64,000 nucleotides of DNA, from NCBI GenBank assembly GCA_030753015.1, contig JASMDC010000015.1:1-64000 (forward strand). The letters run 5' to 3'. A program made the translations under genes and the position numbers. The DNA comes from Candidatus Undinarchaeales archaeon. Its GTDB lineage: Archaea > SpSt-1190 > JASMDC01. How positions within the stretch are numbered: position 1 is the first letter of the stretch; each line of letters opens with the position of its first letter. The notes under the pieces are model-generated. The model made no database searches, was not told the origin of the DNA, and saw only the letters and a list, made by a program, of their open reading frames with translations. This document shows, piece after piece, positions 1 through 64,000 of this stretch.

Positions 1-1
1 C

Positions 2-346
2 ATCGTGGTGATCGCCTCGCTGGTACAGATCGTCGAGACGATCATCAAGAAGGTGAGCCCCACGCTCTTCAGGGAGCTGGGCATCTTCCTGCCGCTCATC
101 ACCACGAACTGCGCTATTCTGGGCCTCACCCTAATCAACACCATCGATGGCAATGACCTCATCAGTACCGTTGTGTTCGCCCTTGGTGGGGGCGCCGGGT
201 TCACCCTGGCGCTGCTCATCATGTCGGGCATCCGCGAGCGCCTGGAGCTGGCGGACCTGCCCAAGCCCCTGGAGGGCGCTCCGATCGCGCTCATCACAGC
301 GGGCATCCTGGCCATGGCCTTCGGCGGTTTCGGGGGGATGCTCTGA
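2..346 (+). CDS. rnfA: Rnf complex subunit A (C-terminal part, cut by window start)
   Basis: RnfA is an integral membrane subunit of the Rnf complex, which couples electron transfer between ferredoxin and another carrier to ion pumping. The visible 114 codons carry the family core LGIFLPLITTNCAILG and a hydrophobic GGGAGFTLALLI segment. RnfA proteins are about 190 residues, so roughly the first 80 lie upstream of the window and the reading frame is open to its edge. The stop codon overlaps the rnfB start (TGATG), so the two are translationally linked. NqrE is the closest alternative, but the following RnfB makes RnfA the better call. Confidence 0.9.
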   Translation: MVVIASLVQIVETIIKKVSPTLFRELGIFLPLITTNCAILGLTLINTIDGNDLISTVVFALGGGAGFTLALLIMSGIRERLELADLPKPLEGAPIALITAGILAMAFGGFGGML

Positions 347-1260
347 TGGTAGAGCCGGTCGTCGCCGCCATTGCCGTCATGGGAGCGCTCGGCTTCATCT
401 TCGGTATCGGGCTGTCGTTCGCCTCCAAAGCCTTCCATGTGGAGACCGACCCACGCGTCGATCAGGTGCGCGAGCTCCTGGCGGGGGCCAACTGCGGAGC
501 ATGTGGTCTTGCTGGCTGCGATGCATTCTCCGAGGCCGTAGTAGCGGGCTCGACCGCGGCCAACGGCTGCACACCTGGAGGCACGGACGTCGCTGAAAAG
601 ATCGGTGAGATCATGGGAGCCGAGGTCGAGGTGACGGAACCACAGATCGCCGTGAACCGATGCAGGGGCGCTGAGAGCGTGTGCGGCCTCCACTGCGTGT
701 ACGAGGGCATCGAGTGCTGCTCTGCAGCGGCACTCGTGGGGACCGGGCCCAAGAAATGCTCCTATGGGTGCATCGCCCTGGGCGACTGCGTCGAAGCCTG
801 CAAGTTCGACGCCCTCACATTCGGCGAGGGAGGGATCCCGCACGTGATCACGGAGAACTGCGTCGGGTGCGGCGCCTGCATCAAGGCCTGTCCCAAGGGC
901 CTGTTCGAGCTCGTGCCCAAGAACGCTCTGGTCCACGTGCTCTGCTCCTCCCATGATCCGGGGAAGGTCGTGGGCAAGCTGTGCAAAGTGGGTTGCATCG
1001 CCTGCAGGATATGCGAGCGTGCATGCCCTGTCGATGCCATCCATGTCGTGGACGAACTGGCCGTCATCGATTACGAGAAGTGCACCGAGTGCGGAGCGTG
1101 CGCCGAGAAGTGTCCCAAGAAGTGCATCGAGGACCGCAGACCCGCAGACGAGATTGAGGCGTCCAGTAAGGAACGTGCAGAGAAGGCCGCGAAGGAGAAG
1201 GCCGCTAAGCTGGCCGAGGTCAAGAAGAAGATGGCGGAGAAGAAGGCTGCAAAGGAATAG
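346..1260 (+). CDS. rnfB: Rnf complex subunit B, multi-cluster ferredoxin
   Basis: RnfB is the polyferredoxin that takes electrons into the Rnf complex. The 304-aa protein has one N-terminal membrane helix (about residues 4-26), then the RnfB-type cluster motif CGACGLAGC with a fourth Cys near residue 75. Several ferredoxin motifs follow, including CVGCGACIKACP, CIACRICERACP and CTECGACAEKCP. It is longer than enterobacterial RnfB (about 190 aa). The last 40 or so residues are a lysine/alanine-rich charged tail not usual in RnfB; the same sort of tail occurs on two unrelated proteins in this window. It is the last gene of the Rnf group, followed by a separate promoter. Confidence 0.92.
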   Translation: MVEPVVAAIAVMGALGFIFGIGLSFASKAFHVETDPRVDQVRELLAGANCGACGLAGCDAFSEAVVAGSTAANGCTPGGTDVAEKIGEIMGAEVEVTEPQIAVNRCRGAESVCGLHCVYEGIECCSAAALVGTGPKKCSYGCIALGDCVEACKFDALTFGEGGIPHVITENCVGCGACIKACPKGLFELVPKNALVHVLCSSHDPGKVVGKLCKVGCIACRICERACPVDAIHVVDELAVIDYEKCTECGACAEKCPKKCIEDRRPADEIEASSKERAEKAAKEKAAKLAEVKKKMAEKKAAKE

Positions 1261-1335
1261 CTGGACCACGCATCCCCTCCGCACCCTGATCCAAGCGATA
1301 AGTATTAGATAGGACAACGCCATTGTATCTATGAG

Positions 1336-3339
1336 ATGATCGGTATGAGAAGAACCGCTCTCGTGCTCGCTCTCGCGCTCCTGCTCGTAGGCTGCACGGA
1401 CCAGGGCCCTTCGGATGAGGGGGGTGCCACACCGAGCCTGTCTTCATCGCCGGAGCCGACCCCCCCGCCCACCGTGGGACCGGTCCTGGCCACAGCGTCT
1501 CCTTCTCCGGAGGGAACGCCTGTTCCGACACCGGTTCTGAGCGCACCACCGATATCGACCTCTACACCGGTCCCCACCGCACTCCCTACCACCACACCCA
1601 CTTCCGTTCCAACGCCGACACCTACCACGGCCCCAACGCCGACACCAAGGCCGACGATCGAGTTCGACCGGCGTGCACCTCCCGCAGTGACGATCATCAA
1701 CGCCGGAGAGACCGTCCGCGGTGTCAAGCTCATCTCTCGTGAGCACATCCTCGAGGTCATCGTGCCTCCGCCCCTGACGGCGACGGCACCCTTCGATTCT
1801 GCCATCCTCCCCGACGGTTCGGTCGTCATGGCCGGTAATGAAGGCCTACTCGTGAGCGTCGGACCGGAGGGAGCGATCAGTGAGACCCGGATACCCGGTG
1901 GGATGAACTTCGAGCCCGCTGACGACGGGACCATGTGGTACTACAACTGGGTCGATGGAGAGGTCTCCTTCTGGAAGGAGGGCATTGACGGCGGGCCGGA
2001 GGTCGCTGCCAGTCTACCGCCGGTCTACACCGACGGCTCGATCGCGGTCTCTCCTGACGGGAGTGCCGTGTACGTCGCCTGGTGGAAGCTGGACTACGAC
2101 GTCAAAAAGGAGTCTGCTCTCTATCGCTATACTGAGGACGAAGGCCTCGTGAAGCTTCTTGACGGGACGGACGGTTCGGTCCTTCGGGCGGTGGAGGTGA
2201 CACAGGACGGGACGGTGTACGTCGCGGCCACCGACGGGATATACCGGCTTGAAGGGGACAACGAGCTGGCCCTGGTCCACCGGATCCTCTACAACCACGT
2301 GACGAGCGACGGCCTGACCTCGGACGAGGAGGGTAACCTGTACTTCTCCGCGCTTGGGTGGGGAATGGGGGTGTTCAAGCTCTCCGACGACGGCTCAGCG
2401 GAGACGATCGCGACGTTCAGCGAGGATGTCGACGTCCCCCTCGGTCTCTCGTGGGACCAGAACAACGGTCGTGTGATCGGCGTGAGGAAGGAGAAGGGGG
2501 AGCTCATCTCGATCGACGGCGATGGGGACGTCTCGGTGCTGAACGATCCGAGCGGTCTCTCGACGCCTATTGCTATTCGGGAGCATCCCGAAGGTGGTGT
2601 GTTCCTCAACGCCGATGAAGCGGGGCCCATGTACATCGACGGGAGCGGGGACGTGGTCAGGTACCCGACCTTCGGTGCAAGGCCCGTCTACTATCAACCG
2701 CCCGCAGCAGACATCGTCTTTGATGAGGCCGGATTGATGTACTACACCTGTGCGGCCCCGGGCTTCATGAGCAAGATCGTGACCATCGACGCATACGGGG
2801 AGGTGCGGGACATCACGGGGAGCTCCGAGCACGAGGCGAGCTCACCGGCCGGGATCGCCGTCGACTCCAGGGGGCGTGTGTTCTATGCCGATTATCGGCA
2901 GGGCGCCGTCCTGGAACTGTCAGCAGACGGTGAGAGCACCCCGGTCCTCGAAGGCATACCCTATCCGGTGGGCCTCGTGATCGACAGCCATGATACGTTC
3001 TGGGTGAGCGCAGCGCCCGAAGGTTCTCAGGCCACCGACAATCCCTTGGACGAGGTCGATCGCACACGTGTGCTGCGTTTCAGACCCGGGGAGGAACTGG
3101 AAGAGGTGTTCAACTTCGGTGACGATGACAGGCACTCTTTCACGTTCTTCGATGTGGACGATGAGGGTACCATCTATCTCCCCGACGACAATATCCTCTG
3201 GCGTGTCAGCCCTGACGGGGAAGCGACCGAACTGGCCACAGGCTTCAGGAACATTCGAGCGGCCCGGATATTCAAGGACAGCAGTGTCTATCTGGTCGAT
3301 TATGAAGCGGGGGCCCTGTACCGATTGAGGCGTGCCTGA
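1336..3339 (+). CDS. secreted lipoprotein with NHL/SMP-30-like beta-propeller
   Basis: A 667-aa exported protein. The N-terminus MIGMRRTALVLALALLLVGC is a signal peptide ending in a lipobox-like LVGC, so it is probably lipid-anchored outside the membrane. Residues about 21-107 are a Pro/Thr/Ser-rich linker with TPTPT repeats. The rest is a series of beta-propeller blades with recurrent DG, YV and PDG motifs (for example PAGIAVDSRGRVFYADY), as in NHL or SMP-30/gluconolactonase-type propellers. Ligand or enzyme activity cannot be read from the sequence. ATG 1336 was chosen; ATG 1345 keeps the same signal peptide. A TATA-like stretch lies near 1299-1310. Confidence 0.72.
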   Translation: MIGMRRTALVLALALLLVGCTDQGPSDEGGATPSLSSSPEPTPPPTVGPVLATASPSPEGTPVPTPVLSAPPISTSTPVPTALPTTTPTSVPTPTPTTAPTPTPRPTIEFDRRAPPAVTIINAGETVRGVKLISREHILEVIVPPPLTATAPFDSAILPDGSVVMAGNEGLLVSVGPEGAISETRIPGGMNFEPADDGTMWYYNWVDGEVSFWKEGIDGGPEVAASLPPVYTDGSIAVSPDGSAVYVAWWKLDYDVKKESALYRYTEDEGLVKLLDGTDGSVLRAVEVTQDGTVYVAATDGIYRLEGDNELALVHRILYNHVTSDGLTSDEEGNLYFSALGWGMGVFKLSDDGSAETIATFSEDVDVPLGLSWDQNNGRVIGVRKEKGELISIDGDGDVSVLNDPSGLSTPIAIREHPEGGVFLNADEAGPMYIDGSGDVVRYPTFGARPVYYQPPAADIVFDEAGLMYYTCAAPGFMSKIVTIDAYGEVRDITGSSEHEASSPAGIAVDSRGRVFYADYRQGAVLELSADGESTPVLEGIPYPVGLVIDSHDTFWVSAAPEGSQATDNPLDEVDRTRVLRFRPGEELEEVFNFGDDDRHSFTFFDVDDEGTIYLPDDNILWRVSPDGEATELATGFRNIRAARIFKDSSVYLVDYEAGALYRLRRA

Positions 3340-3345
3340 GCGGAC

Positions 3346-4029
3346 TCACTTTATTGGTCGTGCTTTCCTGCCCCATCTTCTGAGCACGTCATCGACCTTG
3401 TCCTGGACATTTGAGCGTGCTGCCCTCTTCGCCATCCCCTCATCGATGAGCTTGTCATACTTCGTGTAGTGGTGGCGGACATGGGCCAGCACGGCCAGGC
3501 GGACCGCCTTCTCGTCCAACCTCTTGGCACCGGACGTCCGTCCCACCCGACCGCTGGATGTCTTGCAGGCGTGGCGGGCGATCTTCCTCTCGACCCCCTT
3601 GGGGCACGACGGATAGCGGTGGCGGAGGGCGCGGGCGAACCGCACTGCATGCTCCCGCTCACGCTCTTCCCGTCTCTTGTCCCGGGCGGCCGCATCTGCG
3701 CGGCACTCCTTTCGGGCCTGCTCGATGGCAGCAGGCTCGACGAGTATTCCTTCCCGCTTGTACCGCTTTTTCGAATAGACACGAGTGACTACCAGGGCCA
3801 GTGCGCCAGAGTGCTTCGACGCACGGCGGGTGAGTGTGGCATCGCCTTTCGGGAGGTAGGAAAGACGGTTCAGGTCGGCACATCTCAGGCAGAGCGTCCT
3901 TCCACGCTCCTTGGTGATGAAGCCACCGTTGACGATCCCGGTCCCACAGGCGGAGCACGTCGCCTCCCCTCGGACGAAGAACACGAGCGTATCAGATGCA
4001 CCCTCACGCTGACGGATCGTATTTCCCAA
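3346..4029 (-). CDS. DUF2293 family protein with N-terminal zinc-binding motif
   Basis: A 227-aa basic protein. The N-terminal third has a CSACGTG...CLRC zinc-ribbon pair followed by YLPKGDATLTRRASKHSG, and the C-terminal half has the conserved VLAHVRHHYTKYDKLI stretch. This combination is typical of DUF2293 proteins, whose function is unknown. The middle is a Lys/Arg/Glu-rich helix. The start is a TTG, with TATA-like TTATAG on the minus strand near 4052-4060, which suits a leaderless transcript. It converges on the beta-propeller gene with only 6 bases between them. Confidence 0.68.
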   Translation of the reverse strand: MGNTIRQREGASDTLVFFVRGEATCSACGTGIVNGGFITKERGRTLCLRCADLNRLSYLPKGDATLTRRASKHSGALALVVTRVYSKKRYKREGILVEPAAIEQARKECRADAAARDKRREEREREHAVRFARALRHRYPSCPKGVERKIARHACKTSSGRVGRTSGAKRLDEKAVRLAVLAHVRHHYTKYDKLIDEGMAKRAARSNVQDKVDDVLRRWGRKARPIK

Positions 4030-4094
4030 GGCGTTCTAGTGTGAAGGGGGCAGCTATAAGGATTTGCAGGTGTTCGGCCCACGCACCTTCGAAA

Positions 4095-4106
4095 GGTATT
4101 AATACC
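4095..4106 (+). promoter_or_regulatory. TATA-like box for the 4128 gene
   Basis: The stretch GGTATTAATACC lies 22-33 bases before the GTG at 4128, the normal spacing for an archaeal leaderless promoter. Confidence 0.5.
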
Positions 4107-4127
4107 GGTCCCTGTGCCGCCGGTGCT

Positions 4128-4697
4128 GTGCTCGAGGAACGGTACCACGTCTACATGGACGGCACTGACCGGGATATGACCCCCCGCGAGCTCGTGGGCA
4201 TCCTCAGACAGCGGGAGGAACGGCCTGATGTCTGGTCCGCCAGGCTCTCCACGGGACTGCTCGGTAGGACTGACTGCCCCGCGGGCAACCGCGGTCCCAA
4301 GGGTTATTCGGAGGTCGTGCTCGCCGTCGGTGACGAAGGGCTGGAGAAGCTGGTCGACCTGGGGTTCATCCCATGTCCCACCTGCCGCCCGGAGGACGAG
4401 CCCGGATTCTGGGAGACCGTGGAAAGCGCAGTGGGTGAGCGGTACGACCTGGACTCGGTCTACGATTTCGCGGACAAGGGTGTCCTTGGCTACGACGCGC
4501 GACGTGTGGACTGGGAGGCGGTCCTTCCTGTCATCGGGACGGCGCCCAACAGGCTCTACGTCCCGCAGGGTATCGGCGAGGGCGAACTGACCGAGTTGAG
4601 GGACCGGTTCGATGCACTTAACGTGGAGCTCCCGCCTGTCGGGTACTACGATCGGGATTCTCCCGGACGCTTCCACGAGTACGCGATACCTGGATAG
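4128..4697 (+). CDS. hypothetical protein, 189 aa
   Basis: I do not recognise this family. The start GTG at 4128 was chosen because it sits one TATA spacing below the AT-rich box at 4095-4106; the reading frame extends further upstream but that part is not protein-like. The product is acidic and soluble, contains the pair CPTC near its middle, and has no signal peptide or membrane segment. It ends 10 bases before the displaced PEP carboxykinase tail on the other strand. The next ATG, at 4155, is an alternative start. Confidence 0.5.
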   Translation: MLEERYHVYMDGTDRDMTPRELVGILRQREERPDVWSARLSTGLLGRTDCPAGNRGPKGYSEVVLAVGDEGLEKLVDLGFIPCPTCRPEDEPGFWETVESAVGERYDLDSVYDFADKGVLGYDARRVDWEAVLPVIGTAPNRLYVPQGIGEGELTELRDRFDALNVELPPVGYYDRDSPGRFHEYAIPG

Positions 4698-4706
4698 CCG
4701 TCCTTC

Positions 4707-4772
4707 CTACGCTTTCTTGCACGGCCCGAAGTGCTCGGAGTAGAACTGGACGAGTTCCACCTTCGATGTGCT
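4707..4772 (-). pseudogene. displaced 3' end of a PEP carboxykinase gene
   Basis: Read on the minus strand, this stretch encodes STSKVELVQFYSEHFGPCKK-A and a TAG stop. It aligns with the last residues of the intact PEP carboxykinase ending at 8104 (SKEELVGFYTKHYGPCKKA). The DNA match is roughly 80 percent over about 62 bases and stops abruptly near 4772. No other part of the enzyme is present. It lies immediately downstream of the interrupted hydrolase gene, so the hydrolase is bracketed by an intact and a remnant carboxykinase end. Confidence 0.8.
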
Positions 4773-4805
4773 TATCCTTTGTGTGTGGTTGCCCTTGTGA
4801 TCGCT

Positions 4806-5252
4806 CTAGGCATTCACCTGCTGATGGCTGAACTCCCATTCGCAGGACTCGTCAAGCACTAACTGTATTCCAAAGGAACGGTGGAACGCGACCATTTCCA
4901 GAGGATACCAGAAGATGATCCACTGTTCTTTTTCATTCTTCGTGCATTCAAATAGTGGATAATTGTATCTATCAAAGAATTTCTTGATGATGCTCCAGGT
5001 TCTTGTATAGGATGCGACATCATCTGGACTATTTAGAGGCAATCTTGGTGCCTTTATTGAATAATTATGCGAATAAGCTTCACTTTCTGAAGATATGATA
5101 CCAATAGTTCTCCATGATATGGTTAGTCTTTCTTCTTTTTCCTCTATTTTCACGAGTTTCCAGGTGAATGGATTGAATGTGGGGATTGGATCAACGTCCC
5201 CATGTTTCGACCTCAGATGGAGCTTGATGCATAACCTGAGGGAGAAGGAGAA
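4806..5252 (-). pseudogene. C-terminal part of a membrane metal-dependent hydrolase, separated by an IS21-like insertion
   Basis: This reading frame (MKIEEKEERLTISWRTIGII...) looks like an orphan of about 115 aa, but its frame stays open upstream to the IS boundary at 5253-5257. Removing the element and one copy of the TATGA target duplication joins it in frame to the hydrolase N-terminus at 7614-8090, giving about 307 aa. The segment is much richer in A+T than the surrounding genes, suggesting acquired DNA. On its own, without the membrane part, it is unlikely to be functional. GTG 5153 could act as a fortuitous start. Confidence 0.8.
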
Positions 5253-5301
5253 TATGATGTGCGTTCCGGAAATTCTGGTAGGGTAATTCCGGAAATTATG
5301 G
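5253..5301. repeat. IS21-like left end: target duplication and two terminal repeats
   Basis: TATGA at 5253-5257 is the target-site copy. Terminal repeat units follow at 5264-5278 and 5287-5301, the inverse of those at 7569-7607. Confidence 0.88.
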
Positions 5302-6057
5302 GAGGTTCATTAATGTTTCCCAAAGTGTCTGTTTTGGGGATGTTACGCGTTCGTGCAGAGGGTCCATCGAGGAGGATGAGTCTACCTCTCCCCAGTCAGA
5401 GAAGGGTGACTTGTTCGTCGTGAAGATGATGGGGCGCTTCAGTATATGTCGGTCGTTCACCACGTGGAACAGCACGTTCGCCGCCTCGGGCCCATAGGTC
5501 AGGTACCCGAGCTCGTCGATCACCAACACGCTTGGCGAGGTATATGCCTTCAGAGCCTTCCTGAGGTTCCCCTGTCGACCGGCCTCTGACAGTTCCTCGA
5601 TGAGGACCGACGCTGTCTTGAACTTGGCCGTGAAGCCGTTCTGTATTGCACGATACGCGATCGCTACAGCAAGATGCGTCTTCCCTCTGCCGGTCTTCCC
5701 CATCAGGATGAGATTGCGTCCTTCGGTGACGAGCTCGGGGCCAAGATAGGAGCCCATCAGTGCCCGACGGATATTCGAACGGATGGTGAAGTCGTAATCA
5801 TCGATGGTCTTGAGGAACGGGAAGCCGGCTTTCCGTGTGGCCCGCTGTATGCGGGTCTGTTCACGGTGGGCGACCTCCTCGGCCACGACAACCGCGAGGA
5901 AATCGCGGCATGACCAGTCCTCACGCTCGGCCCGCTCCACCAACTCCCGCCACCTACAACGAGTGTTGGCGAGGCGGAGTTGCTTGAGCAGCTGATCGAG
6001 GCTGATGTCCGATGGATTGACCGCAAGCGGTTCCTCCTGGCTTTCCGGGGCGTTCAT
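5296..6057 (-). pseudogene. istB: IstB-like transposition ATPase, frameshifted near its C-terminus
   Basis: IstB is the AAA+ helper ATPase of IS21 transposition. Walker A (GKTGRGKTHLA), Walker B (VLVIDELGYL) and the FTTN sensor motif are present. After SDWGEV the frame changes: the next bases read in another frame give GRLILLDGPSARTRNI, which matches the usual IstB ending (ERGRLI-LDGPS). About 20 codons between WGEV and GRLI are missing. The sequence GAGAGGT at the junction could serve both sides, which fits a deletion between short repeats. The start is ATG 6057, overlapping the IstA stop by ATGA. The present product ends in an unrelated tail of about 25 residues. Confidence 0.85.
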
Positions 6058-7544
6058 GTGTATGCCTCCAGAGGGCTCTGCTGACATGTACGGTGAACGA
6101 CGATATACCGTTCCACTGCGTCACACGAGAAGACGTTCTCCTGGACAGCTTCACGGAACGCGAGGTTCATGACATCGGCTCCATGCCGCTGGAGCAGCTC
6201 ATGGAGCCGGTCAACCGCAGCGGACCAGTCCCTTCTCCTGTGGACGAGTTCGGTGAGGAATACCAGGGCGGCCTCACCGGTCTCGAGGAGATCCTGACGC
6301 TTCAGATACCTCTTCCCGCGCTTCCCTGAAATGGCGGCAAGGCGTGCGGCGCGATGCTCGGGAAGCGTCGACAGCGTCCCAGTGGAAGGTCTTCGTGGAT
6401 GTGATGCCTCATGGGAACCGGCAACGATCCTCACCGTGTCACGATAGAGATACAGCGTCCCAGCGATGCACGCCGCCTCGGGTGGCATCGAGTACGAGCA
6501 CCCCTTGAAACGCACCGCACCCATGGGACCGACGTATATGGGGTACCTCAAGGCAAGGTCCTCGGGGGCGATCTTCACCGGCCTCAACCGGTCGAGCTCG
6601 ATGGCGCGACGTTCCGCCGGGATCACGCCGCTGGCCCTGGAGGGACGCGTCTCATTGATCTCGTGGAGCCACTCCTTGAGCTGATCCTGAAGATCCTCTT
6701 CATCGTGGAAGCGTCGCTGCTTGAAGAACGAATTCTTCACCCATTGCACGATCCTCTCCACGGACCCCTTCTCCTGGGGACGGTACGGCCAGCACAGCTC
6801 GACGTCGACATCGACCCCGATACCGAGTTCCAGCACGGAGGAGGCAAAGACGGGATTCCACTCGGTGACCTTTCCGGACCGGTCCCACTTCAGTGCTATG
6901 GTCTTGGGACGGTCGAACACCGCAAGCAGCGGGATCCCGCCGAGGGACGTGAAATGCTCGGCGAGGCCCCTGACGAGGGTCTCGACCTGCTCGTTGGGGA
7001 CGAGGGTCACCTCGGCCCAGCGGGACCACTTCAGACGGGAGGCGAAGAAGTGGATCCGCTTCAACGTCCCATCGAGGAACGTGACATCCACGTGACCGAA
7101 GTCATGCTGGGTGAACTCACCGGGCAGGCCTTCGAACCGCATCGTGTACCGTGCGACCTTTGGCCGCACGGAGGCCACAAACGCGTAGAAGGCAGTCTTC
7201 CCTCCGCGGTAACCTTGTTCACGTGCCCGCCGGAGGACCTCAAGGGTCATGAGGTCGGGTTCCTTCTCGAGAGTGTCCTCGATGAATTTCCGGAATGACT
7301 TGGCCTTGCTCGGACGACCGATCTTACGGGCGTGTCTCTGTGCATGGTCATCGACCTCTTCGACGGGTCGTTCACGACCGATCCTGCGCACGGTATTGAT
7401 GCCCATTCCGGTGAGCTGCGCGACCTCCTGTTGTGGGTGACCTGCCTCGAGCAAGACCTGTACCTTGTGTCGACTCAGCATTGGTTTCATTCGCGACATC
7501 TCCGGATGAGTATCCGGAGCGGGATTCTTCTGCTCTTCTCTCAT
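6054..7544 (-). CDS. istA: IS21-family transposase IstA
   Basis: A 496-aa DDE transposase that cuts and joins the IS21-type ends. The N-terminal third has a helix-turn-helix region (EVAQLTGMGINTVRRIG). The rve/DDE core shows the catalytic acidic residues in HDFGHVDV, AVFDRPKT and EKGSVERIV. Length is normal for IstA. The stop overlaps the istB start. No internal damage is visible, so IstA may be made, but its partner IstB is broken in this copy. Confidence 0.92.
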   Translation of the reverse strand: MREEQKNPAPDTHPEMSRMKPMLSRHKVQVLLEAGHPQQEVAQLTGMGINTVRRIGRERPVEEVDDHAQRHARKIGRPSKAKSFRKFIEDTLEKEPDLMTLEVLRRAREQGYRGGKTAFYAFVASVRPKVARYTMRFEGLPGEFTQHDFGHVDVTFLDGTLKRIHFFASRLKWSRWAEVTLVPNEQVETLVRGLAEHFTSLGGIPLLAVFDRPKTIALKWDRSGKVTEWNPVFASSVLELGIGVDVDVELCWPYRPQEKGSVERIVQWVKNSFFKQRRFHDEEDLQDQLKEWLHEINETRPSRASGVIPAERRAIELDRLRPVKIAPEDLALRYPIYVGPMGAVRFKGCSYSMPPEAACIAGTLYLYRDTVRIVAGSHEASHPRRPSTGTLSTLPEHRAARLAAISGKRGKRYLKRQDLLETGEAALVFLTELVHRRRDWSAAVDRLHELLQRHGADVMNLAFREAVQENVFSCDAVERYIVVHRTCQQSPLEAYT

Positions 7545-7568
7545 GGGTCCGCCTCCGATCCTGACCTA

Positions 7569-7618
7569 CCATAATTTCCGGAATGGGACCTACCATAATT
7601 TCCGGAACCGACATATGA
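7569..7618. repeat. IS21-like right end: two terminal repeats and target duplication
   Basis: Repeat units CCATAATTTCCGGAA at 7569-7583 and 7593-7607 precede the element end ACA at 7613. TATGA at 7614-7618 is the second target copy. Confidence 0.88.
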
Positions 7619-8090
7619 TAAGACCTACATATATTCTCGTGATTTGGACTGATAAATAGGGGAATCTGAACAGAATGATGATGAAAATCGCACTTACAAC
7701 GGATAATAGTGGATTTATCGACCGGTCAACGTCGAACTTGATCCTTCGTTGTGAGAATGGCCATGCAAATGGGATGGCCGTAGAGGTCAATATGTCAAAA
7801 AGAATATGGAAGATGCCTGCAAGTACCGTTACTGCGAGGATAGCGCCGACATGCTCATGGACATCGAAGGACACAATGTATATCGCTGCGACCAGGAGAG
7901 AGCCCAAAATGGTCGTGAGGAAGGAGTGTGTCTTGTTCCTGTGGGCGAAGAAACCGGTCTCTCGGTTGATAAGGACGGCAATGAAGTCAAGGTCGGGCAG
8001 GATCCCCGCGATCACCACGGGAAGTGCATGGTCGCCGATGACCTGCCGCGCAAGTCCGTAGGAGAAGAGCCCGTGCGTCAGGACGTCCAT
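7614..8090 (-). pseudogene. N-terminal part of a membrane-bound metal-dependent hydrolase (YdjM/DUF457-like), cut by the IS21-like element
   Basis: The first 159 codons show a YdjM/DUF457-type membrane hydrolase: MDVLTHGLFSYGLARQ at the N-terminus, the acidic ILPDLDFIAVL motif, HRNKTHSF with metal-binding histidines, and several membrane helices. At codon 160 the frame enters the IS21-like end and stops within seven codons, at 7590. The rest of the gene is at 4806-5252 and is in frame once the element is removed. Base composition is AT-rich compared with the PEP carboxykinase gene 14 bases upstream. The truncated product may be made but lacks nearly half of the protein. Confidence 0.85.
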
Positions 8091-8103
8091 GGTCGTTCAG
8101 ATT

Positions 8104-10038
8104 CTACGCTTTCTTGCATGGCCCGTAGTGCTTGGTATAGAACCCGACGAGCTCCTCCTTCGACGGGATGCTACAATTCTCCCAGATATGGATGACGTTC
8201 TGGAGGTCGTCCTCTCGCTCCTGCCCCGAGAACAGCTCCGCAAGGAATGCGGTGCGCTCGCGGATCTCCCGCTCCGCGAAGGCGATGTACTCCTCCGGCG
8301 TGTAATAGTTGAGCGGGTTGAACCGCTTGCCGAAGTCCTTCATCCCGTGGACCTCCTCCAACTCCTTGGGGTCGGGCAGGAGGTAGCCGAACACAGGGTG
8401 TTTGAGCCAGCTCTTGATCTTGCGGTGCTCGACGAGGTCGATGAGACCCTTGGAGTCACGGACGCCGATCTTCTCGCCCTGGCCGATCCAGACGGGATCG
8501 CCAGCAGCATTGATCATCTGCTTCCCTGTCTCCTTGTCCATCTTGGGGATGGGTTCCCCGTTCTCGTCGAGGTGCTTGATCTGATTACTGTCCATGTCGT
8601 ACTCGCCAACGAATCCGGCGTTTGAAATGAAGAACACCAGCTTCCCGTCAAGGCCGAGCCCCTGGTCGCTGTACACCTTGAGCTTGAGCAGGGCCTGGTG
8701 GCACTGTTCCCGGGCCATGAAATCCGTAGCAGCGTACGAGCGCACACGGGTGCCAGGTCGCTGGGCAGCGATGGCCGAGGTGATGATGGACTCGCACGCC
8801 GAGTCGAGGGCCACGGCCATGACCGGATCGGTCACTCGGAACATCGGCTCGAGCACGTCGAACTTCTTGAAGCTCAGCGCCTCGGTCTTCATGTACTTGT
8901 ACGGGGTCTCGCCCCACTGCGGATTCAGCTCGGAGAACAGGAAGATGAACCTGCCGTTTGTGGTACCGGAGCGGTGGTACTGCTGACAGAGGAGGTGGCC
9001 TGGCTGCTTCCCGGGCTGGACACGAGGTACCTTGATGGGCTTTCCGCCCTCCTCGAACACCTCATACTCCACGTTCTCGCAGTCCATGTTCTGGCACAGC
9101 ACCAATGGCCGGGAGCCGTCCGGATTGGCCATCTTGGACCTCATGAGGCCCGTCCACTCGGGGCTGCCGTCATACAGTCCCTCCGATTTAGCGTAGGAGG
9201 CCGCCTCCAGACCGATGATCTGGACCCGGGAGACGTTCCCGTCCTCGTCATACTCGGGCCGACCCAGAAGGGCGTCGTCCTGCTCCAGATCGGGGCCCAC
9301 GGTGAGCGTTGTCTTGCCGGTCCCCGACAGGCCCTTGAGGACCCGGTCGGTTGTAGCCCCGGCGTGGTAGGAGATGAGCCCCTCGCCCTCGGCCTTGTTC
9401 CACACCATGGTGAGGTTGGGCTTCTTGAAGTCGCCGCCGAAATAATCGACGCCAAGTGAGATCACCATCCGAACGTTGTCGTCCATGCCGGTGAGGTCGT
9501 AGAGCGTGATGGGGACGTTCGGGTCGTAGTCGGGCCACACCTCGCGGATCATGGCCACGTACTTGTCGGGCAGGCGCTCGGGTACGATCACGTTCCAGCA
9601 GTCGGGTTGCTGACCCTCCTTGGCGGGGAAGACCATCTGCTTGGAGAACCACGTGATATAGCCGGACTGCCGACACTTCATGCTCGCAGCGAACCGCAGC
9701 CCCACCTCGTACCCGGCCTCGCCCTGGATACCGTCCATGACGACCATGGGGACGTCCTCCTCGGCGAGGTACGCAAGGGCCGCCTCGTACACGCGCTTGC
9801 CGATCTTTGCGTCGAACGACCGCTGCTTGTAACCGAGCTTGTAGCCCTCGGGAACGAGGAAGAACGCCCGGTCCGGCCGCCGCCCTGGCTGTGTGGAGCC
9901 GAAGAGGTACTGGCCGTCGGCCGTGATGACGTAGTAGTCCTTGAGGAACTCGTGGTAGAACGCGTCGTCCGGGTTCCTGGTCACACGGGCAAGCGGGATG
10001 CGGGTATTGGGGGTGATGAGGATGGTATCGTCGGTCAT
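8104..10038 (-). CDS. pckA: phosphoenolpyruvate carboxykinase (ATP type)
   Basis: Converts oxaloacetate and ATP to phosphoenolpyruvate and CO2 (or the reverse), linking the C4 acid pool to gluconeogenesis. The protein has the ATP-type carboxykinase P-loop GLSGTGKTTL (about residues 236-245), followed by an acidic pair in LEQDDALLG. At 644 aa it is about 100 residues longer than bacterial PckA; the extra length is spread over the C-terminal half. The start ATG is preceded on the minus strand by TTTATAA near 10070-10077. Its last 20 or so codons have a diverged duplicate at 4707-4772. GTP-type enzymes lack this P-loop form, so the ATP type is preferred. Confidence 0.87.
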   Translation of the reverse strand: MTDDTILITPNTRIPLARVTRNPDDAFYHEFLKDYYVITADGQYLFGSTQPGRRPDRAFFLVPEGYKLGYKQRSFDAKIGKRVYEAALAYLAEEDVPMVVMDGIQGEAGYEVGLRFAASMKCRQSGYITWFSKQMVFPAKEGQQPDCWNVIVPERLPDKYVAMIREVWPDYDPNVPITLYDLTGMDDNVRMVISLGVDYFGGDFKKPNLTMVWNKAEGEGLISYHAGATTDRVLKGLSGTGKTTLTVGPDLEQDDALLGRPEYDEDGNVSRVQIIGLEAASYAKSEGLYDGSPEWTGLMRSKMANPDGSRPLVLCQNMDCENVEYEVFEEGGKPIKVPRVQPGKQPGHLLCQQYHRSGTTNGRFIFLFSELNPQWGETPYKYMKTEALSFKKFDVLEPMFRVTDPVMAVALDSACESIITSAIAAQRPGTRVRSYAATDFMAREQCHQALLKLKVYSDQGLGLDGKLVFFISNAGFVGEYDMDSNQIKHLDENGEPIPKMDKETGKQMINAAGDPVWIGQGEKIGVRDSKGLIDLVEHRKIKSWLKHPVFGYLLPDPKELEEVHGMKDFGKRFNPLNYYTPEEYIAFAEREIRERTAFLAELFSGQEREDDLQNVIHIWENCSIPSKEELVGFYTKHYGPCKKA

Positions 10039-10116
10039 GGTATCTCGATGGCGAGGATGATGAGGGCTGTTATAAAGCTTATGTTAGGACTTGCCCCCTG
10101 CGAACGTGCTGCACGG

Positions 10117-10893
10117 TCAGTTGAAGAGGAACCCACGGACCACCTGGTAGAACCCTTCAGGATCGTCGAGCATCATGAAGTGGCCGCCGGTAACCGCATG
10201 CACCTCGCACGCTGCCTCCAACAACCGGTCCTTGCCGGGGAACTCCCTGGCGTTCTGGGTGCCTACCACGTAGCAGGTCCTGCAGTGGAGGGCGATATAT
10301 CGCTCAAGGAGGTCGGCGTTATTGGATACGTCCACCAGCCCGCATGCCGCGCGGTGGAGCGCCTCTGGATCGCACCGGGTGAGCGCCCGGATGTAGTACT
10401 CCCAGCATGCAGAGCCCTTGGAAGCGAGCCTGCCCACCTTTCCGATGAGCTGCACCCGTCCCTCGCGCATGAACCGCTCCCGCTCCATGGCCGCAGTAGG
10501 TCCCGAGAAGAAGCAGTTCTCGCCCGTGAGATTCCCCTCGGCGTTGAGGAACCGGGTCACGCCGGAGCGCTCGGCCAGCACGATGCCCACGACACCACCC
10601 ATGGAGTGGGTCACCAGGTCGTAGTGCTCAACGTCCAGCTCGGCAAGGAGTGCGAGCACCACCTCGGCGTAGTCGCCTACCGTGCAGGTGCACGTCCCAC
10701 GTGGCGAGGCGCCGTGGCCGGGGAAGTCAAGGGCGATGAGACGTCTGTCGGGCAGCACATCGGGGTCGAAGGCTCCCGCGAACGTATGCGCGTCGGCGCC
10801 CAGCCCGTGGAGTAGCACTACAGGCAGCCCGTGCCCGGGCCGTTCCCACACGGCGACCGGACCGTAGTCGAGCTCGACCTTCCTGCACTCCAC
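10117..10893 (-). CDS. alpha/beta hydrolase
   Basis: A 258-aa alpha/beta-hydrolase fold protein. The oxyanion-hole motif HGLGADAHTF, the nucleophile elbow THSMGGVVG (Ser in H-S-M-G) and the catalytic His in GGHFMMLDDP are in the expected order. The substrate is not predictable. The start is GTG 10893, 25 bases below the minus-strand TATA box at 10918-10924. It is transcribed alone, away from the TnpB element. Confidence 0.82.
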   Translation of the reverse strand: MECRKVELDYGPVAVWERPGHGLPVVLLHGLGADAHTFAGAFDPDVLPDRRLIALDFPGHGASPRGTCTCTVGDYAEVVLALLAELDVEHYDLVTHSMGGVVGIVLAERSGVTRFLNAEGNLTGENCFFSGPTAAMERERFMREGRVQLIGKVGRLASKGSACWEYYIRALTRCDPEALHRAACGLVDVSNNADLLERYIALHCRTCYVVGTQNAREFPGKDRLLEAACEVHAVTGGHFMMLDDPEGFYQVVRGFLFN

Positions 10894-10917
10894 GGTACGT
10901 TCCGGTCTGCCATCGCT

Positions 10918-10924
10918 TATAAAA
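10918..10924 (-). promoter_or_regulatory. TATA box for the alpha/beta hydrolase gene
   Basis: Minus-strand TTTTATAA centred about 27 bases before the GTG start at 10893; spacing fits a leaderless archaeal transcript. Confidence 0.6.
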
Positions 10925-11087
10925 GGTTTGACGTACGAAACCCACCTACTATCACAGGTGGAATGAATACGGTGTTTCCCGGAGGGGTACCGAACCCGAA
11001 AGGTAAACGGTTCACATGAATACCGGCAGCCAACTCCCCATAACGATATATTGAAGCGCAGTCTACTCTTCTACTGGGAGGTGTGCT

Positions 11088-12410
11088 GTGCAGCAGGACG
11101 TCGATGAGCCGGGTAATATAAGGAGGTCACAGTTCGCTTGCCGTACTGCCAGGACAACCCTGCGGACGTTCAAGTATCGTATCTATCCATCCGGGAAGCA
11201 GCTCACCAGGCTCGACCATCAGTTCTCGCTCTGCCGCGAGATGTACAATACCCTCCTGAAAAGGTGTCGTGAGGGATACCGGACGGATGGCACCCGTCTC
11301 AACGGGCGGAACAGGCTCTATCGGATGACCAAGGATATCAAGGACGAGGAGCCGAAGTTCAATACGGTGTACTCCCAATCGCGCCAGAACGTCGCCGACA
11401 GGCTCGCAAAGGCGTACCAGCACTTCTTCCGGAGGGTGAAGGAGCGGAAGGCGGGCAGGCAGGTGAAGGTCGGGTACCCTCGCGCCAAGAGGCGCGTCAT
11501 CAGCATCACCTACCCGCAGTTCGGATTCCGGTTCACGGGCGAGGACAAGCTCCACGTCTCCAGGATCGGCAGCATCCCGATCATGCTCCATCGCCTCCCA
11601 CAGGGAAGAATCAAGACGCTCACCATCAAGCGGAACCGGGCTGGTCAGTGGTTCGCATGCTTCGCGTGCGAAGTCGATGAGGACACAAGGACACCGATAG
11701 ATGGCGAGGTCGGCATTGATGTTGGCATCGAGCACTTCGTCACGCTGTCCGACGGCTCCGTCATCGAGAATCCGCGACATCTACTTAAAAGCGAGAAACG
11801 AGCGAAGCGGCTCCATCGCAGAGTATCCAGGAAGAAGAAAGGATCCCGGGACCGGAGGACGGCTGTCCGTCGGCTAGCACGGTATCACATCTATGTCGCC
11901 GACCAGAGGCGTGACTTCCTTCATCGGACGAGCCGTGCGCTCGTCGACCGGTACGGGACCATCGCTGTCGAGAAGCTCAACGAATCCAACATGCTCAAGA
12001 ACCACTGTCTCGCAAAGCACATTCAGGACGCATCGTGGAACACCTTCATCGACATGCTCCGCTACAAGGCTGTAGCGGCCGGGGGGGAGCTGGTCGAGGT
12101 GGACCCGAGGAACACGTCACAGATATGCAGTCGGTGCGGGGACATCGTCCCAAAGGCGTTGAGCGTCCGCGTCCATCAGTGCCCGCGATGCGGGTTCGAG
12201 ACGCATCGGGACGTGAACGCCGCACTGAACATACTCGCAAGAGCTAGGGCTGGACGAGCCCGAAGTCACGCCTGTGGAAATCCCACCTCTACTCTCGCCA
12301 CGAAGGCGGGGGCAAGTGGGATCGCAGAAGCAGGAACTAAACGCGATGAGCCCTTCGGGGCGATAGACGCTGGAAGCCTGAGGCTTTACAGGCTGTCCGA
12401 CAATTCATAG
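11088..12410 (+). CDS. tnpB: TnpB, RNA-guided nuclease of an IS605/IS1341-type element
   Basis: TnpB is the RuvC-like, RNA-guided nuclease of IS200/IS605 elements. The N-terminal RTFKYRIYPSGKQ, RuvC-I GIDVGIEHF, RuvC-II IAVEKLNES, the zinc finger CSRCG...CPRCG and RuvC-III HRDVNAALNIL are all present with catalytic D, E and D intact. The start GTG 11088 follows GGGAGGT and an AT-rich box near 11045. No tnpA is nearby. The native stop should be the TAG inside the right-end hairpin. The IS1182-like insertion at 12389 removed it and added seven residues (YRLSDNS) before a new TAG, so the nuclease core itself is intact. Confidence 0.93.
   Translation: MQQDVDEPGNIRRSQFACRTARTTLRTFKYRIYPSGKQLTRLDHQFSLCREMYNTLLKRCREGYRTDGTRLNGRNRLYRMTKDIKDEEPKFNTVYSQSRQNVADRLAKAYQHFFRRVKERKAGRQVKVGYPRAKRRVISITYPQFGFRFTGEDKLHVSRIGSIPIMLHRLPQGRIKTLTIKRNRAGQWFACFACEVDEDTRTPIDGEVGIDVGIEHFVTLSDGSVIENPRHLLKSEKRAKRLHRRVSRKKKGSRDRRTAVRRLARYHIYVADQRRDFLHRTSRALVDRYGTIAVEKLNESNMLKNHCLAKHIQDASWNTFIDMLRYKAVAAGGELVEVDPRNTSQICSRCGDIVPKALSVRVHQCPRCGFETHRDVNAALNILARARAGRARSHACGNPTSTLATKAGASGIAEAGTKRDEPFGAIDAGSLRLYRLSDNS
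12385..12406. repeat. IS1182-like left end: TTTA target duplication and 18-bp inverted repeat
   Basis: TTTA at 12385-12388 is followed by CAGGCTGTCCGACAATTC (12389-12406), the perfect inverse of 14239-14256. Confidence 0.9.
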
Positions 12411-12515
12411 TACTCACTACTTCAAGCCCACGAATAATCTCTCATGAAATGTGCGCCCTAACTTACATAGGGACGCGGTTCTGTGGATGATGGAAACGTG
12501 GGTCCGGAACAAGGT

Positions 12516-12524
12516 TTTATAAAA
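12516..12524 (+). promoter_or_regulatory. TATA box of the IS1182-like transposase operon
   Basis: TTTATAAAA lies 22-30 bases before ATG 12546 and between the two copies of the 17-base direct repeat at 12451 and 12527. Confidence 0.65.
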
Positions 12525-12545
12525 TTGTGCACCCTAACTACACCC

Positions 12546-12698
12546 ATGGTGTACGAGGAGATCAAGACGATCAAAGGACGGCAGTACAGATACCTACGCG
12601 AGAGCGTCCGGATCGACGGTCGCGTCGTCCACCGGACCGTGAAGTATCTCGGTCCCGTGGAACCAAGATACAAACCTCAGAAGAAGAAGGTGGTCTGA
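12546..12698 (+). CDS. 50-aa accessory protein of the IS1182-like element
   Basis: A small basic protein reading MVYEEIKTIKGRQYRYLRES... and ending in KKKVV. The pattern YLRESVR...RTVKYLGPVEP resembles the N-terminal beta-rich segment that begins many IS1634/IS4-type transposases, here as a separate gene. Its TGA overlaps the ATG of the transposase (TGATG), which implies translational coupling. Position, promoter and coupling support a real gene; the role (DNA binding or regulation) is inferred. Confidence 0.62.
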   Translation: MVYEEIKTIKGRQYRYLRESVRIDGRVVHRTVKYLGPVEPRYKPQKKKVV

Positions 12699-14200
12699 TG
12701 TCATACATCCCCTCCCTCCACAAACAATCCTGGCTCTTGGCGCCGAACCTCGAGGACCTGATACCTGAGTACCACATCTGCTACCTCGTCGAAGCGCTCA
12801 TATCGATGGTAGACTTCACCGGGTTCGACGAGAGATACGCGGGTCCCGGGCACCCGGCGTACCATCCCCGGATCATCCTGAAGCTGCTCGTGATGGGTGT
12901 CCTGGACAGGGTGCGCTCCTCGCGCAAGCTGGCCAGAAACGCTCGAGAGAACGTCGTCTACATGTACCTCGCGGAGAAGCTGACGCCGGACTTCCGTACC
13001 ATCAGCGACTTCCGCAAACAGAACGAGGAGCTCGTGAAGCAGCTCTTCAAGCACACGGTGGCGCTCGCCAAACAAGAAGGGATGCTCGACCTTACACAGC
13101 TCGCGACGGACGGGACCAAGATCAAGGCCAACGCGGCCAACATGCGTTCGCTCACCCGGCAGGAGCTCGAGTTCATGACACGGTTCGTCGACGAGGAGCT
13201 CGATGAGTGGGCCAAACAGGACCAGCTAGAGGACGAGGCGTTCGGCAGCCTGAGGGGATACGACCAGCTCCCGGGCAAGGGCAAGCAGAAGATGCGGTCC
13301 GCAGTGCGGCACTATGTGAAGCAGACCAGGGAGAAGGGCGACTCGTTCGAGGAGGCGGCTTCCCGGAAGCTGGAGGAAGCACGCCAGGAGATGGAGCGGC
13401 ACGGCGTCGACAAAGTGAGCACGACGGACACCGACTGCCGCTTCATGAAGTCCAAGAAGGGGAAGATGGAGTTCTCGTACAACCCCCAGGTCACGACGGA
13501 CGGGAACGGCTTCATCCTCGCCTCTGACGTGTGCCAGAACAAGAACGATAAAAAACAACTACAGCCCCAGGTGCTTCAGGCGGAAGAGAACCTCGGCCGG
13601 ATACCCGAAGGAACGCCATGGAACTTCGACACAGGCTACTTCAGCGGTGACAACCTGGCCTTCCTCAAGGAGAAGAAGATCAACGCGTACGTCGCAACAG
13701 AAAAGCCGAACCAAAACCCGTTCAGCGCCGACAAGTTCATCTACGACCCGGAGAAGAACGAATACACGTGTCCCGGGGGACACGTCATGAGATTCCTCAG
13801 CGAAAGACATGAGAATACCAGTGGCTATAGGTACAGTATCTACAAGTCCGATAGCTGCCACACGTGCCCGCACCAGGGATCATGCACAAAACAAAAGAAA
13901 GGTATCCGTTATCTTAAGATCTATCCGCACCCCGAGCTCAGGAAGGAGATGATCGACAAGATGCATACCAAGAAGGCGAAGAAGACATACCGTCGGCGCA
14001 AGGAGACCGTCGAACCGGCGATAGGATGCATCAAATACAACCAGGGGCTCAATGAGTTCCTCACGAGGGGCCTTGGAACGGTGAGAACGGAGTTCAGGCT
14101 GGCCTGTACGGCCCTCAACATCAAGAAGCTGTGGTTGCGAACGCGGGGAAGGGTGACGGATGTGGTCGGAGTCGCCCCTGTGTCTGTAGACCCGTGTTAA
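12698..14200 (+). CDS. IS1182-family transposase
   Basis: A 500-aa DDE transposase. The N-terminal half is DUF772-like (SSRKLARNARENVVYMYLAE, DFRTISDFRKQNEE). The DDE core has D in LATDGTKIKA, D in NFDTGYFSGDN and E in KETVEPAIGCIKYNQG, with a cysteine-containing insertion (CHTCPHQGSC). This domain order matches IS1182-family enzymes. The reading frame is intact from ATG 12698 to TAA 14200 and both element ends are intact, so the copy could be active. Confidence 0.9.
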   Translation: MSYIPSLHKQSWLLAPNLEDLIPEYHICYLVEALISMVDFTGFDERYAGPGHPAYHPRIILKLLVMGVLDRVRSSRKLARNARENVVYMYLAEKLTPDFRTISDFRKQNEELVKQLFKHTVALAKQEGMLDLTQLATDGTKIKANAANMRSLTRQELEFMTRFVDEELDEWAKQDQLEDEAFGSLRGYDQLPGKGKQKMRSAVRHYVKQTREKGDSFEEAASRKLEEARQEMERHGVDKVSTTDTDCRFMKSKKGKMEFSYNPQVTTDGNGFILASDVCQNKNDKKQLQPQVLQAEENLGRIPEGTPWNFDTGYFSGDNLAFLKEKKINAYVATEKPNQNPFSADKFIYDPEKNEYTCPGGHVMRFLSERHENTSGYRYSIYKSDSCHTCPHQGSCTKQKKGIRYLKIYPHPELRKEMIDKMHTKKAKKTYRRRKETVEPAIGCIKYNQGLNEFLTRGLGTVRTEFRLACTALNIKKLWLRTRGRVTDVVGVAPVSVDPC

Positions 14201-14238
14201 GGGTCCTCTTTCACATCAATAGATTGGTGTATGGCATC

Positions 14239-14260
14239 GAATTGTCGGACAGCCTGTTTA
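14239..14260. repeat. IS1182-like right end: 18-bp inverted repeat and TTTA target duplication
   Basis: GAATTGTCGGACAGCCTG (14239-14256) then TTTA (14257-14260). The following GCCTCAGG is the second arm of the TnpB element right-end hairpin. Confidence 0.9.
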
Positions 14261-14274
14261 GCCTCAGGAGGATG

Positions 14275-14967
14275 TCACACATCTTGCGCCCGGTCGGCGA
14301 GCGCTCTCTCGAGCACCGAGGCCGGGAACGGTCGTCCGTGCCCGGGGTGGACCGTCTCTGCGTGCAGGTCCAGCAGACGGGACCAGGAATGGTACACCTG
14401 TCCGACGTCCTCGGCGAACACGGGCATGCCCGGCCCCCGCCGCATAGGGAGGCCGTTCATCGCGAGGTCCCCCACAATTGCGTCGCCGCTCTCCAGCACC
14501 ACCGAGACGGAACCGTGGGTATGGCCGGGTGTATGGACTACCCTGCCCGCAACACCCCAGCGGGCGAGGCCGGTGCGCTCTCCCAGGACGACGTCCACCT
14601 CGGGCCAGGTGAGGGGTCCGAACGCACGCGCGGGAGCGAGCAGGATGCGCAGGAGCGAGCCCCAGGCAGAGGTCCCCGGCGGTAACGGCGAAGCCTCCGG
14701 GAGAGTGGCGGCCGCCCGCTCGTGCATGGCGACGTCGCACCCAGTGGCCTTCACGACAGCGTCGGCGCAGCCACCGTGGTCGAAATGAGCGTGGGTGATG
14801 ATAAGGAGGTCGAGGGGCCGACCATCGAGGGCCCGGATCAGCGCCGAGATGAACCGTCGTGCCACAACCGACATGCCAGCATCGACCAGCACGGTGCCCT
14901 TGTCCAGAACGAGGTGAGCGGTGGTGAACGCCATGGTGAGGGGGATGATGCGGACCGTGGCGCTCAC
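14275..14967 (-). CDS. MBL-fold metallo-hydrolase
   Basis: A 230-aa metallo-beta-lactamase-fold hydrolase. The metal-binding motif is THAHFDHGG; further ligands are the histidines in HTPGHTHGS, the Asp in AIVGDLAM and a late His in HPGHGRP. The substrate is unknown. The ATG overlaps the stop of the upstream glycosyltransferase-like gene by ATGA, so the two form an operon. The stop codon lies within the GATGTCAC tail of the TnpB element right end, so the last residues (AQDV) may have been altered by that insertion. Confidence 0.82.
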   Translation of the reverse strand: MSATVRIIPLTMAFTTAHLVLDKGTVLVDAGMSVVARRFISALIRALDGRPLDLLIITHAHFDHGGCADAVVKATGCDVAMHERAAATLPEASPLPPGTSAWGSLLRILLAPARAFGPLTWPEVDVVLGERTGLARWGVAGRVVHTPGHTHGSVSVVLESGDAIVGDLAMNGLPMRRGPGMPVFAEDVGQVYHSWSRLLDLHAETVHPGHGRPFPASVLERALADRAQDV

Positions 14968-16589
14968 CCCTCGCGCGCAAGGAAGAGGAAGGCGGTCTGG
15001 CCGTTGGGGAAGGTGACGTTCTTACGGACCACAAGCCCCAGATCATCGAACCTGCACGCTTCGTCCAGCTGCCAGCCCTGGAGGTACACCATGTAGAGCA
15101 CACCTGGCCGGCCGCCGTCCTGGCGGTAGGTACAGGGTGCCGTGATGCGGTAGGGGGTGCCCTCCCAGCTCTTGCGCTGGGTCATGACCGGATCGCGGGC
15201 GGTCCAGAACTGGAGGAACTTGTCGGTGCGCCGGATGTTGTCGGGGATGCGGACCTCGTCCCACGAGCCCTCCTCATCGCGCAGGTAGTCCCTGACCTCG
15301 TCCCACCCCGTGTCCCAGTAGTAGTTGACACTGGGATCTGCGGGGTAGACCGTGAAGTAGTACCCCAGGTAGTAGCCGACCAGAAGGCAGGACACAGCCA
15401 GGAACGGCAGCTTGAGCCCGATGTCCCTGAGCACAGGCTCGAGACGCGTCCATCCTATGGCCGCCGCAAGCTGGACGAAGGGCAATGCTACGGTGGTCCG
15501 TATGGAGTTGGGGATGCGGTCGATGGTGAGGCTCGCGGCCACGGGGACGAGCAGGAGCCCCCAGAGGAGTATGATGTGGACCGGGCGCCGCGCTCGTGCC
15601 ATGTGCACGATGCCGGCCAGGAGAAGGAGCCCCTCGAAGAGGTGGAGCTTGCCCACAACCCGTGTCGTGTACCGCACCTGGGTGTCACCGCGGAGGAGGA
15701 GAAAGTCGGGGTGCAGGTGGGCGAGGTAGTTCTGTACGAACTGGAGGGTGTAGAGCACCGTGGGGCTCTCGATGCCCATGTCTGAGTATCGCGAGCGCTG
15801 CCACATGAGCACGTCCTCGGTGAAGATGGACACGAGCTTGAAGCGGGCATTGGCCGCCTCGGGCATGGTGACGTAGGTGGATGCCAGGGGCGCGACCAGG
15901 ACGGCGAACACCACGAGCGCGAGTAGGACGTCGTTCAGACGGGCCCGCACCAGGTCCCGTCGTACGAAGAGCACACCGGCAAAGAACGTCGGGATGAAGA
16001 ACCGCGGGATCGCGTACGCATAGAGCGCCAGCGCCAGGGGGAGCGGTGCGGCCAGCATCGCTCGCCTGCGTCCCCGCAGCCCCGCCTCCAGCAGGTACCA
16101 ACCCAGGGCGATGAAGAGCGGCACGGGCACAGGATCCCAGGCCACCCTGCTCAGGTGGTGGTGCCAGGGGGAGACCGCCAGCATCAGTGCTGCCGCGAGC
16201 CCGGCCTGTCGGCCTGCAAGCGCCCTGCCGAGCACGAACGCGGCCCCCACGCCCAGGGTGCCGAACACGACCGCCGGGAACCGCACGCCCCAGGGGCCGA
16301 GCCCGAAGAGCATCAGCGAGGGTATGGTTGCGTAGATGTATAGCGGGTTCTTGTACTCGCCCAGGGAGAGGAAGAGGATGGGGTACGGCTCGTTGTGCAT
16401 GTCCTCGCCCGTGAGCAGGAGCGAATAGGCGTCGTAGCCGATGGACAGCTCGTCAGGGATGAGACCGGGGGGCACCGATGTGAGCCAGACGATGCGCAGC
16501 AGCAAGGCCAGCGCCATCACCGCGGCAACGTCGCGGGAGGGTGTGAACGCCCGGAGGATTGAGGACCCTTTTCCCTGCCCGGAGCCCAT
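14964..16589 (-). CDS. GT-C-type membrane glycosyltransferase (PMT/ArnT-like)
   Basis: A 541-aa polytopic membrane protein with about 11-13 hydrophobic segments. The first external loop carries the acidic motif PPGLIPDELSIGYDAY, like the DE/ExD loop of GT-C enzymes (family 39/83 type) that transfer sugars from polyprenyl-phosphate donors. VRFPAVVFGTLGVGAAF and HHHLSRVAWDPVP are also typical. The C-terminal 130 residues form a soluble domain. Start ATG 16589 lies 24 bases below the minus-strand TATA at 16611-16620; the frame upstream of it is not protein-like. Acceptor and donor sugars are unknown. Confidence 0.72.
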   Translation of the reverse strand: MGSGQGKGSSILRAFTPSRDVAAVMALALLLRIVWLTSVPPGLIPDELSIGYDAYSLLLTGEDMHNEPYPILFLSLGEYKNPLYIYATIPSLMLFGLGPWGVRFPAVVFGTLGVGAAFVLGRALAGRQAGLAAALMLAVSPWHHHLSRVAWDPVPVPLFIALGWYLLEAGLRGRRRAMLAAPLPLALALYAYAIPRFFIPTFFAGVLFVRRDLVRARLNDVLLALVVFAVLVAPLASTYVTMPEAANARFKLVSIFTEDVLMWQRSRYSDMGIESPTVLYTLQFVQNYLAHLHPDFLLLRGDTQVRYTTRVVGKLHLFEGLLLLAGIVHMARARRPVHIILLWGLLLVPVAASLTIDRIPNSIRTTVALPFVQLAAAIGWTRLEPVLRDIGLKLPFLAVSCLLVGYYLGYYFTVYPADPSVNYYWDTGWDEVRDYLRDEEGSWDEVRIPDNIRRTDKFLQFWTARDPVMTQRKSWEGTPYRITAPCTYRQDGGRPGVLYMVYLQGWQLDEACRFDDLGLVVRKNVTFPNGQTAFLFLAREG

Positions 16590-16610
16590 GGCACACGGAG
16601 GACCGCGACC

Positions 16611-16620
16611 TTTCTTAAAG
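16611..16620. promoter_or_regulatory. shared divergent TATA region
   Basis: TTTCTTAAAG sits 22-31 bases from both the minus-strand ATG 16589 and the plus-strand ATG 16642, so it can serve as the TATA element of both divergent genes. Confidence 0.5.
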
Positions 16621-16641
16621 ATGACGCGACCACCGGCCCTT

Positions 16642-16992
16642 ATGGACGAGGAGGAGATGCCCCAGGTGGTGTTCAAGGAGCGGGAGGGATATCGGACGGT
16701 GAACGTCAACGGCGTGTTCGGCGGCCCGCGGCCAGGATTCTTCGAGGTGATCGTGTTCTCGGAGGAGACCGATCCTACCGAGGCGTTCGGCACGGCCGCC
16801 ATCGATCCGGGACAAGCGGTGTTCAGGCGCACGGCCGAGGTACGGTTGGTAATCGATCCCTACCAGGCCAAGAGCATCGCCGCGTGGCTTTCTCGTAACG
16901 TGGAGGAGTACGAGCGCACGTTCGGCCCCATCACGGGACCGAGCGGCTCGAGCCCACGGGAGCACGACAGCGCCGACACCATGTTCCGGTGA
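16642..16992 (+). CDS. DUF3467 family protein
   Basis: A 116-aa soluble protein. The beta-strand pattern FFEVIVFSEET and the ending AAWLSRNVEEYERTFG match DUF3467, a small conserved family of unknown function found in archaea and bacteria. The start ATG 16642 is preferred over ATG 16621 because it is at the right distance from the TATA-like box at 16611-16620. The last 15 residues are polar and probably disordered. Confidence 0.65.
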   Translation: MDEEEMPQVVFKEREGYRTVNVNGVFGGPRPGFFEVIVFSEETDPTEAFGTAAIDPGQAVFRRTAEVRLVIDPYQAKSIAAWLSRNVEEYERTFGPITGPSGSSPREHDSADTMFR

Positions 16993-17047
16993 CCGGGGCC
17001 GCTCCTGGGCCAGCTTTAAGAACCTTCACGTGCTATGGGAGTGTACC

Positions 17048-17602
17048 ATGTCGACCTTCTGCGAGTACGAGTTCCAGTGCGAGTGCGGTGCCACCTTCAA
17101 GGCGAAACTGTGGGAGAGCGTCAACGTCACCAAGGACCCGGACCTGCGCCAGCTCGTGCTCGACGGCCAGCTGAACGTGGTCACATGCCCGGAGTGCCAG
17201 GTCGCGGAGCGCATCGAAAAGGTGTTCCTCTACCACGACATGGAGCGCGGTATCCTGGCGTTCGTCTACCCGGAGGGCAAGGGGGAGGAATGGAAGTCCA
17301 AGGACGAGGACGCCATCAAGCAGGTCACGGAGTTCCTCGAGAGCCTCAGGGGCGAGGATGGCGTGTCCTCCGAGGTAAAGGTCGTGTTCGGGCTGGAGGC
17401 GTTGCGCGAGCTCGTGGCTGCCCAGGGCAACGAGCCGACCGGGGCCGCGGACAGGAAACCGATCGCAGCGCACGCCCGAGCGGTGTGCGGCTGCGGCTGC
17501 CAGGACGATGCGGAGGAGAAGCCCAAGAAGAAAGCGAAGAAGAAATCCGCGCCGAAGAAGAAGCCCGCGAAAGCGAAGAAAGGGGCCAAGAAGAAGGCCT
17601 GA
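17048..17602 (+). CDS. CpXC-domain protein with lysine/alanine-rich tail
   Basis: A 184-aa protein. The N-terminal part has the paired motifs CECG and CPEC of the CpXC zinc-binding domain (residues about 10-55). A mixed alpha/beta middle follows, then the cluster CGCGC. The last 30 residues are almost pure Lys, Ala and Pro (KKKAKKKSAPKKKPAKAKK), like a histone-H1 tail. ATG 17048 lies about 24 bases below CTTTAAGAAC (17015-17024), consistent with a leaderless message. The function is unknown; the tail suggests nucleic-acid or membrane-surface binding. Confidence 0.7.
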   Translation: MSTFCEYEFQCECGATFKAKLWESVNVTKDPDLRQLVLDGQLNVVTCPECQVAERIEKVFLYHDMERGILAFVYPEGKGEEWKSKDEDAIKQVTEFLESLRGEDGVSSEVKVVFGLEALRELVAAQGNEPTGAADRKPIAAHARAVCGCGCQDDAEEKPKKKAKKKSAPKKKPAKAKKGAKKKA

Positions 17603-17622
17603 GCCTGCAGGCCTGACAGTAC

Positions 17623-17630
17623 ATTTAAAT
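17623..17630 (+). promoter_or_regulatory. TATA box for the DUF1616-like gene
   Basis: ATTTAAAT 24-31 bases before ATG 17654. Confidence 0.6.
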
Positions 17631-17653
17631 AACTCAGTCACACAGCATGCTCC

Positions 17654-18187
17654 ATGGCGGACGACGAGCCCTCTGGTCTCGACGCACTGGAGGCACAGAT
17701 CACCTCCTACACCGACCACAAATACTTCATCCCCGTGGCCCTGGTGGCGATCCTGGTGCTCTACGGAGCAAGCCTTGCATCCTACACGGGGTTGTGCGAG
17801 GTGGCCGGGATGACCGAGGCGATCTCGATCTTCGAACCGACCTCCATGCCCGAGAACTCCGCCTGCAAGTACGCGATCAAGCCCCTGCTCATCCTCACCG
17901 GCCTGCTGCTGGTGTTCGTGGTGCCCGGGTACGCCTGGACCATCGGACTGTTCGACGACGAGGAGATCGACGCCATCGAGCGGTTCACCATCGCGTTCGC
18001 GGTGTCCATCGCCCTGGTGGTGCTGTCCATCATCTACCTGAACATGCTGATGGGCATCAAGATAACCCGGCTCACCGTTATCGGTGACATCACCCTCATC
18101 ACGCTGCTGGGCCTTGCCTACTGGGGCTGGAAGCGCGAGGGCTGGTTCGGCGGGAAGGTGCCGGCGGCAAAGGCCGCGAGCGACTGA
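17654..18187 (+). CDS. membrane protein, DUF1616-like
   Basis: A 177-aa protein with about four membrane helices. The motif VPGYAWTIGLFDDEEIDAIE followed by RFTIAFAVSIAL resembles the start of archaeal DUF1616 proteins (PGY--T-ALFP--DEIDGIER). The N-terminal 25 residues are soluble and acidic, and a Cys pair lies in the first loop. It is shorter than usual DUF1616 proteins and lacks their long extracellular domain. The role is unknown. Confidence 0.6.
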   Translation: MADDEPSGLDALEAQITSYTDHKYFIPVALVAILVLYGASLASYTGLCEVAGMTEAISIFEPTSMPENSACKYAIKPLLILTGLLLVFVVPGYAWTIGLFDDEEIDAIERFTIAFAVSIALVVLSIIYLNMLMGIKITRLTVIGDITLITLLGLAYWGWKREGWFGGKVPAAKAASD

Positions 18188-18236
18188 ACCCGTTCTTCGG
18201 ATACGGGATGTCTAATCTACTCCTGTAGGTTTGTCC

Positions 18237-18437
18237 CTATTCGCCCACTGTCGAATCGATCCAGTCGGAGCTGGGGTTCATGTTCGTGAGGGTTCCGTCG
18301 TTGCTGTCCCTGGAATCGCTCGCCGTGGACCCTGAGCCATCGTCGAGCTTGAGTAAATACGTGATGGGGAAAGAGGAGCTGTTCCTCCGACGGAGCGTCA
18401 ACTCAAGCGGTCCAGATTGAGGCCGGGAGCGCACTAC
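18237..18437 (-). pseudogene. relic of a LamG-like adhesin domain
   Basis: The minus strand reads LLKLDDGSGSTASDS and NDGTLTNMNPSSDW, the typical opening of a LamG/concanavalin-like module (LD-GSG-TASDSSG--NDGTL). It then stops after about 60 codons. It is in the same frame as the Calx-beta protein that ends at 18444, separated by two stop codons, so it may be the lost C-terminus of that adhesin or of a neighbour. No start codon or promoter stands out. Confidence 0.4.
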
Positions 18438-18443
18438 CTACGG

Positions 18444-21400
18444 CTAATCGTTGTCGCTGATGTTCGCAGTCACGTCGTCCGGGTTCAAGGTGTTGTAGTC
18501 TCCATCACTACTGGAGGCAGCTCCATTAGTGATCAGGACCGTGTGCGGGTTCACCTCGACGACACCGTCGTCCACGGCAGTCACCGTCACCGTCTGCGGC
18601 GTGTTCCAGGGGTTCGGGGCCCCCGGATTGAACGTCACCGAGGACGGGTCTACGGTCGCGCCTTCGGTCTCGTCGGCCGAGGAGATGGCGATCGTGACGT
18701 CATCCGTCGGTTTACTGGTGAGGACGATCGTATAGGTGTCCGAAGTCGCACTTTCCTCGTTCACGTCGGTCGAGCCGCCCGACTCGGCTACCGTGATGCT
18801 GGCATCTTCGTCATCGGTAATCGTTGCGGTCACCTGCTGAGTACCGCTCTCGGCGGCGTTCGCTGCCGGGCCCACGGTGTCTATGTCCACGATGACCGTC
18901 TCGACATCGTCATCGTAATCGTCGTTGACACCAGTGATGGTGACCGAGTTGGACGTGGTCTGGCCCGCTGAGATGGTCAGGCTCGTGCCCGAGCGGGTGT
19001 AGTCGTCCGAGAGGGTCGCCGTCCCGGAGAACGCCAGTGTTATCGTGACCTCGGCCGCTACCTCCGTGTTCGCGGACGCGCTCACTGTAGCCGTGCCTCC
19101 GTCCTCCGCCAGCGGGGAACCCGAGAGGCTGAGGGTGATGGCAGCTACGTCGTCGTCGGTGACGCTGACCGATACGCTGCCAAGGGCATAGCCGTTGTAG
19201 TCGCTGTTGGAGCTCGTTACGGTATGGGTGATAGTGCTTATCTCGGGCGACGTCTCGTCGTCCGAGTCGTCCTCCGCCGTTACGGTCACGATCTGCGTCG
19301 AGTCCCAGTCACCCGAGTCGAAGCTGAGGGCCGTCATGGACTGGAGGTCGGCGTCGTTACCGATGGTCACGGTGACGGTCGTGTTGGGATCGCTCCCGAG
19401 GACCACGGTGTAGCTGTCGGTGGCCCCGCCCTCGGTGACGGCCGTAGAGCCGCCGGACTCGGTGAGCGTCATACTAGCGGTATCGTCGTCGGTGATGGTC
19501 ACACCCACCCCAACGAAGCCCGAACTGTACTTGGAATCGGTGCTGGAGAAACTGTTCCAGATGTAATGCTGGTGCGTCGCCGCCTCGTCGACATCATCGT
19601 CGGTGGCCGTAACGGTCACCTGCTGGCTCACGTTCCAGTTGCCCGATGTGAACGTCAGCTGGCTCATGGCCTCGTACTGCTCGTCGAAGTCGACGATGGT
19701 GATGGTCACGGTCTCGACGGGCTCGCTGGTGAGCAGGATATCGTAGTATCCGTCGCCCGTCTGTCCCTCGGCAACGTCCGTATCGGTGTCGGGCACGCTC
19801 GTGCCCGCCGAGTCGTCATCGGTGATGCTGACCGACACGGACGAGAGCGACATACCACTGTACTTGCTGTCGGTGCTTGCCACGCTGTGCGAGACCGTCC
19901 CGGTGTGCGGGTCGGTCGTCTCGTCGATGTAGTCCTTGAACGCCGTGACCGTGACGGTCTGCGTCGAGTCCCAGTCGCCGTCGGTGAAGGTCAGGCTGCT
20001 CTTGTCGGTGTACGCCTCGGTGTCATCGGTGACCGTGACGACGACATCGTAATACGGCTTGGTATCGAGCACGACAGTGTAGGTGTCGGTATCGGTGGTG
20101 CCGTCCTCGGTGACCGCGGTGGACCCGCCGGACTCTGTGAGCGTGATGCCCGAGACGTCCTCGTCATAGACCTCGGGATTGATCTGGCGCGACTGGCCGT
20201 CATATAGGGTATCGCTGCTCGCAGCGGTGTGTGTGATATGACCGTAGTGCAGTCCGTCCCCGGTCGCCTCGTCATAGTCGTCATCGACCACAGAGAAGCT
20301 CACGGTCTGGTAGTCGTCCCAGTTGCCGCCGCCGCCGCCGGTGAAGATGAGCGTCGTTGAGCTCGTGATGCTGAGCTCGGAGTGGTGGTCGACGGTCTCT
20401 GCGAGCGTGACCGTGACCGTGTCGGTGGGATCGCTGTTCATCTTGACCTTATAGGTCGTGCTCTGCGCCTGGCCCGGCACCTCGAAGACAACAGGCGTGC
20501 TGTTGTCGATGACGATGCTCGAGGAGTCGTCGTCGGTGATCGTGACCGTCGCTGACTGTCCCGCCTGGTTGTAGGCGATGTTGGAGACGCTCTGTATAGT
20601 CGCGATGACCGTCTCATCGTCCTCGTCCACCCGGTCGTGTGTGGAGGTGACGGTGATGTTCCGCTCGAGGTCGCCCTGCGGGATGGTCACCTCGTAGGCA
20701 TCGAGGCTGTAGTCGGTGCCATCTATGGCAGTACCACTGATCGTGTATACGACATGAACGTCCAGGTCGTTGTGCCCGGAGAGACGCGCGGTGATCGTGG
20801 ACGTGCCGGCGTCCTCTTCGACGGCCCCGGCGGAGACGATGAGGCTGATCGACTCTGGGTCCTGGCCGCCTTCGATCTTGCCCGAGCAGATGGCCGTCTC
20901 TGCGTGGTCGCCGATGGCGTTGAACACGTCGAAGGTGACCTTGACCTTTGCACGATACCCATTGCCGTGGTGGAGGTCAACCATCCCGGCGCCCACGTCC
21001 TCGATGGAAAGTGTGCTGATCTCGCCCTCGGACACGTTCTGTTCGAGACAGCCGCTGGTCGTGTCGCCCCCAGTGTTGTAGTAGTCGCAGTTGTAGCCGC
21101 GCTCCGTCCATGTCACGTGCACGCCTTCAGGGTACTCTACGTCGACGTTGCGAACGCGTATGGACATACCTCCACCGTTCTGGATACGGAGCTTGAAAGA
21201 GCTGTCACGGTCATCCGCGTCAGGATTGTCGACGGTGATGTCCCAGATGCCCGTCGTCCCCGTGGCACGGAACTGGTGGTCGCGGTAGTGCATCTTCTCG
21301 AATCCCACACATCCGGTCTTGCGGTACGTGGACGGATTGATGATGCCCGCCGAGTAGAGCGCGGCTCCCGCGATGACGATGATGATGAACATCCACCCGT

Positions 21401-21458
21401 AGCTCATCAGGAACTCAAGGGAGGCCTGTGCACGTTTTGTCACAGTAAATATAACCAT
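18444..21458 (-). CDS. pilin-like secreted adhesin with about seven Calx-beta modules
   Basis: A 1004-aa surface protein. The N-terminus MVIFTVTKRAQASLEFLMSY is an archaeal class III signal peptide: prepilin peptidase would cleave near KR/AQ and the QASLEF helix anchors it. A Cys-containing head domain follows. From about residue 230 there are tandem modules separated by TDDD-type motifs (ITDDDSS, SITDDDSAG, VTDDDVAA), the hallmark of Calx-beta, calcium-binding adhesion repeats. ATG 21458 was chosen because it gives a normal short charged leader. GTG 21491 would lengthen it. Confidence 0.85.
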   Translation of the reverse strand: MVIFTVTKRAQASLEFLMSYGWMFIIIVIAGAALYSAGIINPSTYRKTGCVGFEKMHYRDHQFRATGTTGIWDITVDNPDADDRDSSFKLRIQNGGGMSIRVRNVDVEYPEGVHVTWTERGYNCDYYNTGGDTTSGCLEQNVSEGEISTLSIEDVGAGMVDLHHGNGYRAKVKVTFDVFNAIGDHAETAICSGKIEGGQDPESISLIVSAGAVEEDAGTSTITARLSGHNDLDVHVVYTISGTAIDGTDYSLDAYEVTIPQGDLERNITVTSTHDRVDEDDETVIATIQSVSNIAYNQAGQSATVTITDDDSSSIVIDNSTPVVFEVPGQAQSTTYKVKMNSDPTDTVTVTLAETVDHHSELSITSSTTLIFTGGGGGNWDDYQTVSFSVVDDDYDEATGDGLHYGHITHTAASSDTLYDGQSRQINPEVYDEDVSGITLTESGGSTAVTEDGTTDTDTYTVVLDTKPYYDVVVTVTDDTEAYTDKSSLTFTDGDWDSTQTVTVTAFKDYIDETTDPHTGTVSHSVASTDSKYSGMSLSSVSVSITDDDSAGTSVPDTDTDVAEGQTGDGYYDILLTSEPVETVTITIVDFDEQYEAMSQLTFTSGNWNVSQQVTVTATDDDVDEAATHQHYIWNSFSSTDSKYSSGFVGVGVTITDDDTASMTLTESGGSTAVTEGGATDSYTVVLGSDPNTTVTVTIGNDADLQSMTALSFDSGDWDSTQIVTVTAEDDSDDETSPEISTITHTVTSSNSDYNGYALGSVSVSVTDDDVAAITLSLSGSPLAEDGGTATVSASANTEVAAEVTITLAFSGTATLSDDYTRSGTSLTISAGQTTSNSVTITGVNDDYDDDVETVIVDIDTVGPAANAAESGTQQVTATITDDEDASITVAESGGSTDVNEESATSDTYTIVLTSKPTDDVTIAISSADETEGATVDPSSVTFNPGAPNPWNTPQTVTVTAVDDGVVEVNPHTVLITNGAASSSDGDYNTLNPDDVTANISDND

Positions 21459-21544
21459 TGTTATATCACGCGATATTATAGAGTTCTTCACGATATAAAA
21501 CCTTTACCTGAAACGAACGCGCAACCGTCGCGCAACAATGAGAT

Positions 21545-22378
21545 TCACTCGTCGTAGATGTAGACAGAGTCAGGATAGTGCCGGATGGCACCCTTGGTCC
21601 ACCGGTTCTGGACCTCGGCCTCGATGATCGAGTTCGCGACGTCCATGGGGACGTGTGCCTTTAGCAGGCCAAGGGGCGTGTTGAGCCCCAGCGGACGGTT
21701 GGGGATAATGTGGCGGGTGGTGTCGGACGGGAGCGGCGTCCGCGCCAGCGCCATGCGCACGACCTCTTCCTTGGAGATGACCGGGCGTCGGCACAGGCAG
21801 GCGATGTCCTCGTCCCGCTCGAACACGTCCAGGCAGTAGTCGTTGGACACGGGCCGATGAGCGATCTCCCTGTCACGGATCTCGGCCATGAAAGCGCGGT
21901 CGAACACGGCCCACTGCTCCACCGAGAAATCCTTGCAGGGGAACAGAAAGGCACCCTCGCCCTTGCGGAACGCGCAGCCGAAGTACGCCTGCCGTGTCGT
22001 CAGAGCGTGGGCCGCGTCCCAGAAGTCCCTCTGCTCGGGCTTGCGTCCGCACACCTTCTTGATGATGTCCAGCAGCTCTTCCCGCTCCACGGAGAAGAAC
22101 ACCTGCGACCAGCCGAACAGCTCGATGGAGGCATCGGTATAGTCGACGAGCGATGCTACCACGCTCACGCACCCCAGCTCGCGCATAGCCTCGGCACGGT
22201 GGATGCCGTCGATGGCGATGTATTGCTCTCCGTCCTTGGTGGGGAAGACGATGATCGGATTCTTCTGGACGCCGTCCGACTCTATAATGCTGGCCAGGCT
22301 CTGTACCTTATCGGGGATGATCGCCTCGTGGAGCAGCACCGAGTCGATGGGGATGACGTGGAGCGTGGGGAGTTCCAC
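21545..22378 (-). CDS. ParB/sulfiredoxin-fold protein, SbnI/SerK-like
   Basis: A 277-aa soluble protein. The first 120 residues are a ParB-like nuclease/sulfiredoxin fold: HVIPIDSVLLHEAI, then SIIESDGVQKNPIIV and YIAIDGIHRAEAMRELG. The IDGIHR motif and general layout resemble the free-serine kinases SbnI and SerK rather than chromosome-partition ParB, which has a different context and a helix-turn-helix. The C-terminal half is a helical domain with CLCRRPVISKEEV. The substrate is therefore inferred only. It is divergent in composition from the adhesin gene downstream and has its own promoter. Confidence 0.6.
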   Translation of the reverse strand: MELPTLHVIPIDSVLLHEAIIPDKVQSLASIIESDGVQKNPIIVFPTKDGEQYIAIDGIHRAEAMRELGCVSVVASLVDYTDASIELFGWSQVFFSVEREELLDIIKKVCGRKPEQRDFWDAAHALTTRQAYFGCAFRKGEGAFLFPCKDFSVEQWAVFDRAFMAEIRDREIAHRPVSNDYCLDVFERDEDIACLCRRPVISKEEVVRMALARTPLPSDTTRHIIPNRPLGLNTPLGLLKAHVPMDVANSIIEAEVQNRWTKGAIRHYPDSVYIYDE

Positions 22379-22452
22379 GGACTGTCAATAAGGAGCGAGC
22401 TTTTTATGGCTTATCTCTTTGCGTGGGCAGGCACAGCACGTGGGCGTGCGGT

Positions 22453-22971
22453 CTAGTCCCTTGCCGGCTCGAGCATCTTCCCCCGTGCCAGGCCATCTAG
22501 CTTGATATTGAGCTGGATGTTCTCGTTTGCCATGTGCTCCATCATCGATCCAACGTCGCCGAGGATGTTCTGCATCTCAGTGATCGAGAGCACGCGGCTC
22601 TCGGGCTCGATGAGGATGACGGTGGAAGGTGTGATGTTGAGCACCATCATCATCAGCACGTCGAGGCCCCGGGCGTACACACCAACGTCACCGATCATGG
22701 AGTGGACGTTGTTTCCGATGTCCTCCACGGAGGTGTACTTGACCTCGGCCACCTCGATATGGTCCTGGGCGCGGAGCGTGGCGACGATCTTCTTCAGAGC
22801 CGCCTGGACGGTCTCGGCATCGGCCTGCTGGACCTCGTACACGAACCGGGCGTGCATCCAGCCCTTCTTCTCGATAAGCTCATCTGCTTCCTCCTCTTCC
22901 ATGAACCGGAGCTCCTTGAACTCGAGCTCCTCGTCCTCGTCCCGGTCCTCGGTCCTGTCCTCGTCAGCCAT
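22453..22971 (-). CDS. hypothetical acidic protein coupled to amrS
   Basis: A 172-aa protein whose ATG 22971 lies inside the end of amrS (8-base overlap), so the two are co-translated. Residues 1-40 are very acidic (DRTEDRDEDEELEF). The rest is an alpha/beta domain: ARFVYEVQQADAETVQAALK, then VILIEPESRVLSITEMQN. No catalytic motif is recognisable and I cannot assign a family. The tight coupling suggests a partner or substrate of the AmrS radical SAM protein. Confidence 0.65.
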   Translation of the reverse strand: MADEDRTEDRDEDEELEFKELRFMEEEEADELIEKKGWMHARFVYEVQQADAETVQAALKKIVATLRAQDHIEVAEVKYTSVEDIGNNVHSMIGDVGVYARGLDVLMMMVLNITPSTVILIEPESRVLSITEMQNILGDVGSMMEHMANENIQLNIKLDGLARGKMLEPARD

Positions 22972-23986
22972 TGCGCTCACCCATGATCTCGATGGCCTCA
23001 CCGCACTCGGGGCACACCCCTGTACGCGAGACCGCGTCGCTGATGATCGTGAAGCCGTACCTTTTAATAAGCAATCCCCCGCAGGCCGGGCAGTACGTGT
23101 TCTCCCCGTCGCTGCCGGGGACGTTGCCCACGTAGATGTACCGCAGTCCCGCGTCCTTTGCGATGGCCTGGGCCCGCTCCAGCGTCCCCGAGGGCGTCGC
23201 CTGCCGGTCACGGAGCTTGTAGTCGGGGTGGAACCGCGAGAAGTGGATGGCGATGCCGGCGTCGATGGCGGCCACGGCCTCGCACAGCTCCCGCAGGTCG
23301 TCGTCGCTGTCGTTGAGTCCGGGGACCACCAGGTTGGTGACCTCCACGTGCACGTCGTGCTCGCGCATCTCGCGGATGGACGCCAGCACCGCGTCGGGCC
23401 CCTTGGGCGCACCGCACCGCTCCTTGTAGAAGGCGGGCCGGATCGACTTGAGGTCCACGTTGGCGGCGTCGAGGTACGGCGCGATGGCCTGCACGGCGTC
23501 GACGGTCATGTAGCCGTTGGTGACGAACACGTTGTACAGGCCCTTCTCGTGCACGAGCCTGGCGATGTCGTAGGCGTACTCGAAGAAGATGGTGGGCTCG
23601 GAGTAAGTGTAGGCGATGCCGGCGCACCCCTCGGACTCCACCAGCTCCGCAACTTTTTCAGCGGTCACCTGGCGCGAGCCGATGTCCCCGGGATCGGCCT
23701 GGGACAGCGTCCAGTTCTGGCAGAAGCTGCACGTGAGGTTGCAACCGGCGGTGGCGAGGGAGAACACACGCGTCCCCGGGTGGAAGTTGAACAGCGGCTT
23801 CTTCTCGATGGGATCCACGGCCATGGACACCGGCCGCTCGTACGTAAGCGAGTACAGGGTGCCGTCGCGGTTCTCGCGCACCCGGCACACCCCCCGCTTC
23901 CCCGGCTTTATGTGGCACCTGTGGTTGCAGAGCGAGCAGGCGGCCACGCCGTCCTTCCCCTTCTCGTACAACATCGCCTCCTTCAT
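22964..23986 (-). CDS. amrS: AmrS-type radical SAM protein (AmmeMemoRadiSam system)
   Basis: A 340-aa radical SAM enzyme of the AmmeMemoRadiSam type. An N-terminal Cys set (CSLCNHRCHIKPGKRGVCRV) precedes the radical SAM motif CNLTCSFCQNW. The conserved stretch AYTYSEPTIFFEY and the C-terminal CPACGGLL...CPECGEAI zinc ribbon complete the family pattern. The reaction of this family is not well defined. Genes for the usual partners (AMMECR1 and Memo) are not in the window. It overlaps the acidic hypothetical gene downstream. Confidence 0.88.
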   Translation of the reverse strand: MKEAMLYEKGKDGVAACSLCNHRCHIKPGKRGVCRVRENRDGTLYSLTYERPVSMAVDPIEKKPLFNFHPGTRVFSLATAGCNLTCSFCQNWTLSQADPGDIGSRQVTAEKVAELVESEGCAGIAYTYSEPTIFFEYAYDIARLVHEKGLYNVFVTNGYMTVDAVQAIAPYLDAANVDLKSIRPAFYKERCGAPKGPDAVLASIREMREHDVHVEVTNLVVPGLNDSDDDLRELCEAVAAIDAGIAIHFSRFHPDYKLRDRQATPSGTLERAQAIAKDAGLRYIYVGNVPGSDGENTYCPACGGLLIKRYGFTIISDAVSRTGVCPECGEAIEIMGERNG

Positions 23987-24027
23987 ATGGTGTCCACCTC
24001 TGCGTGGTGTGGGTGCGGCTCACCTTC

Positions 24028-24960
24028 TTAAGGATTGCCGGCGCGCATGGGGCACCCCGGGCAGTCCTTACCGCACGCGCTCTTCCCCATCTGAGCCCGC
24101 TGTCGCTTGAGCCGGGGCACCTCGGACAGCGAGTCTTTTACCAGGTAGGGCAGGGTATCGGCGTCCATGGTACGAAGAGTGGACAGCACGCAGCCCTGGA
24201 TGGTGGCGCGCATCCCCGTCTCCTCCGCGGCTCGGGCCACGCGCATGACCAGGCCGGGAACATAGGCCACGGCGTCGAGGTCGAGACCGGCGGCGACCAG
24301 CCGGTCGCGGTTGTCGGCGTGGACGGCGCACTGGTGCACCATTACCTCGTCCATGCCGGTCCTGCGGGCGAGCTCGGTGATGGCGGGTAGCTGGTCGCTG
24401 TTGATGCCCGGCATGTCGACCACCCGTACGATGCCCCACACCCTCGACCGCCCTACAAGCGACAGCGCCTGCACGAGCTGGTCGAAGGTGTCCGCACCGC
24501 TGACGGCGGCATGGTGGGTGGGGTCTGCTGCGCTGACCGACACCATGCACAGGTCCACCAACCCCTCCAGCCGTTCCCAGAGGGCGGGAGTGAGCAGGGT
24601 GCCGTTGGTCTGGAGATCGAGCCGCACGTTACCATAGGCCTCCCGCGCTTCGCGCAGCACCGCCAGCAGTCGCTCGGGCTCCATCAGTGGCTCGCCGTAC
24701 TGGCTCACGGTGATCGCTTGGGGATCCGGCTCGCCGTAGTACCCGGGTTCTGGCAGCGTCCCCGCGTCGCCGGCCACTCGCGAGTAGCAGAACATGCACT
24801 CGTGGTTGCACTTCCCGGTGAGCTCGATGGAGGCGTGGTGGACCGGGTCGGGATTGGTGGGATCGGCGCCCTGGCACCCCTCGCAGTGGCGGCAGATGGG
24901 GAGCGCCTGGACCGCAGCCCTTAGCGCGGCTCCCGTAGTGCCCAGCGTGATGGTGGTCAC
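24028..24960 (-). CDS. radical SAM protein with extra Cys clusters
   Basis: A 310-aa radical SAM enzyme. The SAM cluster motif is CNHECMFC at about residue 51. An N-terminal pair CRHCEGC and a C-terminal CGKDCPGCP could hold auxiliary iron-sulfur clusters, as in SPASM-like enzymes. The middle follows the partial TIM barrel (LDLQTNGTLLT, IVRVVDMPGINSD). It is 41 bases upstream of amrS on the same strand and may share its transcript. The substrate is unknown. Confidence 0.75.
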   Translation of the reverse strand: MTTITLGTTGAALRAAVQALPICRHCEGCQGADPTNPDPVHHASIELTGKCNHECMFCYSRVAGDAGTLPEPGYYGEPDPQAITVSQYGEPLMEPERLLAVLREAREAYGNVRLDLQTNGTLLTPALWERLEGLVDLCMVSVSAADPTHHAAVSGADTFDQLVQALSLVGRSRVWGIVRVVDMPGINSDQLPAITELARRTGMDEVMVHQCAVHADNRDRLVAAGLDLDAVAYVPGLVMRVARAAEETGMRATIQGCVLSTLRTMDADTLPYLVKDSLSEVPRLKRQRAQMGKSACGKDCPGCPMRAGNP

Positions 24961-25020
24961 TACCGGAGGCTAAAAGAAATCTATATAAAGGAAACCACCG
25001 CACTCCGGAACGGAACCAAG

Positions 25021-25134
25021 GGGCCATAGCTCAGTCTGGGAGAGCGCCGGACTGAAGTTCCGACTTGGATCTTCCGATACCAAGATGAGGATTTGAGATC
25101 CGGGTGTCCCGGGTTCGAACCCCGGTGGCCCCAC
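25021..25134 (+). tRNA. tRNA-Phe (GAA) with 40-nt intron
   Basis: A complete cloverleaf can be drawn: acceptor GGGGCCA/TGGCCCC, D arm GCTC/GAGC, anticodon stem CCGGA/TCCGG, T arm CCGGG TTCGAAC CCCGG, discriminator A at 25134, and no encoded CCA. The anticodon GAA is at 25055-25057. The exon breaks after G37 (25058) and resumes at A38 (25099), so 25059-25098 is an intron at the canonical archaeal 37/38 site. It contains its own hairpin CTTGG/CCAAG (25065-25069 with 25081-25085). Mature length is 74 bases. Splicing by the archaeal tRNA endonuclease is expected. Confidence 0.93.
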
Positions 25135-25196
25135 TCCGCGGGGGGCGTTTCGTCCTCCGCAACCCAGCTGCCCAGAATGACCTGCCCACGGACAAC

Positions 25197-25204
25197 CATA
25201 TAAC
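25197..25204 (+). promoter_or_regulatory. TATA box for the WD40 gene
   Basis: CATATAAC about 23-30 bases before ATG 25227. Confidence 0.55.
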
Positions 25205-25226
25205 ACAAGAACGCCATTATACTCCT

Positions 25227-26864
25227 ATGAGGTCGAGGAACCCTCCCGTGCATGCGCGCACCACAGCGTGCGTCCTGCTTGTCCTCATCCTTATCCTGTG
25301 CACCGTCCACGGCGAGGACGAGAACACGACCCTTGACCAGAACGCCACTCTTGACGAGAACGTCACGACCCCCCCACCCACCCCGGTACCCGCGCCCGAG
25401 GCGACACCTGTTACCGCACCGGCACTTCCGGAAGACTCTCATCCACTCCTCGTCGGTATGCTCGACCGCCACACCGACTCCGTGAACACCGTGTGGGCCC
25501 AAGGGAAGTACATCTTCACCGGCTCGGACGACGGTACGGTCATGGTGTGGAGCCGCAAGGACTTCTCCCCCGGCCTGCTGGTCCGGATGGACGGCGCGAC
25601 CGTGTCCGAGCTGGTAGTGGACGACACCTACATCTACACCGTCGCCTACGAGACCATGGCCCGGGTGTGGAGCAACACCAACTTCTCGCCAATCGGTACG
25701 CTGGAGGGGCACACGGACCTCGTGACCGGTGTATGGAGCGATGGAGAGCGCGTCTACACGGCCTCCGACGACAAGACCGTGCGCGTGTACCGCCGGGCCG
25801 ATCTCTCTCTCGAGAACGTGCTCCGCGGACACCGCGGCTGGGTCACCGACGTCGTCACCAACACCGACCACGTCTTCACGGCGTCGTTCGGCGACAAGGA
25901 GGTGCGCGTGTGGCGCCGGTCCGACCTGTTGCCCGCGGGCACGCTCACTACACCGACGGCCACGGGCATGCAGGTGGTGTTCGCCGACGACGAGCACATC
26001 TTCACCGACGGCCGGGACACACAGGCCAAGGTCTACACGGTCCAGGTGTGGCGGACGGACGACCTCTCGTCGGTGGCGGTCCTCGGGGGGCACAACGATA
26101 CCGTCACGGCCATCCATGCGGACGAGGACTACGTGTACAGCGCCTCCCGGGACGGCTCGGTCCGGCTCTGGAACCGCACCGACCTCACGCTGCTTGAGAC
26201 GCTTACCGGGCACACCGATGCGGTGACCGACGTGTTCGCGGACGCTGACTTCATCTACACTGCTTCTTGGGACCGGACCGCCCGCGTGTGGCGGCGTCCC
26301 GATGCCGACGTATACGTCCCCTCCGTTGTGATGGACGCCCCCGGTCCCGGAGAGGTGGACCCGGACGGGCCGGACACGAACGACACGAATGCCGGGAACG
26401 ACACCGATGACACCGTAAGCAGCGACGACATCGGCTCCATCTACGAGGGGCTCCCCGACGCGTGGAAGGATGACATCGAGGACTACGATCCGGAGGCAGG
26501 TGGCAACGAGACGGGGCTGGAGGGAATCTTCTCGGGCACTCTCAACAAGACGCTGATGGGGACAACGGACATGAACGAGACGGTCGACCTCAACGTCTCG
26601 GGGATGGAGGGGGTCACACCACCGCCGGACACGTCGGCGGCGCCCACGACCGGGCCGGGGACCTTCACGCAGGAGGGCGAGGTGTACGATGACGCCGAGG
26701 TCCGCTCAGAGACGTATAGGATGGCCGACGGCAACGAGGACTGGGCCGAGGAGCTGGCGCCCAAGGAGCCGTCGAAGCTCCAGATGTACATCTACGCCGG
26801 GCTGGGCCTCGTGGTCTTCGGCAGCTGCGTGTTCGGGTACTTCTCGTTCTGCCGCGGCAGTTAG
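25227..26864 (+). CDS. exported, membrane-anchored WD40-repeat protein
   Basis: A 545-aa surface protein. An N-terminal signal peptide (ACVLLVLILILCTVHG) is followed by an Asn/Thr/Pro-rich linker. Seven or so WD40-like blades come next, with recurring GHTDAVTDVF...DFIYTASWDRTARVW patterns (residues about 75-370). A long acidic low-complexity stretch with several N-x-T sequons follows, and a C-terminal membrane helix (MYIYAGLGLVVFGSCVFGYF) ends the protein. A C-terminal anchor with the propeller outside the cell is inferred. It may bind proteins or polymers at the surface; no catalytic motif is visible. Confidence 0.8.
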   Translation: MRSRNPPVHARTTACVLLVLILILCTVHGEDENTTLDQNATLDENVTTPPPTPVPAPEATPVTAPALPEDSHPLLVGMLDRHTDSVNTVWAQGKYIFTGSDDGTVMVWSRKDFSPGLLVRMDGATVSELVVDDTYIYTVAYETMARVWSNTNFSPIGTLEGHTDLVTGVWSDGERVYTASDDKTVRVYRRADLSLENVLRGHRGWVTDVVTNTDHVFTASFGDKEVRVWRRSDLLPAGTLTTPTATGMQVVFADDEHIFTDGRDTQAKVYTVQVWRTDDLSSVAVLGGHNDTVTAIHADEDYVYSASRDGSVRLWNRTDLTLLETLTGHTDAVTDVFADADFIYTASWDRTARVWRRPDADVYVPSVVMDAPGPGEVDPDGPDTNDTNAGNDTDDTVSSDDIGSIYEGLPDAWKDDIEDYDPEAGGNETGLEGIFSGTLNKTLMGTTDMNETVDLNVSGMEGVTPPPDTSAAPTTGPGTFTQEGEVYDDAEVRSETYRMADGNEDWAEELAPKEPSKLQMYIYAGLGLVVFGSCVFGYFSFCRGS

Positions 26865-26867
26865 TTC

Positions 26868-27374
26868 TCAGAGCTCCTGCTCCTTGAACAGGCCCTGGTA
26901 CTGGGCCTCGCCCTCGCATCGCTGGAATATGAGCTGGCACAGCCGCTCGCCGGGGACGATCTCGAGGTTGTTGGGGCCGGCGTTGAAGATCTCGAGCACC
27001 TGTCGGTTTGAGACACCGGGCTGTATGAACGGTGCTGTGATGTGCACCATGAGCCCCAACCGCGCAAAGCGCGAGCGGGAGTTGAGCCACCCGCAGATGG
27101 TGGGCGACAGGGTGACCCGCTCCTTGGTGATGCCCAGGATGAGCTCCTTGGGCTTGATAGTGTACTTGTCCTCGATGACCTTGTGCTTGGTGATCTTGCG
27201 GAAGTCGGAGCCCTCGACGACGGGGATGGAGTGGTCGATGTTGCGGAAGATGCGGATCTCGGGGGCGAGGGTCAGGTCCACGGACGCGGGGCCGACCGCC
27301 GTTCGATCGAACGGCTCGATGGCGATGTTGCCTGCCTCTATCTCGGCCAGGATCAGGTCATGGGTGAGCACCAT
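26868..27374 (-). CDS. dcd: dCTP deaminase
   Basis: A 168-aa dCTP deaminase/dUTPase-fold protein that makes dUTP (or dUMP) for thymidylate synthesis. Family motifs are present: VGPASVDLTL, the nucleotide-binding SRSRFARLGLMVH (usually GRSSLARLG), FIQPG, the catalytic Glu in VLEIFNAGP, and PGERLCQLIF. Length is near that of archaeal Dcd. SRSRF instead of GRSSL is a departure at the phosphate-binding loop. It converges on the WD40 gene with 3 bases between stops. Confidence 0.85.
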   Translation of the reverse strand: MVLTHDLILAEIEAGNIAIEPFDRTAVGPASVDLTLAPEIRIFRNIDHSIPVVEGSDFRKITKHKVIEDKYTIKPKELILGITKERVTLSPTICGWLNSRSRFARLGLMVHITAPFIQPGVSNRQVLEIFNAGPNNLEIVPGERLCQLIFQRCEGEAQYQGLFKEQEL

Positions 27375-27581
27375 GATGTGTGACGGTGGCGCAGTGGTAC
27401 TTATGCTTTATGGTGTCGGTGCCCCTTAAGCGCCCTGCACGTACCCGGGAACGCCGTGCATCCTCTGGACCGGTACTCGTCCGGCGAGTGCCTTACAGCT
27501 CCATCCCCTCCCTCTCGGAAGAGGACTTCCGTTTAAAACGTAAAAGAGTTAATACTCGCTGTTCGATAGAGTGACCGAAGG

Positions 27582-28277
27582 ATGGCGGAGAAAGACTTCA
27601 TCTTGACGCTGGAGCACCTTATCGTGCGACGTTTCGAGTTCTTCATCACGATCCTGGTGCTGTGCTCGATCAGCACCCTGGTGTTCCACGAACCGTCATT
27701 CCATTGCAGGATCTGCGAGGCGGACAGGGACGGTCCGGCCGGTGGTGTCCTCGACTACTTCACCACTCTGGACGCCCGAACGTGCACCCAGTGCGAGCTG
27801 CTGAGGATCAAGAGGATCGGGTCCATGCTCTCATCGCTGTCCGGCTACATCGACGAGGCCGCGCTCCAGCATGAGCGGATCGTCATCCCGCTCGACGTCG
27901 GAGAGGGCTCGCTGGGGATCGTGAAGGACACGAACACCGGGAAGAACATCGTCCGCTACGAGCTGCCGATCGCAAGGACGAGGGTGCCCGAGCTGGACGG
28001 GAATCCTCTTCAGCTCTCGTTCGAAGGGGAGTCTACGTTCTGCGGTGTCCTCAAGGGCCCCTCCACAGGCCCCGCGACGTTCATCTGCAAGTTCGACCTG
28101 AACAGGGAGCTCGATGGGGAGCACAGGATATGGGTCCGGACGGGAGGGGTCGGGGACTTACCCGCGGGACGGAGCTCGCTAAAGGTATCATACATCAGCG
28201 GGATGAACGTCCGCTCCAGCATCGGGGCATCCTCGTCGAGGGACGATATCGTCGTGGAACTGTCGCTGGACGACTGA
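27582..28277 (+). CDS. hypothetical single-span membrane protein with Cys pairs
   Basis: A 231-aa protein with one N-terminal membrane helix (FEFFITILVLCSISTLVF) and an outside-facing domain. Two Cys pairs, CRIC and CTQC, flank a short helix and could bind a metal or form disulfides. The remainder is beta-rich. I do not recognise the family. An AT-rich promoter region (GTTTAAAACG, then AGTTAATACTC at about 27548-27558) precedes ATG 27582. Confidence 0.6.
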   Translation: MAEKDFILTLEHLIVRRFEFFITILVLCSISTLVFHEPSFHCRICEADRDGPAGGVLDYFTTLDARTCTQCELLRIKRIGSMLSSLSGYIDEAALQHERIVIPLDVGEGSLGIVKDTNTGKNIVRYELPIARTRVPELDGNPLQLSFEGESTFCGVLKGPSTGPATFICKFDLNRELDGEHRIWVRTGGVGDLPAGRSSLKVSYISGMNVRSSIGASSSRDDIVVELSLDD

Positions 28278-28355
28278 CGGGCGAAACTGTCCGTGGGGCC
28301 TCTCACTCGCGCGCTCCACTGTATGTTTATTTACCTGCAATGCCTACTTGTCTAC

Positions 28356-28880
28356 ATGGGGAGGCCACTTACTATTCTACCAGTCCTCGTGCTGGCCGTA
28401 TTCCTCGCGGGCTGCTGCTGCGACAACGAGGTCTGCAAAGGAAAGGAGAGCTACGTACCTGCGTACAGTGAGTCGCGGCTGGTAGAAGAGACCTGTGACG
28501 ACTGCATGAACGTCCTCAAGATCTCCACCCAGGACGACATCTGCCTCAAGAGCACCACGAAGTTCGCGAGCTCCCGGGACATGGGCGACGGAACGGTACC
28601 TGCTGGCCAGAAGCTCTATCCCTACCTCCACAACACGGATGACGAGTGGAGCGAATGCGAGGCGTTCGGGGACGAGAATACCAAGCTCAAGTGCGGGTGC
28701 TGCGTCCTCCTCGACGGCAAGTTCCATGGCGAGAACGGGGCGACGGACCTCGCCAAGCATTACAAGTTCGAGGGTGGGGAATGCCACACTTCCGCCTCGG
28801 AAGAGGCCATGATGAGCGGGAACCGGTGGGCGAAGGTCCCCGAAAAGGACTACATCAAGGACAACGCCTGCCTCGGGTAG
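28356..28880 (+). CDS. cysteine-rich lipoprotein
   Basis: A 174-aa secreted protein. The N-terminus MGRPLTILPVLVLAVFLAGC has a lipobox-like LAGC followed by two further Cys. The mature part has more than ten Cys, including CDDC and CGCC, consistent with disulfides outside the cell. ATG 28356 was preferred to the upstream start at 28293 because it gives a clean signal peptide and lies about 30 bases below TGTTTATTTA. The family is unknown. The coding pattern continues past the stop in another frame (next entry). Confidence 0.62.
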   Translation: MGRPLTILPVLVLAVFLAGCCCDNEVCKGKESYVPAYSESRLVEETCDDCMNVLKISTQDDICLKSTTKFASSRDMGDGTVPAGQKLYPYLHNTDDEWSECEAFGDENTKLKCGCCVLLDGKFHGENGATDLAKHYKFEGGECHTSASEEAMMSGNRWAKVPEKDYIKDNACLG

Positions 28881-29013
28881 CGGGTTCAGTTTCGAGCAGG
28901 ACGATGACGGCCGGATGGCCAAGGTCATCGGCAAGCTCGGCTACTGCTCCGGCAGCTCGTTCAAGTTCAGCTACGGGCACCGCGACGTCATGGAGATGGT
29001 CCCCGACCAGTAG
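28879..29013 (+). pseudogene. coding-like continuation of the Cys-rich lipoprotein in the +1 frame
   Basis: Directly after the TAG at 28878-28880 the +1 frame reads SGFSFEQDDDGRMAKVIGKL and goes on through GYCSGSSFKFSYGH to a TAG at 29011-29013. Codon choice is like neighbouring genes. It could be the original C-terminus of the lipoprotein, lost by a one-base change, or a separate short frame starting at ATG 28915. Confidence 0.4.
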
Positions 29014-29071
29014 CACAGCGCTACCAGTCGTATAAAAGTGATAACTGCACTAGTGAGAGCGTTCGTAGAGG

Positions 29072-30805
29072 CTACTGTGCAAGCTCCTTCTCGAGCTGCT
29101 CGCGGTACGTGGGCACGCCCTTCTCCTGGACTGCCTGGCGGAAGCCCTCGGTACCGAACACCACGGTCCCGTCGTCCATCTCCATGTAGCCGACGTTGTC
29201 CTCTCCACCATGCCGGGAGAGGAGGATGTCCTTGTTGACGTCCCACGTCTCCTTGATGGTGCGGCTGCCCATGAGCTTGGGTAGGAAGCTCTTGTTCCAG
29301 AACTTCTCCTTGTACCGGACACCTTCATCGGTGACGGTCTCGGGCTCCTTGATGATGACGCCCCAGTCGCCCTCGGTCTTCTCGATGGTGGCGAAGGAGG
29401 CTCCCAGTTCGGGATTACGGCCGATGCGCACATCCTTGTCCATGGGCGCGAAACCGGTTTCCTCGCTGTAGGACGCGAAGTCGAGGACGTAACCGTTGTC
29501 GAACTTGAGCCCTTCGGCGGTGTGCATGAAATCGTCGGACATTATGTCGAGTCGCATGTCCGGCTTGTGCGAGTAGCAGGTCCACATGGTCTTGCCCACG
29601 AAGTACATGCCCATGGCAGCGAGCGATAGTGGGAACACGACCTCCTTGGCCATGATCGAGGCGGCAAGGCCCACGCCAAAGCCGGCCATATGGACACCGC
29701 CCTCGACGGCCTCCTCCAGGCCGATGAGCTCGAAGAGCCTCTTGTCGTAGCCCTGGTCCTCGTACTTGGAGAGGATCTCGCGGCGGATGGCTACCGAGGT
29801 CTTGTGACCGCCAGCGTCCTTGATGCCGCCGGTGAGCTCCTCCGCTAGGAATATACCGCCGAAGGCGACCGCTGCCCCTCCGGGCGTGACACTGGCTATC
29901 GGGCCCAGGATGGCGGGCTGGATGGCGACGAGCGCGGCCGCGTGCGCGTTGGAGAACAGCGCCTCGCGGTACCGCTCCACCTTCCGCAACTTCTCCAGAG
30001 ACTCTGTGCCCTCGGAGGCGTCGTCCACCTGCTTGCCCCATATGGGAGCGGAGATCATCTTGAGGACCTTGGGCGAGAACTTTGCCATGATACCGGTGAA
30101 CCCGGCCATCTTGTAGAGAGCACCCTGCTCGAAGATGAGCCCGGTGAGCCCGCCCTCCAGCACGCCCTCGGCGAACCCGCCGACGTAGTTGCCGAGGTTG
30201 AGCATCCGGTACTCCTTGTCGTTCTTCATCAGGTCCATGTACTCGGGCCAGCAATCGAACAGCTTGCCCTTTTCCTTGTCCAGACGCATCAGGGCGGTGT
30301 CGCCCTCGATACCATAGAACGATGTTAGAGCGTCGCGGTATCCCGCGTCGGCACCCAGCTCACCGAGCTCCTGGCTCAGTGTCCGGGCGGTGTCCTTCTC
30401 TTCGTGATCGATCTGGTAGAGCTCCCCCGCCAGCTCGGCGGAGGGATCCGGCAGGTACACGGACCCACTGCCGGTCTTGAAAGATGAAACAGGATTGGTA
30501 CTCTCTCCCCGGTCGTAGAGGAACACCTTGTCCCCGTCCACGACAGAGATGCGGGAGCCAGTCTTTCCGTACTCCTCGGCTCCATCGGCACCGCGGTAGA
30601 GGCTCAGCGACTCCTTTCCTTCCTTGTCGCTGATGGTGGTGAGGTACCCGACGACCTCCGGATCGGTGCGGGGCCCGGCGTTATTGTACACGATGTGGAA
30701 GTGCACGTCGGACGACTGCCCTCCACTGGCACGCATGAGCTCGACATAATCCTGGTCGACGTGCAGCTCTTCTGCCCAGTCGAGCTTGTCCAGGGTCAGT
30801 TCCAT
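29072..30805 (-). CDS. hypothetical membrane-associated protein, 577 aa
   Basis: I do not recognise this protein. It starts at ATG 30805 with a soluble beta-rich domain of about 200 residues. A central block has several Gly/Ala-rich hydrophobic segments (PAILGPIASVTPGGAAVAFG, HMAGFGVGLAASIMA, FPLSLAAMGMYFVG) that may be membrane helices or hydrophobic hairpins. A second soluble domain contains FGTEGFRQAVQEKG. A minus-strand TATA (TTTATATA) lies near 30861-30868. The extended frame up to 31000 is not supported. It is divergent from the PLP-enzyme gene. Confidence 0.6.
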   Translation of the reverse strand: MELTLDKLDWAEELHVDQDYVELMRASGGQSSDVHFHIVYNNAGPRTDPEVVGYLTTISDKEGKESLSLYRGADGAEEYGKTGSRISVVDGDKVFLYDRGESTNPVSSFKTGSGSVYLPDPSAELAGELYQIDHEEKDTARTLSQELGELGADAGYRDALTSFYGIEGDTALMRLDKEKGKLFDCWPEYMDLMKNDKEYRMLNLGNYVGGFAEGVLEGGLTGLIFEQGALYKMAGFTGIMAKFSPKVLKMISAPIWGKQVDDASEGTESLEKLRKVERYREALFSNAHAAALVAIQPAILGPIASVTPGGAAVAFGGIFLAEELTGGIKDAGGHKTSVAIRREILSKYEDQGYDKRLFELIGLEEAVEGGVHMAGFGVGLAASIMAKEVVFPLSLAAMGMYFVGKTMWTCYSHKPDMRLDIMSDDFMHTAEGLKFDNGYVLDFASYSEETGFAPMDKDVRIGRNPELGASFATIEKTEGDWGVIIKEPETVTDEGVRYKEKFWNKSFLPKLMGSRTIKETWDVNKDILLSRHGGEDNVGYMEMDDGTVVFGTEGFRQAVQEKGVPTYREQLEKELAQ

Positions 30806-30959
30806 GGTTTCAAGATGATATACCACGGTTGTCTCGCCGGTAAAACGCAGCACCTCAACCCGTATATAAACCTTCCGTTCGGGCGTCATCGAGAAGTAGT
30901 GACGCCCCCGGTCGTCCGCTCCGTCAGGAATAAAAAAAGCGACCTTGGTGGAGAACGCC

Positions 30960-32300
30960 ATGGCCGAGGACGCCCTCTTCACCATCGAGAACACACGCAC
31001 CGGCGAGCGCTACCCAGCCACCTCCGAGCGATACACCGGCGACAATGGCGAGAAGCTGCGCTGCGCCTTCGACTACGAGCGCATCACCCTCACCCGCGAC
31101 ATCATCGACCAGCGGCGCCACCACACAACCGACTCTTTCCAGGTGTACAAGGAGCTAATGCCCGTCTTCCCCGACGAACCGCTGGTGGCCCCTAAGTTCG
31201 GCCCCACACCGTTCGAGCACGCCAAGAAGCTTTCCAAGAAGCTCGGAGTCGAGGTGTTCATCAAGTACCCCATGTACTACGTCACCGGCTCCCACAAGCC
31301 CTACCACCTCGTCCCGGCCGCCAACTACACCACCCAGGTCCGCCGACGGAACGGCGACAAGCGGCCCATCGTGTTCGCCAACTACTCCTGCGGCAATGCC
31401 GGCGACGCAGCGTCGTACGTGGCAAACCTCTTCGGCCTCCCCATCAAGGTGTTCCTCCTGGGCTCGGCCGACCACGAGCGCACAGCGCCATTGACCATGC
31501 GGGGCTCGGAGGTGTACAGCGTCTCCTGGGACGAGCGCGTGACCGGGGACCCGTCCTACTACATGTTCAAGGAGGCCGTGCGTCGGGGCGCCATCCCGCT
31601 CGCGTGCGCCGGTCCCGACAATTTCGGTGTCGTGGAGGGCGGCAAGGTGATGTTCCTTGAGGCCATGGAGCAGTCCGGCTGGCGCGGGTTCGATCACGCC
31701 TTCGTCCAGGTGGGCGGAGGGCTGCTGGCCAATGCCTTCCTCAACGCCTACGACGATGCACTTGCGCTGGGCCTGCTCCCGCAGGAGTCGGTACCTGCCT
31801 TCCACACGGTCCAGACCGAGGCCTGCTATCCGCTCCGGCTCGCCTACCAGCGAGTGATGGAGACCAACCCGCGGACGAACAAGGACGTGACCTGCTTGGT
31901 GTGTGACCGACGCGAGGAGATGCTCAAACCCTGGGAGGCCAAGGAGGAGCCCGAGAGCGTGGCCCACGGCATCCTGGACGTGGAGACCTACGAGGGCGCC
32001 GAGCTCATCGCCGGGATGTACCGCACCGGCGGGAAGGCCCTTATCGTGTGCGAGGACGAGCTCATGGACGCCTGGCGGCTGGGAGCGCGGGCCACGGGCC
32101 ACTTCGCCTCGCCAACCGGCACCTCCGGCCTTGCAGGGCTGCTTCGCGCTATCGACGAGGGGATCGTGGACAAGGGTGAGAGCGTGCTGCTCACGTTCAC
32201 CGGTATCGGTCAGAAGCAGCTCTCAACGACCAAAGAGGTCGCCGAACCCGTCAAGGTGAACCCCGTGGACGATATAGAACGGGCGATGCAGGGGCTGTAG
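30960..32300 (+). CDS. PLP-dependent enzyme of the threonine synthase/tryptophan synthase beta fold
   Basis: A 446-aa fold-type II PLP enzyme. The lysine motif is GSHKPYHL (threonine synthases have GSFKDRG), followed by the Asn-containing loop FANYSCGNAGDAASY and the phosphate-binding loop VQVGGGLLANAFLNA. ASPTGTSGLAG and LLTFTGIGQKQL complete the fold. The departures at the Lys motif and the GGG loop mean the substrate is uncertain; a threonine-synthase-like or diaminopropionate-type lyase is possible. An AT-rich stretch (AATAAAAAAAG) lies about 25 bases before ATG 30960. Confidence 0.72.
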   Translation: MAEDALFTIENTRTGERYPATSERYTGDNGEKLRCAFDYERITLTRDIIDQRRHHTTDSFQVYKELMPVFPDEPLVAPKFGPTPFEHAKKLSKKLGVEVFIKYPMYYVTGSHKPYHLVPAANYTTQVRRRNGDKRPIVFANYSCGNAGDAASYVANLFGLPIKVFLLGSADHERTAPLTMRGSEVYSVSWDERVTGDPSYYMFKEAVRRGAIPLACAGPDNFGVVEGGKVMFLEAMEQSGWRGFDHAFVQVGGGLLANAFLNAYDDALALGLLPQESVPAFHTVQTEACYPLRLAYQRVMETNPRTNKDVTCLVCDRREEMLKPWEAKEEPESVAHGILDVETYEGAELIAGMYRTGGKALIVCEDELMDAWRLGARATGHFASPTGTSGLAGLLRAIDEGIVDKGESVLLTFTGIGQKQLSTTKEVAEPVKVNPVDDIERAMQGL

Positions 32301-32309
32301 ATAAGACGC

Positions 32310-33650
32310 TCAGACGAGGGCGGACTCCTCGACGACCTCTCCACCTTCCTCGTCTACCGGCTCCCGCTTGACGACCTCCAGCCGCACCTTCTCGATGCGG
32401 TTGCGGTCCATCTGCTCCACGGTGAACTCCACCTCGGTATGCTCGTCCGACCACGTGATGGCCTCCCCCTCCTTGGGGATCTTGCCGAACAGGGCGATCA
32501 CGAGGCCTGCCAGCGTGTCGGCGTCCTCCTCCACGAGCTCGAGGTCGAACCGGTCGTTCACCTCGTCCAGGTTCAGAGCGCCATCGACGATAGCGTGTGA
32601 CTCGTCGATGATCTCCACCGGCTCCTCCTCCCGGTCGAACTCGTCGCGGATCTCGCCCACGATCTCCTCGATGATGTCCTCTATGGTGACGATCCCGGCG
32701 ACGTCCCCGTACTCGTCCACCATGATGGCCATGTGCTGCTTCTTCTTCTGCATCTCGCGCAAAAGCTCGTCGATCTTCTTGGTCTCGGGGAAGATCGGTG
32801 CCGTGCGCATGAGCTTGCTGACCCGTACGTTATTCGAGCCGTTCTTCTTGTTCATCAGCTCCAGAAGGTCCTTTGCGTACACAAGACCGACGATGTTGTC
32901 CTCGCTACCCTTGTACACCGGGATGCGGGAGAATCCGCTGGTAACGACCGTGTCCAGCACGACCTCCAAGGAAGCGTTGACGTCCACGAAGATCACATCC
33001 GGTCGGGGTACCATTACCTCCTTGGCCTTCGCTTCCCCGAACTCGAAGATGGACTCGATCATCTCCCTCTCGTTCTCCTCGAGCACGCCCTCCTTCTCGC
33101 CCACATCGATCATCTGGCGGATCTCGGCCTCGGTGACCAGGTCCTCGGTGTTCTCGACGTTCCCGCCGAGCAGTCGTGTGAGCCGGTTGGTCAGTGGGAG
33201 GAGCACCTTCACCACGGGATAGGCGATGTCCGTCCACCGTGAGACATAGGGTGCGATGCGCAGGGACATCCTCTCTGCGTTGTTGGCGGCATAGGTCTTT
33301 GGCGTGATCTCGCCGAAGATGAGGATGACGATGGTAAGGGTGATGGTGGCAAGTGCCATACCGCCGGAGGGGAAGAGCTGGAAGAATATGGCCGCGGCCA
33401 GCACCGACATGGCCACGTTCACGAGGTTGTTGCCCACAAGCAGCGCCGAGAGCATACGTGATGGGTTCTCCACGAGCGGGAGGAGCACCTTGGCCCGCTT
33501 GTCATCCTCCTCCTTGGCGAGCCCCTGGACACGGAGCCGGCTCACTGACGTGATGGCCGTTTCCGAGCCCGAGAACAGCGCGGACAGGAAGAGCAGGAAC
33601 AGGATGCCGAGAAGCTCCCAGAGAAGGACAGGATCAAGGGGTATGGCCAA
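32310..33650 (-). CDS. CorC/HlyC-type transporter-associated protein (DUF21, CBS pair)
   Basis: A 446-aa CNNM/CorC-family membrane protein, implicated in Mg2+/Co2+ handling. Residues about 1-190 are the DUF21 membrane domain with SALFSGSETAITSVSRLRV. A pair of CBS domains follows (MVPRPDVIFVDVNASLEVVL; IMVDEYGDVAGIVTIEDIIE), which usually bind adenosyl nucleotides. The last 90 residues are the CorC_HlyC domain. The start appears to be TTG 33650, with a TATA-like TTATTATAG near 33686-33694. Order and length are normal for the family. Confidence 0.88.
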   Translation of the reverse strand: MAIPLDPVLLWELLGILFLLFLSALFSGSETAITSVSRLRVQGLAKEEDDKRAKVLLPLVENPSRMLSALLVGNNLVNVAMSVLAAAIFFQLFPSGGMALATITLTIVILIFGEITPKTYAANNAERMSLRIAPYVSRWTDIAYPVVKVLLPLTNRLTRLLGGNVENTEDLVTEAEIRQMIDVGEKEGVLEENEREMIESIFEFGEAKAKEVMVPRPDVIFVDVNASLEVVLDTVVTSGFSRIPVYKGSEDNIVGLVYAKDLLELMNKKNGSNNVRVSKLMRTAPIFPETKKIDELLREMQKKKQHMAIMVDEYGDVAGIVTIEDIIEEIVGEIRDEFDREEEPVEIIDESHAIVDGALNLDEVNDRFDLELVEEDADTLAGLVIALFGKIPKEGEAITWSDEHTEVEFTVEQMDRNRIEKVRLEVVKREPVDEEGGEVVEESALV

Positions 33651-33757
33651 TCCGGATCAGACCTCTGCAACCATGTGTGATTGCCTATAATAACGCAGGA
33701 GTTCATACCTTAAATACCTTTTGAAAGGCGACACTGTAGAGTAATCTTCTTCGGCTC

Positions 33758-34123
33758 TCATGTATCATCATCATCCACACTATCGTCTCGCACGCGGTAG
33801 TCCACGTCGATGACGTCTGCGTCAGGCGGGATGTCCACCCGTCCACCATCGGCCCCGAGCTTCCCCTCGGTGCGCAGGAATGTGAGCAGGCAGACGGGCG
33901 TCAGGTCGAACGGTCCGGGGAGGACGGCCTCGAGCCCCATGAAGATGGACATGGGATCCGCTGGGGAGCCTCGCAGGTCGGTTACGTAGTCCCACTGGGC
34001 CACGGCCACCAGAAGGTCGGCCGGCGCGAAGACCAAGAGCGGTATCATGTTGATGACGTCGATGGTTATGGCAGCTGCAAGCTTCCCGTTGCGGGACAAT
34101 CCTCGCCAGATGCCGGACGCCAT
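33758..34123 (-). CDS. hypothetical membrane protein, 121 aa
   Basis: A small protein with two predicted membrane segments (AAITIDVINMIPLLVFAPAD; MSIFMGLEAVLPGPF) and an acidic C-terminal tail (DDSVDDDDT). Its ATG abuts the stop of the glucose-6-phosphate isomerase gene, so it is the third gene of that operon. The family is not recognised. Confidence 0.55.
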   Translation of the reverse strand: MASGIWRGLSRNGKLAAAITIDVINMIPLLVFAPADLLVAVAQWDYVTDLRGSPADPMSIFMGLEAVLPGPFDLTPVCLLTFLRTEGKLGADGGRVDIPPDADVIDVDYRVRDDSVDDDDT

Positions 34124-35542
34124 TCACTCCCGTGACCTGAGGCTGATTATGCGCTTGAACTCCCGCTTGTACCCGTCCACGGCGGACTGCTCGTAGGTGA
34201 GCCGCCCCAGCTCCCGCAGCTCTCCCTCCACGGCCACGGCCACGGCCAGACCGTAAAAGAGGCGGAAGAGGTGGTAGGTGTCCACGACGGGCATCTCGAT
34301 GGTGCACGTCGGCACGGAGTTGTTCAAAAGATCGGTCTCGGTACCCTCGAACGAGATGTCCTGGAGGATCCCGAGGTGGAACCCGCCCAGTGCCGCCAGT
34401 GTCGGGCCGAGGATCTCCTCCCGGGGCACCACGATGTCCTTGTCCGGGTCGTGCTCTACGACCCTCACGAAAACCAGCAGCTTGTCGCGTGGACCGTTGA
34501 TGATACCATTGAGCAGGGAGTGGTTGCCGGTCGGTCCAGCGGTCGCGATGATGTTCTGACCCCCGCCCCGCTCTTGGATGGACTCGGAGAGGAGCTGGGT
34601 ATACCAGTCGCCCACGGCACGCAGCACCTTCGCGTAGGGATAGAACACGAGGGTCGACTTCCCCTTGTGCAGGGAGAGGTAGGTGATTGATCCCAGGCGG
34701 AAGCCGAGGTTACGGGAATCGCCAGGATCCAGATAGGCGTCGGACTCGGCATCACGCATCCCGCGCACGGCCTCGCTCACACGCTCGGCGACGGTGCACT
34801 TCCTCTCGTCGGTGCCCACGGCAAGGGCCAGGAGGCCCACGGGACTGCCGAACGAGAACCGCCCACCGACGCCGTCGGGGACGGGGAGCAGGGCCAGAAA
34901 CCGCTGGGGCTGCTCCTGGTCGAGCCGGAAGAGCGCTGAACCCTTGGTGAGCCCGGTTGTCACTGCGACCTGTTGGGCGTACTCGGCCGGGTCCCGGCCC
35001 GCAGCCGCGAGCGCTTCCTGCAGCCGCTGGCGGATGATGAGGAACGCGGCGATGGTCTCGGCGGTCGTGCCGGATTTGGATATGACGTTGAATACGGTCT
35101 GGAGCAGGATTCCCCGTACGCTCAGGGTATGGAGGATATCGTGGAGCTCGGCCGGATCGAAGGTGTCACCGCAAAAGTACATCTCCGGCGCCCCACCCCG
35201 CTCCTCCCGGGGGAGTGTATTGTGCTGCGACGAGTCGAGCACGGCATGTACGGTGCGTCCAACAAGGTCCGAACCACCGATGCCCACGGTGACGAACGCC
35301 TCGGCCCGTTCCCGCACGAGCGCGGCGACCTCGATGACCCGGTCGACATCCTCTTGACGGGCATGGCTCTTGGTCCAGGCGCGGAGGTTCTGGATAAGTG
35401 TGTCCGGTCCTGCCGCGGCCTCTGCCCGGAAGCCGTTCTGGACGTCCAGCAACCTGTCCCGGAGATCATCGAGCTCTTTTCTTGGGACGCGATGTGCCGG
35501 CGCAATATTGTCATCAGTAACGTTGTCGATGCGGATGCGCAT
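34124..35542 (-). CDS. pgi: glucose-6-phosphate isomerase
   Basis: Interconverts glucose-6-phosphate and fructose-6-phosphate. The 472-aa protein is of the classical PGI superfamily, not the cupin type found in some archaea. The SIS-fold phosphate-binding motif VTVGIGGSDLVGRT, ISKSGTTAET, GVGGRFSFGSPVG and the catalytic-region ESIQERGGGQN are present. Start ATG 35542 leaves 16 bases after the zinc-ribbon gene; the longer frame upstream is a shadow of that gene. It forms an operon with the zinc-ribbon protein and a small membrane protein. Confidence 0.9.
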   Translation of the reverse strand: MRIRIDNVTDDNIAPAHRVPRKELDDLRDRLLDVQNGFRAEAAAGPDTLIQNLRAWTKSHARQEDVDRVIEVAALVRERAEAFVTVGIGGSDLVGRTVHAVLDSSQHNTLPREERGGAPEMYFCGDTFDPAELHDILHTLSVRGILLQTVFNVISKSGTTAETIAAFLIIRQRLQEALAAAGRDPAEYAQQVAVTTGLTKGSALFRLDQEQPQRFLALLPVPDGVGGRFSFGSPVGLLALAVGTDERKCTVAERVSEAVRGMRDAESDAYLDPGDSRNLGFRLGSITYLSLHKGKSTLVFYPYAKVLRAVGDWYTQLLSESIQERGGGQNIIATAGPTGNHSLLNGIINGPRDKLLVFVRVVEHDPDKDIVVPREEILGPTLAALGGFHLGILQDISFEGTETDLLNNSVPTCTIEMPVVDTYHLFRLFYGLAVAVAVEGELRELGRLTYEQSAVDGYKREFKRIISLRSRE

Positions 35543-35558
35543 GGCTATCGCCGACCGC

Positions 35559-35795
35559 TTACTTCTTTGCCGTGGACTTCTTAGGGGTTGCCTTCTTCTT
35601 GGGTGGGGCCTTCTTCTTGGGCGCCGGCTTGGCGGCGGCCTTCTTACCGGCCGCATCGGGCATCCCGTCGATCTTGCCCCACCAGAACATCTCGCGAACG
35701 CAGTAGTAGCCCCACACACCGCTCCACTTCACAGCGAGTTTCTCGCCGCAGTGCGGGCACTCCCGCGACACGAACGTGATCCGCTCGTCTGACAT
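35559..35795 (-). CDS. zinc-ribbon protein with histone-like lysine/alanine/proline tail
   Basis: A 78-aa protein. The first half has CPHCGEKLAVKW and a second Cys in YYCVREM, a small metal-binding fold. The second half (from about residue 50) is a Lys/Ala/Pro repeat tail, PKKKAPPKKKATPKKS. Start ATG 35795 was chosen over GTG/ATG further up because the zinc ribbon begins right after it. It is the first gene of the pgi operon. The role is unknown; the tail resembles those of RnfB and the CpXC protein in this window. Confidence 0.65.
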   Translation of the reverse strand: MSDERITFVSRECPHCGEKLAVKWSGVWGYYCVREMFWWGKIDGMPDAAGKKAAAKPAPKKKAPPKKKATPKKSTAKK

Positions 35796-35860
35796 GAGGC
35801 GAGGAAGGGGAGCAATCTTTATCAATCTTTCAGGCGAGCGGCCCGCTCCAGACCCACGAG

Positions 35861-36277
35861 CTAGGTGGATCCGGCCGAGTCTATATAGGCCTCTACTGCG
35901 CTTCGCGTGTCCGCTGCCTCGTACCCCGCAAGGATGGTCACCATGTGGCCGTTGTGCTCCTTCGTCTCGATTATAACGGGCTGGAGGATGAAGCTTGTCA
36001 TGGCGTACCCCACCTTGTCGGACACCTTGTTGACGCTGCCCCCGCCGATAAGGAAGAGGCGGGCCGCAGGGATGTTGTCCGAGTCCATGAGGATGTTCCG
36101 CAGCGGGATCCCCTGCGCGTCGGCGAGATGGAGCGCGGCCACAAGGTCACCCAGCTGGGCCTCTTCACCGATGACGATGTAGGAGTCGGTGGTCTGGGCG
36201 GAGCCGGTCATGGCCCCGGTGGCCATGAGGACCACGAGGCCGATCAGGAGCACGTGGATGCGGTCGATCCGGATCAC
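35861..36277 (-). CDS. secreted protein with S-layer-associated-like segment
   Basis: A 138-aa exported protein: a signal peptide or anchor (HVLLIGLVVLMATGAMTGSA) followed by a small alpha/beta domain. The stretch AARLFLIGGGSVNKVSDKV resembles the NLILVGGPAVN motif of archaeal S-layer-associated proteins. The start GTG overlaps the HD-protein stop (GTGA), so the two form an operon. The function at the cell surface is inferred. Confidence 0.6.
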   Translation of the reverse strand: MIRIDRIHVLLIGLVVLMATGAMTGSAQTTDSYIVIGEEAQLGDLVAALHLADAQGIPLRNILMDSDNIPAARLFLIGGGSVNKVSDKVGYAMTSFILQPVIIETKEHNGHMVTILAGYEAADTRSAVEAYIDSAGST

Positions 36278-36831
36278 TTCTTCGCCTCCTCAGCCCGGTT
36301 GCGGGCCTTGACGACCTCGAAGTGCGTGAAGTCCATGTGGTGGATGATCACACCCTCCTGGCTGCGAGGTACGTGGTCGCCCTCATGTGAGTGGTTGGAG
36401 ATCGTGTGGACGATGCCGGCCGGTATCCCTGCCTCCAGCGCGAGCCATGCCCCCGTGATTGGGTGGCGCACGAGCTTACCGTCGCTGCAGATGCGGTACT
36501 CGCCGTCCACCAGCTCGTACTCCAAGAGCTTACCCACGTCATGCAGGAGCGCTCCCGTGAGTATCCAGTCCAGGGGGATGCCGTAGCCATGGAGCTCGTT
36601 GAGGATGCTCGCGGACGAATGGGCGAGCCTCGTTATCGTCCGCACGTGCGATATCAGCGTTGCGTCGGTCCGTGCGGCCTTGGTGAAGGGGATCTCGTCT
36701 ATGGCGTCCCAGCCGCCCTTCTTCATGGCACGCACCCACACGTCGATGACACGCTGGCGCAGGTCGTCGTCCTCGAAAAGCTCGAGCTCGGGAAAGAGTG
36801 ATGCGATATAGGTCCTCTTATCGTCGGTCAT
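36274..36831 (-). CDS. HD-domain phosphohydrolase
   Basis: A 185-aa HD-superfamily protein. The metal-binding HD pair is in TGALLHDVGKLLEYE, preceded by a His in LISHVRTITRLAH and followed by HPITGAWLALEAGIP and the His-rich NHSHEGDHVP. It probably hydrolyses a nucleotide or phosphodiester. ATG 36831 is preceded by the Shine-Dalgarno sequence GGAGG at about 7 bases. It is divergent from the dehydratase operon, and the two share an AT-rich promoter region. Confidence 0.8.
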   Translation of the reverse strand: MTDDKRTYIASLFPELELFEDDDLRQRVIDVWVRAMKKGGWDAIDEIPFTKAARTDATLISHVRTITRLAHSSASILNELHGYGIPLDWILTGALLHDVGKLLEYELVDGEYRICSDGKLVRHPITGAWLALEAGIPAGIVHTISNHSHEGDHVPRSQEGVIIHHMDFTHFEVVKARNRAEEAKK

Positions 36832-36898
36832 GTTTAAGCCTCCAGTTATCCGGTGGCCCGTGCCACCATCCGTCACGCCCTCTAAATACATTATTAAA

Positions 36899-36907
36899 GG
36901 TATAAAC
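36899..36907 (+). promoter_or_regulatory. TATA box of the dehydratase/dehydrogenase operon
   Basis: GTATAAACT lies 24-32 bases before ATG 36931. The AT-rich run just upstream (36881-36893) may serve the divergent HD gene. Confidence 0.6.
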
Positions 36908-36930
36908 TTTGCCGTGCCGCGGGACTCGAT

Positions 36931-38190
36931 ATGGGGTACACGATAGCTGAGAAGATTCTTGCCCGCGCGGGCGGCAAGCCGAGCGCAACCGCAGGCGACA
37001 TCGTCAACGCACGGGTCGACCTTGCTATGAGCCACGAGAACACCGGACCGATATCGCGCATCTTCAAGAAGATAGGCGTGAAGCGGGTCTGGGATCCCGA
37101 GCGCATCGTCATCCCGATCGATCACTGTGTGCCAGCGGCCGCTGAGAAGAACGCCGTCGAGCACAAAGAGGCCCGGGAGTTCGTAAAGGAACAGGGTATC
37201 ACCAACTTCTACGACATCAAGGCAGGAGTGTGCCACCAGGTGCTCCCCGAGAACGGCCACGTCGTGCCGGGGATGCTCATCGTGGGCAGCGACTCCCACA
37301 CCACGACCTACGGCGCCCTGGGCGCCTTCTCCTCGGGGATCGGCCGTACCGAGATGGCCGCGGTGTACGCGACAGGGGAGATCTGGATGCGCGTGCCCGA
37401 GACAGTGCGCATGGTGGTGGACGGCGAGCTGCCGCCGCTTGTCAGCGCCAAGGACGTCATCCTCAACATCATCGGTACCGTTCGCGCCGATGGCTGCTCG
37501 TACAAGTGCGCCGAGTACACCGGTCCCACGGTGGAGCGCATGACACAGTCGAGCCGCATGGTCCTTTCCAACATGGCGGTCGAGATGGACGCAAAGGCCG
37601 GCATCGTCCCCGCCGACGACACGACCGCTTCCTACCTCAAGGGGCGCACCGATAAACCGGTCAATCCCGTCGTCTCCGATCCCGACGCTGTCGTGGAGCG
37701 CGAGGTGCATTTCGACGTGTCAGAGCTGGTCCCCCAGATCGCATGCCCGCACAAGGTCGACAACGTCAAGGCCGTGTCGGACATCGCGGGTCTGCCGATC
37801 AACCAGGCCGTGCTGGGCACCTGCACCAACGGCCGTGTTGAGGATCTCGAGCAGGCCGTTGCCATACTCAAGGGCAAGGAGGTCCACCGGGAAGTGCGCC
37901 TGCTGGTAATCCCGGCCTCGCGCAAGGAGTACATCGCCGCCTCGGAGGCCGGCCTGCTCACCGAGCTCGCCAGGTCCGGCGCGATCGTCTGCAACCCCGG
38001 CTGCGGGCCCTGCATGGGCGCCCACCAGGGGGCGCTGGCGCCCGGCGAGGTCGCCATCTCCACGTCCAACCGCAACTTCAAGGGCCGGATGGGGTGCAAG
38101 GAGGCCAAGATCTACCTTGCGTCCCCCGCCACCGTGGCAGCGTCCGCGCTCAAGGGCGAGGTCACCGACCCCCGGGAGGTGGTCGTATGA
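36931..38190 (+). CDS. aconitase-family dehydratase large subunit (LeuC/AksD/homoaconitase type)
   Basis: A 419-aa large subunit of a two-subunit iron-sulfur hydro-lyase, which moves a hydroxyl group on isopropylmalate, homocitrate or a related acid. Motifs: GSDSHTTTYGALGAFSSGIG, the cluster ligand in TCTNGRVEDL, and the CNPGCGPCMG pair. Length is that of archaeal LeuC-type subunits (about 420 aa). The TGA stop overlaps the small-subunit ATG. Substrate cannot be set from the large subunit. The partner dehydrogenase has an isocitrate-like motif, so homoaconitase or an aconitase role should be considered with leucine synthesis. Confidence 0.85.
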   Translation: MGYTIAEKILARAGGKPSATAGDIVNARVDLAMSHENTGPISRIFKKIGVKRVWDPERIVIPIDHCVPAAAEKNAVEHKEAREFVKEQGITNFYDIKAGVCHQVLPENGHVVPGMLIVGSDSHTTTYGALGAFSSGIGRTEMAAVYATGEIWMRVPETVRMVVDGELPPLVSAKDVILNIIGTVRADGCSYKCAEYTGPTVERMTQSSRMVLSNMAVEMDAKAGIVPADDTTASYLKGRTDKPVNPVVSDPDAVVEREVHFDVSELVPQIACPHKVDNVKAVSDIAGLPINQAVLGTCTNGRVEDLEQAVAILKGKEVHREVRLLVIPASRKEYIAASEAGLLTELARSGAIVCNPGCGPCMGAHQGALAPGEVAISTSNRNFKGRMGCKEAKIYLASPATVAASALKGEVTDPREVVV

Positions 38191-38684
38191 AGGTCAAGGG
38201 ACGCGTGTGGCGCTTCGGCGACGACGTGAACACCGATGTCATCTTCCCCGGCAAGTACACCTACACGGTGACCGAGCCCGAGGACATGGCCAAGCACGCC
38301 ATGGAGGACGCTGATCCGGAGTTCGCCAAGGGCGTCCAGGAGGGCGACGTCATCGTTGCAGGCCGGAACTTCGGCTGCGGCTCATCGCGAGAGCAGGCGG
38401 TCACCGCCCCCAAGTACGCGGGCGTGGGCGCCATCATCGCCAAGTCGTTCGCCCGCATCTACTTCCGCAACTGCATCAACCAGGGCCTGCCCATCCTCAG
38501 TCTCCCCGAGGTCGACGAGATCCAACCCGGCGACGAGGTGGAGGTCGTGCTCGAGGAGGGGCTGGTGCGGGATCTCACGACCGGGAAGGAGTACAGGGCC
38601 AAGCCCCTGCCACCCTTCATCATGGACATAATCACGGCCGGGGGGCTCATCCCCAGCCTGAAGAAGAAGCTCGGAACGGAGTAA
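38187..38684 (+). CDS. aconitase-family dehydratase small subunit (LeuD type)
   Basis: A 165-aa swivelling-domain subunit. DDVNTDVIFPGKYTYTV, AGRNFGCGSSREQA and AKSFARIYFRNCINQGLP are the family motifs. In characterised archaeal enzymes the short loop after the first motif helps choose isopropylmalate or homocitrate. Here that loop reads KYTYTV, which is unlike the YLRT or YLVY forms I know. It overlaps the large subunit by ATGA, and 12 bases with a GGAGG Shine-Dalgarno separate it from the dehydrogenase gene. Confidence 0.87.
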   Translation: MKVKGRVWRFGDDVNTDVIFPGKYTYTVTEPEDMAKHAMEDADPEFAKGVQEGDVIVAGRNFGCGSSREQAVTAPKYAGVGAIIAKSFARIYFRNCINQGLPILSLPEVDEIQPGDEVEVVLEEGLVRDLTTGKEYRAKPLPPFIMDIITAGGLIPSLKKKLGTE

Positions 38685-38696
38685 GGAGGAACCAAA

Positions 38697-39815
38697 ATGG
38701 CAAAATACAAAATCGCGGTCCTGCCGGGCGACGGTATCGGCAAGGACGTCACGGAAGCGGCGATGATCGTTCTGGACAAGCTCGGCCTGGACGCCGAGTA
38801 CATCTACGGCGACATCGGATGGGAGTTCTGGTGCAAGGAGGGCAATCCCCTTCCCGACCGCACCCTCAAGCTCTTCAAAGAGACCGACTGCTGCCTCTTC
38901 GGCGCGATCACATCGAAACCGAAGGAGGAGGCCCAGAAGGCCCTGGCGCCAGAGCTGCAGGACAAGGGGCTTACGTACTTCAGTCCCATCGTCAAGCTAC
39001 GCCAGCTTTTGAACCTGCATACCAACCTCAGGCCGTGCAAGGGCTTCGAGGGCAATCCCCTCAACTTCAAGGACGGAATCGACCTGGTGGTGTTCAGGGA
39101 GAACACCGAGGGACTGTACTCGGGCGTGGAGTTCCACCCCGTGCCCGACGGTGTCCGTTCCGCTCTCAAGGACAACAATGCCAAGATGGGCCGGTTCGAC
39201 GACACGGCGGCCGATGACCTGGCCATCTCGTGCCGGATCTTCACCCGGGCGGGGTGCCAGCGCATCGTGCGCAACGCCTTCGAGTACGCCAAGACACACG
39301 GCTACTCTTCCGTCACCATCGTGGAGAAGCCCAACGTCATCCGCGAGACCAGCGGTCTCATGGTGCGCGAGGCGCGCAAGATTGCCAAGGAGTTCGACGG
39401 CATCGACCTCTGGGAGACCAACGTCGACGCCCAGTGCATGTGGCTGATCAAGAATCCCAACGATTACGGCGTGATGGTATCGTCGAACATGTTCGGTGAC
39501 ATAATCTCGGACCTGGCCGGCCAGTTGGTGGGCGGCCTGGGCTTCGCCAGTGCGGGCAACATCGGCGACGACTACGCGGTGTTCGAGCCCACCCACGGCT
39601 CAGCGCCCAAGTACGCGGGCCAGTACAAGGTCAATCCCATGGCCATGCTGCTCACCGTGAAGATGATGCTCGACTGGCTCGGGGAGGCTGACAAGGCCAA
39701 GAACCTCGAGAATGCCATCAGTGAGGTCATCAAGGAAGGCAAGGTCCGCACCTACGACATGAAGGGCGACGCCAAGACCCTCGAAGTGGCCCGCGCCATC
39801 GCGGACAAGCTGTAG
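38697..39815 (+). CDS. isocitrate/isopropylmalate/homoisocitrate dehydrogenase family enzyme
   Basis: A 372-aa beta-decarboxylating dehydrogenase that oxidises a 2-hydroxy-tricarboxylate with NAD(P). [52 protein letters not shown] and [13 protein letters not shown] are conserved. The SG after ENTEGLY is like NAD-isocitrate dehydrogenases and unlike most LeuB, so an isocitrate or homoisocitrate substrate is more likely than isopropylmalate. It lies in one operon with the two dehydratase subunits, an arrangement shared by the leucine, lysine (homoisocitrate) and 2-oxoacid-elongation pathways. Confidence 0.85.
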
Positions 39816-39909
39816 ACCGCCCATGAGCGCTACAGACCGGTGGGGGGTCGCCTGAACGGCGATCATCGAGGACCTTGAGCAGGCCGGCCTCGAAGGCCAG
39901 GAGGTCGAC

Positions 39910-40200
39910 GTGCTCAAGACCTACCTCACCGAAAAGGAGCGGGCGCTCATCGAGGTAGCATACCGCAGGAGTAAGTTCCACGCGATCTTGCTTTCAGAGC
40001 TCGCTCGTGGGCTGGAGGACGCAGAAGGGTTCCACGGGCCGCATGCCGCCGAGCTCGAGCTCCTCCGTTTCCAGCCCACGCTCCACTCTCTGGAGAATAA
40101 GGGGCTTGTCAGGCTCCTCCACAAGGAGGTCCTTCTGACGGAGTCAGGGCTGCAGGTATGCGAAACGTTGTTCGGGATCGTGGAGGACCCGCCGGCCTAG
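39910..40200 (+). CDS. small winged-helix-like protein, N-terminus interrupted by a TGA
   Basis: A 96-aa helical protein (TEKERALIEVAYRRSKFHAI ... RFQPTLHSLENKGLVRLLHK ... LTESGLQV) that looks like a winged-helix domain. The frame is open and protein-like upstream (AIIEDLEQAGLEGQEVD) back to a TGA at 39853-39855. Before that TGA a further in-frame ATG at 39823 gives MSATDRWGVA. The present start may be GTG 39910, or the gene may carry a nonsense mutation. It overlaps the convergent winged-helix gene by 4 bases. Confidence 0.5.
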   Translation: MLKTYLTEKERALIEVAYRRSKFHAILLSELARGLEDAEGFHGPHAAELELLRFQPTLHSLENKGLVRLLHKEVLLTESGLQVCETLFGIVEDPPA

Positions 40201-40490
40201 GCGTGGTCTTCCTCGACCTCGATGACCCTATCGATGAGGTCAGCGACCTCTTCACCCTTTTCCGTGGGCTCGTAGAGCCGGGTCCGGCCCAGCTTGATGG
40301 TGCTCGCCAGCCCCATCTCACGGAATCGTTGAAGGACGCGGAGGGTGTGTGCGTACTCCGTATCGGCGACCTTAGAGATGGCACGAACGTAGCGCACGGG
40401 AGGATTGCCTCCGTTCAGCGAAAGAAAGATCTTTGTAGCCTTCTTTTTGAAAAAGAGGCCCAATAATTCGTCCTTCTGCTCTCTAGGCAT
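40197..40490 (-). CDS. winged-helix transcriptional regulator
   Basis: A 97-aa DNA-binding-type protein. ATKIFLSLNGGNPPVRYVRA is followed by a recognition-helix region HTLRVLQRFREMGLASTIKL and a wing GRTRLYEPTEKGEEVADLID, the layout of MarR/ArsR-like archaeal regulators. There is no ligand domain. ATG 40490 is preceded by GGAAGGAAAT. It converges on the 39910 gene; the target promoter is unknown, with the neighbouring dehydratase operon the simplest guess. Confidence 0.68.
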   Translation of the reverse strand: MPREQKDELLGLFFKKKATKIFLSLNGGNPPVRYVRAISKVADTEYAHTLRVLQRFREMGLASTIKLGRTRLYEPTEKGEEVADLIDRVIEVEEDHA

Positions 40491-40733
40491 AGTATTTCCT
40501 TCCTTGCTGGGGGTGAGGGGGAAATCGCTTTCCCCTCGTAGCGAATCTGTGTCAGAGCCTACATTTAAAAGTCCTTCGCCTGCGAGATTCGTTGTTTATA
40601 AATCTGGGCTAGTTTATAAATTAACTGCGACACTTTACGGCCATATCGTCCGAGTTACACCCTAATTCCGAAGAATCTTCCGAATTTTAAATGGGACTGA
40701 ATAATGAGAGGATACGATATGAGTGACACAGTG

Positions 40734-40970
40734 TCACGCTTCGTTGATGGCCTCCACGAAGTCCTTGCCCTCGAGAGCACGGATCTGGGCACGGCTCGCC
40801 CGGACGAGGAACGAGCGGCTGAAGGGGTACTCCTCCACGACGTCGAACTCCGAAAGGGCCGGCCGTATCTCGTTCATGCCGAGATCACCCTGCACGATCA
40901 CGATGACCTCCACCACGTCGTCGGGGCCGAGATCGTTGATACGAGATTCGAGAAAACCGTCCAGTTTCAT
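40734..40970 (-). CDS. small protein resembling a subtilisin-propeptide (I9-like) fold
   Basis: A 78-aa protein. The pattern DVVEVIVIVQGDLGMNEIRP...FDVVEEYPFSRSFLVRASRA...IRALEGKDFVEAINEA has the beta-alpha-beta-beta-alpha-beta order and ending of inhibitor-I9 propeptide domains. No protease is fused or adjacent. Start ATG 40970 is about 25 bases below a minus-strand AAATACC box near 40990-40999. The frame upstream to 41243 is a shadow. The assignment is by pattern only. Confidence 0.5.
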   Translation of the reverse strand: MKLDGFLESRINDLGPDDVVEVIVIVQGDLGMNEIRPALSEFDVVEEYPFSRSFLVRASRAQIRALEGKDFVEAINEA

Positions 40971-41051
40971 TCGATACCACCCATGGGAAAGGTATTTATC
41001 GGTGCGAAGATTATAACTAAATAGGTTCCAAAGGGGCGTTAATGGGAAAAC

Positions 41052-41059
41052 TATATAAA
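41052..41059 (+). promoter_or_regulatory. TATA box for the 41074 gene
   Basis: TATATAAA 15-22 bases before ATG 41074; the next ATG (41115) is the alternative start. Confidence 0.55.
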
Positions 41060-41073
41060 GAACAAACGACACT

Positions 41074-41916
41074 ATGTTACTATCGTCTGGTGACGAACGG
41101 GGGTTACAAATTATGATGGATGGCCTTGATGGATGGGTTGACTCGTACCGCGCGGAGATGGACCGCGAGCGGGGCGATATGGATCCTGTAACAAAGGACA
41201 TCCAGCAGTCCATGTACCGTGGCCCTCTTTCCCTCCTTCGCAACGTCTACGACGTCTACAAGGACAACGCCTACTCTGCCCTTTTCGGGGCCGAGCCCAA
41301 GGACTACCTAGAGGGCAACGTCACCGCGAACCTCTTCGCCGGCACCAAGGACGGGATCGGCATCAAGTACGTCGCAGAGAATGGTCGCTTCGTCATCCCG
41401 ACCAAGGATGGCAAGTACGTCGAGGCCAAGAACTCCAAAGCCTACGCCCTTGACGACAAGGGACAGGTCCTCTCGGACAGCGAACTCGACAAGGCCGACG
41501 ACATAGTCATCGAGATGGAGACGCCGGATGGCGCCAAGATCCAGGTCAACTACTTCGACCTCGTCACGATCACTCAGCCCGTTAGCGAAGACAGCGACAA
41601 GCAGGGCGTGTACCTCGGTGTCGGCGAGTCTTACCTCCTTAACCCCTGGGGTGAGCCTGTCGCAAAGGGTGTCAACTGCTACTCGGCCGACTTCGCAGAG
41701 ATGGACATGGACCTTCGGCCCGTTGACCGCAAGTCCTGGTCTGCCATGGATTCCAGCTACCACGACGGCGTGCGCGTCAAGCGCCAGCCATACACCCCCG
41801 TGTACGACACAGAGAGCAAGTCGTTCAAGTGGATGGAACCCGTGAAGAACCCCCAGATCTCCGGCGGACACGACTTCGAGAAGCGCGAGGGCGTGTTCAA
41901 GTACCTGGCCGCCTAA
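41074..41916 (+). CDS. hypothetical protein, 280 aa
   Basis: Not recognised. A soluble, acidic protein with a helical N-terminal region (DSYRAEMDRERGDMDPVTKD) and a beta-rich remainder containing FVIPTKDGKYVEAKN and KQGVYLGVGESYLLNPWG. No signal peptide, membrane span or catalytic motif. It has a strong TATA box, which suggests high expression. It is 96 bases upstream of the TIM-barrel-like gene. Confidence 0.6.
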   Translation: MLLSSGDERGLQIMMDGLDGWVDSYRAEMDRERGDMDPVTKDIQQSMYRGPLSLLRNVYDVYKDNAYSALFGAEPKDYLEGNVTANLFAGTKDGIGIKYVAENGRFVIPTKDGKYVEAKNSKAYALDDKGQVLSDSELDKADDIVIEMETPDGAKIQVNYFDLVTITQPVSEDSDKQGVYLGVGESYLLNPWGEPVAKGVNCYSADFAEMDMDLRPVDRKSWSAMDSSYHDGVRVKRQPYTPVYDTESKSFKWMEPVKNPQISGGHDFEKREGVFKYLAA

Positions 41917-42012
41917 AGGCCAGCAACCACAAACCTTATCTAGCGGAGGTTACACTGTAGAGAACAGAACGGACGGGTAAGAAGGACCGTATAGACAAGG
42001 ACGTGTACCCAG

Positions 42013-44160
42013 ATGGGCTTCGAAAAGCTGAAGAAGCGTGCCAAGGACTGGATGAGGGACCTGCCGACACGGCCGTCGGCCTCGGTCACTCCCAAGACCG
42101 AGGAGGGTATGATCCTCGACCGTTTGCGCAAGACCTTCGAGACGGGCGTCGTCAACGCCGAAATAGGTATGTTCCGGTGGACCGGAAAGGGTCCGGAGGA
42201 CACCAAGGCAGAGGACGTTCCCATCTGGCAGCGCCAGCAGGTACGCGAGATCGTGGAGGAGATGGGTGGCGAGTCCACCGTCCACGCCGGTCTGTCGGTC
42301 GACCTCACCTGGCCCACGCCCAACAAACGCATGCAGTCGATCCGGGAGCTGAAACACACCCTACTTTATGCCCGTGACATCAAGGCCAACGTGGTCACCG
42401 TCCACCCCACTACCATGCAGGGCGGTAATGCCTTCTTCGACACCGTTCTCTTCACGCCCGAGACACGCGCGCCATGGTACGGCGGCGGCGAGGCGGAGAT
42501 GTCGCAGCGCAACGAGACCGCCGAACAGGTGGGCTGGTACACACCGCAGTACTTCAAGCGCATGGAAGCATGGCGCAAGGCGCACATGCGCCGCACCCTG
42601 GAGCAGGCCTTCGGCAAGGGGGCCGCAGAGGTCGATGCCGCTATCTACTCGACGGGCATCGAGCTGTACATGAAGTTCCTGCAGGGTATGACCCAGCTCT
42701 TCGGGTTCTACAAAGAGGCCAAGGAGAACCATCTCCCCATGGCCATCGCCCAGGAGCACTTCAACAATTTCGTTCACATGTCGGCCAAGATCGCCGAGAA
42801 TCCCCAGCTCTCCGAGGAGGAGAAGAAGGCTGAGATCACGGCGCTGGCCAAGGCAGGGTTCCGTTCCGCCCTGTCGGACAGGGGACCCTACCAGGACGCC
42901 TCGCCAGCACACGTGCGACCCTACGCGGAACGGGCGTTCGCGCCCTTCCTCAGTGGCGGGGCGGGCGGCGGCGCAGGCGGCGGCGGCCCCGGTGCTGATA
43001 ACAACGTCGTCGACGCCGTGGGCAAGCAGCTGGCCTCCGTCAAGGAGCAGATCGCCGCCGATCAGGGCGTGGACGCGGACCAGCTCCACCTCACCCCCGA
43101 ACTCGTCGAGGAATACCTTCTCAAGGACGGCAAGACCGGGCTCAAGCACCTGCGCGAGCAGGCGAACAAGTGGAACCCCGGCCTGCGAGGGTTCGACGCA
43201 CGGTACAAGCCTATTACCGAAAAGACCTTCCTCACCACGCTCACCAAGTCGTTCGAGATCCTGCTGGACGACGAGGACATCAAGTCCGTGCTCAATGAGG
43301 GCGAGACCAAGATCGGCCTCGAGAACATGGAGATGACGAACCTCGCCACCGGCGTTCTGGGCTCACCGTACTTCTCCCAGCCCATCCACTTCAAGAAGGC
43401 GCTGAAGCAGATATGGGCGATCGCCAAGCGCAAGGGCATCAAGAACCCGGAGAAGGTCATCGGGATGACCTACGACATCCTCCACGCCTCCACCGGGAAG
43501 GACCCCCTCAAGTTCATGGAAGAGCTGCAGAAGCCGGAGATAGACCCCGAGACCGGGGAGAAGCTCCCCGGCGTGCCTCTCTTCAACGTCCACGTCTCGG
43601 GTGGCCCGATCAACGCCTACGGCGGGACTGCCCACCAGCACGTGGCCATGGGTTCGCGGGGCGATGCCATCACCCAGAAGCACCCCGGCCTCATGGACGA
43701 CATCAAGAAGAAGCTCAAGGAGGCCAAGAGCAAGGGTCTCATCGAGGACGTGCCGGTCATCACCATCGAACCCGGAGAGGGCGGTACCGAGGACACCGAG
43801 CAGACGCTCGCCAACTGGGTGACCGCGGGGGCCGAGCCCTTCTATGCCAAGTACGGCGCCGAGCTCGGGGTGGCCAAGGAGTGGGGTTACGACCAGGCCA
43901 CGGACGAGTACTACAAGGAGAAGGCAGAGCAGCAGAGCCTGAGCGAGTACCCCGGCGAGGGGCTCTACACGGCCATGGACCGTTCCTTCCTCTACCAGGG
44001 TGCACGGGCCACCTTCATGGAGACGCTCTACAGCCAGGGCGGTGCCCAGAAGGGTGTCGCGCCCGGTATGTGGGCAGGCGGAATGAGCCACCGTGACGTC
44101 GCCCAGCTACCCAAGCCCTGGGCGGAGCGCTTCTACTTCTCGGGCCAGGGGAACGAGTAA
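42013..44160 (+). CDS. 715-aa TIM-barrel-like protein (AP endonuclease 2/xylose isomerase-like)
   Basis: A large soluble protein. The first 135 residues look like the start of a sugar-phosphate isomerase/endonuclease IV-type barrel: VNAEIGMFRW, then STVHAGLSVDLTWP, then a helix and ANVVTVHPTTM. Late segments fit the metal-binding C-terminal strands of such barrels: IGLENMEM, LFNVHVSGG...AHQHVAMG and DVPVITIEPGEGG. Between them is an insertion of about 300 residues, including a Gly-rich linker (GGAGGGAGGGGPGADNN). Known family members are about 280 aa, so this is an unusual expanded form. Its reaction is unknown. Confidence 0.55.
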   Translation: MGFEKLKKRAKDWMRDLPTRPSASVTPKTEEGMILDRLRKTFETGVVNAEIGMFRWTGKGPEDTKAEDVPIWQRQQVREIVEEMGGESTVHAGLSVDLTWPTPNKRMQSIRELKHTLLYARDIKANVVTVHPTTMQGGNAFFDTVLFTPETRAPWYGGGEAEMSQRNETAEQVGWYTPQYFKRMEAWRKAHMRRTLEQAFGKGAAEVDAAIYSTGIELYMKFLQGMTQLFGFYKEAKENHLPMAIAQEHFNNFVHMSAKIAENPQLSEEEKKAEITALAKAGFRSALSDRGPYQDASPAHVRPYAERAFAPFLSGGAGGGAGGGGPGADNNVVDAVGKQLASVKEQIAADQGVDADQLHLTPELVEEYLLKDGKTGLKHLREQANKWNPGLRGFDARYKPITEKTFLTTLTKSFEILLDDEDIKSVLNEGETKIGLENMEMTNLATGVLGSPYFSQPIHFKKALKQIWAIAKRKGIKNPEKVIGMTYDILHASTGKDPLKFMEELQKPEIDPETGEKLPGVPLFNVHVSGGPINAYGGTAHQHVAMGSRGDAITQKHPGLMDDIKKKLKEAKSKGLIEDVPVITIEPGEGGTEDTEQTLANWVTAGAEPFYAKYGAELGVAKEWGYDQATDEYYKEKAEQQSLSEYPGEGLYTAMDRSFLYQGARATFMETLYSQGGAQKGVAPGMWAGGMSHRDVAQLPKPWAERFYFSGQGNE

Positions 44161-44181
44161 ACGGCGGCCTGCGCCAAACAT

Positions 44182-44189
44182 TTTATAAA
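44182..44189 (+). promoter_or_regulatory. TATA box for the coiled-coil gene
   Basis: TTTATAAA about 34-41 bases before GTG 44223. Confidence 0.5.
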
Positions 44190-44222
44190 GGAAGAGCAGG
44201 TATCTTTCGATGGGTTAGAGCT

Positions 44223-46367
44223 GTGTCTCCTGATAATGCTGTCGAGGGAAGAATCACGTCCATCGAGGAGAAGATGCGCACCTTCTCCAAGGCCATGCAG
44301 GCCATCGAGGCATTCTCCAACCAGCAGCGGCAGGTCCTCCTCAAGGCGCTGAGCGAAGGGGACAAGACCTCCGCTCTCGTGGAGCGTCTCAACACCCTCG
44401 AGGGCCGGTTCGTCAGGATCGAGCAGGAGGGGCTCAAGTCCACGGAGGACTATCTGGCCGTCGAGGAGCGGATGGGCCGCTCGTCCCAGGAGAACGAGGG
44501 CGCCATCAAGGCCATCTCCGACGAGCTGCGGTCCCTGCGCGAATCGCTGGAGATCGAGATATACAAGTCGTCGGCCAAGGTCGAGAAGAAGGTCGTCACA
44601 CGCCTCGAACCCATCGAGAAGGGGCAGGAGTCCATCACAGCGGTGCGCGACCGCATCACCCTGCTGGAGAAGCTGGTCAACAACCAGCTTACGCCCATCT
44701 CAGGCCGCATCGACACCGTCCAGCAAGGACTGGAGGAGCGGTTCAACAGCATCCAGGAGACCATGAACGAGAAGCTGGGCCGGCTCGAGGAGATCACCGG
44801 ATCCATCAAGGACTTCGTCCCCGAGGCCATCACCCACTCTCAAAGCTCGATCGAGGAACGGATCGATGCCCGCATCGGTGCACGGATGGAAGCGCTCGAG
44901 AATCGTGCTGCCTCGTTCAGTGACATCACCAAGCGCATGGACACGCTCGAGGATAGCCTGAACAAGCAGGTGTCGCCGCTCCGCGACGACGTGGCCATGA
45001 TCAAGGAGAAGGTCACGCTCGAGGTCGACAAGACCATCTCACGCGTGGAATCACGTGTGGACGGCAAGCTCGATCCTCTGTCGACCTGGGTCAGCGGCCT
45101 GAACAAGAAGGTCGAGAGCGTGGAGAAGAAGCTCCAGTCGACGCCCGACCTCGAAGCCCGCCTCACCCGTCTGGAGGGGCTCGTGGAGAGCCAGATCGCA
45201 CCATTGGGCGAGAAGCTCTCGGCGCTTGAGACCACCCTCGGTGTGGACGTGGACGACTCCGTCAACCGCCTCGAAGAGCGGGTGGACGCGCGGATGAGCG
45301 CTGCTGAGAACCGCCTTGGCGAGCGGCTCGGCACCATCAACACCATCATGGACGACCGGTTCTCCGGCGTCGACACCAAGCTCAACGGTCTGGACGAGAC
45401 GACACGGACCAGCGAGGTGCTCGTCGAGCGCGTATCGCGCATCGAGGACCAGCTGGGCGATTCCACCAAGGTGCTGACCGACCGGGTAAACTCCGTCGAG
45501 GTGCTCACCAAGTCGAACCAGGTGGAGGCCATCAACCGGATCGAGGACGTCAAGAACGACGGGATAGGCCCCATGACCAAGGACCTCAAGCGGGTCAAGG
45601 AGTTCATGGCCAAGGCCGCGACCAGCGTGGAGACGGCCGCCATACGCGAGGACATGAACGAGCACGGCACCCAGATCAGGGACCTCATCGCCATCTCCTC
45701 CAAGCTCCTGGACCAGTTCAAGGGCCTCAACACCATACCTCCCAGGATCACCAAGCTCGAGCTCAAGGTCGAGAACCTCGATCCCCTACGCACCGACTTC
45801 CAGAACGTGGTCACCATGACCCGGAAGGTCGGCCGGCTCGTCACCGGCGTGGAGAGCCGCATCTCGAAGAACGAGCGGGAGCTCAAGCGGTTCGACCGCA
45901 CCGAGGATGCGCTGACCACCCTCACCAAGGCGCTGGGCGACGTCACCAAGATAGCCAGCCGCAACGAGCTGGAGCTCGGCTCGCTGCGCGCACGCGAGGT
46001 CCCCAAGACCATCGACGAGCACGAGAAGCGTATCGACGACCTGTTCCGGCTGCAGCAGAAGGTGCTCTACACCAGCGAGGACCTGGCCAAGAAGGTCGGC
46101 GTGTTCCAGAAGACGCTGGGCACCGGTACCGACCTCATGGACGAGGTCGTCCACAAGGTGGAGCGGCGCCTCGAAGTGTTCGAGAAGGAGATGCGCGTGG
46201 TCAAGACCGAGAACGAGAGCATCCGGCTCTCCATGGGCGACGCCATCTCGGCCGCAGCCGACCTCGAGGACGTCAAGAAGGACGTCATCCGCCTGCGTGT
46301 CCGCCAGAAGAAGCTCGGAGAGACGCTGAAGTCCATGAAGGACAGGGTCTCGATGGTCATCGCGTAG
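44223..46367 (+). CDS. long coiled-coil protein, 714 aa
   Basis: The protein is almost entirely heptad repeats, with the recurring unit RLE-RVD-R--A-E and pieces such as LEGRFVRIEQEGLKS and VESRVDGKLDPLSTWVSGLN. There is no ATPase head, signal peptide or membrane span. The repeating hydrophobic spacing (MEALENR, LDGLDE, LEDSLNK) suggests a long parallel coiled coil or a bundle, as in cytoskeletal or apolipoprotein-like proteins. The start is GTG 44223 with a TATA box upstream. A structural role is inferred; the family is not identified. Confidence 0.62.
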   Translation: MSPDNAVEGRITSIEEKMRTFSKAMQAIEAFSNQQRQVLLKALSEGDKTSALVERLNTLEGRFVRIEQEGLKSTEDYLAVEERMGRSSQENEGAIKAISDELRSLRESLEIEIYKSSAKVEKKVVTRLEPIEKGQESITAVRDRITLLEKLVNNQLTPISGRIDTVQQGLEERFNSIQETMNEKLGRLEEITGSIKDFVPEAITHSQSSIEERIDARIGARMEALENRAASFSDITKRMDTLEDSLNKQVSPLRDDVAMIKEKVTLEVDKTISRVESRVDGKLDPLSTWVSGLNKKVESVEKKLQSTPDLEARLTRLEGLVESQIAPLGEKLSALETTLGVDVDDSVNRLEERVDARMSAAENRLGERLGTINTIMDDRFSGVDTKLNGLDETTRTSEVLVERVSRIEDQLGDSTKVLTDRVNSVEVLTKSNQVEAINRIEDVKNDGIGPMTKDLKRVKEFMAKAATSVETAAIREDMNEHGTQIRDLIAISSKLLDQFKGLNTIPPRITKLELKVENLDPLRTDFQNVVTMTRKVGRLVTGVESRISKNERELKRFDRTEDALTTLTKALGDVTKIASRNELELGSLRAREVPKTIDEHEKRIDDLFRLQQKVLYTSEDLAKKVGVFQKTLGTGTDLMDEVVHKVERRLEVFEKEMRVVKTENESIRLSMGDAISAAADLEDVKKDVIRLRVRQKKLGETLKSMKDRVSMVIA

Positions 46368-46514
46368 ACCGGACGCGGACGGTCGGAGCTGCAGTGGGAC
46401 TTATTGGTCAGCGGGAGCGTTCCGGGGATGGCGAAGTTCTGTCCGGAGCCAGGAACACTTGTGTTATACGAAAGCCTACAGATTCAGTCCTTCTTCTTGA
46501 TCCTCCCTTGTCTG

Positions 46515-46544
46515 TTGAGAATCGCTGAGCGAGGCCGCCGATCC
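46515..46544 (+). repeat. dispersed intergenic repeat, copy R1
   Basis: TGAGAATCGCTGAGCGAGGC followed by CGCCGATCC. It matches copies at 48890 and 50864 in the same orientation, with an ATCG...CGAT inverted pair. The surrounding 46368-46563 holds no supported gene. Confidence 0.55.
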
Positions 46545-46563
46545 GGTTATGTGGGATCCCGGC

Positions 46564-46770
46564 CTACGCCGAATTCAAAGTCTTTTCCATTCTAATCATT
46601 ATTACTTCTGTACCCTCAACATTTTGCTTGATTTTCTTGACTTTTCGATATCCCGATTTTATATAGAATTCTTCAGCCGTTATACTTGAAAGAACGAATA
46701 ATAGTCTCTTGTTCTTTTCCCTCGCAATTTGTTCAATGTTGTTGATTAATTTCGTACCTATCCCTTTGCC
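46564..46770 (-). pseudogene. C-terminal half of a GNAT acetyltransferase, cut off by the IS1634-like element
   Basis: The minus strand reads GKGIGTKLINNIEQIAREK and then a typical GNAT ending with EEFYIKSGYRKVKKI. The acetyl-CoA-binding G-KGIGTKL loop is here. Its N-terminal half is at 48499-48760. Removal of 46771-48498 and one TGCC copy joins the two in frame to give 154 aa (87 plus 67). The stop is TAG at 46564-46566. The DNA is AT-rich. As it stands the fragment has no start codon. Confidence 0.85.
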
Positions 46771-46788
46771 ACCCGCTCTTGACAGTTC
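46767..46788. repeat. IS1634-like left end: TGCC target duplication and inverted repeat
   Basis: TGCC at 46767-46770, then ACCCGCTCTTGACAGTTC (46771-46788), which matches the inverse of 48481-48498 at 16 of 18 bases. Confidence 0.85.
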
Positions 46789-48498
46789 GTTCTTGAAACC
46801 CTCGTTTTGATAAGCAAAGAAGCGACTTCCATCCCAACGATCTCCATGTCTAAGGGAAGAGGTAAGTCATCCGGCACAGAAGTCGAGTACGGCAGCGTCC
46901 GTGCCTTATGGGAGATCATAGAGCGTACCCGCCTCATCGAGATTCTCAATAACGCCGCCCCCAAGCGCAACGGCATCCCAGTGGGCGAGCTCACAGTCCT
47001 CATGGCCATCAACCGCTGCCTCGATCCCCAGGCCAAATGGACTATCCCCGAGTGGTACGAGCGGACCTACCTCCCCGAGCTCCTCGGCATCGATCTCCCT
47101 GCGTCGAGCGGCTACCAGACGCTGACGCGTTGCCTTGACTACCTGACCGACCCCGTCCAGGCGGACGTCGAGATGGCGCTCTGCGGCCGTGTGATGGAGG
47201 CCTATCACCTCAAGCCGCGCATGTTCCTGTACGACCTGACCTCGACCTTCGTGGAGGGCGAGGGGGCCGCCCCGATCCTCCAGTACGGGTACAGCCGTGA
47301 CCACCGTCCCGACCGCAAGCAGGTCAACTACGCGCTGTGCGTGACTGCGCCCGAGGGCGTTCCCATGTTCCATGAGGCGTTCCCAGGCAACCAGGTGGAC
47401 TCCAAGACCGTGAAGGAAACGATGGAGCGCTTTCAGGACCGCCACGGCCTCGACGGGTGCCTTGTAGTGGACCGTGGGATCGTCACCTACAAGAACGTCG
47501 AGGAGATCGTGGACGTTCGCGGTCTCGACCTCGTTGGCGGGATGAGGATGAACAACGGCCTCGCCCGCCGCGTGCGGGCGGTGCCTCTCGACGACTACGA
47601 CGAGCCGTTCAAGCGTGGAAAGGAAGTGCTGCAGGCGTACGAGCTGCCGCTGACGATCCGCAAAGTGGAGCGACGGTGCATCCTCTACTACAGCGCGGAG
47701 AAGGCCGGGCGCGACTACAAGACAAGGATGGCCCACCTCGTGAAGGTCGAGGCAGGGATCAAGAAGCTGGCCGAGTCGCTCCGTAGGAGCGGGCGTGGCC
47801 GCAGGCCGACACCCGCGGGGATCGCCGGGAAGATCGACCGGCTCCTTGAGGAGAAGAAGTGCCAGGGGCTGATCACGTGGCGTTTCGTCGGCGGCCGCGG
47901 CGGCCGCCGGCTCAAGTGGGAGCGCGACGAGGCAGCCATACGGGACAGGGAACTGATGGATGGGAAGTACGTTCTCATCACCACGCTGGACCTGTCGCCG
48001 AAGGAGATCCTCGAGACCTACCGCGGCCGCGACACAGTGGAGCGTGCCTTTCGCATCACGAAACAGTCCATCCGCATACGGCCCATCTGGAACAGGAAGG
48101 AGCAGCACATCAGGGCACACCTCTTCATCTGCTTCCTGGCATACCTGCTCATGAGCCTCCTCAAGCTCGACCTGAAGGAGGTGGAGGTCGACCTCACTCC
48201 CGTGAAGGCGCTCAAGAGGATGGGGTATGTTACGGAATGGGTGCCGCGGACGATCCAGGCCGAGGGGGGACAGGATGTCCTTGGAAGGCTCATGCAGAAG
48301 CGTCGTTAGCCCTCGAGGCTAACACCGGCATCCCCCAATGACAATCGCGAGCGGAAGCTCTCATCATTATGCTCGATGATAGGCGATCCAATGGATGATG
48401 ACATCAATATGGGCACGTTTTGTTGGTGATCGTGAGGGAAAATGAGTAATCGAACTCACCTCAATCACGAATCTAATTATGAAATGTCAAGGGCGGGT
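46771..48498 (+). mobile_element. IS1634-like insertion sequence
   Basis: A 1728-bp element with 18-bp imperfect inverted repeats (two mismatches) and a TGCC target duplication (46767-46770 and 48499-48502). It carries one transposase gene. It sits inside a GNAT gene on the opposite strand, whose frame is restored exactly when the element and one TGCC are removed. About 170 bases between the transposase stop and the right end hold no gene. Confidence 0.9.
46846..48309 (+). CDS. IS1634-family transposase
   Basis: A 487-aa DDE transposase of the IS1634 (IS4-like) group. The conserved segments are LYDLTSTFVEG, QYGYSRDHRPDRKQVNYALC, CLVVDRGIVT and the YRGRDTVERAF motif carrying the final Glu. 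The frame is intact. ATG 46846 was chosen; the frame is open further upstream to 46807. It lacks the YxVESxR...RTVKYLG N-terminal segment that many family members have. Confidence 0.88.
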   Translation: MSKGRGKSSGTEVEYGSVRALWEIIERTRLIEILNNAAPKRNGIPVGELTVLMAINRCLDPQAKWTIPEWYERTYLPELLGIDLPASSGYQTLTRCLDYLTDPVQADVEMALCGRVMEAYHLKPRMFLYDLTSTFVEGEGAAPILQYGYSRDHRPDRKQVNYALCVTAPEGVPMFHEAFPGNQVDSKTVKETMERFQDRHGLDGCLVVDRGIVTYKNVEEIVDVRGLDLVGGMRMNNGLARRVRAVPLDDYDEPFKRGKEVLQAYELPLTIRKVERRCILYYSAEKAGRDYKTRMAHLVKVEAGIKKLAESLRRSGRGRRPTPAGIAGKIDRLLEEKKCQGLITWRFVGGRGGRRLKWERDEAAIRDRELMDGKYVLITTLDLSPKEILETYRGRDTVERAFRITKQSIRIRPIWNRKEQHIRAHLFICFLAYLLMSLLKLDLKEVEVDLTPVKALKRMGYVTEWVPRTIQAEGGQDVLGRLMQKRR

Positions 48499-48502
48499 TG
48501 CC
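48481..48502. repeat. IS1634-like right end: inverted repeat and TGCC target duplication
   Basis: GAAATGTCAAGGGCGGGT (48481-48498) is the right inverted repeat; TGCC at 48499-48502 is the second target copy. Confidence 0.85.
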
Positions 48503-48760
48503 ATGACGATCGGGTTCGATAAAGAAATTCCTCACTTGATCATCATCTAAACTTATAGTACCAACTATTCTTTTATCTATTTCAGCGATTAAGATTAAGG
48601 TCTTCTTAGATCTCTCAATTAATACATTTGGGGCATTATGCGGTAGTAATGTATCGATTGCTTCCTTCGAATAATCCTTGATATTCACCGTTTCTAAATT
48701 CTTTGTTATTAGAATACTCAATTCATTCGCATCTTGATCTCTGAATCTGCGAATTATCAT
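48499..48760 (-). pseudogene. N-terminal half of a GNAT acetyltransferase, cut by the IS1634-like element
   Basis: Starts MIIRRFRDQDANELSILITK and runs through LILIAEIDKRIVGTISL to VRNFFIEPDRHG, the GNAT strand just before the acetyl-CoA loop. After codon 87 the frame enters the insertion sequence and ends at 48473 after eight foreign residues. The missing half is at 46564-46770. The segment is AT-rich, like that half, and unlike the surrounding genes. The acetyl acceptor is unknown. Confidence 0.85.
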
Positions 48761-48889
48761 CTTTGTTCCTTGGCATAGTCATGATGTAAATCTTATAGCT
48801 TTGGTCGGAACTCCGCGGTCGATATCGTTCCCTGGCCTTCCACCCACATGGCCCCGATCATCCTGAAATGTGACGATCCTAACGTCGCT

Positions 48890-48913
48890 CGAGACTCGCT
48901 AAGCGGGTCCGCG
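48890..48913 (+). repeat. dispersed intergenic repeat, copy R2
   Basis: CGAGACTCGCTAAGCGGGTC followed by CGCG, preceded by GATCCTAACGTCG. It is similar to copies R1 (46515) and R3 (50864). Confidence 0.5.
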
Positions 48914-48988
48914 TATAGTGAATTCTTGCTCGTTACGCGCCCTAACAAGGCGATCTTTTCGAATGACCGATGGTCATGAAGACTATTC

Positions 48989-49171
48989 ATGTATGTCGGT
49001 CTGATCCTGATGCATATAGGAGCGCCGATAATGTTCCAGAGCATGGTCACGCTCCTGTCGTCGGTCATATGGATCCCGATCATTATCTACTGGATGAAGA
49101 TCGATGAGGCGACGCTGGAAGAGGTCTATGGTAAGGAATATGTCGACTACAAGAACAGAACAATGTTCTGA
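48989..49171 (+). pseudogene. C-terminal fragment of an isoprenylcysteine methyltransferase-like protein
   Basis: The 60 residues MYVGLILMHIGAPIMFQSMV ... WIPIIIYWMKIDEATLEEVY ... EYVDYKNRTMF match the ending of ICMT/PEMT-family membrane methyltransferases (P-YLGL ... EE--L---YG-EY--Y---). Family proteins are about 150-200 aa. A TGA is in frame just upstream, so the N-terminal part, including most of the SAM site, is missing. No promoter is evident. The 228 bases before it (48761-48988) hold only repeat R2. Confidence 0.7.
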
Positions 49172-49322
49172 TGTGAGAATAAAGAGGTCCGCTTTTTGTT
49201 ATACGCACTCAGTGCGGCTAAAGACACTAGATCAAGAGCTCCGGCCCTTGTCCCAAATACACCGCTCTCACACCCCATGGAAAAGAGATTTAAGAAAAAA
49301 GGGTAAAGAATAGTCGGGAAAA

Positions 49323-50156
49323 ATGGAGACCGAGGAAATAAAACGGACCGTGAAAGGCCGCTATGGCGAATGTGCAGAGACCGGTGGCGGGGAAAAGTCC
49401 TGTTGCTGTCCAAATGCTGCCCCCACATGTGCGAGCTTTGCTACCGAGCATGGGCTTTATGGGCAGGAAGAACTCTCCTTGGTCCCGCAAGTCGCTCGTA
49501 CCCTTTCCAAGGGTTGCGGTAACCCCACCGGTTTCGCCGACCTTCGATCCGACGAAGTGGTCGTGGACCTTGGTTGTGGTGCAGGGATCGATATCATTCT
49601 TGCTGCTCATAAGATTGGGCCCGGTGGGAAAGTGATCGGAGTGGATTTTTCTGCAAAGATGATCGAGCGGGCACAGCAGGCAGTGGCCGAGGCGCGCTTG
49701 ACGGATACCATCGAGTTCCATGTCGCTGACCTGGAACGTCTTGAGCTCCCGGATGTCCTTGCCGATGTGGTGATGTCGAACTGCGTCATCAATCTCTGCC
49801 CCGATAAGGTGGCCGTGTATCGCGAAGCCTTTCGTATCCTGAAATCCGGTGGGCGCATAGCCATCTCCGATGTCGTCTTTACTGGAACAATAGACCCCAA
49901 GGTCCAGGAGCGCTTCCGATCGACCTGGGCAGGATGTCTGGGCGGATCGATCAACGAGGAGGACTATTTCGAGATCATCCGAAAGGCAGGCTTCAGACAG
50001 GTCGAGATCGTGTCCCGTCATCCATTATCTCCGGAGGAACTGGAAGCAATGGCATGTTGTCCGGGGCCGGAATTCACCCCTGCTCCTGAAAAAGAGGACC
50101 TTGCTGTGGCTCGAGGGAAAGTGACGAGCATCAAGTTCACAGCGATAAAGCCCTAG
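49323..50156 (+). CDS. arsM: arsenite S-adenosylmethyltransferase
   Basis: Methylates trivalent arsenic with SAM to less toxic, volatile forms. The 277-aa protein has the ArsM pattern: an N-terminal Cys region (KSCCCPNAAPTC), the GCGNP motif before the SAM fold, VVDLGCGAGIDIILAA as motif I, and NCVINLCPDK with a conserved Cys. Another conserved Cys lies in WAGCLGGSI, and a CC pair (MACCPGPEF) comes near the end. No arsR or ars pump gene is adjacent. An ATG at 49323 follows an AT-rich leader (AGATTTAAGAAAAAAGGG). Confidence 0.9.
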   Translation: METEEIKRTVKGRYGECAETGGGEKSCCCPNAAPTCASFATEHGLYGQEELSLVPQVARTLSKGCGNPTGFADLRSDEVVVDLGCGAGIDIILAAHKIGPGGKVIGVDFSAKMIERAQQAVAEARLTDTIEFHVADLERLELPDVLADVVMSNCVINLCPDKVAVYREAFRILKSGGRIAISDVVFTGTIDPKVQERFRSTWAGCLGGSINEEDYFEIIRKAGFRQVEIVSRHPLSPEELEAMACCPGPEFTPAPEKEDLAVARGKVTSIKFTAIKP

Positions 50157-50249
50157 ACCGGCCGATCCAGCCCATCAAGGACGCACCGGCAGCGTTAATC
50201 GATCGCACTTCGGACTTCCATCACCCTTCGGCCGATATACGGCCTACGA

Positions 50250-50672
50250 TTACTTGCTGTCCTCGAACCCTACATCGATCAGGAATCGGGCGAACTCAGT
50301 GTCGACCACCTGGAAATGGTTGATGAGCCAGTTGACCAGGAAGACGTTGATGGAGGTAGCAAGCGCCCGAGTCGCGCCCTCTTCCTGGAAGTCCTCTATC
50401 AAGAGGCCCAGGGTGCGCTTGAACTCGTCGTGCTGCTTCTTGTGGTACGTCATCCCGGGGTAGCCCAGCTCCTCCATGTGCTTCTCTTCCGTGGAGAAGT
50501 GGAAATCGGTGTAGTCGACCATAAAGTCGAGCATCTTCGTGACCTTGCCCGAACCCTGCGTCACCTTAAGGGCACTTGACAGGTTGTTGAACCGTTGTAT
50601 GAGCATCTTGTGCTGCTCATCGATCAGTTCTATTCCCACAGAGTAACTGTCGTCCCATGCGATCGTTGTCAT
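50250..50672 (-). CDS. bacteriohemerythrin-type oxygen-binding protein
   Basis: A 140-aa single-domain hemerythrin. Iron ligands are seen in the usual order: IDEQHKMLIQ, FHFSTEEKHMEELGYP, HKKQHDEF and INHFQVVD. Such proteins bind O2 or NO at a di-iron site, for oxygen sensing, storage or delivery. Start ATG 50672 has GGGAGG 8 bases upstream; the longer frame is not protein-like. It is monocistronic. Confidence 0.9.
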   Translation of the reverse strand: MTTIAWDDSYSVGIELIDEQHKMLIQRFNNLSSALKVTQGSGKVTKMLDFMVDYTDFHFSTEEKHMEELGYPGMTYHKKQHDEFKRTLGLLIEDFQEEGATRALATSINVFLVNWLINHFQVVDTEFARFLIDVGFEDSK

Positions 50673-50991
50673 GTCGTATTCCTCCCTAGATGCCTGTCCA
50701 CAACGAGCCTCCTGACACCCCAAGGTTTTTGTTCCTACCGAATTCCCCTCGGTCAGTTCACTGTCACATGACCGCGTACTCGAGCACGGGAGTGCCGCCG
50801 ACCGCACATGACAGTCGCACTCACGGCACCTGTTCTGCTTAGACGTGTCGACCCTGACGTCGTTTGAGAATCGCTAAGCGGGGCCGCGATCCGAATTCCT
50901 TTGCCGTGAACCGAGATCAAGAACGCTCTTTGAGATCCCCTTCATAAGGTTCAAATATTTGCGTGGGATCCTAGTTGAAGAAGGTGGCTAC
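50673..50991. other. 318-base intergenic stretch with one repeat copy
   Basis: No gene supported on either strand. It holds the hemerythrin leader, repeat R3 at 50864, and a TATA-like CAAATATTTGCG near 50953-50964 before the small gene at 50992. Confidence 0.5.
50864..50892 (+). repeat. dispersed intergenic repeat, copy R3
   Basis: TTGAGAATCGCTAAGCGGGG followed by CCGCGATCC; preceded by GACCCTGACGTCG as in R2. ATCGC...GCGAT can pair. Confidence 0.55.
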
Positions 50992-51168
50992 ATGATAAAG
51001 ATAATCGGTTTTGGCGGTAGCATCCTTCCTGGCTCGAACGATAAGACCCTTTCCGACGCAGAGAAATTCCTCAATAAGATCGGCCGGGAAAATCTCATCA
51101 ACATGTCGATCAATTACATCGGCACGACCGGAACGCTCCGCGTCTTCATCACATACAACGAGGAGTAG
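50992..51168 (+). CDS. hypothetical small protein, 58 aa
   Basis: A small protein, MIKIIGFGGSILPGSND..., with a predicted beta-alpha-beta-beta order and ending FITYNEE. ATG 50992 follows GAAGGTGG and lies about 30 bases below CAAATATTTG. I do not recognise it. Codon use and the Shine-Dalgarno sequence support a real gene. Confidence 0.55.
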   Translation: MIKIIGFGGSILPGSNDKTLSDAEKFLNKIGRENLINMSINYIGTTGTLRVFITYNEE

Positions 51169-51283
51169 CTCAAACGAGCGGGCAGTAACGCTCGAACAGG
51201 GGACGGAAGATCCAGGCAGGCTCATGAGAAGAAATAAGTATCCCCGTCACCTGACAGAGGATCCCCCCACCTTCCCCTAACCC

Positions 51284-51290
51284 TTATAAA
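51284..51290 (+). promoter_or_regulatory. TATA box for the gamma-glutamyltransferase gene
   Basis: TTATAAA 23-29 bases before ATG 51313. Confidence 0.6.
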
Positions 51291-51312
51291 CCCCCCCGAA
51301 TATCCCGGAGGA

Positions 51313-52851
51313 ATGCGGGGCGTAATCAGCTCGGGGCATCCGGTCACATCCGAGGCGGGTGCGAGCGTGCTGCGCAAGGGAGGGACCGCCGTCGACGCGG
51401 CACTTGCAGCGTCCGCTGTGAGCGGAGTTACCGAGCCCGGCCTCACCAGTCTTGGGGGGGGAGGTCTTGCCGTCATCCACGAGGGAGACAGCGGCCGCAA
51501 CCGGGTCTTCGACTTCTTTGCAGACATGCCCGGCCTGGAAGGTGACGGTCCGGACCCCTCCAGTTTCAAGGAGCTGGTCGTTGACTATGAGGGTGCGCTG
51601 GAGACGTACCTGGTCGGCATGGGAACGGCAGCGCTCCCGGGCGTGCTCCCGGGTATCCTGTACATCCACGAGGAGATGGGCACGCTCCCTCTGGCAGACG
51701 TCCTTGCCCCGGCGATACGGGTCGCGCGCGATGGGGTCGTGCTCAGCGCGTTCCAGGCCAGATGCAACTACCTGTTCCGGGACCTTCTGGGCATGGGCCT
51801 GGAAAGCCGGAAGGTCTTTTTCAGGGACGGGGTGATGCTAAAGGAGGGCGAGCTCTTCACGAACCCCAATGTGGCACGGCTGCTCTCGAAGTTCGGATCA
51901 GGCGACTGGAGGCAGACGCTGGAAAACGAGTTCTACTCGCCCATCGTCAAGCACATGGAGGAGATATCCGGCCCCATCACACCTGCCGACCTCGAGCACT
52001 ACACACCCATCGAGCGCTGTCCTCTGGAGATATCGTGCATGGGCTTCGACCTGCTCACACCGCCCCCCCCGTCCACCGGTGGCCTCAGGATCGCCTTTCT
52101 GCTCAAGCTTTTAGAGCGCAACGAGCTTGCGGGCATGGACCGGACGGGCCCGGAGTACGTCGAGCTGCTCGCACAATGTCAGGCATCCACCGATGCCATG
52201 CGCAAGGGAGTTGTGGACGGCAACATCCACGACAAGAATCTTGCCGAAGAGGTGCTCTCGGAAGGCTGCCTGGACCGCTTTACCGACGATGCCATGGTCG
52301 TTGCACCGCCCCGGTCGGCGGGGAACACCACCCAGATATCGGTCACAGACGCAACGGGCACCGCCGTGTCGCTCACGACCACCACCGGCGAGAGCACGGG
52401 CTTCATGATCCCCGGCACCGGCGTGCTCTACAACAACATGCTGGGCGAGATCGACCTCAACCCCGACGGCTGCCGGGCGAACCCGGTCGGAAAAAGGCTC
52501 ACGTCCTCCATGTCGCCTTCGGTGATGCTTGCTGACGGCGAGGTCATCGGCGTCATGGGGAGCGGTGGATCGAGCAGGATCATAAGTGCCATCGTGCAGG
52601 TGTCGCTCAACCACGCGGTGTTCGGCCTCGACGCGGCAACGTCCGTGGAGTCGCCCCGAGCGCACTACGAGGGCGGGGTGCTCCAGATGGAGGCAGGCTT
52701 TCCTGCAGCCACCGTCCAGAAGCTGAAGCGCACCTTCGAGGTGAACGAGTGGGACCGTATCGACCGGTACTTCGGCGGCGTCCACATGACCACGGGGCGT
52801 ACGGGTGCCGGCGACACGCGCAGGAGCGGGCACTTCATGGCCGTGGAGTAG
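51313..52851 (+). CDS. gamma-glutamyltransferase family protein
   Basis: A 512-aa Ntn-hydrolase of the gamma-glutamyltranspeptidase family, which cleaves gamma-glutamyl amides after self-processing. SSGHPVTSEAGASVLRKGGT and the nucleophile region GNTTQISVTDATGTAVSLTT are conserved; the family usually reads D/N-TTH at the cleavage Thr, here TTQ. MSPSVMLADGEVIGVMGSGG is the typical C-terminal motif. No signal peptide is present, so it is probably cytoplasmic, unlike bacterial GGT. The native substrate may not be glutathione. Confidence 0.82.
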   Translation: MRGVISSGHPVTSEAGASVLRKGGTAVDAALAASAVSGVTEPGLTSLGGGGLAVIHEGDSGRNRVFDFFADMPGLEGDGPDPSSFKELVVDYEGALETYLVGMGTAALPGVLPGILYIHEEMGTLPLADVLAPAIRVARDGVVLSAFQARCNYLFRDLLGMGLESRKVFFRDGVMLKEGELFTNPNVARLLSKFGSGDWRQTLENEFYSPIVKHMEEISGPITPADLEHYTPIERCPLEISCMGFDLLTPPPPSTGGLRIAFLLKLLERNELAGMDRTGPEYVELLAQCQASTDAMRKGVVDGNIHDKNLAEEVLSEGCLDRFTDDAMVVAPPRSAGNTTQISVTDATGTAVSLTTTTGESTGFMIPGTGVLYNNMLGEIDLNPDGCRANPVGKRLTSSMSPSVMLADGEVIGVMGSGGSSRIISAIVQVSLNHAVFGLDAATSVESPRAHYEGGVLQMEAGFPAATVQKLKRTFEVNEWDRIDRYFGGVHMTTGRTGAGDTRRSGHFMAVE

Positions 52852-53016
52852 GGCAGGGGACGGCCTCACTTTCGCATACCTGGGGCTTCAGGGGCGATGG
52901 ACGAACGACGGCTGATCCGTCATCGCTCCAAAGATACACCATCTTGCGCCCGAGGGGCTCGTCATGGCGAGGTGACCGGGCCTATTTAATTGTTAGACAC
53001 GTGAATTTCATGCTTC

Positions 53017-54822
53017 ATGGCACCACGGATCCGACAAGGTCAAGTTAATAAAAAAATACAATTTCAAAAGAGGATCCAAGGTGATGAGAATTCTAGTCCG
53101 GTGAAAGGCACCGATCATTATGTAGTCGCTCTGTTCTTTGTGTTATCACTGGTCTTTGTCGGGCCCATTCTTAAGGGGCTGTACATGTATGGTATTCTCG
53201 ACTGGGATCAACATTTCTTCTATCACGCGGTCCCAAGGGCCACCATCATCGAACATCACCAGTTCCCATTATGGAATCCGTACCATTGTGGTGGCAACAT
53301 CCTTCTTGCCAATCCCCAATCATCCTTCTTGTCCCCGACATTCATCTTCGTCCTCCTTTTCGATGTGATACCGGGATTGAAAGTGAGGATCCTGATCCAG
53401 TACATGATCGGGTTGTACGGGATGTATATCCTGGCCCGATCGTTGGGTATGACCACTAATGGCAGCCTGTTATCCTCGAGCGTCTTTATGCTCAACGGAG
53501 CGTACGCATCCAACATCGTGGTCGGCCATACCACTTTTCTTCCTGTGGTGTATATCCCCTGGGCCTTTCATTACTTACTGAGAGGGATCGAGGACATCAG
53601 GTACATCCCTCTGTCCTCGATCGTCCTTTCCATCATGATCTTTGAGGGAGGTGTCTTTCCTTTCGTGTTCACATGCCTGTTCATGGGTGCGTTCTCGTTC
53701 TTCAAGGCGCTGCAACTCAAGAAGATAGCTCCTGCAGGAGCATTCGTCCTTGTCCTCTTTCTTACCTTCCTGCTAGCTTCCATCAAATTCCTTCCCCTTA
53801 TCGAGTTCACTTCTATGAATCCATTATCAAGGGACGTCGGTAGGGGGTATACTGTTGAGATACTGGTCAACGCACTGACCAATCCCGACCTCAACACCGT
53901 CGATCTCAATTTGAAAGTATCGGACGACCAAGTAAATTACTGGATAGAATATTATGCGTATGTCGGCGCACTACCTTTGATACTCGGTATCTTTGGCGCA
54001 TGCGTGATGCTGGGCTCAAGGTGGCCATTATTATTGACCACAGTTCTGTTCCTCATCCTCTCCTTTGGCTCGAACGAGACGCTGGATCTCTGGGGCATGA
54101 TCCATCCCTTGCCCATCTTGAGCAGCTTCCAGGTACCCAGCAGATGTATGATGATGGTCGTCTTTTCTCTGGCTCTCTACTCCGGCTGGGCGCTTTCTTG
54201 GTTAGAGGGGTACGGGGCCCATATGTTGGTGACGTGGGGAGTGCTGGTCTTTGTCATCATGGATCTGGTGCTCGTTAACGGCGCTTTGTTCGAACTGGGG
54301 TTCATTCGATATCCTCCTGCGATCCTTGGTCGTCGTAGTGATACCCTCGTTCAATGGAAGGGATGGGGACATTATGATTATTTCTTGATGAACAAAGGCC
54401 TGGTCAACTGCTATGAACGGACGCATCTCCCGATACGTGCACTTCCAGCTCAGGACGAGCAGTATAGAGGAGAGGTCTACTACAACGGGTCCATCGGGAG
54501 ACCGGAAGTCATCAGTATAACCCCGAACGAGCTACGTTACCGCGTGTCCGTCGATCGACCCACCAGACTGGTGGTCAATCAGAACTATGATCCCGGCTGG
54601 TATAGCACGGGACATGATGTGGTATCTCATGATGGATTGATATCGATCGACCTCGATCCGGATGATGAGATCGTGACCCTCTCATATCTACCGCGCTCCT
54701 TCCTCCTTGGCCAGCTGCTCTCGTTCCTTGGTCTCGTTCTTGCAGCCCTTGTGTATTATGATAGACTTCCCAATGGGGGGCTGGTGCTCGCCTCCAACGG
54801 CAGGCTCAACGACGGGATGTAG
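53017..54822 (+). CDS. YfhO-like polytopic membrane protein (GT-C superfamily)
   Basis: A 601-aa protein with about 12 membrane helices. The first loop carries DWDQHFFYHAVPRATIIEHH and WNPYHCGGNILLANPQSSFL, typical of the YfhO/GT-C glycosyltransferase-like family. YILARSLGMT and SFQVPSRCMMMVV are further family-like stretches. The last 130 residues form a soluble beta domain (RPTRLVVNQNYDPGWY). It may transfer a sugar from a lipid carrier to a surface polymer. TATTTAATT near 52983-52990 is its likely TATA box. Confidence 0.7.
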   Translation: MAPRIRQGQVNKKIQFQKRIQGDENSSPVKGTDHYVVALFFVLSLVFVGPILKGLYMYGILDWDQHFFYHAVPRATIIEHHQFPLWNPYHCGGNILLANPQSSFLSPTFIFVLLFDVIPGLKVRILIQYMIGLYGMYILARSLGMTTNGSLLSSSVFMLNGAYASNIVVGHTTFLPVVYIPWAFHYLLRGIEDIRYIPLSSIVLSIMIFEGGVFPFVFTCLFMGAFSFFKALQLKKIAPAGAFVLVLFLTFLLASIKFLPLIEFTSMNPLSRDVGRGYTVEILVNALTNPDLNTVDLNLKVSDDQVNYWIEYYAYVGALPLILGIFGACVMLGSRWPLLLTTVLFLILSFGSNETLDLWGMIHPLPILSSFQVPSRCMMMVVFSLALYSGWALSWLEGYGAHMLVTWGVLVFVIMDLVLVNGALFELGFIRYPPAILGRRSDTLVQWKGWGHYDYFLMNKGLVNCYERTHLPIRALPAQDEQYRGEVYYNGSIGRPEVISITPNELRYRVSVDRPTRLVVNQNYDPGWYSTGHDVVSHDGLISIDLDPDDEIVTLSYLPRSFLLGQLLSFLGLVLAALVYYDRLPNGGLVLASNGRLNDGM

Positions 54823-54958
54823 GCGCTTGAGCGACAGCAACTTACCGCAACGATCCGGGGGCTGCTGAGCTCTCCTCTCGTTCCCGAGGATGCCCCGGCC
54901 CAAGGGAAGCTATAAAACGTGAGTGAGGAAGCCGCGAGCATAGATCGGTGGTGTAACC

Positions 54959-55564
54959 GTGGAGATAGAATACGAAGGCGTCATCAGAACGGACGACATG
55001 ATCCTCTTGGGAGTGCGACAGAAGGGTACCGGCCCCTACGAGACACAGATGACCGTCCCCGGGATGACATACGACCAAAAGACCGATAAGGCCCTGGTCT
55101 CGATCGGTTCCAGGACCGACGACGGTGAGAGCGTTACGGGCATCATCCCCCAGCTCACCGGTCCCCTCGAGGGCTATGACCATGTCTCCATCGACCAGAC
55201 CGTGGAGCTCGCATCGTACCATCCCGCCACCGGGCACATGGTCGGTCCCATGTACTGCTCGCTTGACGTGGAGACCGATCTGGCTGCGTCAGGGAATGGG
55301 GACGGATACGTCGCTCTCGCCCGGGAGCCTGCTCAGATGGATACCGTTCTCCAGGCGCTCACCATGGAGGGCATCATCCCCGACGATGTCGTCACCGCAT
55401 ATGGCACGCTCATGGACGATCCCACCGAGGGCAACTACCTGAAGCTGCTCCACCAGATCGAGGTCAACAAGGATGACATCGCCCTAGCACGTCTCCACAT
55501 AGAGTGGTACATAGATGATGGGGACATCACGGACCTTGGCTTCGCACCCGGAGACCTCTCCTAG
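54959..55564 (+). CDS. hypothetical acidic protein, 201 aa
   Basis: Not recognised. Soluble and acidic, beginning with a beta-rich half (EIEYEGVIRTDDMILLGVRQ) and ending with helices and WYIDDGDITDLGF. The start is GTG 54959, after GGTGGTG. TATAAAA at 54911-54917 is its promoter. No membrane segment or catalytic motif. It ends 127 bases before repeat copy A. Confidence 0.58.
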   Translation: MEIEYEGVIRTDDMILLGVRQKGTGPYETQMTVPGMTYDQKTDKALVSIGSRTDDGESVTGIIPQLTGPLEGYDHVSIDQTVELASYHPATGHMVGPMYCSLDVETDLAASGNGDGYVALAREPAQMDTVLQALTMEGIIPDDVVTAYGTLMDDPTEGNYLKLLHQIEVNKDDIALARLHIEWYIDDGDITDLGFAPGDLS

Positions 55565-55690
55565 GTCCGCTTTGAGCATAGGATCTGTTGCCCGTGCATC
55601 GGAAGTCTGACAAGATCATCGGCGTCAACGTCCTGGCCCCGGGGCGTCCGACCTGGTACACGAGGGTGCCATTATGGATTCGTGATACGA

Positions 55691-55728
55691 GTGCGCCGGT
55701 CGGGAACAAAGCCCACATTCAGGGGCAA
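55691..55728 (+). repeat. tRNA-3'-end-like dispersed repeat, copy A
   Basis: GTGCGCCGGTCGGGA core, followed by an extension shared with copy B (CATTCAGGGGCA). It lies in the 276-base gap 55565-55841, which otherwise holds no supported gene. Confidence 0.55.
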
Positions 55729-55810
55729 ATGAGAACGGGAACGGTCGCGGGGGGGCGCACTCCGCTGGACCTTGACCAACGGGCCCCGGGCATTCGATCG
55801 ATGGAATATG

Positions 55811-55818
55811 CATATATA
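55811..55818 (+). promoter_or_regulatory. TATA box for the DUF234 ATPase gene
   Basis: CATATATA 24-31 bases before ATG 55842. Confidence 0.6.
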
Positions 55819-55841
55819 CTATAACCACCATTATACTAACT

Positions 55842-57074
55842 ATGATTATTGTTAGGGGGGAGGCAGAGGAGATCAAGAAGATACACAAGTGGTTGCTCGT
55901 GTACGGAAGGCGGAAGACGGGCAAGACCTTCCTCCTCAGGAACCTCACGGACTACGACGAGTACTACTTCGTGAAAAGGGACAGGGGGATACTCACCGAC
56001 TCAGGTGCCCTCTCGTACGAGACCTTCCTGGAGCTGTTCAAGCGCCAGCTCAACGACGGAGGGACGGTGATCGTGGACGAGTTCCACCGCCTGGGCGAAG
56101 GGTTCCAGGATATCCTCCACTTCCTTCCGAAGAAGGGGAAAGTGATACTCGTATCGTCCACGCTGCACCTATCGAGGAAGCTGGTGGGATCGCACTCCCC
56201 CCTGCTCGGTGTGGTCGCCGAGTTCCAAATGCCGCTCCTGCGACTCTTCGACGTGCTGAGCTCCCTGCACGGTGATGGTCTCTCCAAGAAGGAGCTCGTC
56301 GAGACTGCCGTGCTCCTGCGCGAGCCCATAACCATCGACCATTACACACCTGGCGAGGGAGCTGTATCCACGTTCACGAGGGTGATGACGAGCACGAAGT
56401 ACCTCGTACCGGCGCTCATCGGCGAGATATTCACAGAGGAGGACCGCTCCCTCTCAGCGGTCTACGAGGGCGTCCTGCGTGCTATAGCCGGCGGGAAGTG
56501 CGTATCGAGCGAGATATCGAGCTTCCTCTTCTCGCACGGACTGATCAAGAAGGACGATCCCAGCCTCCTCCAGCAGTACCTCAACAATCTCGTGTCGTTC
56601 GGCCTCCTGAAGCGGTTGAAGGTGTACAACAAGCGGCGTTACGTCTACATGCATACCTCGCCGCTGGTCTATCTCTACTTCTACGCTGACGAGAAGTACA
56701 ACCTCTCCGAGATCGAGGCTGGACCCGAGGTGATCTCCCGCATCATCGCCGAGCTCTATCCGCGCATCATCGAGGGAGCGGTGCGCGAGCTCTTGGCCGA
56801 GCACTTCGGGCTGGTGGAGTCCGTCGTCCGGGAGAAGGATTTTGACATCGACGCCTACCTGCTGCGGTTCAAGACGCCCGAAGTGGCCGTGGAGGTCAAG
56901 TGGAAGGACAAGGTCTCATCCAAGGACGTGCGCAAGGCCGAGGATACCCTGTCACGCGTCGAAGCGAAGCGCAGGATCCTGTTCGTCCCGGACAAGAAAA
57001 AGGTCGAGTGCGGGAGCGACCTCGAGATCATGGACGTAGGCGACGTGCTGCAGGGACGTGCTTCTGCGGAGTAG
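55842..57074 (+). CDS. archaeal AAA ATPase with DUF234 C-terminal domain
   Basis: A 410-aa protein of the archaeal ATPase group common in crenarchaea and euryarchaea. Walker A GRRKTGKTFLL near residue 23 and Walker B GTVIVDEFHRL are present, followed by a winged-helix linker (FGLLKRLKVYNKRRYVYMHT). A DUF234 domain with PD-(D/E)XK-like features (FDIDAYLLRF, VAVEVKWKDK) ends the protein, so nuclease activity is possible. The family often sits in mobile or toxin-like contexts. It is flanked by repeat copies A and B. Confidence 0.82.
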   Translation: MIIVRGEAEEIKKIHKWLLVYGRRKTGKTFLLRNLTDYDEYYFVKRDRGILTDSGALSYETFLELFKRQLNDGGTVIVDEFHRLGEGFQDILHFLPKKGKVILVSSTLHLSRKLVGSHSPLLGVVAEFQMPLLRLFDVLSSLHGDGLSKKELVETAVLLREPITIDHYTPGEGAVSTFTRVMTSTKYLVPALIGEIFTEEDRSLSAVYEGVLRAIAGGKCVSSEISSFLFSHGLIKKDDPSLLQQYLNNLVSFGLLKRLKVYNKRRYVYMHTSPLVYLYFYADEKYNLSEIEAGPEVISRIIAELYPRIIEGAVRELLAEHFGLVESVVREKDFDIDAYLLRFKTPEVAVEVKWKDKVSSKDVRKAEDTLSRVEAKRRILFVPDKKKVECGSDLEIMDVGDVLQGRASAE

Positions 57075-57087
57075 ATTCATAACAAAA

Positions 57088-57125
57088 GTGCGCCGGTAGG
57101 GACCCGAGCGCGCATCAGGGGCACT
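57088..57125 (+). repeat. tRNA-3'-end-like dispersed repeat, copy B
   Basis: GTGCGCCGGTAGGGACCCG, then CATCAGGGGCACTCAT as in copy A. Confidence 0.55.
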
Positions 57126-57251
57126 CATCCTGTGCATACGCACGTAGAACAAGCGTATGGACTATGATCGGAACAGATATCGCCCGAGCGGACCTGTCGG
57201 AGATATACTTTTATTGACTTGGTTCGATCCACCGTACAGAGCGTGATTACC

Positions 57252-58667
57252 ATGGTATCCCCGTCCACCAAGATCGGCGACCTCATCGAGGAGCATCCCT
57301 TCCTTGTCGACTTCCTGCCCACCCTCTCTCCCCGGTACGAGGCCTTGCGCAGCCCCACCATGCGAGCCACTATGGGAAAGGTGGCCACCGTAGAGATGGC
57401 CGCCAAGATGGGAGGACTGGAGGTGGACGAGCTTGTCACCGCCATCGAGAGCGAGATCGCCCGACACGTCGAGGGCGACGCGTCCGCCCCGACCGAAGAG
57501 GAGCTTGCGCGACGCAAGGAGGTCCTCAAGGGCATCATCCGCGACATCCACGCGGGCGCCGACATCGAGGAGCTTAAGGTCCGGTTCGCCTCCCTCATCA
57601 AGGGCGTGGGCCCTGCTGAGATCTCGGCCGTGGAGCAGGCGCTCATCGCCGATGGCATGCCCGCAGAGGAGATCAAGCGCCTGTGCGACGTCCACGTGGA
57701 GGTGTTCAAGAGCTCGCTCGAGATGAAGAAGCCACCATCCACCCCGCCAGGCCACCCGGTCCACACCTACATGCAGGAGAACCAGGCAAGTGCCGACATC
57801 ATGCGCAAGATCGTAGATCGATTGGAGGGCCTGGAGGACGCGCTACCCGAGGTCAAGGGCCTTCTCGACGAGCTGGCCAAGATCGACATCCACTACACCC
57901 GAAAGGAGAACCAGCTCTTCCCCGCCCTCGAGCGCCACGGTATCACGGGGCCCTCGCAGGTCATGTGGGCCATCCACGACGATATCAGGGCGCTGGTGAA
58001 ACAGGTGCGGGAGGCACTGGATGGCGAGGACGTCGCAAGCGCCGCCACCCTCCTCCGGGACCTTGTTGGGACCATCGGCGACATGGTCTACAAGGAGGAG
58101 CACATCCTCTACCCGGCTGCGCTGGAAGCCCTGACGGAGGAGGACTGGGTGCGCGTGCGGCAGGGCGAGGAGGAGATCGGGTACGCATGGGTGACACCTG
58201 CGGCCCCCTGGCCACCCGAGGGGACCGAGGTAGCGGTCTCTTCTGAAGGGACCTCGGCCCTCTCCATGGACACCGGGGCGCTCACCCACGAGCAGCTCAA
58301 CCTCCTGCTCAAGCACCTTCCCTTCGACGTGACCTTCGTGAGCGAGAACGACGAGGTGCTGTACTACTCGGACACTCCAGAGCGGATCTTCCCCCGGTCG
58401 GCAGGGGTCATCGGGCGAAAGGTGCAGAACTGCCACCCGCCCAAGAGCGTCCACGCAGTCACTCGCATCCTGGACGAGTTCAGGGCCGGGACGCGGGACG
58501 TCGCCGAGTTCTGGATCCATCTCCACGGAAAGTTCCTCTACATCCGGTACTTCGCCGTGCGCGACGGTAAGGGCACCTATCGCGGATGCCTCGAGGTCAT
58601 GCAGGAGATATCCCGCATCTCCAAACTCGAAGGGGACAAGCGGCTGCTGGACGACAGCACTGCCTAG
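57252..58667 (+). CDS. DUF1858/DUF438/hemerythrin/PAS sensor protein
   Basis: A 471-aa soluble sensor. Domains in order: DUF1858-like (TKIGDLIEEHPFLVDFLPTL), DUF438 (about 85-165), a hemerythrin HHE domain (about 170-300) with ligands in IDIHYTRKENQLFP, IHDDIRALV and YKEEHILYPAA, and a PAS domain (about 345-455; VTFVSENDEVLYYSDTPERI). This arrangement is known for putative redox or gas sensors. No kinase domain is fused. ATG 57252 was chosen because it begins right before the DUF1858 motif; TATACTTTTATT near 57203-57214 is the likely promoter. Confidence 0.85.
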   Translation: MVSPSTKIGDLIEEHPFLVDFLPTLSPRYEALRSPTMRATMGKVATVEMAAKMGGLEVDELVTAIESEIARHVEGDASAPTEEELARRKEVLKGIIRDIHAGADIEELKVRFASLIKGVGPAEISAVEQALIADGMPAEEIKRLCDVHVEVFKSSLEMKKPPSTPPGHPVHTYMQENQASADIMRKIVDRLEGLEDALPEVKGLLDELAKIDIHYTRKENQLFPALERHGITGPSQVMWAIHDDIRALVKQVREALDGEDVASAATLLRDLVGTIGDMVYKEEHILYPAALEALTEEDWVRVRQGEEEIGYAWVTPAAPWPPEGTEVAVSSEGTSALSMDTGALTHEQLNLLLKHLPFDVTFVSENDEVLYYSDTPERIFPRSAGVIGRKVQNCHPPKSVHAVTRILDEFRAGTRDVAEFWIHLHGKFLYIRYFAVRDGKGTYRGCLEVMQEISRISKLEGDKRLLDDSTA

Positions 58668-58702
58668 GACGGAAGGTACCAGAGACGTTTCGCAAGAGAC
58701 AG

Positions 58703-58775
58703 GTGCGCCGGTCGGGACCCGTTCTCGTGTACGAACAGGCACAGAACGCCAGATGACCTTTTGGGACATCCTTAA
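58703..58775 (+). repeat. tRNA-3'-end-like dispersed repeat, copy C (extended)
   Basis: GTGCGCCGGTCGGGACCCGT core, then CAGAACGCCAGATGACC and a TTAAAAG promoter-like box. The extended part matches copy E at 60227. Confidence 0.6.
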
Positions 58776-58780
58776 AAGAT

Positions 58781-58870
58781 CGGACCGCAGAGGCCTTCAA
58801 GTATGTCGAGAAAGGGCACAAGAAGGGAAGTGTCGTTATGACCGTGGTGGATGATGACAAGGGATCATAG
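58781..58870 (+). pseudogene. C-terminal remnant of a zinc-type alcohol dehydrogenase/quinone oxidoreductase
   Basis: Frame reading RTAEAFKYVEKGHKKGSVVM-TVV then a stop. EAF-YVE-GHKKG-VV-TV is the characteristic ending of MDR-family alcohol dehydrogenases. Only about 29 codons remain; upstream is copy C of the repeat with its promoter-like box. A matching N-terminal piece of an MDR enzyme is at 60337, downstream of copy E. No start codon is in frame. Confidence 0.7.
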
Positions 58871-58926
58871 GTACGTAATTTAGTTTCATGGCACTTAATA
58901 GCCAACAAGCGACATAGCTCACATGG

Positions 58927-59565
58927 GTGAACAAAACGGATGAACTATCTGCAAGATGCAAGAACGAGATACACACCTTTTTCGGCCTGGCCGTCGTTAA
59001 TCTTGTGATCGCTGCATTGATCCTGGCCTTCGGGATATCTACAGGTGTCACGCGGCTCATGGCCTTTTCCAGGTCAGGAGAGATCGAACTGATGTCCCTA
59101 TTATTGATCGGTGCGGGCCTTGCTGCAGCAATTGCTGGACTGTATTGGCTGGTAAAGACCGCCGAGATCCTCGAAGGTGTCGAAAAGATCGACTCGGACT
59201 GGGAAAAGATCACACAACATGACGATCAGGAACAGGTCACGGGTGTTCTTGTTCAAATGATAGCTCATTATCGAAAGAACCAGCCGGTCATCGACAGAAT
59301 GACCGTTCTTGGACGGATAGTCGGGATCCTTTTCCTTGTTTCCGGATCTCTGAGCCTGCTGGATTCGGGAAGGACACTGCTTGCATCCGGCATGGTCAAT
59401 GAAGGCATGTTCCAGCTTGCAGGTGCCATAGCGGTATTTAGCGTTGGGATCGGAAGTCTTCTCATCGCAAGATACTTCGAACGGTATTCCGGGATCTGGG
59501 TCGTCCGACTAAAGGAAGAAGATAACATCCAGGAAGCGCTCACCGAACTGTTGGAGGCCAGCTAA
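58927..59565 (+). CDS. hypothetical membrane protein, 212 aa
   Basis: A protein with four membrane helices (FFGLAVVNLVIAALILAFGI; SLLLIGAGLAAAIAGLYWLV; IVGILFLVSGSLSLL; GAIAVFSVGIGSLLIA) separated by a cytoplasmic helix loop. It starts at GTG 58927 and ends just before the winged-helix gene, forming a two-gene unit. It may be a partner or sensor for that regulator, as in archaeal one-component pairs. Base composition is lower in G+C than the neighbours. Confidence 0.62.
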   Translation: MNKTDELSARCKNEIHTFFGLAVVNLVIAALILAFGISTGVTRLMAFSRSGEIELMSLLLIGAGLAAAIAGLYWLVKTAEILEGVEKIDSDWEKITQHDDQEQVTGVLVQMIAHYRKNQPVIDRMTVLGRIVGILFLVSGSLSLLDSGRTLLASGMVNEGMFQLAGAIAVFSVGIGSLLIARYFERYSGIWVVRLKEEDNIQEALTELLEAS

Positions 59566-59566
59566 C

Positions 59567-59842
59567 GTGAAAGGGCGACGTACCAATTACGAGATCTATT
59601 GGGAGATCCTGGTCTTCTGCCGTGAACCCAGATCGTTCACCAGTATTATCAATCGTTGCGATCTGAACTCAAAGATCGGGCAGCAGCATATCCAGTTCCT
59701 CACGGACAAGAAGTTCCTTTCGATCGAGACCCTCGAGAAGAAGAGATCGTACACCACTACAGAACAAGCTCACGAATATATCAGCCTTTTTTCACAACTA
59801 TATCGAAAGATGTATGACAGTGCCCCGGAATTCAAACTGTGA
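59567..59842 (+). CDS. winged-helix regulator, ArnR1-like (HTH_45 type)
   Basis: A 91-aa DNA-binding protein. NYEIYWEILVFCREPRSFTS followed by the recognition segment QQHIQFLTDKKFLSIETLEK, then RSYTTTEQAHEYISLF, matches archaeal HTH_45/ArnR1-like regulators. The GTG at 59567 is one base after the upstream stop, so it is translationally coupled to the membrane protein. Confidence 0.72.
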   Translation: MKGRRTNYEIYWEILVFCREPRSFTSIINRCDLNSKIGQQHIQFLTDKKFLSIETLEKKRSYTTTEQAHEYISLFSQLYRKMYDSAPEFKL

Positions 59843-59885
59843 ATGCTCGCTAAGGACCCGTTAGCATACGATCAACATGAGAATG

Positions 59886-59900
59886 GTGCGCCGGTCGGGG
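59886..59900 (+). repeat. tRNA-3'-end-like dispersed repeat, copy D
   Basis: GTGCGCCGGTCGGGG, preceded by TG so that the reverse strand ends in ACCA, as for a tRNA with encoded CCA. Confidence 0.5.
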
Positions 59901-60226
59901 ACACAACCTTTATAGGTTCGTGAGGTCTCGCCATCCATTGTCCTAACGGACCTGTTGTGGGGACATTGCCGGCCTTCGCTGGATTGAACACCAGTGTCTC
60001 CACAACTGCTTTCCCCCATCCTTGCATATAATCCCACCAGCGAAGGCTGCGGATCGATAGAAGGGATGCCGATCCTACAAGATTCCCTGCTGTTGAGCAA
60101 GATAACGAGGGGCGTCTCCAGTATCCCATATCCCCCTGTTCATCGATAGGACCTGCCTACGGGATGTGGATCGAACCCTTTGCCACCCACCGTATTTTCC
60201 TTGAGCGAACACCGAGAGAAGGGATG

Positions 60227-60308
60227 GTGCGCCGGTCGGGACCTGGACCCGTTCTTTTTTCTGACAGGCCCTGAACGCCAGATGACCGTTTGGGATATTG
60301 TTAAAAGA
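60227..60308 (+). repeat. tRNA-3'-end-like dispersed repeat, copy E (extended)
   Basis: GTGCGCCGGTCGGGACC core. The reverse strand resembles a T arm (CGGGTCCAGGTCCCG) plus acceptor strand and CCA. CTGAACGCCAGATGACC and TTAAAAG follow, as in copy C. Confidence 0.6.
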
Positions 60309-60336
60309 ACGGACCATCGACTCTGGACGGATGATC

Positions 60337-61068
60337 ATGAAAGCCATCCTGCACACAAGATACGGACCTGCCGACGAGCTTGAGCTCACAGAGGTCCCCA
60401 GACCGGTCCCCGGGGACAACGAGGTCTCGATCAAGGTGCATGCGACGGCAGTGACGACGGGCGACTGCAACGTCCGGAACCTCACGTTCGCGCCCAGAGA
60501 TTTCAAGATCCCTGTGCGGTTGTTCCTGGGGATAAGAACACCTCGGATCAAGATACTTGGGAACGAGGTGGCCGGAGTGATCGAGGCCGTCGGCAAGGAC
60601 GTCACGCGGTTCGCGGTCGGTGACAAGGTCTTCGGGACCCCCGGCGCTGCCATGGGCGCCCATGCCGAGTACCTGTGCATGCCCGAGGACGGAGTGCTGG
60701 CGATAAGACCTGACCCGATGAGCTGGGAGGAGGCCGAGGTAGTCATCGCCGAGCACGACGGTGCGCCCGTCGGGTTCGCCCTCTTCTTCCATAACTACTC
60801 GACGTTCCTGGGACGGCACGGCATCTACATCGAGGACCTGTACGTCCGGCCCGAGCATCGAGGGAAGGGGTGCGGGAAACAGCTGCTCGCCCATCTTGCC
60901 GACCTTGCCGTCGAGCGGGGGTGCGGGCGATTGGAGTGGTGGGTCCTCGACGTCAACCGGCCTGCCATCGACTTCTACGGGTCTCTGGGAGCGCAGGCGA
61001 TGGACGAGTGGACCGTGTACAGGCTGACCGGAAAGGAGCTGGGGCGGCTGGCCGCAGGCGGGCGGTGA
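60337..61068 (+). CDS. chimeric gene: alcohol dehydrogenase N-terminus fused to GNAT C-terminus
   Basis: Residues 1-133 are the GroES-like N-terminal domain of an MDR alcohol dehydrogenase/quinone oxidoreductase (MKAILHTRYGPADEL, GNEVAGVIEAVGKDVTRFAVGDKVFG, ending MSWEEAE). The Rossmann NAD(P) domain that should follow is absent. Residues 134-243 are instead the C-terminal part of a GNAT acetyltransferase (IAEHDGAPVGFALFFHNYST, acetyl-CoA loop RPEHRGKGCGKQL, LDVNRPAIDFYGSLGA), lacking its first strands. The junction near 60736 is in frame. ATG 60337 was chosen; ATG 60331 is equally possible. Whether the product folds or works is unknown. Confidence 0.85.
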   Translation: MKAILHTRYGPADELELTEVPRPVPGDNEVSIKVHATAVTTGDCNVRNLTFAPRDFKIPVRLFLGIRTPRIKILGNEVAGVIEAVGKDVTRFAVGDKVFGTPGAAMGAHAEYLCMPEDGVLAIRPDPMSWEEAEVVIAEHDGAPVGFALFFHNYSTFLGRHGIYIEDLYVRPEHRGKGCGKQLLAHLADLAVERGCGRLEWWVLDVNRPAIDFYGSLGAQAMDEWTVYRLTGKELGRLAAGGR

Positions 61069-61075
61069 GCAGTCG

Positions 61076-61549
61076 CTACGAGAAGCTGCCGTACACCGTG
61101 ATCGGCGTCGTCACGTTCTCGAACCCGCGGTCCTCCAGCGCTGCCGCCAGGTCGTGGAACGCCACCTCGTCCATCTTCGAGCTCCGGAACTCGACCGACA
61201 CGTTCACCTTGTCAGAACTGAAGGTGCCGCCGCGCTCGTACCGGATGGTGCCATGAGCGACCGTGTGGATGTAATGGTCGTCCGGGGGATCGGCCGGCTC
61301 GAACTTGAAGTTCATGTAGATGGGATCGCGCTCGTCGTGGCCGACCTCCAGGTCGAGGCCCAGGTCCTTGTTGGCCAGCTCGAGAGCGAACTCGGCGTCA
61401 CGGTAGCCCTTGTTGATCTCCTGCTCGTCCATGCCCTTGCCGAACAGGCCAAGGAACTTGCCTGCGTCCATGGTGAAGTCGGCGTACCCGTCGCCGTGGA
61501 TCATGTTGACGGCCTCGCCGCCGTACTCGGTGAGCGCGCAGTATCCCAT
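61076..61549 (-). CDS. hypothetical protein, 157 aa
   Basis: Not recognised. Soluble alpha/beta protein with a helical first half (MDEQEINKGYRDAEFALELA) and beta strands later (DPIYMNFKFEPA, KVNVSVEFRSSKMDE). It converges on the chimeric gene. TTAAATACC on the minus strand near 61587-61595 is the likely promoter, about 40 bases before ATG 61549. Confidence 0.55.
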   Translation of the reverse strand: MGYCALTEYGGEAVNMIHGDGYADFTMDAGKFLGLFGKGMDEQEINKGYRDAEFALELANKDLGLDLEVGHDERDPIYMNFKFEPADPPDDHYIHTVAHGTIRYERGGTFSSDKVNVSVEFRSSKMDEVAFHDLAAALEDRGFENVTTPITVYGSFS

Positions 61550-61618
61550 AAGATTACCGTCCTTACTGACCGCGCGCTGGATCCCGGTATTTAAGGTTTG
61601 CCCGGGGGTGACGGACGC

Positions 61619-62353
61619 TCACGCCAGCTCGTAGATGTGCGTGACGGGGTCCGAGTAGACAAGCCAGAACCCATCGATACGCGCCCCGACGAAGGCATCC
61701 CCCAGGACCGTCCCCTTGACGGGCCCCGGTTCACGGCCTGCTGCGATGAAGATGGCGTCGGCCTTGGCAGCGTCCTCGGCATGGACGTACAGGTACCCTG
61801 CGCCGTGGACCTTCATCACCGTTCGTGTATCGGCGGGATCGTAGGCGAGCAGTGCATCTGCCACGTCCCGGACGAGCGCGTGGGGCACGCAGTCGGGGCA
61901 GATGATGTCGTCTGCGGGCATCCCCAGGTACTTGGATACCGTCACCGGCAACAGCTCCCTCGAGGGTGCGTCGATCACCGGCTCGCGCTCGCCGTAGGCG
62001 CGGATGGCATGACCGTAGTCCCACCATGAAAGGACGTGCGCGTCCGGCGGCGTGTTCCTGTGCAGCCAGTCGAGGCCGGGCCGCATGGAGCGCGGGAGCG
62101 TCTGGTCGGGGATGATGGTGCGGTTGCCCCTGGTGTACCGCATAAGGGTGATCTCTCGCGCGGCCGTGCCGTGGCCGACCTCCTCGGTGACAAGCTCCAG
62201 GTCGTACCTGCCGCCGATACGCTCGACGTTCTCATCGATATTCCCGGGGCCGTCTGGATTCCCGTACCCCGTTCCGTCCAAGTAGTTGATGGAGATGATC
62301 GCACAAATGATCAGGATCCCGAGGCCCGTCAGCACGTACCGGGTGTCCGTCAT
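61619..62353 (-). CDS. stand-alone WWDYG-domain protein (oligosaccharyltransferase-like soluble domain)
   Basis: A 244-aa protein with one N-terminal membrane helix (YVLTGLGILIICAIISI) and an outside-facing domain. GLDWLHRNTPPDAHVLSWWD followed by YGHAIRAYGEREPVIDAPSR reproduces the signature region of AglB/STT3 oligosaccharyltransferases (WL--NTP-DA-VLSWWDYG). The 13-helix membrane domain with the catalytic residues is absent, so it cannot transfer glycans alone. It may be a relic, or bind acceptor sequons or assist a full AglB. It lies downstream of a promoter of its own near 62370-62385. Confidence 0.75.
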   Translation of the reverse strand: MTDTRYVLTGLGILIICAIISINYLDGTGYGNPDGPGNIDENVERIGGRYDLELVTEEVGHGTAAREITLMRYTRGNRTIIPDQTLPRSMRPGLDWLHRNTPPDAHVLSWWDYGHAIRAYGEREPVIDAPSRELLPVTVSKYLGMPADDIICPDCVPHALVRDVADALLAYDPADTRTVMKVHGAGYLYVHAEDAAKADAIFIAAGREPGPVKGTVLGDAFVGARIDGFWLVYSDPVTHIYELA

Positions 62354-62415
62354 CCTGCAATTGATTCAGGCGTGGATGCCATAAATACGTGCTGAGCGCA
62401 AAAAAGGCCTTAAAA

Positions 62416-63117
62416 TCAGGCCTTTTGGGGCTTACTTTCAACGTTCACGACGCTCCCGACGCCCACCTGGCGGAAGGTGCGGGGGAACAGCTCGGGGAAC
62501 CGGTCCGGCTCCCGAGTGCAGTGGCACGGGGCCACCAGAGAGAGGTTTTCCAGCTGCCCGGGGTCCTTTGCGTCATGCATCCCGCCCAGGATGCCCCTGA
62601 CCCGGCCGTGTAGGCTCGCTGCATCCAGCACCGGGGCAAAGCCGGGATGACAGCACCCGGTGACTGCCAGAACGCCGGTCCCGGCGTCGACGACCAGCGC
62701 CTGCTCTTTCAGTTCACCGCCCAGAGCCGGTGTCGTGCGCACGCCCGGCACCACCCTGCTGCCGTCCTCGGTCCCCGTCACCGAAACGTCGGCGCGGTTG
62801 GACAGCTCGATGCGCAGGTGTCGGGGGATGCCCTCGGGAACGTACAGCGGCACATCCCCCCTGGCCTCGAGGAAGCGTGCGAGACCCCCCAGATGGTCCC
62901 AGTGCGGGTGCGAGAGCACCACGGCATCGACCGACCGGATATCCACTCTCAGCTCTGCCATGTTGTGCAGGAGAAGTCCGCCGTCGAAGCCAGCGTCGAA
63001 CAGTACCTTTCCGCCGGGCACCTCTGCGAGGCAGGAAAAGCCCCAGCCGCAGCGCAGCGAGGTCGAAGCACCTGGCGCGAGCCGGTTGTCGTACAGCACC
63101 GTCAGGCGCGCGGTCAT
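62416..63117 (-). CDS. MBL-fold hydrolase of the COG1237 type
   Basis: A 233-aa metallo-beta-lactamase-fold protein. LTVLYDNRLAPG, then LFDAGFDGGLLLHNM and the metal motif VVLSHPHWDHLGGL match the COG1237 group. That group includes proteins annotated as dihydropterin-ribofuranosylaminobenzene phosphate synthases. AVTGCCHPG and GGMHDAKD carry later ligands. The precise reaction is not known. ATG 63117 lies 12 bases after the end of the AAA ATPase gene, so it probably shares its transcript. Confidence 0.8.
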   Translation of the reverse strand: MTARLTVLYDNRLAPGASTSLRCGWGFSCLAEVPGGKVLFDAGFDGGLLLHNMAELRVDIRSVDAVVLSHPHWDHLGGLARFLEARGDVPLYVPEGIPRHLRIELSNRADVSVTGTEDGSRVVPGVRTTPALGGELKEQALVVDAGTGVLAVTGCCHPGFAPVLDAASLHGRVRGILGGMHDAKDPGQLENLSLVAPCHCTREPDRFPELFPRTFRQVGVGSVVNVESKPQKA

Positions 63118-63129
63118 AGCAGCCGTCCC

Positions 63130-64000
63130 TCACCGCATGTAGAAGAGGTCTTCTGCTGGCTCCTCCTTGATCTGGGGAGCAGCGAGCGCCTTCTGTACGA
63201 GCTCGTAGAACTTCTTGACCTCCTTGGTAAGAGAGGGGTGCACCTTCTCGCGGGCCTTCTCGAACTCCGCCAGGGAGACCTGCTTGGCCTCCATGTCCTT
63301 GCGGAGGGCAAAGATGGCCGACTCGCGACAGATGGCCTCCAGGTCGCTGCCAACGCAGTTCTCGGTCTCCTTGGCCAGCTTCTTGAGGTTCACGTCCTTT
63401 GCCAGCGGCATGTTCTTGGTGTGCACCTTCAGGATCTCGAGACGCGCTGCCTCGTCGGGAGCGCCAACAAGGATGTGGCGGTCGAACCGGCCCGCGCGCA
63501 TGAGCCCGCGGTCGATGATGTCCGGTCGGTTCGTGGCGCCGATGATGACCACGTCCTGGAGGTCCTCCAGCCCGTCGATCTCGGTGAGCATCTGGTTGAC
63601 GACCCGTTCCTCGGCCTTGTGCGAGCCCTCTCCCCCGCGGGAGGACGCGATGGCGTCCAGCTCGTCGAAGAACACCACCGTGGGCGCTACCTGGCGAGCC
63701 TTGCGGAAGATCTCCCGGATGGCCTTCTCGGATTCGCCCAGCCACTTGGAGAGGACCTCGGGGCCCTTGACCGAGATGAAGTTGGCCTCGCTCTCGTTGG
63801 ACACGGCCTTTGCGAGCAGGGTCTTTCCGGTGCCCGGCGGTCCGTAGAGGAGGATGCCCGTGGGCGGTCTGATGCCCAATCGGTCGAACGCGGCCTTGTT
63901 CTTTAGCGGCCATTCCACGGCCTCGACCAGCTCCTGCTTGATGTCAGCGCAGCCGCCGATGTCGTCCCACGTGATGTTCGGTACCTCGACCAGCACCTCG
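63130..64000 (-). CDS. CDC48/VCP-type AAA+ ATPase (C-terminal part, cut by window end)
   Basis: The visible 290 codons cover the second (D2) AAA module and the C-terminus of an archaeal CDC48/p97 homologue, which unfolds proteins using [23 protein letters not shown] begins the module. Walker [16 protein letters not shown], Walker [16 protein letters not shown], sensor [10 protein letters not shown] and the arginine-finger [14 protein letters not shown] are intact. The frame continues past the window edge; full length is normally about 730 aa. The ending [17 protein letters not shown] resembles an archaeal CDC48 C-terminus that can bind the proteasome (HbYX-like YMR is uncertain). Confidence 0.9.

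Follow-up and report, generated by a model that had tools for sequence, protein, structure and literature searches.

What does a domain of an oligosaccharyltransferase (OST) do when it is produced apart from the membrane-embedded part of the enzyme? This question is raised by one gene in the 64,000-nucleotide stretch of DNA from a Candidatus Undinarchaeales archaeon that was analysed here and is called the window below. The earlier note on this DNA had placed a WWDYG-type signature on a 244-aa protein with one membrane helix. Both points are confirmed: the signature, WLHRNTPPDAHVLSWWDYG, occupies residues 96-114 of the 244-aa protein, which is encoded on the minus strand and has its helix at residues 4-25. 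The features of the gene, referred to below as the window short form, are as follows.

61619-62353, minus strand: stand-alone STT3/AglB core open reading frame, membrane-anchored, 244 aa, intact, with its ATG at 62353
62279-62344, minus strand: N-terminal membrane helix or signal anchor, residues 4-25 (hydropathy and model helix)
62114-62230, minus strand: small N-terminal beta-sheet domain, residues 42-80 (from the model; found in HAAS-type relatives too)
61622-62104, minus strand: STT3/AglB central core (CC) domain, residues 84-244, alpha/beta (fold match to 3vu0_C)
62012-62026, minus strand: WWDYG motif, residues 110-114 (sequence; conserved in the family)
61751-61774, minus strand: DK motif DAAKADAI, residues 194-201, putative second half of a Ser/Thr pocket (hhalign alignment and family conservation)
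62380-62387, minus strand: TATA-like box, about 30 nt upstream of the ATG (read by eye)

Genomic setting

The TATA-like box, read by eye, suggests that the gene is transcribed separately from its own promoter, possibly without a leader. A scan for sigma-70 promoters and terminators around the gene, using models that are unsuited to archaea, returned nothing. Upstream of the gene are a cdc48-type AAA gene and an MBL-fold gene, and downstream of it is an unassigned 157-aa open reading frame; no conserved operon or partner gene of the short form was found in the loci examined. The AAA gene (window positions 63130-63999) has a counterpart (L132:4456-6768) beside a distant short form, L100, but the arrangements differ, so this shared vicinity was taken as coincidence.

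Elsewhere in the window, the open reading frame at 60298-61068 appears to join a zinc alcohol dehydrogenase-like N-terminal part in frame to a GNAT-type acetyltransferase, which may represent a natural fusion, a deletion or an assembly error, and the one at 12527-14200 resembles an IS transposase. The source genome measures 3.85 Mb with an estimated contamination of 5%; nine other genomes of the class measure 0.6-1.1 Mb.

The window protein contains an STT3/AglB-type central core

The single window sequence matches human STT3A with an E-value of 3.7e-6 (phmmer). A profile of 21 relatives improves this to 5e-16 and also matches the core domains of AfAglB-S1 and AfAglB-S2, over the C-terminal half. 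Comparison of the short-form profile with 16 AglB cores by hhalign gave 99.4%. Against curated families, the single sequence scores 22.7 bits for PF21436 (STT3-PglB_core), just below the gathering score of 23 bits, and 22.4 bits for TIGR04154 (NCBIfam), under the curated score of 450 bits. A structural model was prepared with AlphaFold from a 21-sequence alignment (pLDDT 90, pTM 0.80), and its fold match is the AfAglB-S2 core (PDB 3vu0, 3vu0_C) with Z 19.1 over 134 residues at 1.5 Å, while unrelated rows in the same fold comparison have Z below 5. For the comparison with OST catalytic subunits, this Z of 19.1 to 3vu0 is joined by a further E-value of 5.4e-7.

Taken from sequence and model, the resemblance to STT3 exceeds chance. 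In the AglB-S proteins of Archaeoglobus the CC unit is the sole C-terminal domain (PMC3703281). Because the profile matches to STT3A and AglB are accompanied by a fold match of such strength, we conclude that the window protein contains a complete CC unit of an STT3/AglB-type OST. The earlier view of the protein as an AglB domain that faces the surface and has been parted from the membrane region is supported by the hydropathy, the model and the fold match.

The acceptor pocket is kept and the catalytic half is lost

In known OSTs, the WWDYG and DK/MI motifs form a pocket for the +2 Ser/Thr of the sequon, and catalysis needs motifs of the membrane half, namely the metal-binding DXD and the TIXE/SVSE motif (PMC3703281, PMC8342417). 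The DK motif is defined as DXXKXXX(M/I) (PMC3703281). The window protein fits this definition with D194-x-x-K197-x-x-x-I201, sequence DAAKADAI, which lies on a kinked helix and aligns to the DK region of AglB in hhalign. The multi-spanning GT-C membrane region, with its two DXD motifs and TIXE/SVSE loop, is absent from the window protein, which has one helix. The protein also lacks a DGGK or DNXTZNX[T/S] motif, and no STT3 membrane half adjoins its gene.

The family presents a similar picture. Among 48 short forms, 47 have W110, 47 have W111 and 45 have D112, and the DK residues are found at D194 in 40, at K197 in 30 and at I/M201 in 28. The lipid-linked-oligosaccharide motif, DGG or DNxT, follows WWD in none (0/48), and a motif of the family's own, GH-x-I-R...PS, stands where it would be. 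Distant short forms show motif erosion (WWDNG, WWDQS, WWPHA, TWYL), and the pocket lysine is missing in three of the four HAAS-type proteins described below. As WWDYG and DK are present, and the membrane half and DGG/DNxT are absent, the short form has kept the acceptor pocket and lost the catalytic half and the donor-lipid motif. In the window short form, both halves of the predicted pocket for Ser/Thr (+2 of the sequon) are present.

The short family is old, broad and patchy

A separate AglB domain had also been described as unusual. The separate domain is real, but calling it unusual has to be qualified: the search of relatives that had been proposed found short forms in about 47 of the 1,716 genomes searched, across six archaeal phylum-level groups. 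The initial relatives came from records titled Nanoarchaeota, Aenigmatarchaeota, Bathyarchaeota and Thermoplasmata. Profile searches, in which we counted short open frames with core-length matches (fragments excluded; E-value cut 1e-10 or 1e-8), gave lower bounds for the phylum of each record: at least 20 of 392 genomes for Methanosarcinales, at least 10 of 371 for Nanoarchaeota, at least 6 of 156 for Aenigmatarchaeota, at least 4 of 389 for Thermoplasmata and at least 4 of 398 for Bathyarchaeota. In the window's own phylum the short form is found in at least 3 of 10 genomes. In many short forms a short signal peptide is followed by a lipobox, which would place their domain outside the cell.

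In a tree of 38 cores, 19 short forms fall on one side of a branch, apart from full-length AglB, a split with moderate support (80/91). The neighbours of the window protein are L034-L036, short proteins of other phyla (100/98). Judged by these comparisons, the short family is old and retained, with a broad but patchy presence in archaea. A viral or plasmid origin was considered and rejected: no relatives of the short form were found in phages, in IMG/VR or in plasmids (query L091), and viral structures gave no significant fold match. Open-access literature on stand-alone or truncated AglB, WWDYG, HAAS with OST, or HaoB with OST did not describe the family.

The source genome does have a full-length AglB, for which a search had been suggested; it is a 970-aa protein on contig C62. 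More generally, of 34 genomes that carry a short form, 31, among them the source genome, encode a match to the STT3 membrane part that exceeds the Pfam cut-off. Since archaea frequently have STT3, these numbers demonstrate no more than coexistence.

Other separated or unusual AglB proteins were met during these searches. The source genome encodes a second stand-alone AglB C-terminal half of 352 aa with one helix (L004:730-1785, minus strand; G000:C44, about 16.2-17.2 kb). This C44 protein is 37% identical to the AglB on C62 over 363 aligned columns and is its sister in the tree (100/98); its origin is judged to be independent and separate from that of the window short form. Open frames of about 220-480 aa with additional AglB-C-terminal-like matches occur in more than 20 Aenigmatarchaeota genomes (L169:988-2031, minus strand; L178:1351-2331; L171, L180 and others), and in the proteins read YWDPG replaces WWDYG, the K of the kinked helix is kept and there are one or several membrane helices. 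In genome G012, the C-terminus of an archaeal AglB is extended by a fused peptidyl-prolyl isomerase domain of the cyclophilin type (L010:1441-2667). In the Thermoplasmata genomes G065, G085 and G097 (L245-L247), which have the HAAS-core fusions, STT3 matches lie in frames of 2371-2522 aa, far above the usual AglB length.

Fusions to membrane modules

Four proteins from three Thermoplasmata genomes (L038, L087 with its tandem neighbour L090, and L088) consist of a HAAS domain, five predicted membrane helices and then the same ectodomain, and in all three genomes the fusion gene either overlaps with a PadR gene or lies right next to one. HAAS (PF22564) scores in the four fusions are 36.1 and 33.2 bits, over the Pfam cut-off, and 23.1 and 22.6 bits, just under it. 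As the number of membrane helices is odd, the core domain of the HAAS form would lie outside the cell. The model of L038, with a pTM of 0.48, has a low-confidence membrane part and a usable ectodomain; it shows the last membrane helix, four strands and the core, with the strand order of the window model, and its ectodomain matches AfAglB-S2 (3vu0) with Z 16.4. Pairs of HAAS and PadR have been proposed to form a membrane-stress signalling dyad, an alternative to two-component systems (PMC11237479).

In the Methanosarcinales relatives L211 (961-2139), L208 and L212, a DUF1673-like multi-helix N-terminus with a GWCP motif precedes the core; the five-helix region of L211 scores 25.6 bits, below the 30.4 cut-off for DUF1673. 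Single-helix Methanosarcinales relatives retain a GWCP stub.

Core-like domains in other proteins

The HaoB profile (TIGR04392) matches the WWD region in 13 of 21 short forms, with a best E-value of 8.9e-9. In a control, the same profile matched 8 of 16 full-length AglB cores, with a best of 1e-12. HaoB was rejected as a specific relative of the short forms, since full-length AglB cores match even better, and because of this control we claim only a kinship of core domains. The window protein itself scores 18.3 bits against TIGR04392, below the 200-bit curated cut-off, and there is no haoA or hao cluster beside its reading frame, the flanking genes not being hao. HaoB is a hydroxylamine oxidation-associated protein whose function is listed as unknown (PMC3772326). 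Judged by the profile matches, the HaoB of nitrifiers seems to include a domain like the STT3 core, and this kinship provides a structural lead for HaoB. Two further proteins with a core-like domain are the C-mannosyltransferase DPY19 and AftD, which the window model matches at Z 11.5 and Z 6.9.

Possible functions of the short form

Our preferred reading, to which we give a probability of about one half, is that the short form is a non-catalytic, membrane-anchored module that binds sequons or hydroxyl-containing peptides as a receptor or adaptor. The CC domain of an STT3/AglB-type OST would be made as a separate extracytoplasmic protein anchored to the membrane, and with the catalytic half missing it would transfer no glycan. 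Its Ser/Thr pocket could hold peptides with an Asn-X-Ser/Thr or other hydroxyl-containing segment on the outer side of the membrane. The earlier note had offered two conjectural roles, the modulation of N-glycosylation and the binding of sequons, and sequon-type binding is plausible because this pocket is intact; the N-x-T sites to which the note pointed in proteins of the window would not be specific. In OSTs the sequon is held by EL5 as well, so the core on its own may bind weakly in a short form that lacks this loop, which the family-specific small beta-domain perhaps replaces. As a receptor or adaptor, the protein would detect accessible sequons, for example non-glycosylated or unfolded ones, on exported surface proteins; the HAAS-fused form would signal, and lipoprotein or single-helix forms such as that of the window would recruit or hold clients. 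We regard this as the likeliest general role because in Thermoplasmata the same ectodomain tops a HAAS protein with five membrane helices beside a PadR-type gene. Also in its favour are the fold match, the two retained pocket motifs, and a family that is old, stands apart from full-length AglB and coexists with STT3. The weak points are the absent EL5, the missing pocket lysine of some family members and the eroded motifs of distant ones. It also counts against a receptor or adaptor that the window gene has neither a HAAS nor a PadR partner, and that no conserved neighbour indicates a pathway.

The short form could instead act in trans as a subunit of an OST or another GT-C glycosyltransferase, docking either on the genome's full-length AglB or on some GT-C protein that has no such domain, and supplying or blocking the acceptor-binding site. 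The presence of STT3 in 31 of the 34 carrier genomes would agree with this, as would the several GT-C-like proteins of the source genome (with matches limited to profile positions of about 70-205), a 443-aa multi-helix GT-C-like gene in genome G003 (L055:1289-2620, minus strand) that is divergent from the short gene, and the fact that separate AglB C-terminal domains arose at least two more times, in C44 and in the Aenigmatarchaeota YWDPG proteins. However, STT3 is frequent among archaea in any case, linkage of the short gene to aglB or a GT-C gene is not conserved, and the HAAS and DUF1673-like fusions indicate other partners; we consider a subunit in trans unlikely. Slightly less likely still is reuse of the fold for another ligand or for a structural ectodomain, in which case WWD would serve folding instead of the binding of sequons. 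Such reuse would suit the core-like domains of DPY19 and AftD, the HaoB profile matches to short forms and AglB cores alike, the GH-x-I-R...PS motif in place of the lipid-linked-oligosaccharide motif, and the motif erosion in distant members, but few residues vary as little across the 48 members as W-W-D and the DK aspartate, and this fits retention of the pocket better than upkeep of the fold alone.

Very improbable, finally, is a decaying remnant of a truncated aglB. The stand-alone C44 duplicate in the same genome shows that truncation is possible in principle, but the window reading frame is intact, the motifs and the ectodomain are conserved over six phylum-level groups, and in the tree the window protein clusters with short forms from other phyla, away from the AglB of its own genome. 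On that grouping we rejected a recent truncation of the source genome's AglB, and tree and motif conservation together largely refute the remnant. A recent truncation with the membrane part adjoining in relatives had been named as what would overturn the original claim; in the neighbourhoods read no short gene lies beside an STT3 membrane half, and the short forms have their own branch.

Returning to the receptor or adaptor, we suggest a broader extension that is possible but doubtful. Archaea, and perhaps bacteria too if HaoB is counted, may repeatedly have made the acceptor-recognition domain of OSTs into a receptor that stands alone outside the cytoplasm, and the HAAS-PadR form may report non-glycosylated or misfolded surface sequons to a transcription factor. 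If true, the HAAS-PadR form would be an archaeal glycoprotein quality-control sensor. For the question of how archaea check the glycosylation of their surface proteins, an OST acceptor-recognition domain that stands alone, and in one lineage is joined to a membrane signalling module, would be a concrete candidate. The short forms also offer small, possibly soluble stand-alone cores for the study of sequon recognition.

Comparison with known systems

The likeness to the HAAS-PadR dyads of PMC11237479 lies in the Thermoplasmata relatives, with their HAAS domain, five membrane helices and ectodomain beside PadR; the window protein differs in having no HAAS match and its gene in having no PadR neighbour. 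The available text of that source makes no mention of an STT3-core sensor. With the CC unit of STT3/AglB/PglB, the window protein shares the fold, WWDYG, the DK motif and a typical core end. The short family differs from these enzymes in lacking the GT-C half, DXD, TIXE/SVSE and DGGK/DNxT, and it adds an N-terminal beta-sheet, the WWDYGH-x-IR...PS motif of its own and one anchor helix or a lipobox.
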